Of a DNA stretch of 64,000 nucleotides, positions 1 to 64,000 are shown one piece after another. Numbering within the stretch: position 1 is the first letter of the stretch; each line of letters begins with the position of its first letter. Below the pieces are notes generated by a model. The model did no database searches. It was not told the DNA's origin and saw only the letters and a program-made list of their open reading frames with translations. Position numbers and translations under genes: made by a program. The stretch is from Pseudomonas sp. PSB18 (GTDB taxonomy: Bacteria; Pseudomonadota; Gammaproteobacteria; Pseudomonadales; Pseudomonadaceae): contig NZ_NOIN01000003.1 in NCBI RefSeq assembly GCF_014596565.1, positions 558,001-622,000 on the forward strand, read 5' to 3'.

Positions 1-402
1 AAGATCACCGAAAAATGGCAAGTGTTCGCCGGCTACAGCTACCTGGACAGCGAACAGGTCGATGGCGGCCCGTTGAGCACCACCGACGGCAATGAGCTGC
101 CGAACACGCCGAAGAACAGCGCCAGCGTCTGGACCACTTACGCGCTCACCTCGAAGCTGACCATCGGCGGCGGCGCCTTCTATGTCGACGACGTGTTCGG
201 CAGCGTGGCCAATACCACCATGGTCGACTCCTACGTGCGCTACGACGCCATGGCCAACTACAAGGTCAGCAAGCACCTCGACCTGCAACTCAACGTGCAG
301 AACCTGACGAACGAAACCTACTACGACAAAGCGTTCTCGACCCATTTCGCCAACCAGGCGGCGGGGCGTACGGCGCTGTTGAGCACCAACTTCCATTTCT
401 GA
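1..402 (+). CDS. TonB-dependent siderophore receptor, C-terminal end (partial)
   Basis: This is the last 133 residues of an outer-membrane receptor whose 5' part lies before the window. The reading frame is open from base 1. The protein shows the alternating strand pattern of a beta-barrel, the NVQNLTNETYYDKAF segment typical of the final strands of siderophore receptors, and a terminal phenylalanine, the signal recognised by the Bam machinery. Family knowledge says it would import a ferric siderophore using TonB energy. The next gene encodes a PepSY/flavodoxin reductase, a partner often found beside ferric-siderophore receptors. The substrate cannot be told from this fragment. Confidence 0.9.
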   Translation, partial: KITEKWQVFAGYSYLDSEQVDGGPLSTTDGNELPNTPKNSASVWTTYALTSKLTIGGGAFYVDDVFGSVANTTMVDSYVRYDAMANYKVSKHLDLQLNVQNLTNETYYDKAFSTHFANQAAGRTALLSTNFHF

Positions 403-432
403 TCGGAAATGGCTGGGGCCGTGATGCGGTCA

Positions 433-526
433 CCTGTGGGAGCGAGCCTGCTCGCGAAAGCGTTGGATCAGTCGACACTAATACTGTCTGACACACCGCC
501 TTCGCGAGCAGGCTCGCTCCCACAGG
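433..526. repeat. REP doublet (REPIN), copy 1
   Basis: Two inverted arms of about 30 bases face each other (433-462 and 497-526). Each carries the core GGAGCGAGCCTGCTCGCG, and the arms differ at one position. The spacer is about 34 bases. This is the REP family of fluorescent pseudomonads, lying between the receptor and its terminator. Confidence 0.92.
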
Positions 527-554
527 GTTGATTTCGACATCACTGACCGTACGC

Positions 555-589
555 AAAAGCCCCGCTCATCTTTTATGAGCGGGGCTTTT
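555..589 (+). terminator. Rho-independent terminator after the TonB receptor
   Basis: A perfect 15-base stem (555-569 with 575-589) is GC-rich in its centre and ends in a T run. It probably ends receptor transcription, and the reductase gene downstream would then need its own promoter. Confidence 0.8.
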
Positions 590-670
590 ATGTGTGTTTA
601 TGAATGCTTCTCGATAACACACGGCATAATGCACGCCGTGATGAACCGTAATGAATGAAAGGCGGGCGAC

Positions 671-3196
671 GTGTTGAAGAAAACCCTGTTCCAGTTGCAC
701 TGGTTTTTCGGCATCAGTGCCGGGCTGGTCCTGGCGTTTATGGGCATTACCGGTGCGGCGGTGTCGTTCCAGGACGAGATCCTGCGGGCGCTGAACCCAC
801 AGGTGCTGACGGTGGAGAAACAACCGGCCGGTGTCCTGCCACCCGCCGAACTGGTGGAACAGATCGAGGCCACCGCCGGTAAAACCGTCGCCATGCTCTG
901 GGTCGAGACCGACAGCGGCAATGCCGCACGGGCGATCTTCGCCGCGCCGCCCGGGGAGAAGCGCGGGGCCATGCGCTACTTCAACCCGTACAACGCTCAA
1001 TTCATGGGCGATGTGGTGGGCCAGGACTTCTTCGGCCTGCTGCTCAAGCTGCACCGCATCCTGGCCCTGGAGGACGTGGGCCGGCAGATCACCGGGGCCT
1101 GCACGTTGATCCTGGTGTTTTTCTGCCTGTCCGGGTTGTACCTGCGTTGGCCGCGCCAGTGGAAGAGCTGGCGTGCCTGGCTGACCCTCGACTGGCAGAA
1201 GAAAGGCCGCAGTTTCAACTGGGATTTGCATTCGGTGGCCGGCACCTGGTGCCTGGCGTTCTACCTGTTGGCGGCCCTGACCGGGCTGACTTGGTCCTAC
1301 GATTGGTACAACAAAGGCGTGACCCGCCTGCTCTCCGACTCACCGAAGCAAGAACGTGTGCGCAACCGCGGCCCCGCGCCTGACGGCCCGCCGCCGGTGG
1401 TCGATTACCGGGCCATGTGGAGCAGCATCTACAGCGCCGCCGGCCCGGACCTGGCGTCCTATAATGTGCGCCTGCCGCCGGTGGCCGGGCAACCGGCGAC
1501 GGTGTTCTACCTGTTGAAGCATTCGCCCCATGACCGGGCACTGAACCAGATCGTCCTCGACCCGGCCACCGGCGTTGTCAGCCAACACAGTCGCTACAGC
1601 GACAAGAGCCTCAAGGCGCAACTGCTGACCAGCGTTTATGCCTTGCATGTAGGAAGTTACTTCGGCCTGATCGGGCGGATCCTGGTGACGGTGGCGGCGC
1701 TGACCATGCCACTGTTCTTCATCACCGGTTGGTTGTTGTACCTGGATCGTCGCCGCAAGAAACGTCAAGTCCGGCAAGCGCGCCAGGGGTTGGCGGCCAG
1801 CCACGGCGACGCGCCCGCGTGGCTGATCGGCTTCGCCAGCCAGAGCGGCTTTGCCGAACAGTTGGCGTGGCAGACCGCCGGCCAGCTCCAGGCCGCCGGT
1901 CTGCCGGTGAATGTCCAGCCACTGGCCGGCGTCAGCGAGCAGGACCTGAGCAACTCCACCCATGCCTTGTTTGTGGTCAGTACCTTTGGCGACGGCGAAG
2001 GGCCGGACAGCGCCCGGGGTTTCGAGCGCAAGGTACTGGGCCGCCCCCTGGGCCTGGAGCGCCTGCAATATGCGGTGCTGGGCCTGGGCGACCGGCAGTA
2101 CGACAACTTCTGCGGTTTCGCCCGACGCCTGCACAGCTGGCTGGCGGAGCATGGCGGCAAGACCCTGTTCGCCCCGGTGGAAGTCGACAGCGGCGACCCT
2201 TACGCCTTGCGTCATTGGCAACAGCAACTGGCCGAACTGACCGGGCAGGCGCCGGCGGACACCTGGAAAGCCCCCGATTTCGAACATTGGACGCTCAACC
2301 AGCGCACCTTGCTCAACCCCGACAGCAGTGGTTCGGGCGTGTACCTGCTCGGCCTCAGCGCCCCTGGGCCAAGCAGCTGGCTGGCCGGCGACCTGGTGGA
2401 AATACTGCCACGCAACGACCTGCTGGCCATCGAGCACTTTCTCGAGGGCCTGGGTATCGCCGGCAACGCTCGCGTCCAGGTCGACGGCTTGCCGCAAAGC
2501 CTGGAGCAGGCCTTGACGATCCGCCAGTTGCCGGAAAACCGCGCCCATCTGGTGGGCCTGCATGCCCAGGCGCTGCTGGACGCGCTGGCCCCGCTGGCGC
2601 CGCGTGAATATTCCATCGCCTCGATCCCGGCCGATGGCATGCTGGAGCTGATCGTGCGCCAGGAACGCCATGCCGATGGCAGCCTGGGCATCGGCTCCGG
2701 CTGGCTCACCGAATATGCCCCGCTGGGCAGTGCCATCAGCCTGCGGGTACGGCGCAACAGCGGCTTCCACCTGCCACCCCAGGGCGTGCCGATGATCCTG
2801 CTAGGCAACGGCACCGGACTGGCAGGGCTGCGCAGCTTGCTCAAGGCCCGTGTCGCCGAAGGCCCGCAACGCAACTGGCTGCTGTTTGGCGAGCGCCAGC
2901 GCGAGCATGATTTCCATTGCCGCGATGAGCTTCAGGAATGGGTCACCTCCGGCGACCTGGAACGCCTGGACCTGGCGTTCTCTCGGGATCAGCAACAGAA
3001 AATCTACGTCCAGGACCGCCTGCGCGAATCCGCTGCACTGCTCAAGCAATGGCTGGCTGACGGCGCAGTGATTTATGTCTGCGGTAGCTTGCAGGGCATG
3101 GCGTCGGGGGTAGATCAGGTGCTCAACGACGTGCTGGGGGCCGAGGAAGTGGAGCGATTGATCGAGCAGGGGCGCTATCGGCGAGACGTTTACTGA
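671..3196 (+). CDS. PepSY-associated membrane / flavodoxin / NADPH-flavin reductase fusion
   Basis: This 841-residue protein joins a four-helix PepSY-type membrane half to a CysJ-like reductase half. Membrane segments lie near residues 13-37, 130-155, 188-210 and 330-362. Histidines at their edges (H10 in FQLHWFFG, then [27 protein letters not shown]) could bind haem. A flavodoxin domain begins near 383 (IGFASQSG), FAD binding is at REYSIAS near 644, and NADPH binding is at GNGTGLAG near 712 and YVCGS near 801. Electrons would pass from NADPH through FAD and FMN to membrane haem, and then probably to ferric siderophore in the periplasm. The start is GTG 671, preceded by AAAGGCGGG. The neighbouring TonB receptor supports an iron-release role. 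The exact substrate is inferred. Confidence 0.88.
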
Positions 3197-3212
3197 CAAT
3201 CCTGTTCTCCTT

Positions 3213-3300
3213 TGTGGGAGCGAGCCTGCTCGCGATAGCGGTGCATCAGACAGCATCTTTGTCGCTGACACACCGCATCGCGAGCAGGCTCGCTCCCACA
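3213..3300. repeat. REP doublet (REPIN), copy 2
   Basis: Inverted REP arms with core GGAGCGAGCCTGCTCGCG lie in the space between two convergent genes, immediately after the reductase stop codon. Confidence 0.92.
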
Positions 3301-3323
3301 GGGGAAATGTTTGCGGCAGGAAT

Positions 3324-4865
3324 TCACACCGGCTGCAGCTTCTTCTCGAACACCGCCACCCCCTCCAGATCCCGCAACACCACATTCATCTCCCCGCTCT
3401 GCCCGTCGATGTTCACCTCGCCGAAAAATTGATAGCCGGCAAACGGCGAGGTGTTCTGGGTCGGTGGGGCTTTCTGGAACACCACTTCGGGGCCGAAGGT
3501 CTTGTCCAGCACGTTGGGCCCGAAACTGCCGGCGTTCAGCGGCCCGGCGACAAACTCCCAGAACGGCTCGAACTCCTGGAACGCGGCCTGTTCCGGGTGG
3601 TAGTGGTGGGCGGCGCAATAGTGGACATCGGCGGTGAGCCAGACGTAGTTGCGTACCTGATGCTTGCGCAGGTAGCCGAGCAGTTCGGCAATTTCCACTT
3701 CGCGGCCCTGGGCCTGGCCCGGGTCACCGTTGGCGACGGCTTCCCAGCGTGGCACACCGGGGCTGACCTCGCCGTCGGGCACACCCAGGCCGATGGGCAT
3801 GTCGGCAGCGATGACTTTCCATTGGGCCCGGGATTGCTTCAACTCGCGCTTGAGCCAATTCAACTGCTCGCGACCGAGGAAGGGCTTGGCCGCGCCGAGG
3901 TTGGCGTCATTGGCTTCGCGATAGCTGCGCATGTCGAGCACGAACACATCCAGCATCGGTCCATAGGCGAGCTTGCGATAGATCCGCCCGCCGCCATCGG
4001 CCTTCTGCAAGCGCATCGGCGCATATTCCAGCCAGGCTTGTCGCGCACGGCCAACCAGGGTGCCGATATCCTTGGTCTGGTAGCGCTCGTCCAACTGCTT
4101 GCCCGGCGACCAGTTATTGACCACCTCGTGGTCGTCCCACTGCCAGATCTGCGGCACCTCGGCGTTGAAACGCCGCACGTTCTCGTCCATCAGGTTGTAG
4201 CGATAGTTGCCACGATACTCGTCCAGCGTCTCGGCGACCTTGCTCTTGGCTTCGGTGGTGAGGTTGCGCCAGATGCGCCCGCCTTCCGTGGTGATCTGAG
4301 CCGGCACCGGGCCGTCAGCGTAGATCGTGTCGCCGCTGTGGAGGAAGAAGTCCGGCAGGCGCAGGCGCATGGCTTCGTAGATGCGCATGCCGCCGAGGTC
4401 CGGGTTGATCCCGAAGCCCTGGCCGACGGTGTCGCCGCTCCAGACAAAACGGATGTTGCGCTTGAACTGCGGTGCGCTGCGCAGATGGCCCAACCAGGGC
4501 TCGCTGGCAACGCCACTCCGGGCGTCTTCAAAATGGACGCGGTAGAAAATTGCCTGGTCGCGCGGCAAGCCGGCGAGTTCGACCCGGGCGGTGAAGTCGC
4601 TGCGGCTGTCGGCCAGCGGCGAGACAACGCGCCGGGGGTTGAGGAAGCGGCTGCGGGTGTCCCACTCCACCACCATTCGCGCCGGGCGGTCGCTGCGACT
4701 CCAGATCATCACCCGGTCGCCCTGCAAGTCACCTGACTGCACACCATCGGTCAGTACCGGCCGATCCTTGACCGAGGCAATCACCGCTGGCGCCAACCCC
4801 GGCAACAACAACCCCGCCCCCACGGCCTGCATCACACGGCGACGGCCCAGGTCGAATTCACTCAT
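3324..4865 (-). CDS. phoD: PhoD-family alkaline phosphatase / phosphodiesterase, Tat-exported
   Basis: This 513-residue protein has a twin-arginine leader (GRRRVMQAVGAG, residues 7-18), so it is probably exported folded to the periplasm. The rest matches the PhoD metallophosphatase family: an N-terminal beta domain, then a catalytic domain with HSGDTIYADGP, QIWQWDDHEVVNNW, and the late motif WLTADVHYCAAHHY. These Asp, Asn and His residues are the expected metal ligands. Known members bind Ca and Fe and cleave phosphate mono- and diesters, usually under phosphate starvation. I saw no clear Pho box upstream. It is a single-gene unit flanked by REP doublets on both sides. Confidence 0.9.
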   Translation of the reverse strand: MSEFDLGRRRVMQAVGAGLLLPGLAPAVIASVKDRPVLTDGVQSGDLQGDRVMIWSRSDRPARMVVEWDTRSRFLNPRRVVSPLADSRSDFTARVELAGLPRDQAIFYRVHFEDARSGVASEPWLGHLRSAPQFKRNIRFVWSGDTVGQGFGINPDLGGMRIYEAMRLRLPDFFLHSGDTIYADGPVPAQITTEGGRIWRNLTTEAKSKVAETLDEYRGNYRYNLMDENVRRFNAEVPQIWQWDDHEVVNNWSPGKQLDERYQTKDIGTLVGRARQAWLEYAPMRLQKADGGGRIYRKLAYGPMLDVFVLDMRSYREANDANLGAAKPFLGREQLNWLKRELKQSRAQWKVIAADMPIGLGVPDGEVSPGVPRWEAVANGDPGQAQGREVEIAELLGYLRKHQVRNYVWLTADVHYCAAHHYHPEQAAFQEFEPFWEFVAGPLNAGSFGPNVLDKTFGPEVVFQKAPPTQNTSPFAGYQFFGEVNIDGQSGEMNVVLRDLEGVAVFEKKLQPV

Positions 4866-4934
4866 GGTGTTCCTCCCAAATGGGAAAACTAGAACATGCT
4901 CGTGTTAATCGTTTGTGAACGTTGCAAAAAACAT

Positions 4935-5024
4935 TGTGGGAGCGAGCCTGCTCGCGATTGCGGAGTGTCAGATAACAAAGTTGTTGGCTGATACACCGCT
5001 ATCGCGAGCAGGCTCGCTCCCACA
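4935..5024. repeat. REP doublet (REPIN), copy 3
   Basis: Inverted REP arms occupy most of the gap between the phoD start and the fruA stop. The core sequence is the same as in copies 1 and 2. Confidence 0.92.
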
Positions 5025-5051
5025 GGGGACTTCATTGTTTCAGGAAACGGC

Positions 5052-6812
5052 TCAGGCCTTGGCAGGCTCCAACGCCATCTCGACTTCCTCCGGCCGCTTG
5101 AGCAGCGCATACGCCACCGCCGTCAACAGGCTGCCCGCCACGATCGCCAGCAAGTACAGCAATGCATGGTTGATGGCGTTGGGGATCAGCATCACGAACA
5201 GTCCGCCGTGGGGCGCCATGAGTTTGCAGCCGAAGTACATCGACAGCGCACCGGTCAGCGCACCACCGGCGATGCTGGCCGGGATCACCCGCAGCGGGTC
5301 CTTCGCCGCGAACGGAATCGCGCCTTCGGAAATGAAGCACAGCCCCAGCACCAAGGCCGCCTTACCGGCCTCGCGCTCGGTCTGGGCAAACTTGCGCCGG
5401 GCGATGAAGGTGGCGATACCCAGGCCAATCGGCGGCACCATGCCGGCGGCCATGGTCGCGGCCATCGGCGCGTAACTCTGCGACGCCAGCAGCCCCACCG
5501 AAAACGCATAAGCGGCCTTGTTGATCGGGCCTCCGAGGTCGACACACATCATCGCCCCCAGCAGCACACCCAACAGAATCGCATTGGTGGTGCCCATGCT
5601 GTCGAGGAAATGGGTCAATCCTTCGAGCATGCCCGCCACCGGCTTGCCCACCACATAGATCATCACCAGCCCGGTGAACAGGCTCGCCAGCAACGGGATG
5701 ATCAGGATCGGCTTCAGCGCTTCCAGACTCTGTGGCAGACGTGCGTAACGGTTGATCGCCTTGGCCGCGTAACCGGCCAGGAAGCCGGCGATGATCCCGC
5801 CGATGAACCCGGCGCCCAGGGTGCTCGCCAGCATCCCGCCGATCATCCCCGGCGCGAGGCCCGGACGGTCGGCAATGGAATAGGCGATGTAACCGGCCAG
5901 CAACGGCACCATCAATTTGAACGCGCTTTCGCCGCCGATCTGCATCAGCGCGGCCGCCAACGTGCCAGGCTCCTTGAACGCGGTGATGCCAAACACGAAC
6001 GACAACGCGATCAGCAAACCACCGGCTACCACCATCGGCAGCATGAACGACACGCCAGTCAACAAATGCTTGTAGACGCCGGTCTTCTCCGCCTTGGCCG
6101 GCCCCGCACTGCCACTGGACGCCGTTTCCTGTTGTCCCTCGGCCAAGGCTTTTTTCAGCGTGGCCTCCGCTTGCTTCAAGGCGATGCCCGTGCCGCAGCG
6201 ATAGATCTTTTTGCCAGCAAAACGCTCGGTGGCGACTTCGATATCGGTCGCCAGCAGCACCACGTCCGCATCAGCAATGGCTTGGGGACTCAACGGATTG
6301 CGCGCGCCCACCGAACCCTGGGTTTCCACCTGCAGGTCGTAGCCCAATCGCGTCGCCGCCTGCTGCAATGCCTCGGCCGCCATGAAGGTATGGGCCACGC
6401 CCGTCGGGCACGCGGTGATGGCAACCAGGCGCGGCGCATGTTCGCTCACCGCTGCGGACGATTGCGCAGCAACGGCCGCCTCCTGCTGAACATCCGACGC
6501 CACCAGGACCGCTGCCTCTTCGGCACCACGGCGCAGCACCGAATCGACATCCTGCAGGGCCTGGGCCGGGGTGCTGCGGAAGACCCGCTTGCCGACGAAC
6601 CGCGTCAGATCCACCGGGCCGCTGGCAACCAGCAACACCCACTCGGCGGCTTCAAGGGTGGCCGCCGACAACTGGCGCTCCGGATGGGCCGCGTCATGGA
6701 CTTCGACGCTGGTGCTCCATCCCTGGCGCTGGGCCGCCGCGTCCAGCAGGCGGGCGCACAACACACTGGTGACCATGCCGTTCGGGCAGGCCGTCACAAT
6801 GGCTAATTTCAT
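5052..6812 (-). CDS. fruA: Fructose PTS permease, EIIB'-EIIB-EIIC
   Basis: This 586-residue inner-membrane permease takes up fructose and phosphorylates it to fructose 1-phosphate. Two EIIB-like modules are visible: one starting with VTACPNGMVTS (C9) and one with ITACPTGVAHTF (C135). C135 is the expected phosphocysteine. A linker rich in Ala, Ser and Gly precedes the EIIC membrane domain (about residues 245-575), which carries GGPINKAAYAFS and SEGAIPFAA. It is the last gene of fruBKA, 14 bases after fruK, and should follow the control of the Cra operator at 10764-10775. Confidence 0.96.
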   Translation of the reverse strand: MKLAIVTACPNGMVTSVLCARLLDAAAQRQGWSTSVEVHDAAHPERQLSAATLEAAEWVLLVASGPVDLTRFVGKRVFRSTPAQALQDVDSVLRRGAEEAAVLVASDVQQEAAVAAQSSAAVSEHAPRLVAITACPTGVAHTFMAAEALQQAATRLGYDLQVETQGSVGARNPLSPQAIADADVVLLATDIEVATERFAGKKIYRCGTGIALKQAEATLKKALAEGQQETASSGSAGPAKAEKTGVYKHLLTGVSFMLPMVVAGGLLIALSFVFGITAFKEPGTLAAALMQIGGESAFKLMVPLLAGYIAYSIADRPGLAPGMIGGMLASTLGAGFIGGIIAGFLAGYAAKAINRYARLPQSLEALKPILIIPLLASLFTGLVMIYVVGKPVAGMLEGLTHFLDSMGTTNAILLGVLLGAMMCVDLGGPINKAAYAFSVGLLASQSYAPMAATMAAGMVPPIGLGIATFIARRKFAQTEREAGKAALVLGLCFISEGAIPFAAKDPLRVIPASIAGGALTGALSMYFGCKLMAPHGGLFVMLIPNAINHALLYLLAIVAGSLLTAVAYALLKRPEEVEMALEPAKA

Positions 6813-6826
6813 TCTCGCGAACCCTC

Positions 6827-7768
6827 TTATTGTTCTGTCAGGGGGCGCACGCGCACGCCCTGTTCAAGCGACGCCAGCAGCGCGGTGTCATGGATGCCGA
6901 AACCGATCTGGGTGACCGCCATCGCGGCGATGGCCGTGGCGGTGCGCAGGGTCTGTTCCGGGGTATGCGCACCGAGCAGGCCGTGCAGCATGCCTGCCAG
7001 CAGTGAATCCCCTGCACCCACGGTACTGGCGACGGTGACCTTGGGGGGAGAGGCGTGCAACGCTGAACCGACACTGAACCAGTTCACGCCGTCGGCGCCG
7101 TGGGATATCACCACATGCTCGACACCCTGAGCGTGCAGGCGTTGCGAAGCTTGGGCCTGGGCCTGTTCGGTCACCACATCGCAGCCCAGTGCGTCAGCCA
7201 GTTCCTCGGTGTTCGGCTTGATCAGCCACGGCCCGGCGGCCAACGCGACGCGCAAGGCTTCGCCACTGGTGTCGAGGGCCACCTTCAGGCCGAGGGATTT
7301 CAGGCGCGAGATCAACGCCTGCAACCACAGTGGACTGACACCCCGGGGTAAACTGCCCGCCACCACCACGACATCGTGCCCAGGGGCGATCTGCTCCAGG
7401 CGCGCCAGCAACGCTTGCTGCGCCGCGTCATCGACCCTCGGGCCGGGGCCGTTGAGGTCGGTGATGCGTCCATCCTGCTCGGCCAGCTTGATGTTGCTGC
7501 GGGTGTCCCCGGGCACACGGATAAAGGCGTCGACAAAACCGCGTTGAGCGAACAACGTCTCGAACGCCTGGGCGTTGTCTTCACCCAAAAAGCCGCTGAC
7601 GGTCAGCGTATGCCCCAGGTCGGCCAGCACCTGGGCCACGTTCACACCTTTGCCGGCGGCGTGGCTGTGCATGGCATCGCTGCGGTTGACCTGGCCCGGT
7701 TCCAGGCGCGCCAGTTCCACCGTGAGGTCGAGCGCCGGGTTGAGGGTCAGGGTAAGAATCTTCGCCAT
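6827..7768 (-). CDS. fruK: 1-phosphofructokinase
   Basis: This 313-residue PfkB-family sugar kinase converts fructose 1-phosphate to fructose 1,6-bisphosphate in the cytoplasm. The N-terminal LTLNPALDLTV and the C-terminal GAGDS motif (251-255, with D254 as catalytic base) are intact, and HAAGKGVNVA is the substrate loop. Its start overlaps the fruB stop by one base (TAATG), which suggests translational coupling. By consuming fructose 1-phosphate it also removes the known Cra/FruR effector, so it helps set operon expression. Confidence 0.96.
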   Translation of the reverse strand: MAKILTLTLNPALDLTVELARLEPGQVNRSDAMHSHAAGKGVNVAQVLADLGHTLTVSGFLGEDNAQAFETLFAQRGFVDAFIRVPGDTRSNIKLAEQDGRITDLNGPGPRVDDAAQQALLARLEQIAPGHDVVVVAGSLPRGVSPLWLQALISRLKSLGLKVALDTSGEALRVALAAGPWLIKPNTEELADALGCDVVTEQAQAQASQRLHAQGVEHVVISHGADGVNWFSVGSALHASPPKVTVASTVGAGDSLLAGMLHGLLGAHTPEQTLRTATAIAAMAVTQIGFGIHDTALLASLEQGVRVRPLTEQ

Positions 7769-10632
7769 TACAGCGCCTCCACTAATGCGCGCACATCATT
7801 GGCGCTGCCCACGGCCAATGCTTCGCGGGCCAGGGTTTGTGCCTGTTCCAGGCTCAGCTCACGTACTCGTGCCTTGACCTCGGCAACGCTGCGGGCCGAC
7901 ACACTCAGTTCATCCACCCCCAGGCCCACCAGCACCGGCACTGCCAGCGGGTCGGCCGCCAGTTCGCCGCACACGCCCACCCATTTACCATGGGCATGGG
8001 CAGCGCGCACGGTGATGTCGATCAGTTGCAGCACCGCCGGGTGCAAGCCGTCGGCCTGGGCCGAAAGACTTGGATGGCCGCGGTCGATGGCCAGGGTGTA
8101 CTGGGTCAGGTCGTTGGTGCCCACGCTGAAGAAGTCGACTTCCTTGGCGAGCACCGGCGCGAGCAACGCGGCGGATGGCACTTCGATCATGATCCCCAGT
8201 TGCAGGTCCGCCACCGGGATTTCCAGGCGCAGGCGCTCGGTCATGTCCCGGGCCTGGCGCCATTCTTCGACGCTGCCCACCATCGGGAACATGATCCGCA
8301 ACGGACGGTTGTCCGCCGAACGCAGCAAGGCACGCAGTTGCGCCTCCATGATCTGTGGGCGCTGCAAGGTCAGACGGATGCCACGCACGCCGAGGAACGG
8401 GTTTTCCTCTTTCGCGATCGGCCAGTACGGCAGCGGCTTGTCGCCGCCGACATCCAGCGTACGCACCACCAGGGGCCGGCCAGCCAGGCCATCGAGCACC
8501 TTGCGGTATTCGGCTTCCTGGGTCGCTTCGTCCGGTGCCTGAGTATGGGCCATGAAAATCAGTTCGGTACGCAACAAGCCAATCCCTTCGGCCCCCTGCT
8601 CCACCGCGCCGGCGACACCTGCGCTTTCGCCGATGTTGGCGAACACTTCCACCGGGTGGCCGTCACGGGTCAGGGCGGGTTGATGACGCTGTTCGGCGGC
8701 GGCCTTGAGGCGCTGTTCGCGGGTGTCGCGTTCCTCGACGGCGCGTTGCAGGGTAGCGGCATCAGGCTCCACATGCAGGCGACCGCGCTGGCCGTCCAGC
8801 AACAATGAAGTGCCCGGCGCCAACAGCAACACCGAGGCTCCCGCCCCCACCAGCGCCGGGATGCCCAGGGCCCGGGCGACAATCGCGCTGTGGGCGGTGG
8901 CGCCACCGCGTGCGGTGAGAATCCCCGCCACCCGGCTCGGATCCAGGCGCGCCACGTCGGACGGACCGACTTCATCCATCACCAGGATGTACGGTTGCTC
9001 GGGTTCGTTCGGGGTTTCGACGCCACATAACTGCGCCAGCACACGACGGCCGACGTCGCGCAGATCGGCGGCACGCTCGGCGAGCAGTGCGTCCTGCAAG
9101 GCTTCCTGTTCTTTCGCAGCGGCTTCAATCACCCCCATCCACGCCGCTTGCGCACTTTCACCGAGCTTCAGGCGGGTGTCGACTTCGTCAGTCAGCTCCG
9201 GGTCGTCGAGCATTTCCTGGTGGGTAATGAAGATTTCGCGGATGGCCTTGGCCTTGGCGCGCTCGATCAGGCCTTCGATGTCGCGGCGCACCTGGTTCAA
9301 GGCGTTTTGCAGACGCTCGCGCTCGATGGCGGCCGATTCGCCGCGCAGCGGATAGTCGATGGTTTGCAGAACCTGGATATGGGCCGGGCCAATGGCGATA
9401 CCTGGCGCAGCAGGCACCGCCTGGATCAGGCTGCCGGATTCGGGGGCCAGCATCACGGTGGCGACTTCGGCCATCGGGCTTTCCTGCGGCGCACTCGGAG
9501 GCGGCAGCGGCTCGACTTCTTCGCCCAGGCCCTCTTCGATGGCCGCCAGCAATGCCGGCAGCGCATCGGCGGCAATGTTCGGTTCAGCGATGAATTCCAA
9601 GACCTGACCGCGACGGGCGCCCAGGCTCAGCAGTTTGCTCAGGCTCTTGGCCGACACGGCGCTGTCCTGGCCGTCGACGATGCGCACGCGGATCTCGCCT
9701 TCGAAGCTTTTCGCCAATTGCGCAAGAATCTTCGCCGGACGCGCATGCAAGCCATGGGCGTTGGCCAGGCCGATTCGAGCGCTGGGCCAGTCGGCGGGCA
9801 GTTCGCCACCGAGCACTTCCAGCACCTTGCGGCTGCTGGTGGCACGGCCCAGCTCGTGGCCGCGACCTTCGATCAGCAAGGCGCAGAGTCGTTCGAGCAG
9901 CGCCTGGTGAGCTTCGCCGAGACTGGCGAGGCAAAACAGGCCACTCAAGGGCTGTCCCAGATAACGGATGGGTTTGTCCGGTGTCACGAAGGCCAGGCCC
10001 GGGCGCTTGACGGTCTGCTCGCTGTGCAGCCACCACAGGCCATCGCCCAGGGGCAGCGCATCGACCTGCTGCAACACCCCGGCAAAGCCGTTACTCACGC
10101 AATCGGCCTGGCGCAGCAAACGGGCGCCACGCCACACCAGCTCCTCGAAATCATCGGCCGACACGCCAAGCCCGATCATTTGCGCATCCAGGGCCAGCTC
10201 CTGCGGCGCACCTTGCAGCAACTTCAGCAAGGCTTCGGCGGAACCGGCGCGACGCAGCGCCTGACCCAGGTCGGTCTCGCCGAGGGCACGGGTCAGCAGT
10301 TGCAGCAGGCGCAGGTGCTCATCGGACTTGGCCGCGATACCGATCGCCAGGTAGACAATTTGCCCGTCGCCCCAATCCACGCCTTCGGGGAATTGCAGCA
10401 AACGAACACCGGTCGAATGCACCAGGTCGCGGGTTTGCGGCGTACCGTGGGGGATGGCGATACCTTGGCCAAGAAAGGTCGAACCCTGGGCTTCGCGGGC
10501 CTGCAAGCCGGCGAGATAACCTTCGGCCACCAGGCCATCGGCCACCAGTTTGTCAGCGAGCAATTGCAGCGCGGCGGCTTTATCCACGGCGGTCTGGGCC
10601 ATGGATATCTGCTCTGGATTGAGCTCGAGCAT
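7768..10632 (-). CDS. fruB: Multiphosphoryl transfer protein FruB (EIIA-HPr-EI)
   Basis: This 954-residue cytoplasmic fusion carries the whole soluble phosphorelay for fructose. The EIIA-Fru domain (1-145) has phospho-acceptor H62 in AIPHGTPQ. The HPr-like domain (about 285-370) has H296 in GLHARPA. Enzyme I (about 405-954) has H581 in GGATAHSAIVAR, and later the PEP-binding segments IMIEVPSA and VCGELAADP. Phosphate would go PEP > H581 > H296 > H62 > C135 of FruA. The fused arrangement is normal for pseudomonads, where fructose is the main PTS sugar. It is first in its operon. Confidence 0.96.
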   Translation of the reverse strand: MLELNPEQISMAQTAVDKAAALQLLADKLVADGLVAEGYLAGLQAREAQGSTFLGQGIAIPHGTPQTRDLVHSTGVRLLQFPEGVDWGDGQIVYLAIGIAAKSDEHLRLLQLLTRALGETDLGQALRRAGSAEALLKLLQGAPQELALDAQMIGLGVSADDFEELVWRGARLLRQADCVSNGFAGVLQQVDALPLGDGLWWLHSEQTVKRPGLAFVTPDKPIRYLGQPLSGLFCLASLGEAHQALLERLCALLIEGRGHELGRATSSRKVLEVLGGELPADWPSARIGLANAHGLHARPAKILAQLAKSFEGEIRVRIVDGQDSAVSAKSLSKLLSLGARRGQVLEFIAEPNIAADALPALLAAIEEGLGEEVEPLPPPSAPQESPMAEVATVMLAPESGSLIQAVPAAPGIAIGPAHIQVLQTIDYPLRGESAAIERERLQNALNQVRRDIEGLIERAKAKAIREIFITHQEMLDDPELTDEVDTRLKLGESAQAAWMGVIEAAAKEQEALQDALLAERAADLRDVGRRVLAQLCGVETPNEPEQPYILVMDEVGPSDVARLDPSRVAGILTARGGATAHSAIVARALGIPALVGAGASVLLLAPGTSLLLDGQRGRLHVEPDAATLQRAVEERDTREQRLKAAAEQRHQPALTRDGHPVEVFANIGESAGVAGAVEQGAEGIGLLRTELIFMAHTQAPDEATQEAEYRKVLDGLAGRPLVVRTLDVGGDKPLPYWPIAKEENPFLGVRGIRLTLQRPQIMEAQLRALLRSADNRPLRIMFPMVGSVEEWRQARDMTERLRLEIPVADLQLGIMIEVPSAALLAPVLAKEVDFFSVGTNDLTQYTLAIDRGHPSLSAQADGLHPAVLQLIDITVRAAHAHGKWVGVCGELAADPLAVPVLVGLGVDELSVSARSVAEVKARVRELSLEQAQTLAREALAVGSANDVRALVEAL

Positions 10633-10763
10633 GCTTTCTCCTTTTTGGCGTCGGGTTGGCGCCAGGTATTGTTTTGAATGACAGCTTAGCGTTACAGGAT
10701 GGCTTTTGGCGGTATCGCGGCAGTGCGGCCAAAAAATCCTGCTAACCTTGAAAATACGCTTGC

Positions 10764-10775
10764 TGAAACGTTTAA
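10764..10775. promoter_or_regulatory. Cra/FruR operator between fruB and fruR
   Basis: TGAAACGTTTAA is the exact reverse complement of TTAAACGTTTCA, the operator I recall for Pseudomonas putida Cra. It lies 131 bases from the fruB start and 109 from the fruR start, so one site could control both divergent units. Fructose 1-phosphate is the known inducer. Confidence 0.8.
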
Positions 10776-10884
10776 TCTAGAAAGATTGGCACGTTACTCG
10801 ATAATCTCTCATCCTTGAAGTGCAACTTGTCGCCAGTGTTTGGACCACGACCGTCGTGCTGAATCGGGTTAGGATGGGCGCTCA

Positions 10885-11916
10885 GTGTCGGACAAACTCG
10901 AAAAAACAAGGAAAAACGGGTTGAAACTCAGTGATATCGCCCAACTGGCCGGTGTGTCCGTCACCACCGCCAGCTATGTCATCAACGGCAAGGCCGAACA
11001 GCAACGCATTAGCAATGCGACCGTCGAACGGGTGCGTGCGGTGGTCGAAGAACATGGCTTCACGCCCAACCCACAGGCCGCGGGGTTGCGCAGTCGGCAT
11101 ACCCGCACCCTGGGCTTCATTCTGCCGGACCTGGAAAACCCCAGTTACGCCCGCATCGCCAAGCTGCTGGAACAGGGCGCCCGGGCGCAGGGCTACCAGT
11201 TGCTGATCGCCAGTTCCGATGATGCGCCAGAAAGTGAGCGGCAGCTGTTGCAACTGTTCCGCGCCCGGCGCTGCGACGCGCTGATCGTCGCCAGTTGCCT
11301 GCCGGCCGGGGATGACAGCTACCGCCAGTTACAGGCCAAGGGCATTCCGATCATCGCCATCGACCGGGTGATGGAGCCTGAGCACTTCTGCTCGGTGATC
11401 AGTGACGACCGCCAGGCCAGCCTGCACCTGACCCGCAGCCTGCTGGAGACGCAACCCCGGCAGATCGTGCTGGTCGGCGCACGCCCCGAGCTGAGTATCA
11501 GCCAGGAGCGGGCCGCGGGCTTTCGCGAAGCGCTGACAGGATTCGACGGTCAGGTACTGGTCGAGCACGGCGAATCGTTCAGCCGAGAATGCGGCCGCCA
11601 ATTGATGGAAGACTTGCTTGAGCGCCTGGGGCATCTGCCCGACGCGCTGATCACCACTTCCTACGTGCTGCTGCAAGGGGTGTTCGATGCCCTGCACGAT
11701 TTCCCGCTCAAATCGCGACCGCTGCGCCTGGGCACCTTTGGTGACACGCAGTTGCTGGACTTCCTGCCACTGCCGGTCAATGCCATGTCCCAGCAACATC
11801 AACTGATCGCCGACAAAGCGCTGGAACTGGCCCTGGCGGCCATCGAGAATGATGACTACCAGCCTGGCGTGCAGGCCATCGCACGGACCTTCAAGCAGCG
11901 TATCCACCGGGACTGA
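10885..11916 (+). CDS. fruR: LacI-family fructose repressor FruR/Cra
   Basis: This 343-residue DNA-binding regulator has a LacI-type helix-turn-helix at its N terminus (LSDIAQLAGVSVTTASYVING) and a periplasmic-binding-protein-like effector domain (from about residue 70, GFILPDLENPSYARIAKLLE). The start is GTG 10885, preceded by AGGATG. It is divergent from fruBKA with a Cra site between, so it probably represses that operon and perhaps itself. In P. putida the effector is fructose 1-phosphate. tatD begins three bases after its stop, so the two are probably co-transcribed. Confidence 0.94.
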   Translation: MSDKLEKTRKNGLKLSDIAQLAGVSVTTASYVINGKAEQQRISNATVERVRAVVEEHGFTPNPQAAGLRSRHTRTLGFILPDLENPSYARIAKLLEQGARAQGYQLLIASSDDAPESERQLLQLFRARRCDALIVASCLPAGDDSYRQLQAKGIPIIAIDRVMEPEHFCSVISDDRQASLHLTRSLLETQPRQIVLVGARPELSISQERAAGFREALTGFDGQVLVEHGESFSRECGRQLMEDLLERLGHLPDALITTSYVLLQGVFDALHDFPLKSRPLRLGTFGDTQLLDFLPLPVNAMSQQHQLIADKALELALAAIENDDYQPGVQAIARTFKQRIHRD

Positions 11917-11919
11917 ATC

Positions 11920-12696
11920 GTGGAGCTGATCGACACCCACACCCACCTGGACTTTCCCGATTTCGACGCGGATCGTCCGGCGCTGCTGGCCGCAAGCCGC
12001 GCCCTGGGTGTCCGGCAGATGGTGGTGCTGGGGGTGTATCGGGACAACTGGCAACGGGTCTGGGACTTGGTACAAAGCGACCCGGACCTGCACGCCGCGT
12101 TTGGCCTGCACCCGGTCTATCTCGATCAGCATCGCCCCGATGATGTGGCGCACCTGCGCGACTGGCTGGCCCGCCTGGCAGGGCATCGGCAGTTATGCGC
12201 GGTGGGCGAAATCGGCCTGGATTACTACATCGAGGGCCTGAACCGTGAGCGCCAGCAGACGCTGTTCGAAGCGCAACTGCAACTGGCGACGGAGTTCGAA
12301 CTGCCGGCACTCATCCACGTACGCCGCAGCCACGCAGCGGCGATCGCAACCCTCAAGCGCCTTCCCCTGAAACGCGCGGGGATCATCCACGCCTTCGCCG
12401 GCAGTTTCGAAGAAGCCCGCGAGTACATCAAACTCGGCTACAAACTCGGCCTCGGCGGAGCCGCCACCTGGCCCCAAGCCCTGCGCATGCACCGGGTACT
12501 GGCGAAACTGCCACTGGAAGCAGTTGTGCTGGAAACCGACTCCCCAGACATGGCCCCGGCGATGTACCCCGGCCAGCGCAACAGCCCGGCACATTTACCG
12601 GCGATTTGCGAGGCCCTGGCCACAATCATGGCGATCAGCCCGGAGCAACTGGCCGAGGCCAGCACAGCGAACGCCCGACAATTGTTCAACTGGTGA
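11920..12696 (+). CDS. TatD-family metal-dependent hydrolase
   Basis: This 258-residue TIM-barrel metallo-hydrolase has DTHTHLDF (metal-binding HxH) at residues 5-12, VGEIGLDYY near residue 93, HVRRSHAAA, and ETDSPDMAP near the end. These are the expected metal ligands of TatD nucleases, which degrade DNA 3' to 5' in repair or apoptosis-like turnover. The start is GTG 11920, three bases after the fruR stop. The link with fruR is seen in several pseudomonads and is probably positional only. Which TatD paralogue this is cannot be settled here. Confidence 0.9.
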   Translation: MELIDTHTHLDFPDFDADRPALLAASRALGVRQMVVLGVYRDNWQRVWDLVQSDPDLHAAFGLHPVYLDQHRPDDVAHLRDWLARLAGHRQLCAVGEIGLDYYIEGLNRERQQTLFEAQLQLATEFELPALIHVRRSHAAAIATLKRLPLKRAGIIHAFAGSFEEAREYIKLGYKLGLGGAATWPQALRMHRVLAKLPLEAVVLETDSPDMAPAMYPGQRNSPAHLPAICEALATIMAISPEQLAEASTANARQLFNW

Positions 12697-12705
12697 CTGC
12701 ACCCT

Positions 12706-12792
12706 CCTGTGCGGAGTTGCTCGCAAAAGCGGTCAGCCTGGGCAAGAGAGGTTGGATGTACCGACGCCATCGCGAGCAGGCTCGCTCCCACA
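12706..12792. repeat. Degenerate REP doublet, copy 4
   Basis: The right arm (12765-12792) is canonical. The left arm (12706-12733) has decayed to GGAGTTGCTCGCAAAAGCGG, losing the central GCGAGCCT block. It lies just after the tatD stop. Confidence 0.75.
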
Positions 12793-12831
12793 ATTCGATC
12801 GGGGTACGGCTGAAGAGCCAGGTCGGCTGTA

Positions 12832-13138
12832 ACGTCACCTCGCTTTTTTGCTTTTGATCTTGATCTTGATCTTCGGGCCCCATTAACCACGACGGCCGAA
12901 CGCAGGCATTGCGTAGTGGGCAACCCGGCATGGATGCCGGGTTAGCCGCGCTGGGCCATGGATGGCCCTTCGCGGCGGGCCCACGGAGCAATGCCGGAGT
13001 GAGGGCATGCCGAGCCCAGGCGAGGCACCGAGTGGTGGGGCCAAGACCTTTTGGTTACTTTTGGGGCGTTTGCCAAAAGTAACCCGCTGTAAGAGCGGAA
13101 CCATAAGTAGCCGTTACCGCAGCAACGGATATGTACCC
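12832..13138. repeat. Structured dispersed repeat element, about 300 bases
   Basis: No gene is supported between 12697 and 13192. This core has three tandem GATCTT units (12856-12873) and three hairpins: 12922-12943 (10-bp stem), 12953-12968 (7-bp stem) and 13053-13084 (12-bp perfect stem, GGTTACTTTTGG with CCAAAAGTAACC). I recall near-identical stretches in many Pseudomonas genomes, where they give rise to spurious short ORFs. It is bracketed by two REP arms in the same orientation (12765-12792 and 13147-13176). Function is unknown. Confidence 0.65.
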
Positions 13139-13146
13139 AGTAAGGC

Positions 13147-13176
13147 CGCCATCGCGAGCAGGCTCACCCCCACAGG
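13147..13176. repeat. Single REP arm, copy 5
   Basis: One arm only, CGCCATCGCGAGCAGGCTC followed by ACCCCCACAGG. It has two changes from the usual core and no inverted partner. It lies just past the stop of the chemoreceptor gene. Confidence 0.75.
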
Positions 13177-13192
13177 AGTTCTGCAGCGATCA

Positions 13193-15223
13193 TCACACCC
13201 GAAACGCATTGATCAACACCTTGAGCTGCCCGACCTGCGCAGACAATTCACGGCTGGCATCCTCAGTCTGGTGCGCCCCCTCGGCCGTGCGCTCACCCGC
13301 ACGGTTGATCTCGACAATGTTCCGGTCGATATCATGGGCCACCGCCGTCTGCTGCTCGACAGCGGCCGCGATCTGCTGGTTCTGGTCGACAATCATGCCA
13401 ACCGCACCGAGGATGTTCTCCAAAGCCTGCTGGACCTTCTCCGACTGACCGACCGTGCCATTGGCCATTTCATGACTGGTACCCATGGCCTTGACCGCCG
13501 CCCCCACACCGCCGTGCAGACGGTCGATCATCGCTTCAATCTCCTCAGTCGATTGCTGGGTCCGCTTGGCCAGGGTCCGCACTTCATCCGCCACCACCGC
13601 GAAACCGCGGCCCTGTTCACCGGCCCGAGCCGCCTCAATCGCGGCGTTGAGGGCCAACAGGTTGGTCTGCTCGGCGATGCTCTTGATCACATCCAGCACG
13701 CGGCTGATGGCCTGGCTATCAGTCGCCAACTGATTGATCACCTGCACCGATTGATCGATTTCGCTGGCCAGGCGGGCGATGCTGCCCTGCTGGGACTCCA
13801 CCAGCCCACGCCCACTGAGGGTTTCATCGTTCACACTGTGAGCGCTGCTGACCGCCGCAGCGGCACTGCGGGCCACCTCCTGCGCCGTGGCCGACATCTG
13901 GTTCATCGCTGTGGCGACCAGCTCGATCTGGCTGCGCTGGCCGGCCACTGCCTGATTACTCTGGGCCGATACCGATTCCACCTGCCCGGCCTGACGCTCC
14001 ACCTCGACGACAGTCTGGCCCACCCGTTCGATCAGGTCATGGATCTTCGCCACCGTACCGTTGAACACCTCCCCCAGTTCCCCCAGTTCGTCCTTGCTGC
14101 GGGCCACGAAGTTGACCGTCATGTCCCCTGCCGCCACTTTGTCCATCATCCGCCCCAGGTAGTGAAGGGTGGTGCGGGTCGAGGCATAGAAACCGGCATA
14201 CAAATAGAAAATCAGCAGGAACACAGCCACCAACGCCACGGCTTGCAGCACCATGTGGCTGCGGTTCTGCTCCAGGCGATGCTGCAACTGGACACCAAGG
14301 AAACCCAGCGCTGCGTCGTTCAGCCGGTAGGTCTGCTCCATCAGGCTGCTGACCTGATCGAAAAATGCCGGCCAGGGCGCATCGAGGGCGTCGGCCATCA
14401 CCACCTGTTCTTCGATCAGTTCAGCGGCCTTCTTCAAAGTGCCCTTGCTAGCATCAGCCGGGCCGGCAAGGGCTTGTCCCGCCGCCTGACTGGAGGCCAG
14501 CGCATCTTGCAGCTTCAATCCATATTCACCCTGGATTTTTTCGATCTGCGCCAGCAGCTCATCGAACCGGGTGCTGGAGGCAGAATTGAGAAACCCCAGG
14601 CCCAAGGCCGAAGCACCCAGCGCGCGGCCCTCACCCAGGATCTGGGTGACACTGGGGGTCACGCCGGTCATCAGTTCACTGATTTGACGAATATCGCTCT
14701 GGTTGTCACGACTGAGCCCCGCCTGGCTGGCGATGATCTGGCTGAATATCTGCGAACTATTGAGCAGCTTGCCGATCAGCGCACTTTTGCTTTGCAGGGA
14801 GCTTTCGGCCTGCTGGGCCTTGAACCCGGCGATTATTTCGTCGCGCTTGGCGTCGAAGAGGCTCGCCTGCTCAGGCTCCACGACCATAGGGGTCAGGCCC
14901 TGCAGACGCGCAAGGATCTGTTGCTCGAGGGTGCCAATCTTCGCGTCCACATCGCCGGCCTTGCCGGACTGGCCCAGGCTGGCGTTGACCTGCACCAGGT
15001 TGTTCAGGGTTTCCAGGTCGCGGCGCAGGGTCAGGCTGCTGCCCAGCAAGTCTAGGCTCTGCAGCTCCACGTGGGTGCCCTGGAACTCACGGTAGGAGTC
15101 GCGCACCAGAAAGAAGTTGGTTACCAGCATCGGCAGCAGGAACAACACGCTGATCAGGCTGAACTTCATGCCGAAGCTCAGGCGGTTCATCAGGGCGACG
15201 GCGGGCCAGAGCAAACTCTTCAC
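13193..15223 (-). CDS. Methyl-accepting chemotaxis protein
   Basis: This 676-residue chemoreceptor has a first membrane helix at about 20-42 and a long, mostly helical periplasmic ligand domain of about 270 residues. The second helix (MVLQAVALVAVFLLIFYLY) is near 325-345, followed by HAMP and a cytoplasmic signalling domain. The hairpin tip motif (IKSIAEQTNLLALNAAIEA ending in ARAGEQGRGFAVVADEVR) is intact. The large helical sensor resembles the bimodular (HBM-like) type that binds organic acids in other pseudomonads, but the ligand is not predictable. The start is GTG 15223 with GGGAGA upstream. It lies next to ampE, as I recall for PA4520 in P. aeruginosa. Confidence 0.93.
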   Translation of the reverse strand: MKSLLWPAVALMNRLSFGMKFSLISVLFLLPMLVTNFFLVRDSYREFQGTHVELQSLDLLGSSLTLRRDLETLNNLVQVNASLGQSGKAGDVDAKIGTLEQQILARLQGLTPMVVEPEQASLFDAKRDEIIAGFKAQQAESSLQSKSALIGKLLNSSQIFSQIIASQAGLSRDNQSDIRQISELMTGVTPSVTQILGEGRALGASALGLGFLNSASSTRFDELLAQIEKIQGEYGLKLQDALASSQAAGQALAGPADASKGTLKKAAELIEEQVVMADALDAPWPAFFDQVSSLMEQTYRLNDAALGFLGVQLQHRLEQNRSHMVLQAVALVAVFLLIFYLYAGFYASTRTTLHYLGRMMDKVAAGDMTVNFVARSKDELGELGEVFNGTVAKIHDLIERVGQTVVEVERQAGQVESVSAQSNQAVAGQRSQIELVATAMNQMSATAQEVARSAAAAVSSAHSVNDETLSGRGLVESQQGSIARLASEIDQSVQVINQLATDSQAISRVLDVIKSIAEQTNLLALNAAIEAARAGEQGRGFAVVADEVRTLAKRTQQSTEEIEAMIDRLHGGVGAAVKAMGTSHEMANGTVGQSEKVQQALENILGAVGMIVDQNQQIAAAVEQQTAVAHDIDRNIVEINRAGERTAEGAHQTEDASRELSAQVGQLKVLINAFRV

Positions 15224-15390
15224 AAGGAAGTCTCCCGGTAGTGTTTTTATTGTTATGGGGCATGCGCACAGAGACAGCAGAAAGCCACTATCGGGCGCCG
15301 TCCCTGTATAGCCTAAATCGGAGGGGAGATTTGTAACTTAAGGTTAACGGCGCCGGCGTGGGATCCGTTCCTCTCCTGGAGGGTATTTGT

Positions 15391-15484
15391 CTGTGGGAGC
15401 AAAGCTTGCTCGCGATTGCGATAGGTCAATCAACAACAATGTTGACTGGTCTGTCCCTATCGCGAGCAAGCTTTGCTCCCACAG
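15391..15484. repeat. Variant REP doublet (GGAGCAAAGCTTGCTC type), copy 6
   Basis: Left arm CTGTGGGAGCAAAGCTTGC and its perfect inverse on the right. Both arms have changed together from GCGAGCCTGC to CAAAGCTTGC, so pairing is kept. It lies between the chemoreceptor promoter region and the ampE stop; the rest of 15224-15517 shows nothing else. Confidence 0.88.
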
Positions 15485-15517
15485 TGTGTTCCACACAATA
15501 AGGGATGCATTCGCCGA

Positions 15518-16354
15518 TTAAGCCAACACCGTCCACAATGCAAACCCGGCATACCAGAGCACCGCCGAACGCAGCAGCAACTCCCACAACCGATCGAGGC
15601 TGTTGATGCCGTCCGGCCCGGCCACGGGCTCAGGAATTTCGCCGGCCACCAGGCCGACCTTGTCGACCAGTTGAGCGGCACTGATGTTCCAGTTCAACAG
15701 TTCATGCAGCATCACCCGGCTGACCGCCACGAAGTTGCCTACCAGGGCGAAACTCGCCGCCAGCAGCCGCACCGGCACCCAGTCGAAGGCATGGCGCAGT
15801 TGTGCTGCCCGCTCGGCCACGCCGGGGTTCTGGCTATGCTCGGCGGCCAGCGCCAGCAGGCGATAACTCAGGGCCGCTACCGGCCCCAGCAGGAAGTACC
15901 AGAAAATCACGGCGAAAAAGCTCTGGTAGGCCTGCCACAACAGATGGCCCTGGACCCGCCCCAGCAACTGCTCGCCATTGTCGGCTTCGATACCCAGGTC
16001 GCGCTTGGCCACATGGGTGGCCGCTTGCAGGTCTTCACGACGCCACGCATCGCGAAATGGCCCCAGCTCGGCCAGCAGATCCCCACGCCCCAGGCTGTAG
16101 ATCACCACCAGCAAGTGCACCGGCAACACCAGCAACCCATAGGCCAGCGGTTCCAGCATCCACAACAACAGCGCCAGCAGCGCCACGGGCAACAGGACCA
16201 TCGCCAGCAGCACCAGCCAGGGCCGATTGATCCAACGCGGGCTCGCCTCGATCCGGTTCAGCTCGCCCAGCCATGCGCCGTCACGCTGGACTCGCTGGCG
16301 CAGGGCCGAGAACTTCTCGATCCAGACCGCCAGCAGCAACACCAGAAAACTCAT
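15518..16354 (-). CDS. ampE: AmpE, membrane regulator of beta-lactamase induction
   Basis: This 278-residue inner-membrane protein has about four hydrophobic helices, the first at the N terminus (MSFLVLLLAVWIEKFSAL) and another near WLVLLAMVLLPVALLALLLW. The family is thought to sense or signal cell-wall status in the ampD-ampE operon, although its biochemistry is unclear. I chose ATG 16354 because it gives the conserved MSFLVLLLAVWIEKF start and overlaps the ampD stop by four bases (ATGA). An upstream ATG would add 14 unrelated residues. Confidence 0.9.
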   Translation of the reverse strand: MSFLVLLLAVWIEKFSALRQRVQRDGAWLGELNRIEASPRWINRPWLVLLAMVLLPVALLALLLWMLEPLAYGLLVLPVHLLVVIYSLGRGDLLAELGPFRDAWRREDLQAATHVAKRDLGIEADNGEQLLGRVQGHLLWQAYQSFFAVIFWYFLLGPVAALSYRLLALAAEHSQNPGVAERAAQLRHAFDWVPVRLLAASFALVGNFVAVSRVMLHELLNWNISAAQLVDKVGLVAGEIPEPVAGPDGINSLDRLWELLLRSAVLWYAGFALWTVLA

Positions 16355-16911
16355 TGTCCTTCCCCTTCTGTCAGGGCCGCTCGATAGCGTGCCCAATCGA
16401 ACGCCGGTCCCGGATCGGTCTTGCGTCCCGGCGCGATGTCGCTGTGCCCGCAGATGCGCTGCACGGTGATCGCCTTGAAGGCCGCTTGCAACTGCCGCGT
16501 CAGCGCCACCAAGGCGACATATTGCGCGTCGGTGAACGGCAAGTCATCGGTGCCCTCGAGCTCGATGCCAATGGAAAAATCGTTGCAGGTTTCCCGCCCC
16601 TCGAAACACGAAACGCCCGCATGCCACGCACGCTCCAGACAAGAGACAAACTGAGTAACGACGCCGTCACGCTCGATCAGAAAATGCGCGGAGACACGCA
16701 AGTCGGCGATACCGGCAAAGTAGGGGTGTTCCGTGACATCCAGACGATTCTGGAAGAATTCCTGCACCTTACCGGTGGCGAACTGAGCGGGCGGCAGGCT
16801 GATGTTGTGGATCACCAGCAGGGAAATTTCGCCCTCGGGGCGCGCATTGAAGTTGGGTGATGGGCAATGACGCACGCCATCGCACCAACCGCTCGCGGGG
16901 TCCAGCTGCAT
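16351..16911 (-). CDS. ampD: 1,6-anhydro-N-acetylmuramyl-L-alanine amidase AmpD
   Basis: This 186-residue cytoplasmic zinc amidase removes the peptide from recycled 1,6-anhydro-MurNAc peptides. That keeps AmpR in its repressing state and the AmpC beta-lactamase off. The amidase_2 fold is clear: VIHNISLPP (H35, zinc ligand), WHAGVSCF, IGIELEG, and the C-terminal GHSDIAPGRKTDPGPAFDW containing the second His and the Asp zinc ligands. There is no signal peptide. It is upstream of ampE with a four-base overlap and follows the DUF1631 gene by 63 bases. Confidence 0.95.
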   Translation of the reverse strand: MQLDPASGWCDGVRHCPSPNFNARPEGEISLLVIHNISLPPAQFATGKVQEFFQNRLDVTEHPYFAGIADLRVSAHFLIERDGVVTQFVSCLERAWHAGVSCFEGRETCNDFSIGIELEGTDDLPFTDAQYVALVALTRQLQAAFKAITVQRICGHSDIAPGRKTDPGPAFDWARYRAALTEGEGQ

Positions 16912-16974
16912 ACAGGTTCCTTCGAAGACGACGGGGATGCCGCCAGTATGCCGTGATCGACCCGGACTGTGCGA

Positions 16975-19188
16975 TCACTTGCCGCGATTGAGTTGACGCA
17001 GATTGCCGAGCACGGACTCCAGCGCCCGGTCGAACAGCAGGGTGTCGTCCAACAGGCGCGCGGCCCCCCGACGAAACTCCAGGGCCAGGCTGGTGCGGCT
17101 GTGCTCTTGTACCTTGAGGCCGGTACGGTTGACGAAAATATACTTACCGGTGCTCTGGATGATCGCCGCCAGCTTGCAACGCAGGCTGTTGTCCTCATCC
17201 TCCTGGAACTCGACCCAACTGCCCAACTTCAATTGATCGACCTGAAGCAGGCCCACGTCATCGGCCGGCAAGCGCACCGTCGCATTGTCTGCCGGCACTT
17301 TGTACGCCGGACGCAGGACAATCTTCTCCCGCACCTCGATCATCACCGGCGCATCCGCCGACTGGACCTGATCCGTGGCCTGGCCCATACGCTGCAAAGC
17401 CTGCACATGCAGGACTTCCAGCTCACTGAAGAATTCGCTGGTGGCGAACGGATCGAATGCCGAACGGCTCAACCCTTCACGCAAGGCCTTGAGCAGCTCC
17501 GGCACCATGGCCAGCAAGCGCAGGCCGGCATCCGACTCATCGTGATACTGGACGCTCCAGATCAGTTGCTCCAGGGTCAGGACATCGGCCTGCCATTCGG
17601 CGGAGTGCTCGCCATGCTTGAAGCCGGTCAGCAGCAGCACCTGGCTCCAGGCCTGCTGCACGAACTCCACCACGGCCTGGGGCAACACCTTGCCGAGCAT
17701 GACCTGATTCAGCGCGCCTTCGACTCGCTGACGTGCCAATTCAGCCTTGGCCCGCCCTTCCTCGGCATCTCGGATACGCTGTTCGAGCAGTTCGCTGCGG
17801 CGCCGCTCATCGCTGGTAAAGGCGAGAAACTCGGCCAGTACTTCAGAGAAAATCGCCGGGTCATCAACGAAGTCGTTCAACAGGCGTTGCACCACCTGTT
17901 CGATGCGCTGGTAAAGGCTATCGCGCTGATGATCGTCGCAATCGCCCCAGCCCATGGCTGCGGCGGCAATTTCGTTAAGCAGCCGGCGGGCGGGATGATT
18001 GCCGCGACTGAAGAAACTCTTGTCCTGCACCGCGACCTTGAGCATCGGGATTTGCAGGCGGCCGATCAATGCCTTGAGGGTGTCCGGCAGGTTGTGGTCG
18101 TCGAGGATGAACTCGAACATCATTGCGATCAGATTGATCACGTCCTCGTCGGCGCCTTCGACCACCCGCGACTTGCCGCTCTTGACGCTGACCCGGGTGA
18201 GCAGTTGTTCGAGCTGGCTGCGCAGATCGAACTCGTCCTGAAGCGTGGGTGCCGGCACGTATTGCTGCAAATGCGAGAGCAGGCGCAACAGGTCACGGGT
18301 CGAGATCGGCTGCGCCGGTGCGCTGGGCTCCAGGGTCGGCGCCACGCTGCCTCGTACCTGCATCACCAGTTTCTGCAAGGCGCAGAACACTTCCTGCACG
18401 CTGTCATCGACCTCGGCGGCCCGGGGCCTGACGGCACGCTCTGGCGTGGAGCGCGGAGCATCGTCGACACGATCCGTCGCACGCCGGGACGGCGAAATCT
18501 TGAGATCCGACAAGATACCCGTGGCCGCCAGCAACTGGTTGGCCTCGGCATAGAACTGGTCGCACTCGCTGAGCACATACCGCTCGAACAGCTTGAGCAG
18601 GATCAGCTTGACCTTGATCTCCACCCCCAGGTTGCGCCCGGCCTGCAGAAAGGTTTCGCACAACAGCGCCGGGCTCAGGGGGTTCTGTGAATTCGTCATC
18701 GGTCGGGCCAGCAGCACGCTGAGCCGAGCCGTCAATTGATCGAGGGAAACCCCATCACGACTGATCACCCGGGTGACCATGGCTTCTACTGCCAGATGGC
18801 GCTCCAGATCGTCATGGGTCGAATGGACCGGGGCAGCAGGAGCGATGGCGGTGTTCAAGGAGGCGTGAGTCAGGTCGTACTGGGCGAGGCTGACGAACGC
18901 CTCGAAGAACTGCTCGATGAATTCGCGTTCGATACTTTTGCGTTTCAGGCGCAGGTCCCGCATGGCTTCGAAGAACAGATTCTGTTCGACATCATTGCGC
19001 GCCCGGTCCGCCATCTCGAACAAGGTATCGTCGGCGTTATCGAACAGCCTCTGCAAACCGAGGCGCAGCTGTTGCGCCGCCTTGTCGCGAACCTGGAGCA
19101 GAATCACAGGCAAACGGGCGAGTGGCGAGCGATTCGCCTGATCGGTAGGCACCTTATGCAAAGGCACTACATTCCCGTCGTTATGCAT
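16975..19188 (-). CDS. DUF1631 family protein
   Basis: This 737-residue cytoplasmic protein has no signal peptide or membrane helix. It is largely alpha-helical and acidic. A segment near residues 240-265 (ISPSRRATDRVDDAPRS) is low-complexity and probably a linker. The last 120 residues (LGSWVEFQEDEDNSLRCKLAAI, then GKYIFVNRTGLKV) look beta-rich and resemble PilZ-like folds, which is inference only. The position between nadC and ampD matches what I recall of PA4523. No function is established for the family. The conserved link with ampDE is the only context clue. Confidence 0.8.
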   Translation of the reverse strand: MHNDGNVVPLHKVPTDQANRSPLARLPVILLQVRDKAAQQLRLGLQRLFDNADDTLFEMADRARNDVEQNLFFEAMRDLRLKRKSIEREFIEQFFEAFVSLAQYDLTHASLNTAIAPAAPVHSTHDDLERHLAVEAMVTRVISRDGVSLDQLTARLSVLLARPMTNSQNPLSPALLCETFLQAGRNLGVEIKVKLILLKLFERYVLSECDQFYAEANQLLAATGILSDLKISPSRRATDRVDDAPRSTPERAVRPRAAEVDDSVQEVFCALQKLVMQVRGSVAPTLEPSAPAQPISTRDLLRLLSHLQQYVPAPTLQDEFDLRSQLEQLLTRVSVKSGKSRVVEGADEDVINLIAMMFEFILDDHNLPDTLKALIGRLQIPMLKVAVQDKSFFSRGNHPARRLLNEIAAAAMGWGDCDDHQRDSLYQRIEQVVQRLLNDFVDDPAIFSEVLAEFLAFTSDERRRSELLEQRIRDAEEGRAKAELARQRVEGALNQVMLGKVLPQAVVEFVQQAWSQVLLLTGFKHGEHSAEWQADVLTLEQLIWSVQYHDESDAGLRLLAMVPELLKALREGLSRSAFDPFATSEFFSELEVLHVQALQRMGQATDQVQSADAPVMIEVREKIVLRPAYKVPADNATVRLPADDVGLLQVDQLKLGSWVEFQEDEDNSLRCKLAAIIQSTGKYIFVNRTGLKVQEHSRTSLALEFRRGAARLLDDTLLFDRALESVLGNLRQLNRGK

Positions 19189-19385
19189 CCTGGACTCCTG
19201 AAACGGTGTTCTTCGGCGGTAACGTCAAAGCCATGACGTCAATCGAAAGGCGGATTATCTGGTAAAAGAACCCCGTCGCACCAGAGGACTCTGTGACCCA
19301 GCCTGAAATACATCGCAATAAGTGACCGGGAAATCGGCGAAACGTTGCGAGGAGCCGACCAAATGCAGGTCCTGGTGAACAATGT

Positions 19386-19413
19386 TTGTGCAACAGGACA
19401 CTGGCCCTATAAT
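19386..19413 (+). promoter_or_regulatory. Promoter of nadC
   Basis: TTGTGC, 16 bases, then a perfect TATAAT at 19408-19413. Transcription would start near 19420, giving a leader of about 20 bases before the nadC ATG. Confidence 0.7.
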
Positions 19414-19440
19414 CGGCCCACTTTGCCTGTGGAGCCCGTT

Positions 19441-20289
19441 ATGCCGAACCTACGTCTCGCCGACCTGACCGCCGAAATCGAAGCCAACGTGCGCCGCGCC
19501 TTGCTCGAAGACATCGGCAGCGGCGACATCACCGCACAGCTGATCCCCGCCGAACGCCTGGCCAAGGCCACCATCATTACCCGCGAAGCCGCGATCATCA
19601 GCGGCACGGCCTGGGTTGACGCCGTGTTCCGGCAACTGGACCCGCGTGTCGCGGTGCACTGGCAAGTGCGCGACGGCGACCGGGCGAACCCCGACCAGGC
19701 GCTGTTCCACCTCGAAGGGCCGGCCCGCTCACTGCTGACCGGCGAGCGCAGCGCGCTGAACTTCCTGCAGATGCTCTCGGGTGTCGCCACCCGGGCCCGC
19801 TACCTGGCCGACTTCGTCGCCGACACCCAGGTCAAGCTGCTGGACACCCGCAAGACCCTGCCCGGCTTGCGCCTGGCGCAGAAGTACGCCGTCACCTGCG
19901 GTGGCTGCCATAACCACCGCATCGGTCTGTACGATGCCTTCCTGATCAAGGAAAACCACATCGCTGCCTGCGGTGGGATCGCCCAGGCAATCGCGGCTGC
20001 CCACAAGATCGCACCGGGCAAACCGGTGGAAGTCGAAGTGGAAAGCCTGACGGAATTGAAAGAAGCCCTGGCGGCCAATGCCGATATCATCATGCTCGAC
20101 GAACTGAGCCTGGACGATATGCGTGAAGCCGTGCGCCTGAACGGCGGCAAGGCGAAGCTGGAGGCCAGCGGCGGGATCAACGAAAGCACCTTGCGGCCGA
20201 TTGCCGAGACCGGGGTGGACTACATCTCGATCGGGGCGATGACCAAGGATGTGAAGGCAGTGGATCTGTCGATGCGCTTGAGTCTCTGA
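19441..20289 (+). CDS. nadC: Nicotinate-nucleotide diphosphorylase (carboxylating)
   Basis: This 282-residue cytoplasmic enzyme converts quinolinate and PRPP to nicotinate mononucleotide, CO2 and pyrophosphate in NAD synthesis. Visible motifs are [47 protein letters not shown] (quinolinate and PRPP binding), DEL and ASGGI near the C terminus. ATG 19441 was chosen over an upstream in-frame start because it follows GGAG and the TATAAT box lies upstream of it. The length is normal. Confidence 0.97.
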
Positions 20290-20293
20290 GCAT

Positions 20294-20327
20294 AAAAAAA
20301 CGCCAGCCCTGAGGCTGGCGTTTTTTT
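20294..20327. terminator. Bidirectional terminator between nadC and the DUF6388 gene
   Basis: Perfect stem with A7 on one side and T7 on the other (CGCCAGCC-CTGA-GGCTGGCG). It can end both convergent transcripts. The last base touches the stop codon of the opposing gene. Confidence 0.9.
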
Positions 20328-20632
20328 CAGACCACCAGATTATTCATCTCGCAGTACTCATCCCAATCCACTCCCAGCACCTCGGCAGCCTCCTTGTGCA
20401 AGGCAAGACGCTGCGCCTCGAACTCCTCAGGCGTGCTGGTGTACTTGAGCGTCAGCTCCCAAGGCTGCAAGCCCTGGGCTTCGGCCTCGTCTTCGAAAGC
20501 CCACTGGATCTGGTCCTTCTGCTCGTCGGTGCTCAGGTTCCTGATTTCTTCCAGTAACTGAGGCGTGTCCAGGGCGTATTTGCGCAGCGCTTCTTCGTGT
20601 CTGGCTTCTTGGGTCAGTTCTTTAGCCGTCAT
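20327..20632 (-). CDS. DUF6388-like small acidic protein
   Basis: This 101-residue soluble protein is strongly acidic (EEIRNLSTDEQKDQIQWAFEDEAEAQ) and probably all-helical. I recall close relatives across Pseudomonas under the label DUF6388, with no known function. ATG 20632 begins the conserved MTAKELTQEARHEEALRKY; an in-frame extension upstream to 20764 looks non-coding. There is no signal peptide. It is convergent with nadC and shares its terminator. Confidence 0.75.
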   Translation of the reverse strand: MTAKELTQEARHEEALRKYALDTPQLLEEIRNLSTDEQKDQIQWAFEDEAEAQGLQPWELTLKYTSTPEEFEAQRLALHKEAAEVLGVDWDEYCEMNNLVV

Positions 20633-20930
20633 GTCGTTCTCGCTGATCGAAGGAATGGAAGATGGGACTGGATCATCAAGGATCTCTCTGACACAGAACC
20701 GCTGGCAGCGCGGTTTTCCTGGTCCTTGGAACCATTCGTGGATCATTTGAAAACTGCTGGGCAATGCTCATGCAGGCAACGAATATAGGACGTTTTGCCG
20801 ATGATTTACATGGCTCTTTACATCTGCCGCACAAAAACCTCATGCCCTGGTACGGAAGAGGCCAAGGAACATCTGTCGGAATCCCAAGTCATAGCGATGT
20901 GCCATATCGGCACTTCATAAGGATTCTGTG
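20633..20930. other. Divergent intergenic region, no gene seen
   Basis: About 300 bases separate two divergently transcribed genes of unknown function. The base composition is less GC-rich than its surroundings, as expected for promoters, but I cannot place a convincing -35/-10 pair, RNA or repeat here. Confidence 0.5.
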
Positions 20931-21476
20931 ATGCGCAGCTTTCCAACGTTAACGTCTATTCGACTGGTTACCGCAACCCTGCTACTCGGCAGCCTGGCAT
21001 TGACCGGCGCCGCGCAAGCGGCAGTTGAGATCTCGTCCAATTTTCCAGAGCCATCCGATGAGATCTCGGCCCTTCGCAGCTCATTTGGCAACGACGTCTT
21101 CTACAAAACCGGTATCAGCATCGATAACTTGAAGGACATGCAGCAAGCCGCCAAGGCCAACGCCATCGAACTGGAAACCCAGAAGCGCACCCTCGCCGAG
21201 CAGGCCCGCCAGATCGAAGAGCTCAAACGCAACAGCGGTTCCAGTTCCAACTCCAGCGGCCGGGAAATTGAAGAGCTCAAACGCACGGTCAAGGAACAGG
21301 AGCGCGACCTGAACGACCTTGGCAAGCAAGTGGAAGAGCTCAAGCGTAATAGCGGCTCCAGCTCGAGTTCGAACAACAGCGAAATATCGACACTGAAAGG
21401 AAAGATCAACGATCAGGACCGCGAGATGGATCAGCTCAAGCGTACCGTCGAGGAATTGAGCAGGAAGGTGAAATAA
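20931..21476 (+). CDS. Secreted coiled-coil protein with duplicated Ser/Gly-interrupted module
   Basis: I do not recognise a named family. The 181-residue product has a clear signal peptide (LVTATLLLGSLALTGAAQA, cleavage near residue 33) and so is probably periplasmic. After a short N-terminal segment, the rest is a heptad-rich coiled coil. It contains two copies of EELKRNSGSSS (near residues 98 and 139), each followed by a Ser/Asn-rich patch and then more heptads. The start could be GTG 20928 or ATG 20931; I prefer ATG because AAGGA lies seven bases upstream. No neighbouring gene explains it. It may be a periplasmic spacer or structural protein, which is inference only. Confidence 0.8.
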   Translation: MRSFPTLTSIRLVTATLLLGSLALTGAAQAAVEISSNFPEPSDEISALRSSFGNDVFYKTGISIDNLKDMQQAAKANAIELETQKRTLAEQARQIEELKRNSGSSSNSSGREIEELKRTVKEQERDLNDLGKQVEELKRNSGSSSSSNNSEISTLKGKINDQDREMDQLKRTVEELSRKVK

Positions 21477-21491
21477 GGAGAGAGGAGATCT

Positions 21492-21564
21492 TGCCCGAGA
21501 CAGGAATCGAACCTGCGACCTTCGCGTTACGAGTGCGCTGCTCTACCGACTGAGCTACACGGGC
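21492..21564 (-). tRNA. tRNA-Thr (anticodon CGT)
   Basis: A 73-base cloverleaf: acceptor GCCCGTG with CTCGGGC, anticodon loop CTCGTAA giving CGU, T arm GGTTCGATTCC, discriminator A. CCA is not encoded. It closely resembles E. coli thrW. Confidence 0.95.
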
Positions 21565-21572
21565 GGTGAGCT

Positions 21573-21601
21573 AACCTAGCATCCAGCCCGTGACCAGGCA
21601 A
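21573..21601 (-). promoter_or_regulatory. Possible promoter of tRNA-Thr
   Basis: On the minus strand TTGCCT, 17 bases, then TAGGTT, eight bases before the tRNA. The -10 is weak, but the spacing and position are right. Confidence 0.45.
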
Positions 21602-21627
21602 CCTGTGCCACAAGGATTTTCCCCACA

Positions 21628-21664
21628 CAGCAAAACGCCCCGAACCAGTCGGGGCGTTTTGCTG
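21628..21664 (-). terminator. Terminator of pnp
   Basis: A 16-base perfect stem (CAGCAAAACGCCCCGA and its inverse) around a five-base loop, ending in TTTTG. It lies 24 bases after the pnp stop. Confidence 0.85.
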
Positions 21665-21688
21665 TTCAGCAGTCAGGCGAAGGGGTGA

Positions 21689-23794
21689 TTAAACGCCCGA
21701 AGCCTTGGCCGCCGCCACGTCCTTGATGGACAGCTTGATACGGCCGCGGTTGTCCACGTCCAGTACCAGCACTTCCACTTCCTGGCCTTCTTTCAGGATG
21801 TCGGTCACTTTCTCGACGCGAGCATCGCTCAGCATGGAGATGTGAACCAGACCGTCCTTGCCTGGCAGGATGTTGACGAAGGCGCCGAAGTCGACGATGC
21901 GCTCGACCTTGCCGACGTAGATCTTGCCGATCTCGGCTTCGGCGGTGATGCCCAGGACGCGCTGACGTGCTGCCTCTGCCGCTTCCTTGGTTTCGCCGAA
22001 GATCTTGATCGAACCGTCGTCTTCGATGTCGATCGAAGCCTTGGTTTCTTCGCAGATCGCACGGATGGTCGCGCCGCCTTTACCGATGACATCACGGATC
22101 TTGTCGGTGTCGATCTTCATCGCGATCATGGTCGGAGCGTTTTCCGACAGCTCGGTACGGGACTGACCGATCACCTGGTTCATCTGGCTGAGGATGTTCA
22201 GGCGCGCTTCCAGGGCTTGGCCCAGGGCGATTTCCATGATCTCTTCGGTGATGCCCTTGATCTTGATGTCCATCTGCAGTGCGGTCACGCCTTTGGCGGT
22301 ACCAGCCACTTTGAAGTCCATGTCGCCCAGGTGGTCTTCGTCACCCAGGATGTCGGTCAGGACAGCGAACTTCTCGCCTTCCTTCACCAGGCCCATGGCG
22401 ATACCGGCAACCGGTGCCTTCATCGGCACACCGGCGTCCATCAAGGCCAGGGAAGCGCCGCAGACCGAAGCCATGGAGCTCGAACCGTTGGATTCGGTGA
22501 TTTCCGATACCACGCGGATGGTGTACGGAAACACGTCGGCGTCCGGCAGCATGGCCTGGACCGAACGACGGGCCAGACGGCCGTGACCGATTTCGCGGCG
22601 ACCGGCGCCACCCATGCGACCGCACTCACCCACCGAGAACGGAGGGAAGTTGTAGTGCAGCATGAACGGGTCTTTCTTTTCGCCTTCCAGGGTGTCCAGC
22701 AGTTGCGCGTCACGGGCGGTGCCCAGTGTTGCAACGACCAGGGCCTGGGTTTCGCCACGGGTGAACAGGGCCGAACCGTGGGTCTTCGGCAGAACGCCGA
22801 CTTCGATGTTCAGCGGACGTACAGTGCGGGTGTCGCGACCGTCGATACGTGGCTTGCCGTTGACGATATTCTCGCGAACGGTACGGTATTCGATTTCACC
22901 GAAAGCGGCCTTGACGTCGGCAGCCGATGGCTGGCCTTCTTCGCCGGACAGCTTGGCAACGACCTGGTCCTTCAACTCGCCCAGACGCGCGTAGCGGTCG
23001 GCCTTGACGGTGATGGTGTAGGCCTGGGAGATCGCTTCGCCGAACTCGGCACGGATCGCGCCCAGCAGCTCGGTGGCTTCGGCTTGCGGAGCCCAGGTCC
23101 AGGTTGGCTTGGCGGCTTCGGCGGCCAGTTCCTTGACGGCGTTGATCACCACCTGGAACTCGTCATGGGCGAACAGTACGGCGCCCAGCATCTGGTCTTC
23201 GGTCAGCTCTTTGGCTTCGGACTCAACCATCAGCACGGCTTCGGAAGTACCGGCAACGACCATGTCCAGGCTCGAGGCCTTCAGTTGCTCGTAGGTCGGG
23301 TTCAGCAGGTAGCCGGTGCTTTCGTGGAACGCAACGCGGGCAGCGCCGATCGGGCCATCGAAAGGAATGCCGGAGATGGCCAGCGCGGCCGAGGTACCGA
23401 TCATCGCAGCGATGTCCGGATCGGTTTTCTTGCTGGTGGAGACAACGGTGCAGACAACCTGCACTTCGTTCATGAAGCCTTCTGGGAACAGCGGACGGAT
23501 CGGACGGTCGATCAGTCGGGAAGTCAGGGTTTCTTTCTCGGAAGGACGGCCTTCGCGCTTGAAGAAACCGCCAGGGATCTTACCGGCAGCGTAAGTCTTT
23601 TCCTGGTAGTGAACAGACAGAGGGAAGAAGCCCTTGCCTGGATCGGCTTGCTTGGCACCGACAACGGTCACCAATACGCTGACGTCGTCGTCAACGGTGA
23701 CCAGCACTGCGCCGGAGGCCTGACGGGCGATACGGCCAGTCTCGAGGGTAACGGTCGACTGACCGAACTGGAATTTTTTGATTACCGGGTTCAC
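21689..23794 (-). CDS. pnp: Polynucleotide phosphorylase
   Basis: This 701-residue trimeric 3'-to-5' exoribonuclease uses phosphate to degrade RNA and is a core part of the RNA degradosome. Two RNase PH domains (about 1-210 and 310-540) flank a helical domain. A KH domain follows ([12 protein letters not shown] near 565) and then an S1 domain ([20 protein letters not shown] near 620). The start is GTG 23794 behind AGGTAGGA. It is transcribed after rpsO, as in E. coli, where pnp is autoregulated through RNase III cutting of its leader. Confidence 0.98.
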
Positions 23795-23894
23795 GGTGTC
23801 CTACCTTCTTTGTGGCTCTTGGGGGAACTTGTCTTCTTGCGAAATTCTTGGGCAGTGCGGGGAATCGGCCCAACGACTGTCCAGATAAAACTTG

Positions 23895-23936
23895 AGGCTG
23901 GGAGCCTGCCGGTTGCCGACGCAAAGCGCAGGCAAC
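23895..23936 (-). other. Hairpins in the rpsO-pnp spacer
   Basis: Two small stems: AGGCT-GGG-AGCCT (23895-23907) and GTTGCC with GGCAAC (23912-23936). They lie in the 176-base pnp leader, where E. coli has its RNase III site. Whether they serve that role here is inference. Confidence 0.35.
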
Positions 23937-23970
23937 TGACAGACCACCAACCTCATAGCGCAATCGCTTA

Positions 23971-24240
23971 TTAGCGACGCAGACCCAGGCGGCCGATCAA
24001 GGCGCTGTAACGACTTACGTCCTTACCCTTCAGGTAATCCAGCAGCTTGCGACGCTGGTTTACCATGCGGATCAGACCACGACGGGAGTGGTGGTCTTTA
24101 CCGTTGGCCTTGAAGTGACCTTGCAGTTTGTTGATGTTGGCGGTCAGCAGTGCAACTTGCACTTCTGGCGAACCAGTATCACCAACAGCTTGCTGGTAGT
24201 CGGTCACGATCTGAGCTTTTTCTTCAACGCTGAGTGCCAT
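23971..24240 (-). CDS. rpsO: 30S ribosomal protein S15
   Basis: This 89-residue protein binds 16S rRNA early in small-subunit assembly. The full family length is present, with [20 protein letters not shown], the [21 protein letters not shown] helix pair and the C-terminal [13 protein letters not shown] clear AGAGGA lies before ATG. In E. coli S15 represses its own translation by binding its leader; a hairpin is visible here in the corresponding place (24259-24284). Confidence 0.98.
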
Positions 24241-24258
24241 GTGGCTTTCCTCTTGTGA

Positions 24259-24284
24259 GGTACCGTTTCCGGGGAAACCGTACC
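24259..24284 (-). promoter_or_regulatory. Hairpin in the rpsO leader, candidate S15 autoregulatory site
   Basis: On the minus strand GGTACGGTTTCC pairs with GGAAACGGTACC across a two-base loop, with one G-G mismatch. The stem ends 18 bases before the rpsO ATG, next to the ribosome binding site. No T run follows, so it is not a terminator. Confidence 0.5.
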
Positions 24285-24382
24285 AACAGGCCAGGGACAG
24301 ATCCCTGTATCTATAAATGAGTAGTGACCGTGCCTGTTAACAGCCACACTCGCCCGCCTGCTGTTACACAAGCGGGTTCCGG

Positions 24383-25300
24383 TCATTCCGACCGAATCAG
24401 TCGACGCGGCGCAATGCGCCCGTCTTCGCTCACTTCACCGATACCGATGAAGCGACCGTTGTGATCCTGTACCCGGACCATGCCGAATTTCGGCGCATCC
24501 GGGGCACGCACCGGCTGGCCATTGAGCCAGTAGAATGCGCTGTGTTCCGAGAACTGCAACAGCGGCCAGTCCAGCAGTCCACTGTCCGATGGCATCAGGA
24601 AGCGGTCGACCGCTTCGTTGCCGCCTTCGGCATGTACCGCTTCGAGCTCTTCCAGCGTAACCGTCTGGGCCAGCGTGAAGGGTCCGGCCTGGGTCCGGCG
24701 CAACTCCGCCACGTACGCACCACAGCCGAGCTGCTCACCAATATCCTCCACCAGGGTCCGGATATAAGTACCTTTGCTGCAATCCACGGCTAGCCGTGCA
24801 GTATTACCGTCAAAGGCCAGCAATTCCAAGCGCGCAATAGTAACAGAACGCGGTTCACGCTCCACTACTTCGCCTGCACGGGCCAATTTGTACAAAGGTT
24901 GCCCATCACGCTTCAGGGCGGAGTACATCGGCGGTATCTGACTGATTTGCCCGCGAAATCCGGGCAACACCGCTTCGATATCAGCCTGACCAACGGTCAC
25001 CGGGCGCTCGCGCAAAACCTCGCCTTCGGCATCCGCCGTGGTGGTGGTCTTACCCAACTGCGCCAGGGTTTCATAACCCTTGTCGGAGTCGAGCAGATAT
25101 TGGGAGAACTTGGTTGCCTCGCCGAAACACAGCGGCAGCACGCCGGTGGCCAGCGGATCGAGGCTGCCGGTGTGCCCGGCCTTCTCGGCATTGAGCAGCC
25201 AGCGCACCTTCTGCAAGGCGGCGTTGGAGGTGAACCCCAACGGCTTGTCGAGCAGGATGATACCGCTGACGTTACGACGGATACGTTTGACCTGAGCCAC
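24383..25300 (-). CDS. truB: tRNA pseudouridine-55 synthase
   Basis: This 305-residue enzyme makes the pseudouridine at position 55 of the T loop in tRNAs. [14 protein letters not shown] and [17 protein letters not shown] (catalytic Asp in GSLDPLA) are intact, as is the RNA-binding [14 protein letters not shown]. The C-terminal PUA-like part follows. The start is GTG 25298-25300, three bases after the rbfA stop, implying co-translation. The order infB-rbfA-truB-rpsO-pnp is as in E. coli. Confidence 0.97.
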
Positions 25301-25303
25301 CGG

Positions 25304-25699
25304 TTACTCCTTGGTGTCTTCGGGTTCAGCCGCGTGCTGACTGTCTTCAGCCACGGCGCGCTCGATCAACGCCGACAGATGCGCGCCCCGGGCAACGCTT
25401 TCGTCGTAGTGGAAATGCAACTGTGGAACACTGCGCAGCTTCATTTCACGGGCCAACTGCATGCGCAGGAAACCGGCGGCCGAGTTCAGCACCTTGATGC
25501 TCTGGGCGACATCATCGGCGCCGTCCTGCCCCATCACCGTGATGAAAATCTTTGCATGACCGACGTCACGGCTGACTTCCACAGCGGTAATGGTGACCAG
25601 GCCGACACGCGGGTCCTTGACTTCGCGGCGGATCAGCTGGGCCAGCTCGCGCTGCATCTGATCGCCGATTCGTTGGGTACGGCTATATTCTTTTGCCAT
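25304..25699 (-). CDS. rbfA: Ribosome-binding factor A
   Basis: This 131-residue cold-shock protein helps process the 5' end of 16S rRNA and mature the 30S subunit. It has the KH-like fold ([24 protein letters not shown], then [18 protein letters not shown]). A short acidic tail (AEPEDTKE) is typical. It lies 159 bases after infB, with a hairpin in the gap, and three bases before truB. Confidence 0.97.
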
Positions 25700-25751
25700 G
25701 TCTTGCTACCTGTTACTGCCCCACGGCGAAACCCGTGAGGTCTGAAAGCGG

Positions 25752-25789
25752 CAAACGCCCGGCCTGACAAAAGCCAGACCGGGCGTTGC
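25752..25789 (-). other. Hairpin between infB and rbfA
   Basis: AACGCCCGG (25754-25762) pairs with CCGGGCGTT (25779-25787) around a 16-base loop. Few T residues follow, so full termination is unlikely. It may act as a partial terminator or processing site inside the operon. Confidence 0.5.
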
Positions 25790-25858
25790 GTTTAGAGTCC
25801 GCCAGCGAAGCAGCGCATGTTCATGCGGCTACCCGATGTGGCTCTTGAAGTGCGCGAG

Positions 25859-28387
25859 TCAGAGGCTGCGAGCAACCTGGACCTTCTCGAAGACTTCGAT
25901 CTTGTCACCGACCTTGACGTCGTTGTAGCTCTTGACGCCAATACCGCATTCCATGCCGGCACGTACTTCGGAAGCGTCATCCTTGAAGCGACGCAGGGAT
26001 TCCAGCTCGCCTTCGAAGATCACGATGTCTTCACGCAGTACACGGATCGGACGGTTACGGTGAACGACACCTTCGATCACCATGCAACCGGCGATTGCAC
26101 CGAATTTCGGCGAACGGAACACGTCGCGAACTTCGGCCACACCCAGGATGTTCTCCCGCACGTCGCTGCCCAACATACCGGTCAGGGCTTTCTTGACGTC
26201 TTCGATGATGTCGTAGATCACGTTGTAGTAACGCATATCCAGACCTTCCTGCTCGACGATCTTGCGAGCACCGGCATCGGCACGCACGTTGAAGCCGAAT
26301 AGTACTGCATTGGAAGCCAGTGCCAGGTTGGCGTCGCTTTCGGTGATACCACCGACGCCGCCACCGACCACACGCACTTGCACTTCGTCGTTGCCCAGGC
26401 CGTTCAGAGCGCCTTGCAAGGCTTCCAGCGAACCACGGACGTCGGATTTGAGGACGATGTTGAGCGTCTTCTTCTCTTCCTGGCCCATGTTCTCGAAGAT
26501 GTTTTCCAGCTTGCCGGCATGCGCGCGAGCCAGTTTGACTTCGCGGAACTTGCCTTGACGGAACAGAGCCACTTCACGGGCTTTCTTCTCGTCAGCCACA
26601 ACGCTCATCTCGTCGCCAGCGTCTGGCGTACCGTCCAGGCCGAGGATCTCGACCGGGATAGCCGGACCGGCTTCCTTGATCGGCTTGCCGTTCTCGTCGA
26701 GCATGGCGCGAACGCGGCCATAGTTCGAACCGACCAGCACCATGTCGCCCTGACGCAGCGTACCGTCCTGAACCAGGACCGTGGCCACCGGACCGCGGCC
26801 CTTGTCCAGGCGCGATTCAACCACGACACCACGGCCAGGGGCCGATGGGGTGGCGGTCAGTTCGAGCACTTCGGCTTGCAGCAATACCGCTTCGAGCAAT
26901 TCGTCGACGCCGGTACCCATCTTCGCGGAAACCGGAACGAATGGAGTGTCGCCACCCCAATCTTCCGAGGTCACGCCATGAACCGACAGCTCACTGCGGA
27001 TGCGATCGAGATCGGCGCCCGGCTTGTCGATCTTGTTCACCGCAACCACCAGCGGCACGCCAGCTGCCTGGGCATGCTGAACAGCTTCGATGGTCTGCGG
27101 CATCACGCCGTCGTCCGCCGCGACCACCAGGATCACGATGTCGGTCGCCTTGGCACCACGGGCACGCATGGCGGTAAACGCGGCGTGACCCGGGGTATCG
27201 AGGAAGGTAACCATGCCACGATCGGTTTCAACGTGGTACGCACCGATGTGCTGGGTGATACCGCCGGCTTCGCCAGCAGCAACCTTGGCACGACGGATGT
27301 AGTCGAGCAGCGAGGTCTTACCGTGGTCGACGTGGCCCATGACGGTCACGACCGGCGCACGAGGAACCGCTTCACCTTCGAACTTCAGGGACTCGGCCAG
27401 GGAATCTTCCAGGGCGGTGTCGCTGATCAGGGTCACTTTGTGGCCCAGTTCTTCGGCAACCAGCTGGGCAGTTTCCTGATCCAGTACCTGGTTGATGGTG
27501 GCCGGCGTACCCAGCTTGAACATGAACTTGATGATCTCGGCAGCCTTGACCGACATCTGCTGGGCCAGATCGCCCACAGTGATGGTCTCGCCGATCTTCA
27601 CTTCACGCACGACAGGGCCGGTCGGGCTCTGGAAACCGTGGGCGTTGCGTTTCTTCAGCTTGGCTTTGCCGCGACCGCCACGACGGAAGCCATCGCTTTC
27701 TTCGTCGGTGGTACGTGGAGCAACCCGTGGAGCCGGCGCCTTCTCCTTGACCGAAGCACGATGCGGAGCGTTCTTGCGCTCGCCATCGCCACCGCCACGA
27801 CGGCTTTCGTCGGCGCGTGGTTTGTCCGGACGACGCGGTTCGTCGCGTTTGCGAGTGTCAGCCGCAGGGGCAGGAGCTGCCTCCAGGACCGGCACGCTTT
27901 CACGCACAGGCTCAGTCACCTGGGCAGGCGCCGCGACAGCTTCCGCCGGAGCAGATTGCGCAGCAGCCGGTGCAGGCTGACGACGCGCTTCTTCTTCGGC
28001 GCGGCGCTTGGCTTCTTCTTCAGCCTTCTGGCGCGCGGCATTTTCTACTGCGCGACGTTCATCCAGTTCGCGTTTGCGCTCGGCTTCGATTTCTTCCGGG
28101 CTGCGCTGGACGAAAACTTTCTTCTTGCGTACTTCTACGCTGATGCTTTTGCTACCGGCAACACGCAGGGTGCTGGTGGTTTTACGCTGCAGAGTGATCT
28201 TGCGCGGTTCTTCCACTTTCGCCTTGTGACTGCTCTTCAAGTGGGTCAGCAGGGACTGCTTCTCACTGTCGGTCACATGTTCCTCGGCGGCGGTGTGCGG
28301 CAGACCTGCCTCACGCATCTGCTGCAACAGGCGCTCTACCGGTGTTTTGACCTCATCGGCCAGTTGTTTCACCGTGACTTGCGTCAT
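25859..28387 (-). CDS. infB: Translation initiation factor IF-2
   Basis: This 842-residue GTPase brings initiator tRNA to the 30S subunit. An N-terminal domain ([21 protein letters not shown]) is followed by a long charged, Ala/Glu/Arg-rich linker (about 60-250), where E. coli uses internal starts. The G domain begins near 346 (GHVDHGKTS), with DTPGHAAF and NKID, and domains II-IV end the protein. It is downstream of nusA by 27 bases. Confidence 0.98.
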
Positions 28388-28414
28388 GCACTTCTCTCCT
28401 CAGGCCGCGCCTAA

Positions 28415-29896
28415 TTACTCGAACCAGTGGGCTCGGGCGGCCATGATCAACTTGCCGGCACGATCATCGTCAATGCCGTCGATGTCGAGCAGGTCGTCAA
28501 TAGACTGCTCGGCCAGGTCTTCGCGGGTAATTACGCCGCGCACCGCCAGTTCCATCGCCAAATCCTTGTCCATACCCTCAAGCGAGAGCAGGTCTTCGGC
28601 CGGATGGGCGTCTGCCAGCTTTTCCTCAGTAGCGATGGCTTTGGTCAACAAACGATCCTTGGCCCGAGCGCGAAGCTCGTTGACGATGTCTTCGTCAAAG
28701 CCGTCGATGTTGAGCATTTCCTCCACCGGCACGTAGGCAATCTCTTCCAGGCTGGTAAAGCCTTCATCCACCAGCACCTGCGCCAGCTCTTCATCGACTT
28801 CGAGCTCTTCGATGAAGTTGCGCAGGATGTCACCGGTTTCAGCTTGCTGCTTGGCCTGGATGTCCGATTCGGTCATCACGTTCAGGGTCCAGCCAGTCAG
28901 CTGGCTGGCCAGACGCACGTTCTGACCACCACGACCGATGGCCTGAGCCAGATTGTCTGCGCCAACGGCGATGTCCATGGCATGGGCATCTTCGTCAACG
29001 ATAATTGCCGCCACTTCTGCTGGCGACATGGCGTTGATCACGAACTGAGCCGGGTTATCGTCCCAGAGAACGATGTCCACACGCTCACCGCCCAGCTCGC
29101 CGGATACGGCCTGGACACGCGAACCGCGCATGCCGATGCAGGCACCTTGCGGGTCGATGCGTTTGTCCTTGGAGCGGACCGCGATCTTGGCACGCGATCC
29201 CGGATCACGGGAGGCAGCCATGACTTCGATCAGGCCTTCGGCGATTTCCGGCACTTCGATGCGGAACAACTCGATCAGCATTTCCGGCGCGGTACGCGAC
29301 AGGATCAGCTGCGGGCCGCGGTTCTCGGTGCGGATTTCCTTGAGCAGCGCACGCAACCGCACGCCTACCCGGAAAGTTTCGCGAGAAATGATGTCTTCAC
29401 GAGCCAACAGCGCCTCGGCGTTGTTGCCCAGGTCGACGATCACGTTGTCGCGGGTGACCTTTTTCACGGTGCCGGAGATGATTTCACCCAGCTTCTCGCG
29501 ATAAGCGTCAACGACCTGCGCGCGCTCGGCCTCACGAACCTTCTGCACGATGACCTGTTTGGCCGTCTGGGCAGCGATGCGACCAAACTCGATGGATTCG
29601 ATCTTTTCTTCGACTACATCACCTACCTTGGCACCAGGATGCGTTTCCGCAACCTTGCTCGGCCAGGTTTCGATAGCCGGATCATCCAGGTCGGCTTCCT
29701 CGACCACCGTCCAGCGACGGAAAGTTTCATAGGAACCGGTGTGGCGATTGATCTCCACACGCAAATCAACTTCGTCTTCAAACCGCTTCTTGGTAGCAGT
29801 GGCCAGAGCCAGCTCCAGCGCTTCAAAAATAACGTTAGCCGGTACGCCCTTTTCATTGGATACCGACTCAACAACCAGCAGTACTTCTTTGCTCAT
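28415..29896 (-). CDS. nusA: Transcription termination/antitermination factor NusA
   Basis: This 493-residue protein binds RNA polymerase and controls pausing, termination and antitermination. It has an N-terminal polymerase-binding domain, an S1 domain ([20 protein letters not shown] near 133), two KH domains ([11 protein letters not shown], then [13 protein letters not shown]) and two C-terminal acidic repeats. ATG 29896 ([17 protein letters not shown]) is the conserved start; an extension of seven residues upstream is unlikely. It lies between rimP and infB. Confidence 0.97.
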
Positions 29897-29955
29897 CGTA
29901 CGCCTCGCCTTTCGCAAGCCATTGGATCCGCGGGATCCGCAGTATCTGGCACGTA

Positions 29956-30414
29956 TCAGTCAAAACTGGGAATAATGTTGGCCTTGTCGATCATATCGAT
30001 CGGCAACAGGAACTCATGGTCATCTACCTGCACCACGACGTCCTGCTCTTCTACACCGCGCAGAAGGCCTTGAAAGTTGCGTCGACCCTCGAAGGGCGAG
30101 CGCAGCTTGATCTTCACTTGTTCACCGGCAAACGAAGCAAACTGTTCAAGGCTGAACAGTGGGCGTTCCATGCCGGGCGAGGAAACCTCAAGGGTGTATT
30201 CGGTGCTGATTGGATCTTCAACATCCAGCACACCGCTGATCTGACGGCTGACGATGGCGCAATCATCCACCAACACACCGCCTTCCTTATCGATATAAAC
30301 GCGCAACAGTGAGTGGCGACCTTGAGCCGAAAACTCAATACCCCAGCATTCATAGCCAAGGGCCACGACCACCGGGGCCAACAAGGCCTGCAACTGTTCT
30401 AGCTTGCTCGACAC
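29956..30414 (-). CDS. rimP: Ribosome maturation factor RimP
   Basis: This 152-residue cytoplasmic factor is needed for 30S subunit maturation. The family pattern is complete: [50 protein letters not shown] and the C-terminal SH3-like [22 protein letters not shown] chose GTG 30414 because GAGGGG lies seven bases upstream and it gives the MSSKLEQL start. An in-frame ATG at 30432 would add six residues and include the Shine-Dalgarno sequence in the coding region. It starts the nusA-infB operon. Confidence 0.92.
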
Positions 30415-30453
30415 CTGAACCCCCTCGTGCATGTTTGTGCATGCTGTGCAAAT

Positions 30454-30478
30454 AAAAAAAAATGGGCGAATCGCCCAT
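30454..30478 (-). terminator. Second terminator downstream of tRNA-fMet
   Basis: ATGGGCGA-A-TCGCCCAT followed on the minus strand by a run of nine T. It ends transcripts coming from the tRNAs before rimP, or acts in the rimP leader. Confidence 0.8.
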
Positions 30479-30524
30479 CCCTGAAACGCCGTTGAACAGC
30501 GGCGTTATAAAGTGTCCAGCTAAC

Positions 30525-30545
30525 AAAAAGCCCCTTGGAAGGGGC
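30525..30545 (-). terminator. First terminator downstream of tRNA-fMet
   Basis: GCCCCTTCCAAGGGGC with five T on the minus strand, nine bases after the tRNA 3' end. A further T-less hairpin (AACGCC/GGCGTT, 30485-30506) lies between this and the next terminator. Confidence 0.85.
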
Positions 30546-30553
30546 CCTAAAAC

Positions 30554-30630
<77 letters not shown>

Positions 30631-30696
30631 ACAAAGCTGGGGCGGAAGTATACGACCGATCCTTTACAGGGTCAATGTAACCCTTCCACCTACAAG

Positions 30697-30720
30697 AAAG
30701 CCCGCTATTGCGGGCTTTCC
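30697..30720 (-). terminator. Hairpin between tRNA-Leu and tRNA-fMet
   Basis: GAAAGCCCGC-AATA-GCGGGCTTTC, nine bases after tRNA-Leu. The T run is short, so it may be a terminator or a processing signal. Confidence 0.6.
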
Positions 30721-30729
30721 TGATTCAAT

Positions 30730-30815
30730 TGGTACCGAGAAGGGGACTCGAACCCCTACACCCTATGGGCACAACCACCTCAAGGTTGCGTGTCTACCAA
30801 TTCCACCACCTCGGC
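30730..30815 (-). tRNA. tRNA-Leu (anticodon GAG)
   Basis: An 86-base tRNA with a long variable arm (typical of Leu), CCA encoded and anticodon loop CTTGAGG. It lies 22 bases after the secG stop and is probably cut from the secG transcript. Confidence 0.96.
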
Positions 30816-30837
30816 AAATACAGCGTTTGAAACCTTC

Positions 30838-31221
30838 TTACTTCTGCTCTTGAGCTGGAGGTACGTCAGTCGCCGGGTTGGCCGACTTTTGCTCTTGAAG
30901 CACCGGGACATCATCAGAAGCCGGTTTTTGCTTTGGCGCTTCCAACACCGCCGGGCTTGGCAAACCTACTTGAGTCAGCTCATGAGCTTTCTCTTTAGCA
31001 AAGTAACCTAACCCTAAGCTGGTCATGAAGAAACCGGCGGCAAGTATAGCAGTAAACTTACTAAGAAAGGTAGAGGAACCTTGGCTTCCGAACACAGTAT
31101 TTGAAGCACCTGCACCGAAAGACGCACCAGCATCCGCACCTTTACCCTGCTGCAGCAATACCAGAGCAACTACGCCCAATGCACCCAGCAGATGAAAAAC
31201 GACTACGACTGTTTCCAGCAT
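30838..31221 (-). CDS. secG: Preprotein translocase subunit SecG
   Basis: This 127-residue inner-membrane subunit of SecYEG has two membrane helices ([19 protein letters not shown] and [22 protein letters not shown]) joined by the family loop [15 protein letters not shown]. The C-terminal tail contains two similar Pro/Gln/Lys-rich segments (DVPVLQEQK and DVPPAQEQK). ATG 31221 ([10 protein letters not shown]) is the conserved start. It follows tpiA by four bases, so the two are coupled. Confidence 0.96.
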
Positions 31222-31225
31222 TTTT

Positions 31226-31981
31226 TCAGTTTCCCGCGGCGCGACAGATCGCACCGAACTCATCTGCATTCAGGGACGCTCCACCAATGAGCCCCCCATC
31301 GATATCCGGCATGCCGAACAGTTCGACCGCATTGGCCGCCTTCACGCTGCCGCCGTATAGAAGCCGCACACCTCGTGCCACTTCAGAATTCTCTGCCGCC
31401 AACTGGGCGCGGATGGCGGCGTGCACATCCTGCGCTTGTTGCGGCGAAGCAGTCAGCCCGGTGCCAATGGCCCAGACCGGCTCGTAAGCAATGACTGCCT
31501 TTGCAAAAGCACCGACACCCAGGTCCTCGATGATGCTGCCCAGCTGACGCCCGACAACCTCAAGAGTCTTCCCGGCTTCACGCTGTTCGAGGGTTTCCCC
31601 TACACACAACACCGGAGTCAGACCGCAGGCCTGAGCCGCTGCAAATTTGCGAATCAGGGCCTTGTCCTGCTCACCCATGATCTGGCGACGCTCGGAGTGC
31701 CCGACAAGAACCAGAGAACAACCTGCATCCACCAGCTGACTCGGTGCAATCTCACCAGTCAGCGCACCTTGCATGGATTCCACCGCAGAATTCTGCGCGC
31801 CGACCGAAATCGACTTACCCTTCAAGCCATCAATCACTTGATTGATATACAAGCAAGGCGGGAATACCGCGACATCAACACCGCTTGGCAAGGCCAGATG
31901 ACGAAGGCCATTGATCAGCTCAGCGACGCTGGCGCGGGTACCGTGCATCTTCCAGTTACCAGCTACCATAGGGCGACGCAT
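31226..31981 (-). CDS. tpiA: Triose-phosphate isomerase
   Basis: This 251-residue TIM-barrel enzyme interconverts glyceraldehyde 3-phosphate and dihydroxyacetone phosphate. AGNWKMHG (Lys), VLVGHSERR (His) and [11 protein letters not shown] (catalytic Glu) are all present, as is LYGGSVKA for phosphate binding. It lies between glmM and secG. Confidence 0.98.
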
Positions 31982-32047
31982 GCTGTACCTCGTCGGTCAA
32001 AGTGGGCGCAGATGTTACCCAACCGTTTCATGACTGGCAAGCCGAAT

Positions 32048-33385
32048 TCAGGCAGAAACTTCAGTAACGAGCTTCGCCAGTTCTTCGGCATAACCGCGGA
32101 CCTGCGCTTCGTCCTCGCCTTCGACCATGACACGCACCAAGGGCTCCGTACCGGACTTGCGCAACAGCACCCGCCCACGCCCTGCCATCGCCTGCGTCAC
32201 ACGCTCGCTGGCCTGCTGGACCTTGGCATGCTCGATGGGATTCACACCGCCACCGAAACGCACGTTGATCAACACCTGTGGACATTTGCGCAATGCCTGG
32301 CGTGACAACGCGAGACTCTCGTTGCGCGCCCTGAGCGCCATCAGTACCTGCAAAGCGGCAATGATCGCATCACCGGTGGTGGTGTGATCGAAGCATACGA
32401 TGTGACCGGAGTTCTCGCCCCCGATGACCCAGTTACGCTCCAGCAGCTCGGAGATGACATAGCGGTCACCCACGTTGGCCCGCACGAACGGGATATCCAG
32501 GTCCGCAAGCGCCAGCTCCAGCCCGAGGTTGCTCATCAGGGTGCCGACCACACCGCCCTGCAGCTTGCCGCGCTCATGCAGATCACGCGCGATGATGAAC
32601 AGCAGCTCATCTCCGTCGACGACAGTCCCGGTGTGATCCACCATCAGGACCCGATCACCATCGCCATCGAAGGCGATGCCGAGATCGGCCTGCTCGGCCA
32701 GGACCGCTGCCTGCAACGCGTCGGTATGGGTGGAACCACAGTTGTGGTTGATGTTCAGCCCGTTAGGCTGGGCAGACAGCACCACCACCTCGGCGCCCAA
32801 CTCGCGAAATACACTCGGCGCGACTTTATAGGTCGCACCGTGGGCGCAATCGACGACGACTTTCAGCCCCTCGAAGCTGGTGCCGGTCGGCACGCTGCCC
32901 TTGCAGAACTCGATATAACGACCCGAGGCATCATTGATCCGCGACACTTTGCCGATCTTGCTCGACTCGACTACCGTCATCGGTGCATCCAGCAGCTCTT
33001 CGATCATCAACTCGACTTCATCCGGCAATTTGGTGCCCTTGCCAGAAAAGAACTTGATGCCGTTGTCATCATGAGGGTTATGGGAAGCGCTGATCACGAT
33101 ACCCGCCTGGGCATGGAACGTGCGCGTCAGGTAGGCAATGGCGGGTGTCGGCATCGGCCCCAGCAGCATCACATCGGCACCCGCCGAGGTCAGGCCCGCT
33201 TCAAGAGCCGACTCGAACATATAGCCGGAAATTCGCGTGTCCTTGCCGACCAACACCTTGCAGGCGCCCATCTTGCGGAACGCCATGCCGGCAGCCCAAC
33301 CGAGCTTGAGCATGAAATCAGGGGTAATAGGGTATTCGCCGACCCGACCACGGATACCGTCGGTGCCAAAATATTTCTTGCTCAT
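32048..33385 (-). CDS. glmM: Phosphoglucosamine mutase
   Basis: This 445-residue enzyme turns glucosamine 6-phosphate into glucosamine 1-phosphate for peptidoglycan and LPS. The phosphoserine loop [13 protein letters not shown] (Ser near 102), the metal loop DGDGDRV and the sugar loop GGENSGH are present, plus [12 protein letters not shown] for phosphate binding. It is downstream of folP by 16 bases; folP-glmM order is conserved in gammaproteobacteria. Confidence 0.98.
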
Positions 33386-33401
33386 AAGTGCTCCATCATT
33401 C

Positions 33402-34253
33402 TTATTCGGCTGAATCCACTGCTGCGATCATCCGCACGACATCCATCGTTTCGGCCACATCGTGCACGCGCAATATGCGTGCACCTTTGGTAATGGCCAG
33501 TGCCGCGAGAGCGAGACCGCCATACAACCGCTCGCCCACCGGCCGCCCCAGGGCATTGCCTATCATGCTTTTTCGCGAAACCCCGACCAACAGCGGTCGA
33601 CCCAGGGCATGCAAGGCTTCCATATGCTTGAACAGGCTCAAATTATGGTCCAGCGTCTTGGCAAAACCGAAACCGGGATCCAGCAGCACCCGTTCGGCAG
33701 GAATGCCCGCCTGTGCGCATTGATTCATGCGCTCGACCAGGAATTCGCCAACCTCCCGGGTCACATCGCCATAGTGAGGGTCGTTCTGCATGGTTCCCGG
33801 CTCACCGAGCATATGCATCAGACACACCGGCAACCCGGTAGCCGCTGCGGCATCCAGGGCACCATCTCGCTGCAGGGAGCGGACATCGTTGATCAACCCC
33901 GCTCCCAACCGAGCCGTCTCGCGCATGACCGCCGGCGTGGACGTATCGACCGAGATTATGACATCCAATTCGCGGTGTATGCGCTCGACAACCGGCGCCA
34001 CTCTTTCCAGCTCTTCGACAGGCGAAACGGCCCGCGCGCCCGGCCGGGTCGACTCGCCACCGACATCGATCAGCGTCGCACCAGCGGCCACCATGGCCTC
34101 GGCATGTCGCAATGCAGCATCGAGCTGACCAAATCGGCCGCCATCGGAAAAGGAATCGGGAGTGACATTGAGAATACCCATGACATGTACATGGGCCAAA
34201 TCAAGAACCCGGTTGCCGCAAGGCAACCGGGTCGAGGACTGAACAGAAGTCAT
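33402..34253 (-). CDS. folP: Dihydropteroate synthase
   Basis: This 283-residue TIM-barrel enzyme joins p-aminobenzoate to the pterin in folate synthesis and is the target of sulfonamides. [30 protein letters not shown], and [11 protein letters not shown] are intact. It follows ftsH by eight bases, the usual neighbour. Confidence 0.98.
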
Positions 34254-34261
34254 TTCAAGCC

Positions 34262-36181
<1,920 letters not shown>

Positions 36182-36362
36182 TTAACTACCCTCTGAAGCT
36201 GGCTCCGCTATCGGCGCGAGCTTCGCATGATATTCACCGGCCTAACTTACTACATTACCTACGACTCTGGCAGGCGCCGTCTGTAACCCTTTGTGAAACC
36301 TGCCGCATCATTTTCAGTACGCGGCGCTTGCAAGGCGAAACAAAAAAAACTATCGAGGTCCT

Positions 36363-37013
36363 TCAAAGACGCTCATCACTGCCCGAACCTTCTCCTCCGC
36401 GAAAGCCGCGCGCCAACAGATATTGTTCGCGGGAGCGGTCACGGGACGACAATGGCTTGCGCATCTGCACCTTGTCGAACAGTTTGCGGATGCCCTTGTG
36501 GTATTCGTCGAAGCCTTCTCCCTGGAAGACCTTGATCAGAAAATCACCGCCCGGACGCAGAACCCGCCCGGCAAGATCCAGGGCCAGCTCGCTGAGAAAC
36601 ATTGCACGAGGCATGTCGACAGCCGCTAATCCACTCATATTGGGGGCCATATCGGAAATCACAAGGTCAACCTGCGTATTTCCGACGGCCTCCAGAATTT
36701 TTGCCAGGACGGCGTCTTCCGTGAAATCGCCCTGGATGAAGGTCACATCGGGGATGCTGTCCATCTCCAGGATGTCGGAAGCGATCAATCGTCCTTGACC
36801 ACCGATCAGACGACTGGTCACCTGGGACCACCCGCCCGGCGCGGCGCCGAGATCGATTACGGTCATGCCCGGGCGGATCAATCGATCCTTTTCCTGGATC
36901 TCCAGCAATTTATAGCTGGCACGAGAACGATAGCCGTCCTTCTGCGCCATCTTGACGTATGGATCGTTGAAATGCTCTTTGAGCCAGTTCAGGCTAGTCT
37001 TGGAACGGGCCAC
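36363..37013 (-). CDS. rlmE: 23S rRNA 2'-O-ribose U2552 methyltransferase RlmE
   Basis: This 216-residue SAM-dependent heat-shock methyltransferase (also FtsJ/RrmJ) modifies U2552 of the 50S subunit. The SAM motif [14 protein letters not shown], the catalytic DMAPNMSG (Asp) and [11 protein letters not shown] (Lys) are intact, as is the N-terminal Lys. The start is GTG 37013. It is divergent from the yhbY-like gene and upstream of ftsH by 181 bases. Confidence 0.97.
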
Positions 37014-37118
37014 AGGCCACCTCTACATAAAACGGGTCGTGATTAAGTGGGCGGTCCCGGACTCGCTCGGGTAAACTGGCCGCCGCTTTTTTACAAGATC
37101 AGACGCAGGGGTCAGATT

Positions 37119-37427
37119 ATGCCGCTCACTCAAGAGCAGAAGAAACAATACAAATCCATTGGCCACCACCTGAAACCGGTTCTGATTGTGGCGGACAACG
37201 GCTTGACTGAAGGTGTACTGGCCGAGCTGGAGCGCGCATTGAGCGATCACGAGCTGATCAAGATCAAGCTCAACATCCTCGACCGTGAAGCCCGCCTGGC
37301 CGCCGTTGCAGAACTGTGCAAGACCGGCAAGGCGGACCTGGTACAGGTCATCGGTAAGATGGCATTGCTGTATCGCAAGAATTTCAGCGTCAACAAGCAA
37401 TTGTCGAACGTACACCGCTTCAAGTAA
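37119..37427 (+). CDS. YhbY/CRS1-CRM domain RNA-binding protein
   Basis: This 102-residue protein is a single CRM domain, related to E. coli YhbY, which binds pre-50S particles. LTQEQKKQYKSIGHHLKPVLIV and the GxxG-like GKADLVQVIGKMALLY are present. ATG 37119 was chosen because it fits the family start; AGGGG lies upstream. It is the only rightward gene inside the long leftward block. Confidence 0.93.
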   Translation: MPLTQEQKKQYKSIGHHLKPVLIVADNGLTEGVLAELERALSDHELIKIKLNILDREARLAAVAELCKTGKADLVQVIGKMALLYRKNFSVNKQLSNVHRFK

Positions 37428-37437
37428 TGCCAAAGGG

Positions 37438-37842
37438 TCAAGGGTGCGCTTCGCGCACCCTGCCACTCCATCCAGGCACCGGTTGCAACACCAGCACCAA
37501 TCCGGAAAGCCCCAGCACCACGTAGCTGAACACCCGCCATTGGCTCGCATCCGGCCAGCCGAGGCTCACCGCCAGAAACATTCCACAGGCATACAACGAC
37601 ATGAGCAGCAATTGCCCACGAATGTCGCGCCATAGGCTCGCACGGCCCTCGGCCTGAACCAGCACCAAAGCCTGGAATATCACACAGACCGCTGAAAACG
37701 CCACCATCAGTGCCGTCAGCATGTCCACAATTTCGTCGATCAGCAGCGGTGCCAGGCCGATTCGCCCCAGCACCGGCAGCAGGCCGATGTGCAACAGCCA
37801 AAGGCCACCAACCCACAACATCTGGGCCAGTTGCCAAAGCAT
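37438..37842 (-). CDS. DUF4149 family small membrane protein
   Basis: This 134-residue inner-membrane protein has about four hydrophobic helices: LWQLAQMLWVGGLWLLHIG, the segment around MLTALMVAFSAVCVIF, LLLMSLYACGMFLAVSLG and VFSYVVLGLSGLVLVL. The family is unassigned. I recall the same gene between greA and yhbY in other pseudomonads. ATG 37842 matches the family start and is 28 bases after the greA stop; a longer reading to 37914 would overlap greA. Confidence 0.8.
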   Translation of the reverse strand: MLWQLAQMLWVGGLWLLHIGLLPVLGRIGLAPLLIDEIVDMLTALMVAFSAVCVIFQALVLVQAEGRASLWRDIRGQLLLMSLYACGMFLAVSLGWPDASQWRVFSYVVLGLSGLVLVLQPVPGWSGRVREAHP

Positions 37843-37870
37843 GGCACCCGCACGCAGCGGGCGCCTTCGT

Positions 37871-38353
37871 TCAGATGTGGCGGACTTCGACAATCTCATA
37901 CTCAATGACGCCACCGGGCGTCTTCACTGCCACCACATCGCCCTCTTCCTTGGCAATCAAGGCACGAGCAATCGGTGAACCGACGGAAATCTTGCCCAGC
38001 TTGATGTCAGCTTCATCCTCACCCACGATCTGGTAAGTGACGCTTTCATCCGTCTCGACGTTGGCGATTTCCACGGTAGTGCCGAAGATCACCTTGCCGG
38101 TGTGGGGGATGGTGGTGACGTCAATGATCACTGCGTTCTGCATGCGACCTTCAATGTCACGCACCCGCGCCTCGACCATGCCCTGCTCTTCACGAGCGGC
38201 ATGGTATTCGGCGTTTTCCTTGAGATCGCCCAGTTCACGCGCTTCACCAATGGCCTGGCTCAAGCGCGGGCGCTCGACCTTGGTCAGGAAAGCGTGCTCT
38301 TCTTCCAGGGCCTTCGCGCCCTGAACAGTCATCGGGTACTTGGTTATGCTCAT
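37871..38353 (-). CDS. greA: Transcription elongation factor GreA
   Basis: This 160-residue factor enters the secondary channel of RNA polymerase and stimulates cleavage of backtracked RNA. It has an N-terminal coiled coil with the acidic tip ([17 protein letters not shown]) and a C-terminal FKBP-like domain ending in [17 protein letters not shown] 38353 overlaps the carB stop by four bases (ATGA), in agreement with the car-greA operon reported in P. aeruginosa. Confidence 0.97.
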
Positions 38354-41300
38354 GCCTTCAATCCTGCATGTAGATCCTGCAAGCGACGGACGGTCTTCTC
38401 GGGACCGAACTTGAGCGCTTCGCAGATCGCTTCGCCCGCAGCAATGGTGGTGGTGCAATAAATCTTGTGCTGCAGCGCATTGCGACGAATGGAGTAGGAG
38501 TCGGCGATCGACTGACGGCCTTCAGTGGTGTTGATGATCAGCGTGACTTCGTCATTCTTGATCATGTCGACCACATGCGGACGTCCTTCAGTCACCTTGT
38601 TCACGCGGCGCACTTTCAGGCCCGCCGCCTCGATCAGCCTGGCGGTACCGGCAGTGGCGACCACTTCGAAGCCCAAGTTGATCAGATCACGGGCCACACC
38701 TGCAACCAGTGGCTTGTCGTCATCACGCACGCTGATGAACGCCGTGCCGCCTGTCGGCAGGACTTCGCTGGCGCCCATCTGGGCCTTGGCGAACGCTTCG
38801 CCAAAGGTGTCGCCAACGCCCATCACTTCACCGGTGGATTTCATCTCCGGGCCGAGGATCGGGTCGACGCCTGGGAACTTGGCGAACGGGAACACCGCCT
38901 CTTTCACGCTGTAGAAGTTCGGAATGATCTCCTTGGTGAAGTTCAGCTCCGCCAGGGTCTTACCGGCCATGACGCGGGCAGCGATCATTGCCAGGGAGAC
39001 ACCGATGCACTTGGAGACGAACGGCACGGTCCGGGAAGCGCGTGGGTTCACTTCGATGACGTAGATGTCTTCGCCCTGAAGCGCCAGTTGCACGTTCATC
39101 AGACCGACCACACCCAGTTCCAGGGCCATTTTCTTGACCTGCTCGCGCATCTCGTCCTGGATGTGCGCCGGCAGCGAGTAAGGCGGCAGCGAGCATGCGG
39201 AGTCACCGGAGTGAACACCGGCCTGTTCGATGTGCTGCATGATCGCGCCGATCACCACGTCCTTGCCGTCGCAGACCGCGTCCACGTCCATCTCGATGGC
39301 GCAGTTGAGGAAGTGATCCAGCAGCACCGGGCTGTCGTTGGACACCTGGACCGCTTCACGCAGGTAGCGCTTGAGCTCTTCTTCCTGGTAAACGATTTCC
39401 ATCGCACGGCCGCCCAGTACATAGGATGGACGCACCACCAGCGGATAACCGATCTTGGCGGCGGCACGAATCGCTTCGTCTTCGCTGCGCACAGTGGCGT
39501 TTGGCGGCTGACGCAGGTTCAGGCGCTCGACCATCTGCTGGAAGCGCTCACGGTCTTCGGCGCGGTCGATGGCATCCGGGCTGGTACCGATGATCGGTAC
39601 GCCAGCGGCTTCCAGGGCGCGAGCCAGCTTCAATGGAGTCTGGCCGCCGTACTGGACGATCACGCCTTTCGGCTTCTCGACACGGACGATTTCCAGCACG
39701 TCTTCCAGGGTCACCGGCTCGAAGTACAGACGGTCGGAGGTGTCGTAGTCGGTGGACACGGTTTCCGGGTTGCAGTTGACCATGATGGTCTCGTACCCGT
39801 CGTCGCGCAGGGCCAGTGCGGCGTGTACGCAGCAATAGTCGAACTCGATGCCCTGGCCGATACGGTTGGGACCGCCGCCCAGGATCATGATCTTGTCGCG
39901 CGTCGATGGCGCGGCTTCGCACTCTTCCTCGTACGTGGAGTACAGGTAGGCGGTGTCGGTGGCGAACTCGGCCGCGCAGGTGTCGACGCGCTTGTAGACC
40001 GGGAACACTTCCAGCTTGTGACGATGAGCGCGCAGGCTCTTCTCGGTCACACCCAGCAATTTGGCCAGGCGCTGGTCCGAGAAGCCCTTGCGCTTGAGGC
40101 GGAACATCATGTCGCGGTCGATGCTGGACATGCCCAGGGTCTTGACCTTCTCCTCTTCCTTGATCAGATCTTCGATCTGCACCAGGAACCAAGGATCGAT
40201 CATGTTCATGCCGAAGATCTGCTCCACGGTCATGCCGGCACGGAAGGCGTCGGCCACGTACCAGATACGCTCGGCGCCCGGCACGGTCAGCTCGCGCTTG
40301 AGCTCGCTCATGCTTTCCGGGTTGCTCAGGTCCAGCTTCGGATCGAGGCCGCAGACACCCACTTCCAGGCCGCGAAGGGCTTTCTGCAGGGATTCCTGGA
40401 AGGTCCGGCCGATGGCCATGACTTCACCGACCGACTTCATCTGGGTGGTCAGGCGGGCGTCGGCCTTGGCGAATTTTTCGAAGGCAAAGCGTGGCAGCTT
40501 GGTGACGACGTAGTCGATGGACGGCTCGAAGGAGGCCGGGGTCTTGCCGCCGGTGATGTCGTTCGACAGTTCGTCCAGGGTATAACCCACGGCCAGTTTG
40601 GCAGCGACCTTGGCAATCGGGAAACCAGTGGCTTTCGAAGCCAGGGCCGACGAACGGGAAACCCGCGGGTTCATCTCGATGACCACCATGCGGCCAGTAT
40701 CCGGGCAGATGCCGAACTGGACGTTGGAGCCGCCGGTTTCTACGCCGATCTCACGCAAGACCGCCAGGGAGGCGTTACGCAGGATCTGGTATTCCTTGTC
40801 GGTCAGGGTCTGGGCCGGTGCGACGGTGATCGAGTCGCCGGTGTGCACACCCATCGGATCGAAGTTTTCGATGGAGCAGACGATGATGCAGTTGTCCTTT
40901 TTGTCGCGGACAACTTCCATTTCATATTCTTTCCAACCGATCAGGGATTCGTCGATCAGCAGTTCCTTGGTCGGCGACAGGTCCAGACCACGGGCGCAGA
41001 TTTCTTCGAACTCTTCGCGGTTGTAGGCGATGCCACCACCCGTGCCGCCCATGGTGAAGGACGGACGGATAATGCACGGGAAGCCAAGCTTCTCGAGGAC
41101 CGCATTGGCCTCTTCCATGCTGTGGGCGATGCCCGAGCGCGGGCATTCCAGGCCGATGGCCTTCATCGCCTTGTCAAAGCGCGAACGATCTTCGGCCTTG
41201 TCGATGGTGTCGGCGTTGGCGCCGATCATTTCCACACCGAATTTTTCCAGGACGCCTTCGCGCTCCAGATCCAGGGCACAGTTCAGCGCCGTCTGGCCGC

Positions 41301-41571
41301 CCATGGTCGGCAACAGTGCATCAGGACGTTCTTTCTCGATGATCTTGGCAACGGTCTGCCACTTGATCGGTTCGATGTAGGTGGCGTCGGCCATGGCCGG
41401 GTCGGTCATGATGGTGGCAGGGTTGGAGTTCACCAGGATGACGCGGTAACCCTCTTCGCGCAGGGCCTTGCAGGCCTGGGCGCCGGAGTAGTCGAATTCG
41501 CAGGCCTGGCCGATCACGATCGGGCCAGCGCCGAGAATCAGGATGCTTTTTATGTCTGTACGTTTTGGCAT
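38350..41571 (-). CDS. carB: Carbamoyl-phosphate synthase large chain
   Basis: This 1073-residue subunit makes carbamoyl phosphate from ammonia, bicarbonate and two ATP for arginine and pyrimidines. It shows the two homologous ATP-grasp halves ([20 protein letters not shown] at the start and [19 protein letters not shown] near 560) and a C-terminal allosteric domain (from about 935). ATG 41571 ([14 protein letters not shown]) is the conserved start; the five-residue upstream extension is unlikely. It is 105 bases downstream of carA with no gene between. Confidence 0.98.
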
Positions 41572-41676
41572 GGGTTTGTCACTCAAATCCGCAGGTCAGT
41601 CGGCTAGGCCGTCGAACAATCTTTGAAGCGCCCGCGGGGGCCGCCGCACGCGGGGCCGCCCTCGGGCTTCACGCGG
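41572..41676 (-). other. carA-carB spacer with GC-rich hairpin
   Basis: The first half on the minus strand (about 41636-41670) is almost all G and C and can fold on itself (GCCCGAGGGC, GCGGGC). I recall an extra ORF here in P. aeruginosa; none is present in this window. Confidence 0.5.
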
Positions 41677-42813
41677 TCAGCGTCGCTTGGCCATCTCATT
41701 GATGAAGCGATCGAACAGCGGCGCCACATCGTTCGGGCCCGGGCTCGCTTCAGGGTGGCCCTGGAAGCTGAACGCGCTCTTGTCGGTGCGCTCGATGCCT
41801 TGCAGCGTACCGTCGAACAGCGATTTATGGATCGCCCGCACGTTGGCTGGCAGGGTCGCCTCGTCCACCGCGAAGCCGTGGTTCTGGCTGGTGATCATGA
41901 CGACACCGGTGTCCAGGTCCTGGACCGGGTGGTTGGCACCGTGGTGACCATGACCCATCTTCAGAGTCTTGGCGCCCGACGCCAGGGCCAGCAGTTGGTG
42001 ACCGAGGCAGATGCCGAACACCGGGATCTCGGTTTCCAGCACATCCTTGATCGCCTGGATCGCGTAGTCGCAAGGCTCAGGGTCACCCGGGCCGTTGGAC
42101 AGGAACACGCCATCGGGGTTGAGGGCCAGTACGTCAGCCGCCGGGGTTTGCGCCGGCACCACGGTCACGCGGCAACCGCGCTCGACCAGCATGCGCAGGA
42201 TGTTCACCTTGACGCCGTAGTCGTAGGCCACCACGTGGTACGGCAGCTCGGACGCTTCGATCGTCGGGTGGCTGTCGGTCTTCAGGTTCCAGACCGAGGA
42301 ACGCCACTCGTACTGCTTCTTGGTGCTGACGACTTTCGCCAGGTCCATGCCCTTGAGGCCAGGGAAACCCTGGGCGGCGGCGATGGCGGCCTCTTCAGAA
42401 ATGTTGTCACCGGCCATGATGCAGCCGTTCTGCGCGCCCTTCTCCCGCAGGATGCGGGTCAGGCGACGGGTGTCGATACCAGCGATCGCCACGACGTTGT
42501 TGGCTTTCAAGTAATCCGACAGGGACATCGTGTTACGCCAGTTGCTCGCTACCAGTGGCAGGTCACGGATGACCAGGCCGGCAGACCAGACGCGGTCGGA
42601 CTCGGCATCTTCCGGTGTAGTGCCGGTGTTGCCGATGTGCGGGTAAGTCAGGGTGACGATTTGCTGGGCGTAGGAAGGATCGGTAAGAATTTCCTGATAG
42701 CCGGTCATTGCGGTGTTAAACACCACCTCACCAACGGTCTGACCGTCGGCTCCAATGGCTTCGCCGCGAAAAATGCTGCCATCAGCAAGGGCGAGTATGG
42801 CTGGCTTAGTCAA
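41677..42813 (-). CDS. carA: Carbamoyl-phosphate synthase small chain
   Basis: This 378-residue glutamine amidotransferase subunit supplies ammonia to CarB. The triad is visible: Cys in [12 protein letters not shown] and His/Glu in [12 protein letters not shown]. The N-terminal part ([25 protein letters not shown]) contacts CarB. The start is TTG 42813 with a strong GGGAGG. An apparent attenuator (42859-42899) lies 45 bases upstream, so expression is probably set by premature termination. Confidence 0.98.
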
Positions 42814-42858
42814 GAAGACCTCCCGTAAATAAAGCCTGAAAGGGCGATCGCAGGTTGT

Positions 42859-42899
42859 AAAAAAGCGGAGTGACGTATGGACACGTCACCCCGCTTTTT
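42859..42899 (-). terminator. Terminator in the carA leader, candidate attenuator
   Basis: On the minus strand GCGGGGTGACGT pairs with ACGTCACTCCGC (one G-T pair) and is followed by six T. It lies after dapB's own terminator and 45 bases before carA, the place and form of an attenuator. Confidence 0.75.
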
Positions 42900-43026
42900 C
42901 ACTGAATTATTCTGCGCGCTTTTAGTGGACACACTAAAGCTGTAGCTTACAGAAAAAGGCTTTTTTGGTCCACCGCTAATGAGCCTTAAAGGCAGGAGAA
43001 TGCGACAGGGCGTCGCGAAGCGGTGT

Positions 43027-43058
43027 AAAACGGGGTGCAGTATACCCTGAACCCCGTT
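43027..43058 (-). terminator. Terminator of dapB
   Basis: AACGGGGT pairs with ACCCCGTT around a 14-base loop, then TT on the minus strand. It lies 10 bases after the dapB stop. Confidence 0.65.
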
Positions 43059-43068
43059 CTCATTGACA

Positions 43069-43884
<816 letters not shown>

Positions 43885-45009
43885 TTACAGATCGCCGAAG
43901 AAGCGCTTCACGCCTTCGAACCAACCGGTGGTTTTCGGAGAGTGGCTGTTGTCGTCCGCCAGCGAACTGCGGAACTCTTCCAGCAATTCACGCTGACGCC
44001 GGCTCAGGTTGACCGGCGTTTCGACCGCAACGCGGCACATCAGATCACCCGCACCGCCACCGCGTACAGGCGCAACGCCTTTGCCACGGATCCGGAACTG
44101 CTTGCCGGTCTGCGTGCCCTCAGGGATTTTCAGCTTCACGCGGCCGTCGAGCGTTGGAATCTCGAGCTCACCACCCAACGCGGCATCGACGAAACCGATC
44201 GGCACTTCGCAGAACAGGTGCTTGCCGTCGCGCTGGAAAATCGAGTGTTCACGCACATTGATGACGACATACAGGTCACCGGTCGGGCCGCCCTGGGCAC
44301 CCGCCTCGCCTTCGCCGGAGAGGCGAATGCGGTCACCGGTATCGACGCCGGCCGGCACTTTCACCGACAGGGTCTTGTACTCCTCGACGCGCCCTTCGCC
44401 ATGGCAGGAATCGCAAGGGTCGGAAATGATCTTGCCCTGGCCATGGCAACGCGGGCAGGTCTGCTGCACCGAGAAGAAGCCCTGCTGCATGCGAACCTGG
44501 CCGATGCCACCACAGGTCGGGCAAGTGACAGGCGAGGAGCCCTTCTTGGCGCCCGAACCATCGCACGGCTTGCAATTGACCAGCGTCGGAACGCGGATAT
44601 TGACGGTCGTGCCACGCACCGCCTCTTCCAGATTCAACTCCAGCGTGTAGCGCAAATCGCTGCCACGCTGAGCGCCACCACGGGCGCCGCCGCGACCGCC
44701 ACCAAAGAAGTCGCTGAACACGTCGCCGAAGATATCGGAGAAGTTCTGGCCGCCAAAACCGGCACCGCCGCCACCCATGCTCGGGTCGACACCGGCATGC
44801 CCATACTGGTCGTAAGCCGCGCGCTTGCTGGAATCGGACAGTACTTCGTAAGCCTCGTTGGCTTCCTTGAACATTTCCTCCGACGCTTTATCGCCGGGAT
44901 TACGGTCCGGGTGGTGCTTCATCGCCAGACGACGATAGGCCTTTTTCAGATCCGCCTCGCTGGCCCCCCGCTCGACACCCAATACTTCGTAGAAATCACG
45001 CTTTGCCAT
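43885..45009 (-). CDS. dnaJ: Chaperone DnaJ
   Basis: This 374-residue co-chaperone delivers substrates to DnaK and triggers its ATPase. J domain ([14 protein letters not shown] with HPD at [12 protein letters not shown]), Gly/Phe-rich linker ([16 protein letters not shown]), and a zinc domain with four CxxCxGxG-type repeats ([32 protein letters not shown]). ATG 45009 ([11 protein letters not shown]) is the family start. It follows dnaK by 283 bases. Confidence 0.98.
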
Positions 45010-45292
45010 TAGTCTTTGCACTCTTATAGGACGTCCGGCAAAGCTCTCCTGAGCCTCGCCCAACTCGTTGAGCCCCTACAGGCCCGGACCCAACCACGTC
45101 GATTCAGCGATCCCGGTCCCAGGCCCTACACGAAAAGCAGGAGCTTTCCCGACACGCCACCAGCACCCGAACGTTGTCGCATGCTGTAAAAATTCATGGG
45201 TTCCAGACACGCCAACGCGGGAGCAAGCTCCCGCGCGGCGACATCCTACCAGCCACCGCACAAACGCAGTCAACCGGCCGACCAACAAGCGA
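45010..45292 (-). other. dnaK-dnaJ spacer
   Basis: A nine-base palindromic stem CGCGGGAGC-AA-GCTCCCGCG (45216-45235) resembles the central part of a REP arm. It has no T run. I saw no sigma-32 promoter or ORF here. Confidence 0.5.
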
Positions 45293-47209
<1,917 letters not shown>

Positions 47210-47287
47210 GTTAACTCTCCCGGAACTTGGATTTTGTTGCCGCGGCAGTGGTGGCTAACCGCGGTAGCACTTAAACGCTTGACTTCT

Positions 47288-47315
47288 TAATGGGGCCGCT
47301 GCGCCCGATTTCAAG
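47288..47315 (-). promoter_or_regulatory. Sigma-32 heat-shock promoter of dnaK
   Basis: On the minus strand CTTGAAA (47309-47315), 13 bases, then CCCCATTA (47288-47295), close to the sigma-32 consensus. The -35 overlaps the grpE stop codon. Confidence 0.85.
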
Positions 47316-47877
47316 CCTGCTCGTCAATAGAAGGTGAAACCGGTGCGGGCGTCTTGCTGACCACGACCATGGCCGGGCGCAACAGACGGCCATTGAGCAG
47401 GTAACCTTTCTGGAAAACCTTCAGAACACTGTTTGGCTCGACGTCGGCACTTTCCTGCATCGCCATGGCCTGGTGGTGCTCGGCGTTGAAGGGTTCGCCG
47501 TGGGGGTCGATGGCTTCGAGCTGATAGCGCTTGAGGGTGTCCTGGAACATTTTCAGGGTCAGCTCGATGCCTTCACGCATCGGGCGAATGTTCTCATCGT
47601 CCGGATTGGACAGCTCCAGGCCGCGCTCCAGGCTGTCGATGATCGGCAGCAGGTCGCCGGCGAAGCGCTCCAGAGCGAATTTGTGAGCCTTTTCCACATC
47701 CTGCTCGGCGCGACGGCGGACGTTCTGCAGATCGGCTGCTACACGCAACGCCTGATCCTGCGCACCGGCCAGTTGCTCCTCGAGCACTTGTACACGGGCT
47801 GCCAGATCGCCACCCGAATCCTGGGAGGTCTGATTGGCCTCTTGGTTTTGCGTATCCTGCGTCTGTTCGTCAGCCAT
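47311..47877 (-). CDS. grpE: Nucleotide exchange factor GrpE
   Basis: This 188-residue dimer releases ADP from DnaK. An N-terminal Gln/Asp-rich tail ([17 protein letters not shown]) is followed by a long coiled coil (about 30-110, [22 protein letters not shown]) and the beta-wing domain ([32 protein letters not shown]). It is first in grpE-dnaK-dnaJ with its own sigma-32 promoter. Confidence 0.98.
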
Positions 47878-47929
47878 AGTTTTCTCCTCTCAACTTCGTC
47901 CGCGAGCTCGACTCGCGCTTCTGCCCCCG

Positions 47930-47961
47930 TATATGGGGCCGGGTTTTCCGGCTTCAAGGGG
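47930..47961 (-). promoter_or_regulatory. Sigma-32 heat-shock promoter of grpE
   Basis: On the minus strand CCCCTTGAAG (47952-47961), 13 bases, then CCCCATATA (47930-47938). The spacer length equals that of the dnaK promoter. It lies 53 bases before the grpE ATG. Confidence 0.88.
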
Positions 47962-48079
47962 CGCCCGACGAATTAACCTTACAAAAAGCAATTGCATACC
48001 TATTACCTGCCGCGCTAAGAAATTCGCTTCATCAAGCAAATCGAGCTAAGCGAGGGCATTGTCAGTCCGAAACAAAACA

Positions 48080-48095
48080 CTGTATAAATAACCAG
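48080..48095 (+). promoter_or_regulatory. LexA (SOS) box of recN
   Basis: CTGTATAAATAACCAG fits the CTG-N10-CAG rule of LexA operators with an AT-rich centre. It is 23 bases before the recN ATG, so it would overlap the promoter or transcription start. Confidence 0.8.
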
Positions 48096-48118
48096 ACCTA
48101 ACGCCTGGGAGCGGCTTT

Positions 48119-49792
48119 ATGCTGGTGCACCTGTCCGTACACAACTACGCCATCGTCGAACACCTCGACCTCGAACTTGACCGAGGCATGAGCGTGATTA
48201 CCGGTGAGACCGGCGCCGGCAAGTCGATCATGCTCGATGCCCTGGGCTTGACACTGGGTGATCGCGCCGACAGCGGCGTCGTACGCCCCGGCGCAGACAA
48301 AGCCGACATCCTGGCGACCTTCGACCTGGTCGACATCCCCGAAGCCAGCGCCTGGCTGGCCGAACGCGACCTGGATACCGACGGCCTGTGCATCCTGCGC
48401 CGGATCATCACCGCCGAAGGCCGCTCCCGAGGCTACATCAACGGCACTCCCTGCCCCCTGGGTGACCTCAAGGCCCTCGGGGAACTGCTGATCGACATCC
48501 ACAGCCAGCACGAACACCAATCCCTGCTCAAGACCGACACCCATCGCCGCCTGCTCGATGAATATGCCGGAGCCACCGACCTGGCCCGCCAGGTCCAACT
48601 GGCCGCCCAACGCTGGCGCCAGACCCGGCAGGAACTGGACCGCCTCTCCAACTCCGGCGACGAACAGCGTGCCCGCCACCAACTATTGAGCTACCAGCTC
48701 GAAGAACTGGAGAACCTGGCACTGGGAGAAAATGAGCTGGAGGAGCTGGAGCAGGAACACAAGAACCTGACCAATGCCGAAACCCTGCTGGGTATCTGCC
48801 GGCAAGTCGTCGAGCAATGCAGCGAAAGTGATTCGGGCAACGTACTCAATGCACTGACAGCCAGCCTGAACCGACTCTCCAGCGTGAACAACTCCGTCGG
48901 CGCCCTGAGCGAAGCAACCAACCTGCTGACCAGCGCACAGATCCAGGTCGAGGAGGCCGTGGGGGAACTCAACCGGTTCCTCGACCATTTCGATGCCGAC
49001 CCGGCGCGCCTGCAATACCTGGAAGAGCGCCTGGACACTATCTATACGCTCGCGCGCAAACACCGCGTCCAGCCCACCGATGTCATCGAGCTGCAGCAAC
49101 GCCTGCTGGAAGAGTTGGAAACCCTGAACGCCAACGATGAATCCATCGAGCGCCTGGGGGACGAACTGGCCTCCTATGCCCGTCATTACCAGGAGAAGGC
49201 CAAGGAACTCAGCGAGCTGCGCCGCATAGCCGCCACCGGACTGGCCAGCGCGGTGGAGCAGGAAATCCAGCGCCTGGGCATGCCGGGAGGGCGCTTCACC
49301 ATCGAACTGCGCCCCAACGCAGGGGACGAACTTCAGCCCAACGGGCTGGAGCAGGTGGAGCTGCTGGTCAGTGCCAACCCTGGGCAACCCCTCAAGGCGT
49401 TGGCGAAAGTCGCCTCCGGCGGCGAGTTGTCGCGCATCAGCCTGGCCATCCAGGTCATCACCGCGCAAACCTCACGGGTGCCGACGCTGGTATTCGACGA
49501 AGTGGATGTGGGTATTGGCGGACCGACCGCGGAAATTGTCGGCCAGCTGCTGCGCAGGCTGGGGGAGCGCGGCCAGGTGCTGACGGTCACTCACCTGCCT
49601 CAGGTCGCCGCACAAGGGCATCAACATCTATTTGTCCATAAAGTGCGTGGTGAGGACGCCACCCGTACCGCAGTGTCCAAGCTCAGCAAGAGCGAGCGCG
49701 TTGAGGAAGTGGCAAGGATGCTAGGCGGGATCGATCTCACCAAGGAGTCCCTGGCCCACGCGAAAAAAATGGTCGTCGCGGCGAAATCCTGA
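48119..49792 (+). CDS. recN: DNA repair protein RecN
   Basis: This 557-residue SMC-like ATPase acts in double-strand-break repair. Walker A is GETGAGKSIML at the N terminus, a coiled coil fills the middle (about 150-370), and the signature ASGGELSRISLAIQV and Walker B TLVFDEVDVGIGG are near the C terminus. GGGAG lies seven bases before ATG 48119. The LexA box upstream indicates SOS induction. It is divergent from grpE and ends at a shared terminator with fur. Confidence 0.97.
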   Translation: MLVHLSVHNYAIVEHLDLELDRGMSVITGETGAGKSIMLDALGLTLGDRADSGVVRPGADKADILATFDLVDIPEASAWLAERDLDTDGLCILRRIITAEGRSRGYINGTPCPLGDLKALGELLIDIHSQHEHQSLLKTDTHRRLLDEYAGATDLARQVQLAAQRWRQTRQELDRLSNSGDEQRARHQLLSYQLEELENLALGENELEELEQEHKNLTNAETLLGICRQVVEQCSESDSGNVLNALTASLNRLSSVNNSVGALSEATNLLTSAQIQVEEAVGELNRFLDHFDADPARLQYLEERLDTIYTLARKHRVQPTDVIELQQRLLEELETLNANDESIERLGDELASYARHYQEKAKELSELRRIAATGLASAVEQEIQRLGMPGGRFTIELRPNAGDELQPNGLEQVELLVSANPGQPLKALAKVASGGELSRISLAIQVITAQTSRVPTLVFDEVDVGIGGPTAEIVGQLLRRLGERGQVLTVTHLPQVAAQGHQHLFVHKVRGEDATRTAVSKLSKSERVEEVARMLGGIDLTKESLAHAKKMVVAAKS

Positions 49793-49812
49793 AGAAGCCG
49801 GGACGATCACCC

Positions 49813-49852
49813 AAATGAAAGAAGGCGACCCTGAGGTCGCCTTCTTTCATTT
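49813..49852. terminator. Bidirectional terminator of recN and fur
   Basis: An 18-base perfect stem around CTGA, with AAAG/CTTT flanks on both sides, between two convergent stops. Confidence 0.9.
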
Positions 49853-49859
49853 TCCATGC

Positions 49860-50264
49860 TTACTTCTTCTCGCGTACATGCAAGACGAGATGGTGATCGA
49901 TCAGCTCGAAGCCATGCTCTTCAGCAATTGCTTTTTGCAGCTTTTCAATTTCAGGACTGATGAACTCGATAACCTCACGGGTTTCCACATTCACCATGTG
50001 GTCGTGGTGCTCCCCATCTGCCAATTCAAAGACCGCATGACCGCCATCGAAATTATGGCGAGCCACGAGGCCGGCAGCCTCGAATTGGGTCAGAACACGG
50101 TAAACCGTGGCCAGACCGACGTCCTCGCCTGCTTCCATGAGGGCCTTGTAGACGTCTTCGGCACTCATGTGCCGCTGCTCGGCGGAGTCGAGCATTTGGA
50201 GAATCTTGACCCGTGGCAGTGTCACCTTGAGGCCGGCTTTGCGTAGTTCGCTATTTTCAACCAT
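49860..50264 (-). CDS. fur: Ferric uptake regulator Fur
   Basis: This 134-residue metal-sensing repressor of iron uptake has a winged-helix domain (LRKAGLKVTLPRVKILQML, then DVGLATVYRVLTQFEAAGLV) and a metal and dimer domain (GHAVFELADGEHHDHMVNV). It has no cysteine at all: the CxxC site found in E. coli Fur is VNVET here, so it depends on His/Glu/Asp sites only. This is usual for Pseudomonas Fur, though I recall one Cys in P. aeruginosa. It would control receptors such as the one at the left edge. Confidence 0.97.
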   Translation of the reverse strand: MVENSELRKAGLKVTLPRVKILQMLDSAEQRHMSAEDVYKALMEAGEDVGLATVYRVLTQFEAAGLVARHNFDGGHAVFELADGEHHDHMVNVETREVIEFISPEIEKLQKAIAEEHGFELIDHHLVLHVREKK

Positions 50265-50287
50265 GGTCAGCTTTCTCGCGATGCTGC

Positions 50288-50316
50288 TTCGCAGCTTCTC
50301 TTAATGCGGGTATGAT
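50288..50316 (+). promoter_or_regulatory. Promoter of bamE
   Basis: TTCGCA, 17 bases, then TATGAT at 50311-50316, 45 bases before the bamE ATG. It also lies in the region that must carry fur's own promoter in the other direction. Confidence 0.5.
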
Positions 50317-50361
50317 CGGCGTTTACGTTGTCCCAGCCAAGATAGTGGAAGTCGCCCACCG

Positions 50362-50886
50362 ATGCAAAACACCAAGCTCTTGCTAACCAGTTTCACCTTC
50401 GTGGGACTGCTCGCACTCGCCGGTTGTTCATTCCCCGGGGTTTACAAAATCGACATCCAGCAGGGCAATGTCGTGACGCAGGACATGATAGACCAGTTAC
50501 GCCCGGGAATGACCCGTCGGCAAGTACGGTTTATCATGGGTAACCCCCTGCTGACCGACACGTTCCATGCCGATCGCTGGGATTATCTCTACAGCTTGCA
50601 GCCTGGAGGCGGTGAGCGCCAGCAGGAACGCATCAGCGTTATCTTCAACGCCAACGACCAACTCGTCAGCCTGTCAGGCGATTTCATGCCTGGCGTGAGT
50701 CGCGACGAGGCCATCATGGGCAAGGACAGCGGCACGACGGTCACGCCGGCCGAGAACGGCGAGAAGGCGAAACCGGAAAAACCGGTCAAGCCAGGTTCGT
50801 TGCTGGACCAGATCCAGAAGGATGTGGACAGCGTCGAAACCGTCCCCGTCCCGACGCCAGAACCACTGGACACTACGCCGCAATAA
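50362..50886 (+). CDS. bamE: Outer-membrane assembly lipoprotein BamE (OmlA/SmpA)
   Basis: This 174-residue lipoprotein belongs to the BAM complex that folds outer-membrane proteins. It has a lipoprotein signal ending in LALAGCS (lipid on C22) and the conserved [27 protein letters not shown], then DRWDYLYSL. The C-terminal 60 residues are Pro/Lys-rich and disordered ([10 protein letters not shown]), longer than in E. coli. It is divergent from fur, as in other pseudomonads. Confidence 0.96.
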
Positions 50887-50897
50887 ATTGCGACATG

Positions 50898-50923
50898 AAA
50901 AAACCCGGCATGCCGGGTTTTTT
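50898..50923 (+). terminator. Terminator after bamE
   Basis: AACCCGGCA-TGCCGGGTT with A and T runs of six on either side. It is convergent with rnfH and may serve both. Confidence 0.85.
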
Positions 50924-50945
50924 ATTGCCTGCAATCCAGGTCCGA

Positions 50946-51248
50946 TTATTGATTCTGCTTACGGGCCTCGGCAGCCTTGGCCGCACGCAGGCGACGGATC
51001 TCCTTCGGGTCCGCCAGCAACGGCCGGTAAATCTCAAGACGATCACCCGCCTGGACCGCCTGGCACTCGGGATCGGCAATCACCTTGCTGAAAATCCCCA
51101 CCGGGCACGTGGCCAGGTCAAGCTCCGGGAACTCATCGGCAATGCCCGATGCAACCAGCGCAGCGCGAACTGTCGTGCCTTGCGGCACCGTAAATGTTCG
51201 CAAGACCTGACGCTGGACGGCGGCATAGACCACTTCTATCTCGATCAA
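50946..51248 (-). CDS. RnfH/RatB family ubiquitin-like protein
   Basis: This 100-residue protein has a beta-grasp (ubiquitin-like) fold: IEIEVVYAAVQRQVLRTFTVPQGTTVRAAL, then AGDRLEIYRPLLADPKEIRR. Family members are named RnfH or RatB and are nearly always encoded after ratA; their role is not settled. Its start overlaps the ratA stop by four bases. Confidence 0.9.
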   Translation of the reverse strand: MIEIEVVYAAVQRQVLRTFTVPQGTTVRAALVASGIADEFPELDLATCPVGIFSKVIADPECQAVQAGDRLEIYRPLLADPKEIRRLRAAKAAEARKQNQ

Positions 51249-51688
51249 CGCTTGAGCTCGGCATTTTGCTTGGCGCGCTGGCAGAACGCGTCGACCAGGG
51301 TATTGGCCGCCTGATTGAACAACGGCCCCAGCGTGGCCCGGACCAACGGACCTGCGTAATCGAACGACAGATCCAGGCTGATCTTGCAGGCCTTCTCACC
51401 CAACGGTTTGAACACCCAGATACCGTGAAGCTGGTTGAAAGGGCCTTCTTCCAGGTTCATTTCGATGGATTGACCGGGTACCAGGGTATTGCGCGTCACG
51501 AAATGCTGGCTCAACCCGCCCTTGGCGACGTTCAGGCTGGCACGCATATGGGTCTCGGAACTCTCGAGCACCTCGGCGGACGAGCACCAGGGCAGGAACT
51601 GCGGATAACTCGCCACATCATTGACCAGGTCGTACAGCGCCTGCGCCGGATAGGGCAGCAAGGCCGAGCGTTGAATATGTGTCGTCAT
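51245..51688 (-). CDS. ratA: RatA-family START-domain protein
   Basis: This 147-residue protein has the SRPBCC/START fold. MTTHIQRSALLPYPAQALYDLVNDV, then YPQFLPWCSSAEVL and the C-terminal RATLGPLFNQAANTLVDAFCQRA. E. coli RatA blocks 70S assembly by binding the 50S subunit, whereas a related COQ10-type role in ubiquinone transport is also known for the family; I cannot choose. ATG 51688 starts at the family N terminus; the longer reading begins in non-conserved sequence. Confidence 0.88.
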   Translation of the reverse strand: MTTHIQRSALLPYPAQALYDLVNDVASYPQFLPWCSSAEVLESSETHMRASLNVAKGGLSQHFVTRNTLVPGQSIEMNLEEGPFNQLHGIWVFKPLGEKACKISLDLSFDYAGPLVRATLGPLFNQAANTLVDAFCQRAKQNAELKR

Positions 51689-51695
51689 GTAAGCG

Positions 51696-53099
51696 TCACT
51701 TCCACAGCTGGGCGGCAAACACCACGAGGATGCCGATCGGGGCCACGTAGCGCATCAGGAACAGGCTCAAGGCAAACAATACAGGGCTGCGCAGCGACAA
51801 CTCATCGCGTACGGCTTCACGCCCCATGATCCACCCTGCAAATACCACGAAACACAAACCACCCAATGGCAGCATGATCCGTGATGTAAAGAAATCAATC
51901 ACGCCGAAGAAATCCAGTCCTCCGGTTGCTCCCCATTGGTAGAGGCGGAACAGGCCGTCTTCGTTCACGAAAAACTTCGCCTGCTTCCATATATTGAAGG
52001 AAAACACCGTCCCCAGCCCCACAAACCAACAGGTGAAGGCCAGCCAGAACGTCACCCAGGCGCGACTGATCCGGGTCCGTTCAACCAGGTAGGCCACCAT
52101 GGGCTCCAACAGGGAAATCGCCGAGCTCCAGGCCGCAATGGCGACCAGGACGAAAAATATCACGCCCATCACCTGGCCGAACGCCATGTTGCCAAAGGCA
52201 AAGGGCAAGCTGACAAACATCAAGCCTGGACCCTCACTGGGGTTCAGGCCGGCGGCGAACACAATTGGAAACAACGCCATACCTGCCATCAGCGATACGA
52301 AGGTATCCAGCAGCGCGACACCGACGACGGTCCTGGTGAGCGAGGCGTTCTTCGGCATGTAGGCGCCATAGATCATGATCGAGCCAACCCCCACACTCAG
52401 GGAGAAAAAGGCATGCCCCATGGCCGACAGCAGACCGTCCATGACCTTCTCCGGCTTGAAGTCGAACATGAAGTGCAGGCCTTCCATGAAATGCCCGGTG
52501 GTCATGCTGTAGCCCAGCAGCACCAGGATCATCACGAACAGCAGCGGCATCATGATCCGCAGGCTGCGCTCAAGCCCCGCGACCACACCCTTGGCGATCA
52601 CCACGGCGGAAAGCAACATGAAGACCGTGTGCCAGAGCGTCAATCTCAAGGGGTCCGAGATGACACCGCCAAAGTAGGCGCCCACCTGGTCGGGTGCCAC
52701 GCCCTGAAAGTCGCCGCGCCCCATGTCGATGATGTAATCCAGCGACCAACCGCCGACCACGCTGTAGAACGACAGGATCAGCAGCGCCGTGACCATCCCG
52801 GCGAAGGCTCCCCACGACCACTTGGGCGAGTGCCCCGCCTCCTGAGCCAGCACCTTCAAGGCATTGGCCGGGCTTTGCCGGGCGCGACGGCCGATCAGGG
52901 TCTCGGCCAGCATCACCGGCGCGCCGATGAGTGCGATGCACGCCAGGAACATCAATACGAAGGCACCGCCACCGTAGACGCCGACCATGTAGGGGAATTT
53001 CCATATACTACCCAGTCCCACGGCCGAGCCGGTCGCAGCGAGTATGAAGACCCAGCGGCTAGCCCAACTGCCGTGGACAGAAACCTTGTCTGTCGACAT
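51696..53099 (-). CDS. Sodium-dependent transporter, NSS (SNF) family
   Basis: This 467-residue membrane protein has about 11-12 helices. The N-terminal signature [29 protein letters not shown], here split by helix 1, is the sodium and substrate site of LeuT-like transporters. [10 protein letters not shown] and [14 protein letters not shown] are helices 6-8. The substrate is probably an amino acid or similar compound. ATG 53099 ([16 protein letters not shown]) is the family-like start. I recall no such gene between ratA and smpB in P. aeruginosa, so it may be a local insertion. Confidence 0.92.
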
Positions 53100-53202
53100 C
53101 GTGATCACGCCCAAGCGTTCAAAAAAGAGGCCGCATTGTCCGGGATTCACTCAACGTGCTCAAGCATGCTGCTTCACCGTAGCCGACACGCACGCAACTG
53201 CC

Positions 53203-53208
53203 TATAAT
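53203..53208 (+). promoter_or_regulatory. Possible -10 box of smpB
   Basis: A perfect TATAAT ends nine bases before the smpB ATG. No good -35 is visible. If used, the leader would be about three bases long with no ribosome site. Confidence 0.4.
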
Positions 53209-53217
53209 GCCGCCCCT

Positions 53218-53700
53218 ATGGCTAAACAGAAGAAACACCCCACAGGGACCATCGCGCAAAATAAAAAGGCGCGACACGATTACTTCATCGAACAGCGTTT
53301 CGAGGCTGGCATGGTCCTGGCCGGCTGGGAAGTAAAGAGCCTGCGTGCAGGCAAGGCGCAACTGGTCGACAGCTACGTGCTGCTCAAGGATGGCGAAGCC
53401 TGGCTGCTGGGCAGCCACATCACGCCACTGACCACCGCCAGCACCCACGTGATTGCCGACCCGGTGCGCTCGCGCAAGCTGCTGCTCAACAAGCGCGAAT
53501 TGGAAAAACTCTTCGCTGCCGTGCAGCAGAAGGGCTACGCCTGCGTCTGCACCTCGCTGTACTGGAGCAAGCACCTGATCAAGTGCGAGATTGCGCTGGG
53601 CAAGGGCAAGAAGGAATACGACAAGCGCGATACCGAGCGTGAGCGCGATGCCGGTCGCGAACTGCAGCGTGCTGTGCGCAACAAGGGCAAGGAAGACTAA
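53218..53700 (+). CDS. smpB: SsrA-binding protein SmpB
   Basis: This 160-residue protein brings tmRNA to stalled ribosomes. The beta-barrel ([22 protein letters not shown]), the loop [17 protein letters not shown] and the basic C-terminal tail ([21 protein letters not shown]) are complete. ATG 53218 gives the conserved start [20 protein letters not shown]. No Shine-Dalgarno is visible before it. ssrA lies 9.3 kb downstream, after the lactate cluster. Confidence 0.97.
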
Positions 53701-53717
53701 GCCCGCGCCCAATCTAA

Positions 53718-53806
53718 TGTAGGAGCGAGCCTGCTCGCGATGGCGGTGGGTCAGTCAACATCCATATCGACTGACAGCACGCCATCGCGAGCAGGCTCGC
53801 TCCCAC
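53718..53806. repeat. REP doublet (REPIN), copy 7
   Basis: Inverted arms with the standard core. The left arm begins TGTAGGAGCG where others read TGTGGGAGCG. It lies between the convergent smpB and lldR stops. Confidence 0.92.
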
Positions 53807-53828
53807 AGGGTTAGCGAAACCCGACTGG

Positions 53829-54596
53829 CTACATCCCCTTGCGCCGCTCCGCCCGCGCCACCCGCTGCACTTCCTGACGCACTTCCTCCAACACTTCCTG
53901 CACATACAAGATATGTTGGCTGGACACTTCCCGCGCCTGCTCAGCGTGCCCGTCCACGATCGCCTGGTACAATTCCCGATGCTGACTGATCAGCATGTCG
54001 CGGGTTTCGCTGCGCTGCTTGTACATGCCACCGATGTTGGTCACCACATTGCGCTTGAGCAGGTCGAACAGCCCACGGATGGTATGCAGCAGGACCGCGT
54101 TATGACTGGCCTCGGCAATCGCCAGGTGGAACCGGGCATCCGCCGCACCCTCTTCCGCCCGACTCACTTCGTCGTGACGGGCATAGCAATCCTGCAACTC
54201 ATCGAACGCCGCCGTCAGCCGCTCGCGATCCACTTCCGTGGCCCGTAGCGCCGCATAATAGGCGCAGGAGGCTTCCAGCGTATGACGGAACTCCAACAAG
54301 TCACGCTGCGCTTCGGGATTGCTTTCCAATAGCTGCAACAGCGGATCGCTGAATGTCGAGCCCAGCGATTCCACCACATAATTGCCACCGCCCTGACGAC
54401 TGACCAGCAAGCCTTTGGCCGTCAGTTTCTGGATCGCCTCGCGCAACGAGGGACGTGAGACGCCGAACTGTTCGGCCAGGGTCCGCTCGGCCGGCAGCCG
54501 CTCACCAGACTTCAGCGTGCCCTCAAGGATCATTCCTTCAAGCCGCTCGACAATATCGTCAGACAAACGGCGCTGACGAATCTGATCAAACCCCAT
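53829..54596 (-). CDS. lldR: GntR/FadR-family lactate regulator LldR
   Basis: This 255-residue repressor has an N-terminal winged helix (SDDIVERLEGMILEGTLKSGERLP, then FGVSRPSLREAIQKLTAKGLL) and a C-terminal FCD effector domain with metal-binding histidines (RFHLAIAEASHN, HTIRGLFDLL, HRELYQAIVDGH). It is divergent from lldP with a FadR-type operator between. L- or D-lactate is the expected inducer. ATG 54596 is the conserved start (MGFDQIRQRRLSDDIV). Confidence 0.92.
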   Translation of the reverse strand: MGFDQIRQRRLSDDIVERLEGMILEGTLKSGERLPAERTLAEQFGVSRPSLREAIQKLTAKGLLVSRQGGGNYVVESLGSTFSDPLLQLLESNPEAQRDLLEFRHTLEASCAYYAALRATEVDRERLTAAFDELQDCYARHDEVSRAEEGAADARFHLAIAEASHNAVLLHTIRGLFDLLKRNVVTNIGGMYKQRSETRDMLISQHRELYQAIVDGHAEQAREVSSQHILYVQEVLEEVRQEVQRVARAERRKGM

Positions 54597-54742
54597 AACT
54601 CGACTCTCCACGATCCCGACCGCTCGCCGGGCTCTCTATTCTGGCCCATCCGGGGCCTGCCTACATCCACCAGAAGCCATTTAGGCAAACAGATCAGATG
54701 CGATCTGCCGCACTTATTCGACGAAAGTTTCAGGGCGGCAAA

Positions 54743-54772
54743 TTGACACATGACAACCAAGGCTTTTACCCT
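54743..54772 (+). promoter_or_regulatory. Promoter of lldP
   Basis: A perfect TTGACA, 18 bases, then TACCCT. The predicted start near 54779 places the LldR operator just downstream. Confidence 0.5.
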
Positions 54773-54789
54773 AGCCGACAGCGCTTGTA

Positions 54790-54806
54790 AATTGGTCTTA
54801 CCAATT
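54790..54806. promoter_or_regulatory. LldR-type operator
   Basis: AATTGGTCTTACCAATT is a perfect palindrome of seven-base arms around CTT and fits the TTGGT-N3-ACCAA form bound by FadR-class regulators such as LldR and PdhR. It lies 53 bases before the lldP ATG, and its other side faces lldR. Confidence 0.8.
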
Positions 54807-54859
54807 AACCAAAACCGCTGACCAGTGCCTGACCAACAACAATTAGGGGCTCACCCACC

Positions 54860-56554
54860 ATGCAAACCTGGCAACAGCTTTACAGCCCGCTCGGCAGTCT
54901 CGGCGTCTCCGCACTTGCGGCCGTTATTCCCATCGTATTTTTCTTCCTGGCCCTGGCGGTGTTTCGCCTCAAGGGGCACGTGGCGGGAAGCATCACCCTG
55001 GCCCTGGCGATTGCCGTGGCGATCTTTGCCTTCAACATGCCGGCCGACATGGCCTTCGCCGCCGCCGGCTACGGTTTTGCCTACGGCCTGTGGCCCATCG
55101 CCTGGATCATCGTCGCCGCCGTCTTCCTCTACAAATTGACGGTCAAGAGCGGCCAGTTCGAGGTCATCCGCAGCTCGGTGCTGTCGATCACCGATGACCA
55201 GCGCCTGCAAGTATTGCTGATTGGCTTTTGCTTCGGCGCCTTTCTGGAAGGCGCCGCCGGCTTCGGTGCACCGGTGGCGATTACTGCCGCGCTGCTCGTG
55301 GGCCTGGGCTTCAACCCGCTGTATGCCGCCGGCCTGTGCCTGATCGCCAACACCGCGCCCGTGGCGTTCGGTGCCCTGGGCATTCCGATTATCGTGGCCG
55401 GCCAGGTGACCGGGATCGACGCCGTCAAGATCGGCGCCATGACCGGACGCCAGCTGCCCTTGCTGTCGCTGTTCGTGCCGTTCTGGCTGGTGTTCATGAT
55501 GGATGGCCTGCGCGGCGTGCGGGAGACCTGGCCGGCGGCGTTGGTGGCAGGCCTGAGCTTCGCCATCACCCAGTACTTCACCTCCAACTTCATCGGCCCG
55601 GAACTGCCTGACATCACCTCGGCCCTCGCCAGCTTGATCTCGCTGACGCTGTTCCTGAAAGTCTGGCAGCCCAAACGCAGCGCAGGCGCGCAGATTGCCG
55701 GCGCGACTTCCGGCGCAACGGTGACCGCCAGCGTCGGCGGTTTCGGCCAACCGCGCAGCACCGTGGCTTCGCCCTACAGCCTGGGGGAAATCATCAAGGC
55801 CTGGTCGCCGTTCCTGATCCTCACCGTACTGGTCACGATCTGGACCTTGAAACCGTTCAAGGCGATGTTCGCCGCCGGCGGCTCGATGTACGCCTGGGTA
55901 TTCAACTTCGCCATCCCGCACCTGGATCAGATGGTGATCAAGGTCGCTCCTATCGTGGTCAACCCCACCGCCATTCCGGCCGTGTTCAAGCTTGATCCGA
56001 TTTCCGCCACCGGCACGGCGATTTTCTTCTCCGCGCTGATCTCGATGCTGGTGCTGAAGATCAACCCAAAAACTGGTCTTACCACTTTCAAGGAAACCCT
56101 TTTCGAACTGCGCTGGCCCATCCTGTCGATCGGCATGGTGCTGGCTTTCGCCTTCGTCACCAATTACTCGGGCATGTCGTCGACCATGGCCCTGGTGCTG
56201 GCCGGCACGGGCGCGGCGTTTCCGTTCTTCTCGCCTTTCCTGGGTTGGCTGGGAGTGTTCCTGACCGGTTCCGATACCTCGTCCAACGCCCTGTTCAGTT
56301 CGCTACAAGCCACCACCGCACACCAGATCGGCGTCAACGACACCCTGCTCGTGGCGGCCAATACCAGCGGCGGCGTGACCGGCAAGATGATTTCGCCGCA
56401 ATCCATCGCGGTGGCCTGCGCGGCCACCGGGCTGGTGGGCAAAGAGTCGGACCTGTTCCGTTTTACCCTGAAACACAGCCTATTCTTTGCAACGATCGTC
56501 GGCTTGATCACGTTGGCCCAGGCCTACTGGTTCACCGGCATGCTGGTGCACTGA
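54860..56554 (+). CDS. lldP: L-lactate permease
   Basis: This 564-residue permease of the LctP family imports lactate (and probably glycolate) with protons across the inner membrane. It has about 13 hydrophobic helices and the family segments [21 protein letters not shown] and [21 protein letters not shown] lies 12 bases before ATG 54860. It is first in the lut/dld operon; 150 bases with two hairpins separate it from lutA. Confidence 0.97.
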
Positions 56555-56579
56555 GTCCTACAAGCTGTATGGAAAAAAC

Positions 56580-56603
56580 CGACGCCGGAACACCCTCCGG
56601 CGT
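56580..56603 (+). other. Hairpin between lldP and lutA
   Basis: GACGCCGGA pairs with TCCGGCGTC around a six-base loop. No T run follows. A second stem, GCTGAA with TTCAGC, follows at 56634-56661. They may protect the lldP mRNA or reduce downstream expression. Confidence 0.5.
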
Positions 56604-56704
56604 CCGCTATCGACAACCGGGTCTGCAAGGTTGCTGAAAGATTTGATCTCTATATTCAGCAGCCTCAGCGGACGGATAACCGGGACCACCCGGAGACACG
56701 CCTG

Positions 56705-57529
56705 ATGAGCGAGCTTTTTTACAACGCCGTGCCGAACGCGACCCGTGTCGCCCCGCCATTGCCCGAGCCTCGGCAGTACCCCAGCGAAAAACCGCAACGG
56801 GTCTACCTGTTCGGCACCTGCGTGGTGGACCTGTTCTACCCCGAAGCCGGAATGGACGCGATTCATCTTCTGGAGCGCGAAGGGATCCGGGTGGAGTATC
56901 CGCAAGGGCAAACCTGTTGCGGGCAACCGGCCTACACCTCGGGTTATACCGAGCAGGCCCGGACGGTGGCGCGGGCGCAACTGGCGTTGTTCGCCGGAGA
57001 TTATCCGGTGGTGGTGCCCTCGGGTTCCTGCGCCGGCATGGTGCGCGAGCATTACGCCGACCTGTTCAAGGACGAGCCCGAGACACTCAAGCAGATCCAG
57101 GCCCTGGCTGCCCGGACCTACGAACTGGCCGAGTTCCTGCTGTTCGTCTGCAAGGTGCAGCTCCAGGACAGCGGCACACCGGTGAAGATTGCGCTGCACA
57201 CGTCCTGCTCGGCACGGCGTGAAATGAATACCCACCTGCATGGCCGCGCGTTGTTGGCACAGCTACGCAATGTGGAGCGGGTCGAACACAGCCACGAAAG
57301 CGAATGCTGCGGCTTTGGTGGGACATTCAGCGTTCGCATGCCGGATATTTCCGGCGCGATGGTGGCCGACAAGACCCGGGCGTTGAAGGAATCCGGCGCG
57401 CACCAGGTCATCAGTGCCGACTGTGGCTGCCTGATGAACATCAACGGCGCACTGGAAAAACAGCAGGAGGCGCTGCGCGGCCAGCACCTGGCGAGCTTTC
57501 TCTGGCAGCGTACCGGAGGTGTCGTATGA
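56705..57529 (+). CDS. lutA: Lactate utilisation protein LutA (Fe-S oxidoreductase)
   Basis: This 274-residue cytoplasmic subunit of the LutABC L-lactate oxidation complex contains two CCG domains (GQTCCGQPAYTSGY near residue 75 and ESECCGFGGTFSV near 200) that bind an Fe-S cluster. GGAG lies eight bases before ATG. It overlaps lutB by four bases (ATGA). The name lldE has also been used for this family, but differs from the lldE of P. aeruginosa. Confidence 0.94.
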   Translation: MSELFYNAVPNATRVAPPLPEPRQYPSEKPQRVYLFGTCVVDLFYPEAGMDAIHLLEREGIRVEYPQGQTCCGQPAYTSGYTEQARTVARAQLALFAGDYPVVVPSGSCAGMVREHYADLFKDEPETLKQIQALAARTYELAEFLLFVCKVQLQDSGTPVKIALHTSCSARREMNTHLHGRALLAQLRNVERVEHSHESECCGFGGTFSVRMPDISGAMVADKTRALKESGAHQVISADCGCLMNINGALEKQQEALRGQHLASFLWQRTGGVV

Positions 57530-58983
57530 GCACGCCGACGCTGATTCCTGCCGTTGAACTGCAGGACGATTTTCGTGCCCGGGCCCACAAGGCCCTGGAC
57601 GACACGCAATTGCGAAACAACTTTCGCACTGCGATGGATTCACTGATGACCAAGCGGGCAACGTCCTTCAGCGATGCCCACGAAAGAGAACACCTGCGGG
57701 TGCTGGGCAATGCCGTCCGCGCCCGTGCGTTATCGAAGCTGCCCGACCTGCTCGAGCGGCTTGAAAGCAACCTGACCCGCAACGGTGTGACTGTGCACTG
57801 GGCGGAAACGGTGGACGAAGCCAATGGCATCGTCCTCTCGATCATCCGCGCTCACGAGGCGCGGCAAGTGATCAAGGGCAAATCGATGGTCAGCGAAGAG
57901 ATGGAGATGAACCATTTCCTCGAGGCTCGGGACATTGAATGTCTCGAATCCGACATGGGGGAATACATCGTCCAGCTCGACCACGAGAAGCCTTCACACA
58001 TCATTATGCCGGCGATCCACAAGAATGCCGGTCAGGTCGCGTCCTTGTTCCACGACAAACTCGGCGTGGAGTACACCAAGGACGTCGACCAACTCATTCA
58101 GATCGGTCGCAAGGTCTTGCGGCAGAAATTCTTCGAGGCCGACATCGGCGTGTCGGGGGTCAATTTCGCCGTCGCCGAAACCGGCACCCTGCTGCTGGTG
58201 GAAAACGAAGGCAACGGGCGGATGTCCACCACCGTGCCACCGGTGCACATCGCCGTGACCGGCATCGAAAAAGTGGTGGAGAACCTGCGTGATGTGGTGC
58301 CGCTGCTCTCGCTGCTGACCCGCTCGGCCCTGGGCCAGCCGATCACCACCTACGTCAACATGATCTCCGGCCCGCGCAAGCCCGACGAACTGGACGGCCC
58401 CCAGGAAGTGCACCTGGTACTGCTGGACAACGGTCGCAGCCAGGCGTTTGCCGATAGCGAATTGCGCCAGACCCTGAACTGCATCCGCTGCGGCGCCTGT
58501 ATGAATCATTGCCCGGTCTACACCCGAATCGGCGGTCACGCCTACGGCGAGGTTTACCCGGGACCTATCGGAAAAATCATCACGCCGCACATGGTCGGCC
58601 TGGCCAAAGTGCCAGACCACCCGAGCGCGTCCTCACTGTGTGGCGCCTGCGGCGAAGTGTGTCCGGTGAAAATCCCGATTCCAGCCCTGCTGCGGCGCCT
58701 GCGGGAAGAAAACGTCAAGGCACCGGACAACCCGAATCAAGTGATGCGCGGCCAGGGCAGTAAGTATTCGCCCAAGGAACGCTTCATCTGGAATGCCTGG
58801 GCCCGGCTCAACAGCTCGCCAAGGCTGTATCGGCTGTTCGCCTTTCTGGCCACGCGCCTGCGTGCCCTGACGCCGAGCAACGTCGGCCCCTGGACCCAGA
58901 ACCACAGCGCCCCCAAACCCGCCGCCCGCTCGTTGCATGACCTGGCCCGCGACCACCTGAAAGCCCAGGGAGACCGCCGATGA
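57526..58983 (+). CDS. lutB: Lactate utilisation protein LutB (Fe-S protein)
   Basis: This 485-residue subunit has an LUD domain and then two 4Fe-4S motifs: CIRCGACMNHCPVY (near 322) and CGACGEVCPVKIPIP (near 373). ATG 57526 overlaps the lutA stop, and the protein begins MSTPTLIPAVELQDDFRARAH. The longer reading starting inside lutA is not real. With LutA and LutC it is thought to pass electrons from L-lactate to the quinone pool. Confidence 0.95.
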   Translation: MSTPTLIPAVELQDDFRARAHKALDDTQLRNNFRTAMDSLMTKRATSFSDAHEREHLRVLGNAVRARALSKLPDLLERLESNLTRNGVTVHWAETVDEANGIVLSIIRAHEARQVIKGKSMVSEEMEMNHFLEARDIECLESDMGEYIVQLDHEKPSHIIMPAIHKNAGQVASLFHDKLGVEYTKDVDQLIQIGRKVLRQKFFEADIGVSGVNFAVAETGTLLLVENEGNGRMSTTVPPVHIAVTGIEKVVENLRDVVPLLSLLTRSALGQPITTYVNMISGPRKPDELDGPQEVHLVLLDNGRSQAFADSELRQTLNCIRCGACMNHCPVYTRIGGHAYGEVYPGPIGKIITPHMVGLAKVPDHPSASSLCGACGEVCPVKIPIPALLRRLREENVKAPDNPNQVMRGQGSKYSPKERFIWNAWARLNSSPRLYRLFAFLATRLRALTPSNVGPWTQNHSAPKPAARSLHDLARDHLKAQGDRR

Positions 58984-59647
58984 GCGCTCGGGACAATATC
59001 CTCGCCAAGCTGCGTAAAAGCCTGACCGGCACCACCCCGGTTGCCGACCACTTCGACGTCGACCTGGTCACGCAAACCTACCGCTACGCGCCCGAAGAAC
59101 GCATCCCGCAATTGCGCAAGCTGATGGAAGCGGTGCACACCGAAATCCACCTGACGTCGGGCGAAGGCTGGACGACGCTGCTGGCGCAGTTGCTGCGCGA
59201 CCGGCAGTTGCCAAGCCTGCTGATCGCCCCAACCACCGCTCACGGGAAAAAAATCACACAGTTCTGGGCGAACAATCCGGACCTGCCGCCTCTCAAGGCC
59301 TACGACCGGCCGGTCGAGGAATGGAAAGCCGAGCTGTTCAACGACACCCCCGCCAGCCTGACCGGAACCCTGGGCGCCATCGCCGCGACTGGCAGCCTGA
59401 TCCTCTGGCCGACGCGGGAAGAACCACGGCTGATGAGCCTGGTGCCACCGGTGCATTTCGCCCTGCTCAAGGCCAGTGAGATCCGCGATAACTTCTATGA
59501 AGTGCAGCAGGAATTCGAATGGGCTCAAGGCATGCCTACCAATGCCCTGCTGGTGTCAGGTCCCTCGAAAACCGCCGACATCGAACAAGTCCTGGCCTAT
59601 GGCGCCCACGGCCCCAAGGATCTGGTGGTATTGATTCTGGAGGACCA

Positions 59648-59651
<4 letters not shown>
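58980..59651 (+). CDS. lutC: Lactate utilisation protein LutC (LUD domain)
   Basis: This 223-residue LUD-domain protein completes LutABC. TAIAATGSLILWPTREEPRL-like text (GAIAATGSLILWPTREEPR) and LVPPVHFALLKASEI are the family core. It overlaps lutB and the next gene by four bases each (ATGA), so all four genes are translationally coupled. Confidence 0.95.
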
Positions 59652-62515
<2,864 letters not shown>

Positions 62516-62610
62516 TCACTTGAATAGGCCCGGCTCTGTCGGGCCCCACGACAACGACTCGGCCTGACCCTGACCGGCAGCACCGAGACCACATGTTCAA
62601 GGAGATACAC

Positions 62611-62889
62611 ATGAAGCACACCGCATTTGCTGGCTTGTTCATTTCCGCTGCACTGTTGGCCTCCCCGGTGTTTGCAGCGGATAACAACCTGTGCACCGCC
62701 AAGCTTCAGGAGCTGCAGGATAAAGTCACCACGTTGCCGGCAACCTCTGAAAGCACCACCGTTGACATCAAGCAGCAGCTAGCGGACGCCAAAGCGGCCC
62801 AGGCTGCCGGCGATGAAAAGAAATGCGTCACCGAAGCCACCCAAGCGCTGTCTGACGTGGATAAACTTCGTAACGAACCGAAGCAGTAA
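62611..62889 (+). CDS. Small secreted helical protein with two cysteines
   Basis: I do not recognise a named family. The 92-residue product has a clear signal peptide (FAGLFISAALLASPVFA, cut before ADNN) so is probably periplasmic. The mature 69 residues look like a helical hairpin: helix 1 NLCTAKLQELQDKVTTL, helix 2 DIKQQLADAKAAQAAGDEKKC, then a third stretch VTEATQALSDVDKL. The two cysteines could form one disulfide. AAGGAG lies seven bases before ATG 62611. It stands alone between the lactate operon and ssrA, with a T-less hairpin (62898-62919) after it. Confidence 0.82.
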   Translation: MKHTAFAGLFISAALLASPVFAADNNLCTAKLQELQDKVTTLPATSESTTVDIKQQLADAKAAQAAGDEKKCVTEATQALSDVDKLRNEPKQ

Positions 62890-62912
62890 TCACAGCCAGG
62901 CCAACCTCCGGG

Positions 62913-62941
62913 TTGGCCTCAGCCAAGTATTGGCGTACACT
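62913..62941 (+). promoter_or_regulatory. Promoter of ssrA
   Basis: TTGGCC, 17 bases, then TACACT. The transcript would start about 38 bases before mature tmRNA, fitting a 5' leader removed by RNase P. Confidence 0.5.
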
Positions 62942-62984
62942 GCACATGCCTGTCGCTCCAACAGCTTCACCGAGTGACAGGTTC

Positions 62985-63378
62985 GGGGCCGTTTAGGATT
63001 CGACGCCGGTTGCGAAACTTTAGGTGCATGCCGAGTTGGTAACAGAACTCGTAAATCCACTGTTGCAACTTCCTATAGTTGCCAATGACGAAACCTACGG
63101 GGAATACGCTCTCGCTGCGTAAGCAGCCTTAGCCCTTCCCTTCTGGTACCTTCGGGTCCAGCAATCATCAGGGGATGTCTGTAAACCCAAAGTGATTGTC
63201 ATATAGAACAGAATCGCCGTGCAGTACGTTGTGGACGAAGCGGCTAAAACTTACACAACTCGCCCAAAGCACCCTGCCCGTCGGGTCGCTGAGGGTTAAC
63301 TTAATAGACACGGCTACGCATGTAGTACCGACAGCGGAGTACTGGCGGACGGGGGTTCAAATCCCCCCGGCTCCACCA
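62985..63378 (+). ncRNA. ssrA: tmRNA (SsrA)
   Basis: This 394-base RNA rescues stalled ribosomes with SmpB. The 5' end GGGGCCGTTTAGGATTCGAC and the 3' end GGTTCAAATCCCCCCGGCTC-CACCA form the tRNA-like half. The tag frame at 63081-63122 encodes ANDETYGEYALAA and a stop, and its ALAA end is the degradation signal. The 3' end is the usual target of island integrases, and an integrase gene follows 174 bases later. Confidence 0.98.
63346..63378. other. Probable island attachment site in the ssrA 3' end
   Basis: P4-type integrases recombine within the T arm and acceptor stem of tRNA and tmRNA genes. The intact 3' end of ssrA here should be one attachment half; the second copy would lie beyond the window. 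The exact core cannot be fixed without it. Confidence 0.55.
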
Positions 63379-63402
63379 TTTAGTCTTCCCAGGAAGACCC
63401 AG

Positions 63403-63446
63403 AAAAGCCGTAAAGCCTAGAGAAATCAAAGCTTTACGGCTTTTTT
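63403..63446 (+). terminator. Terminator downstream of ssrA
   Basis: AAAAGCCGTAAAGC (63403-63416) pairs perfectly with GCTTTACGGCTTTT (63431-63444) around a 14-base loop, followed by more T. A small extra stem, GTCTTCC-CA-GGAAGAC, lies at 63383-63398. Confidence 0.88.
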
Positions 63447-63492
63447 CTTGCCCGCGTTTTCCCACCTAATCCCAGGGCATCCCACTGTTGAC

Positions 63493-63513
63493 GGGGGCAT
63501 ATATGGGGGCATA
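63493..63513. repeat. Paired GGGGGCATA repeats upstream of the integrase
   Basis: GGGGGCATA occurs twice, 12 bases apart (63493-63501, 63505-63513). Inverted relatives (TGCCCCCA, ATGCCCC) lie at 63543-63559, just before and across the integrase start. They could be integrase arm sites or regulator sites. Confidence 0.5.
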
Positions 63514-63551
63514 AAACGCTCATCAGCTCGCTCGGAGAGGATGTGCCCCCA

Positions 63552-64000
63552 ATGCCCCTGAAAGACACCAACTGCCGCAACGCCAAGCCCCAGGACAAGC
63601 CATACCGCCTGTACGACGAACAAGGTTTGTACCTTGAAGTGCAGCCCAACGGAGGCCGTTACTGGCGCTTGAAGTACCGCTTTCTGGGAAAAGAAAAACG
63701 CCTGGCCCTTGGCGTTTACCCCGAGGTCGGCCTGCAAGAGGCCCGACGCAAGCGTGATGACGCTCGTGTTCAGCTCGCCGGCGGCCAAGACCCTTCGCTG
63801 CAACGGCGTATGGCCAAGGTGGTCAGCCAGCTCGATCACCAACACACCTTTGAATCGGTCGCTAAGCAATGGCTCACTATTCGCGAATCATCTTGGGATC
63901 CGGAGTACACCCGCACGGTGCGGCAGCGCCTTGAGCTCAATGCCTACCCCTGGTTGGGAAAACTCCCGATCAGCAGCATCAGCACACCCATGCTGGTCGA
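63552..64000 (+). CDS. P4-type tyrosine integrase (partial, N-terminal 149 residues)
   Basis: The reading frame is open from ATG 63552 to the window edge; GGAGAGGA lies nine bases upstream. The product begins MPLKDTNCRNAKPQDKPYRL, followed by DEQGLYLEVQPNGGRYWRLK, the typical N-terminal arm-binding domain (DUF4102) of P4/CTX-type integrases. The core-binding domain begins near 105 (FESVAKQWL). The catalytic domain is past the edge. Its place and direction, 174 bases after ssrA, show an island or prophage integrated at the tmRNA gene. Confidence 0.93.
   Translation, partial: MPLKDTNCRNAKPQDKPYRLYDEQGLYLEVQPNGGRYWRLKYRFLGKEKRLALGVYPEVGLQEARRKRDDARVQLAGGQDPSLQRRMAKVVSQLDHQHTFESVAKQWLTIRESSWDPEYTRTVRQRLELNAYPWLGKLPISSISTPMLV

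Follow-up and report, generated by a model that had tools for sequence, protein, structure and literature searches.

A hinged, exported coiled-coil protein with a variable number of rods in Pseudomonas: a candidate periplasmic tether

Introduction

What might a small exported protein do in the bacterial envelope when it is built from coiled-coil rods joined by serine-rich hinges, and when the number of those hinges differs from one species to another? The question is raised by a gene in a 64,000-nt stretch of the Pseudomonas sp. PSB18 genome, referred to here as the window, whose product is carried by soil Pseudomonas bacteria. A first-pass annotation of this DNA had described a secreted coiled coil interrupted by repeated Ser/Gly hinges. 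The gene, its product, its homologues and its upstream region are considered in turn below.

The gene and its surroundings

An open reading frame encodes a protein of 181 residues from an ATG, with an in-frame GTG at 20928 and a Shine-Dalgarno-like AAGGA at 20919-20923 ahead of the start. On one side of the gene are nadC and a gene for a DUF6388 protein; tRNA-Thr(CGT) and pnp lie on the opposite side. No exporter is among the neighbours identified, which are nadC, DUF6388, DUF1631, tRNA-Thr and pnp.

20931-21476, plus strand: whole gene of the exported coiled-coil protein, 181 residues (open reading frame; dN/dS)
20327-20764, minus strand: gene of the DUF6388 protein, the neighbour in the nadC arrangement

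The dN/dS ratio was 0.10-0.18 in five pairs, indicating purifying selection on the gene; one value above 1 for the signal peptide rests on few changes. The protein has one match in its own genome, and its closest named relatives are from P. corrugata DSM 7228 (94%) and P. mediterranea (91%). The stop codon lies only 15 nt from tRNA-Thr(CGT), which has the opposite orientation (window 21476-21664). A perfect 14-bp inverted repeat, found by eye past the tRNA gene (21630-21643/21649-21662), resembles a two-way terminator. Because this repeat stands beyond the tRNA, the mRNA of the coiled-coil gene may run antisense through the tRNA-Thr gene.

The first-pass annotation knew of no family for the protein, and the searches agree with it. 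No curated family exceeded its cut-off among the matches listed from Pfam and NCBIfam (best 25 of 48 and best 25 of 33, respectively), the best Pfam match among them being SlyX, at 24.7 bits against a cut-off of 30. The N-terminal part gave a Pfam match at E<=0.01 in one of 23 members, which was judged to be chance. No structure in PDB or BFVD (viral structures) was matched by Foldseek at E<=0.001, head and tail included; by sequence, the best PDB match was keratin (E 0.005), a coiled-coil similarity. None of the titles listed in a literature search dealt with the protein.

Signal peptide, head, rods and hinges

The protein is composed of a signal peptide, a small head and three coiled-coil rods, with two Ser/Gly/Asn hinges between the rods. 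All of the following parts are on the plus strand.

20931-21020, plus strand: Sec signal peptide, residues 1-30, cleavage AQA|AVE (sequence, by eye)
21021-21119, plus strand: head, residues 31-63, with a predicted beta hairpin at 44-51/54-63 (AlphaFold; D43 conservation)
21120-21227, plus strand: rod 1, residues 64-99, Gln84 and Gln91 at d (heptads, alignment, AlphaFold)
21228-21263, plus strand: hinge 1, residues 100-111, RNSGSSSNSSGR (hinge rule, AlphaFold)
21264-21344, plus strand: rod 2, residues 112-138, four heptads, Gln123 at d (heptads, alignment, AlphaFold)
21345-21383, plus strand: hinge 2, residues 139-151, RNSGSSSSSNNSE (hinge rule, AlphaFold)
21384-21473, plus strand: rod 3 and C-terminus, residues 152-181, Gln162 at d, end LSRKVK (heptads, alignment, AlphaFold)

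In 100 of 101 homologues, an A/V/S-x-A motif stands in the stretch where it would be expected, and the Sec signal fits a location in the periplasm or export beyond it. The predicted hairpin head, with strands at 44-51 and 54-63, is absent from the first-pass annotation; the AlphaFold block that contains it (residues 31-70) has pLDDT values of 77-92. AlphaFold, run on monomers, places helices at 64-101, 110-142 and 148-180, and pLDDT falls below 50 at 104-108 and 143-148, so that the helices are broken at the hinges, as that annotation had described. For a relative of 344 residues (L073), the prediction is a chain of seven helices with low-confidence joints at the hinges, although this model is weak (pLDDT 62, pTM 0.19).

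Heptad statistics were taken over 260 rods from 86 homologues and compared with shuffles fitted in the same way. The a/d hydrophobic excess was 0.79, against 0.27 (sd 0.12) in the shuffles, and 216 of the 260 rods were better than all 50 of their own shuffles. The coiled-coil character claimed earlier is thus upheld. Position a is V, I or L in 89% and position d is L in 63% and Q in 28%, while positions e and f of these rods are basic (K 49%, R 60%). Middle rods have 26-27 residues, equal to four heptads, in 81 of 91 cases. The second d is Gln in 179 of 185 four-heptad frames past residue 100, the frames having been chosen by hydrophobic pattern. At each hinge of the window protein, the spacing between the flanking a positions is 18 residues (95-113 and 134-152), which is out of heptad phase, and the rods are therefore separate segments. 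V or I at a combined with L at d is a signature of parallel dimers. Given V/I/L at a and Leu or one Gln at d, the pattern suggests that the four-heptad rods form a dimer.

Residues conserved at 90% or more among 58 aligned homologues include D43, Q91, Q123, K99-R100 and L137-K138-R139, and, at the C-terminus, L176, K179, V180 and K181. The last residue is Lys in 95 of 101 homologues; it is R, Q or H in five unbroken ones, and the sixth exception is a frameshifted copy (L064). The chain ends in KVK in 79 of 86. Such an end on a coiled-coil rod, together with the envelope-stress type of promoter-like element described below, would be consistent with an Lpp-like linker whose C-terminal Lys is covalently joined to peptidoglycan by L,D-transpeptidases. 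This reading is very unlikely: a lipobox is lacking, Cys is absent from the window protein and from 91 of 101 homologues, and the terminal Lys is replaced not only in the five unbroken homologues but also, by R, in relatives from a sister genus.

Hinge number varies between conserved ends

The internal duplication claimed in the first-pass annotation is supported. EELKRNSGSSS occurs exactly at residues 96-106 and 135-145, in two copies and no more; no exact repeat in the mature part is longer than these 11 residues, and shuffling this part 2000 times never yielded one longer than 6. For a 26-nt reference, three further copies were found in the DNA, at 69-85% identity, and the duplication is thus not recent.

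A copy number that may vary between strains had also been suggested; variation is observed between species, with one genome each. Among 101 distinct homologues, 76 have two hinges; zero were counted in two, one in 11, three in five, four in one, five in two and six in four, with the caveat that the hinge rule undercounts diverged hinges in L084 and L089 and fuses two in L176, for which four were counted and five are seen by eye. The homologues range in length from 109 to 347 residues. Proteins that are close over their first 100 residues can differ in hinge number: L052 (one hinge) and L008 (two) are 91% identical there, L073 (six) and L078 (five) 87%, and L069 (six) and L178 (three) 78%. Judged by eye, the units of L176/L177 are of another type than those of L073/L083, which suggests more than one origin of the expanded forms. 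A tree built on nadC from 64 syntenic rows, in which 22 of 61 forks are open, requires at least eight changes of hinge number, one of them due to the frameshifted L064. This gene copy (in genome G205) may represent either real decay or a sequencing error.

Where do the additional units lie? The terminal units, first and last, can be aligned by position, and it is the middle units that are missing from shorter forms. Thus, a conserved head and tail bracket a variable array, and the ends keep their place whatever the unit number. DNA identity reaches at most 88% between units inside L073, whereas units at corresponding positions in L073 and L083 share 85-95%. Slippage within Ser codons was considered as the sole cause of the variation and rejected, the hinge Ser codons being mixed at eight loci; this mixture makes recombination of whole units seem likelier than slippage alone.

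The spread from zero to six hinges, the repeated changes on the tree, the position-specific identities and the loss of middle units would all be expected if array length were selectively neutral, with interchangeable rods filling the space between two functional ends and with recombination between repeats letting their number drift. This reading is possible but rather unlikely. Each unit closely preserves rod length, heptad pattern and the core Gln, and two hinges are found in three-quarters of the homologues (76/101), both of which argue against it.

The first-pass annotation had further described a rigid rod with flexible joints. The rod-and-hinge build is supported, but 'rigid' overstates the case for the long forms. 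At a helix rise of 0.15 nm per residue, the predicted helices total 104 residues (~15 nm) in the window protein and 229 residues (~34 nm) in the six-hinge L073. The usual periplasm is narrower than ~34 nm, and a rigid ruler across it is therefore unlikely for the long forms. The same excess over the periplasm could point to a surface or matrix fibre, that is, a protein that exits the cell and acts in adhesion or biofilm. Ser-rich linkers and length variation, both present here, are common among surface proteins. A role outside the cell is nevertheless judged highly unlikely: a Sec signal alone is visible, an anchor domain was not found in the window protein, and the neighbours identified include no exporter.

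A conserved promoter-like element upstream

The bipartite motif GGAAC-N17-GTCATA stands upstream of the gene and is absent from the first-pass annotation.

20866-20894, plus strand: ECF/AlgU-type promoter-like element, GGAAC (20866-20870), N17, GTCATAG (20888-20894) (conservation)
20899-20913, plus strand: inverted repeat GTGCC-ATATC-GGCAC, just past the -10 box and near the expected transcript start (conservation)

The pattern (G)GAAC-N16..18-GTCnTA was found in 82 of 86 distinct upstream regions, with N17 in 80 of these. At further loci, GGAAC-N16..18-GTCnTA was found in 12 of 15, and ATCATA replaces GTCATA in the other three. When the regions are aligned on the -10 box, GGAAC is conserved at 98-100% per base and is followed by a mostly poorly conserved spacer and then by GTCATAGC. 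The DNA ahead of the start codon is conserved, whereas its reading frame is not; a translated upstream leader was ruled out, since the conserved DNA lies in differing frames between species.

Exact GGAAC-N17-GTCATAG is a single site in the 6.17-Mb genome, with no second exact site found there. With one mismatch allowed, the genome scan gave 20 matches, against 52 for a reversed control pattern; the element is thus supported by conservation and not by rarity. For a pattern spanning the -10 box and start site, up to three mismatches gave 56 genome matches against 28 for the reversed control.

The published AlgU consensus promoter is GAACTT-N16/17-TCtgA (PMC10651043). Compared with it, the window element, GAACAT-N16-TCATA, keeps the spacing, the GAAC and the TC..A, and differs at one -35 base. 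AlgU itself is encoded in the genome (TIGR02939, 323 bits against a cut-off of 236), along with six weaker ECF-like matches, and the region upstream of the genome's own algU contains, by eye, GAACTT-N16-TC, with the same spacing as the element of the coiled-coil gene. At position five of the -35 box, 80 of 82 regions carry A or C, in contrast to the T of the AlgU consensus. Because of this deviation and of the weaker ECF-like genes, an ECF factor other than AlgU may use the candidate promoter.

As to the inverted repeat, TGCC-N4..6-GGCA was found in 68 of 86 upstream regions. It is mostly invariant, so covariation says little, and it may be either a 5'-terminal mRNA-stabilising stem-loop or an operator.

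A sigma-E-type element in front of a gene for flexible coiled-coil arms with basic e and f positions would also suit a Skp-like periplasmic holdase chaperone made under envelope stress. This is the least likely reading of those considered here, since no Skp/OmpH family appeared among the matches listed (best 25 of 48 and best 25 of 33), and since a changing arm length would have to leave the cavity intact.

Distribution, loss and relocation

Homologues exist outside the source strain. Of 298 genomes sampled from the genus, 76 were matched in a single-sequence search (E<=1e-5), a count that takes in the genome of the window itself; a profile of the N-terminal part (E<=0.001) likewise matched 76 of 298. 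A profile of the expanded form matched 79 of 397 genomes at a strict limit of 1e-20. An order-wide profile search matched seven of 293 genomes, two of which are the window's genome and a congener. The credible relatives outside the genus are two short, hinge-less proteins from a sister genus (L100, L101), which end in R; GAAC-N16..19-TC was not found within 200 nt upstream of their genes. Three further candidates from this search (L102-L104) were judged on reading to be chance matches, and L102 resembles a CpoB-type protein.

In all, 98 loci were fetched. Twelve proteins are present at two loci, mostly as the same record in two collections, and distinct sequences are used for the protein counts. 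In 76 of the 98 loci nadC lies upstream, and in 65 of these tRNA-Thr lies within 100 nt of the stop. In the other 22, none of the four neighbour proteins sought was found in the fetched stretch, and the gene sits elsewhere. The promoter-like element is kept in 19 of these 22, and gene and element therefore appear to travel together. In a separate group (L087, L091-L096) the gene is near tRNA-Leu(TAA) instead of tRNA-Thr. As both sites lie close to a tRNA gene, a shared insertion route may be hinted at. An origin from a mobile element or phage was rejected: tblastn searches of 72,556 plasmid and 50,697 phage records found nothing at E<=1e-3. In PHROGs, eight families were matched at E<=0.01, consisting of coiled coils of unknown function or tape-measure type.

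Twenty genomes with no match to the coiled-coil protein were searched for DUF6388, which was matched in 13, and four such sites were read. In L128 (genome G016), the gene is absent from the interval between DUF6388 and tRNA-Thr, while a GGAAC box, together with the first part of the spacer, persists before the tRNA. This looks like a clean, recent gene loss. In L129-L131, neither gene nor element is present at the site. The gene is thus dispensable, given the 222 of 298 genomes with no match and the apparent loss in the close genome L128. Two DUF6388 matches apiece were seen in seven of the 20 genomes searched.

A proposed role

How can these features be combined? We tentatively propose, from the sequence features described above, an envelope-stress-induced periplasmic tether, dimeric and adjustable in length by its number of rods; dimer, periplasmic location, use of AlgU and tethering are all four what we infer. 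The gene would be expressed upon release of an AlgU/sigma-E-type ECF sigma factor under envelope stress. The small protein would then be exported by Sec and would dimerise through its short parallel coiled-coil rods. The N-terminal hairpin head and the basic LSRKVK end would cap a series of four-heptad rods with Ser-rich hinges between them, and the number of rods would set the reach of the flexible tether, which would most likely bridge or space two periplasmic envelope components. A more specific version, in which four-heptad rod-plus-hinge cassettes are added or removed between the fixed ends to match the distance between envelope layers, with one buried Gln in each rod holding each unit of the dimer in register, is unlikely. 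The promoter-like element also flags an uncharacterised gene that, on the grounds of this motif, may be a candidate member of the AlgU regulon in these pseudomonads.

Comparison with known systems

What distinguishes this protein from known coiled-coil proteins? Weak coiled-coil similarity to SlyX (PF04102) was found at residues 111-150 of the window protein, but the match stays under the family cut-off, and SlyX is without an export signal. Like CpoB/YbgF, in which a signal peptide is followed by a coiled coil and then a flexible linker, the window protein has a coiled coil after its signal peptide and then a flexible linker. Unlike CpoB/YbgF, it reaches only 13.5 bits for TolA_bind_tri, against a cut-off of 30.1, and no tetratricopeptide-repeat family was among the best 25 of 48 Pfam matches, in which the two rows named 'TPR' are nucleoporin TPR coiled coils. 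SlpA of Deinococcus radiodurans is reported to be an exported trimeric coiled coil that links envelope layers and has an outer-membrane barrel and SLH domains (PMC9388160). The window protein differs from SlpA in that the barrel and SLH domains were not found in it.

There is a parallel in build with Lpp/OprI, likewise a small envelope coiled coil, and most homologues of the window protein share its C-terminal Lys. Lpp is a trimer, whereas the a/d pattern of the window protein suggests a dimer. The window protein also differs from Lpp in having no lipobox Cys at its cleavage site and in having hinges between its rods, and its homologues, unlike Lpp/OprI, vary widely in length. What determines and adjusts the spacing of Gram-negative envelope layers has been studied largely by means of Lpp, which has a fixed length; a natural series of one protein with zero to six hinges, behind a likely envelope-stress promoter, would supply ready-made length variants with which to probe the importance of reach.
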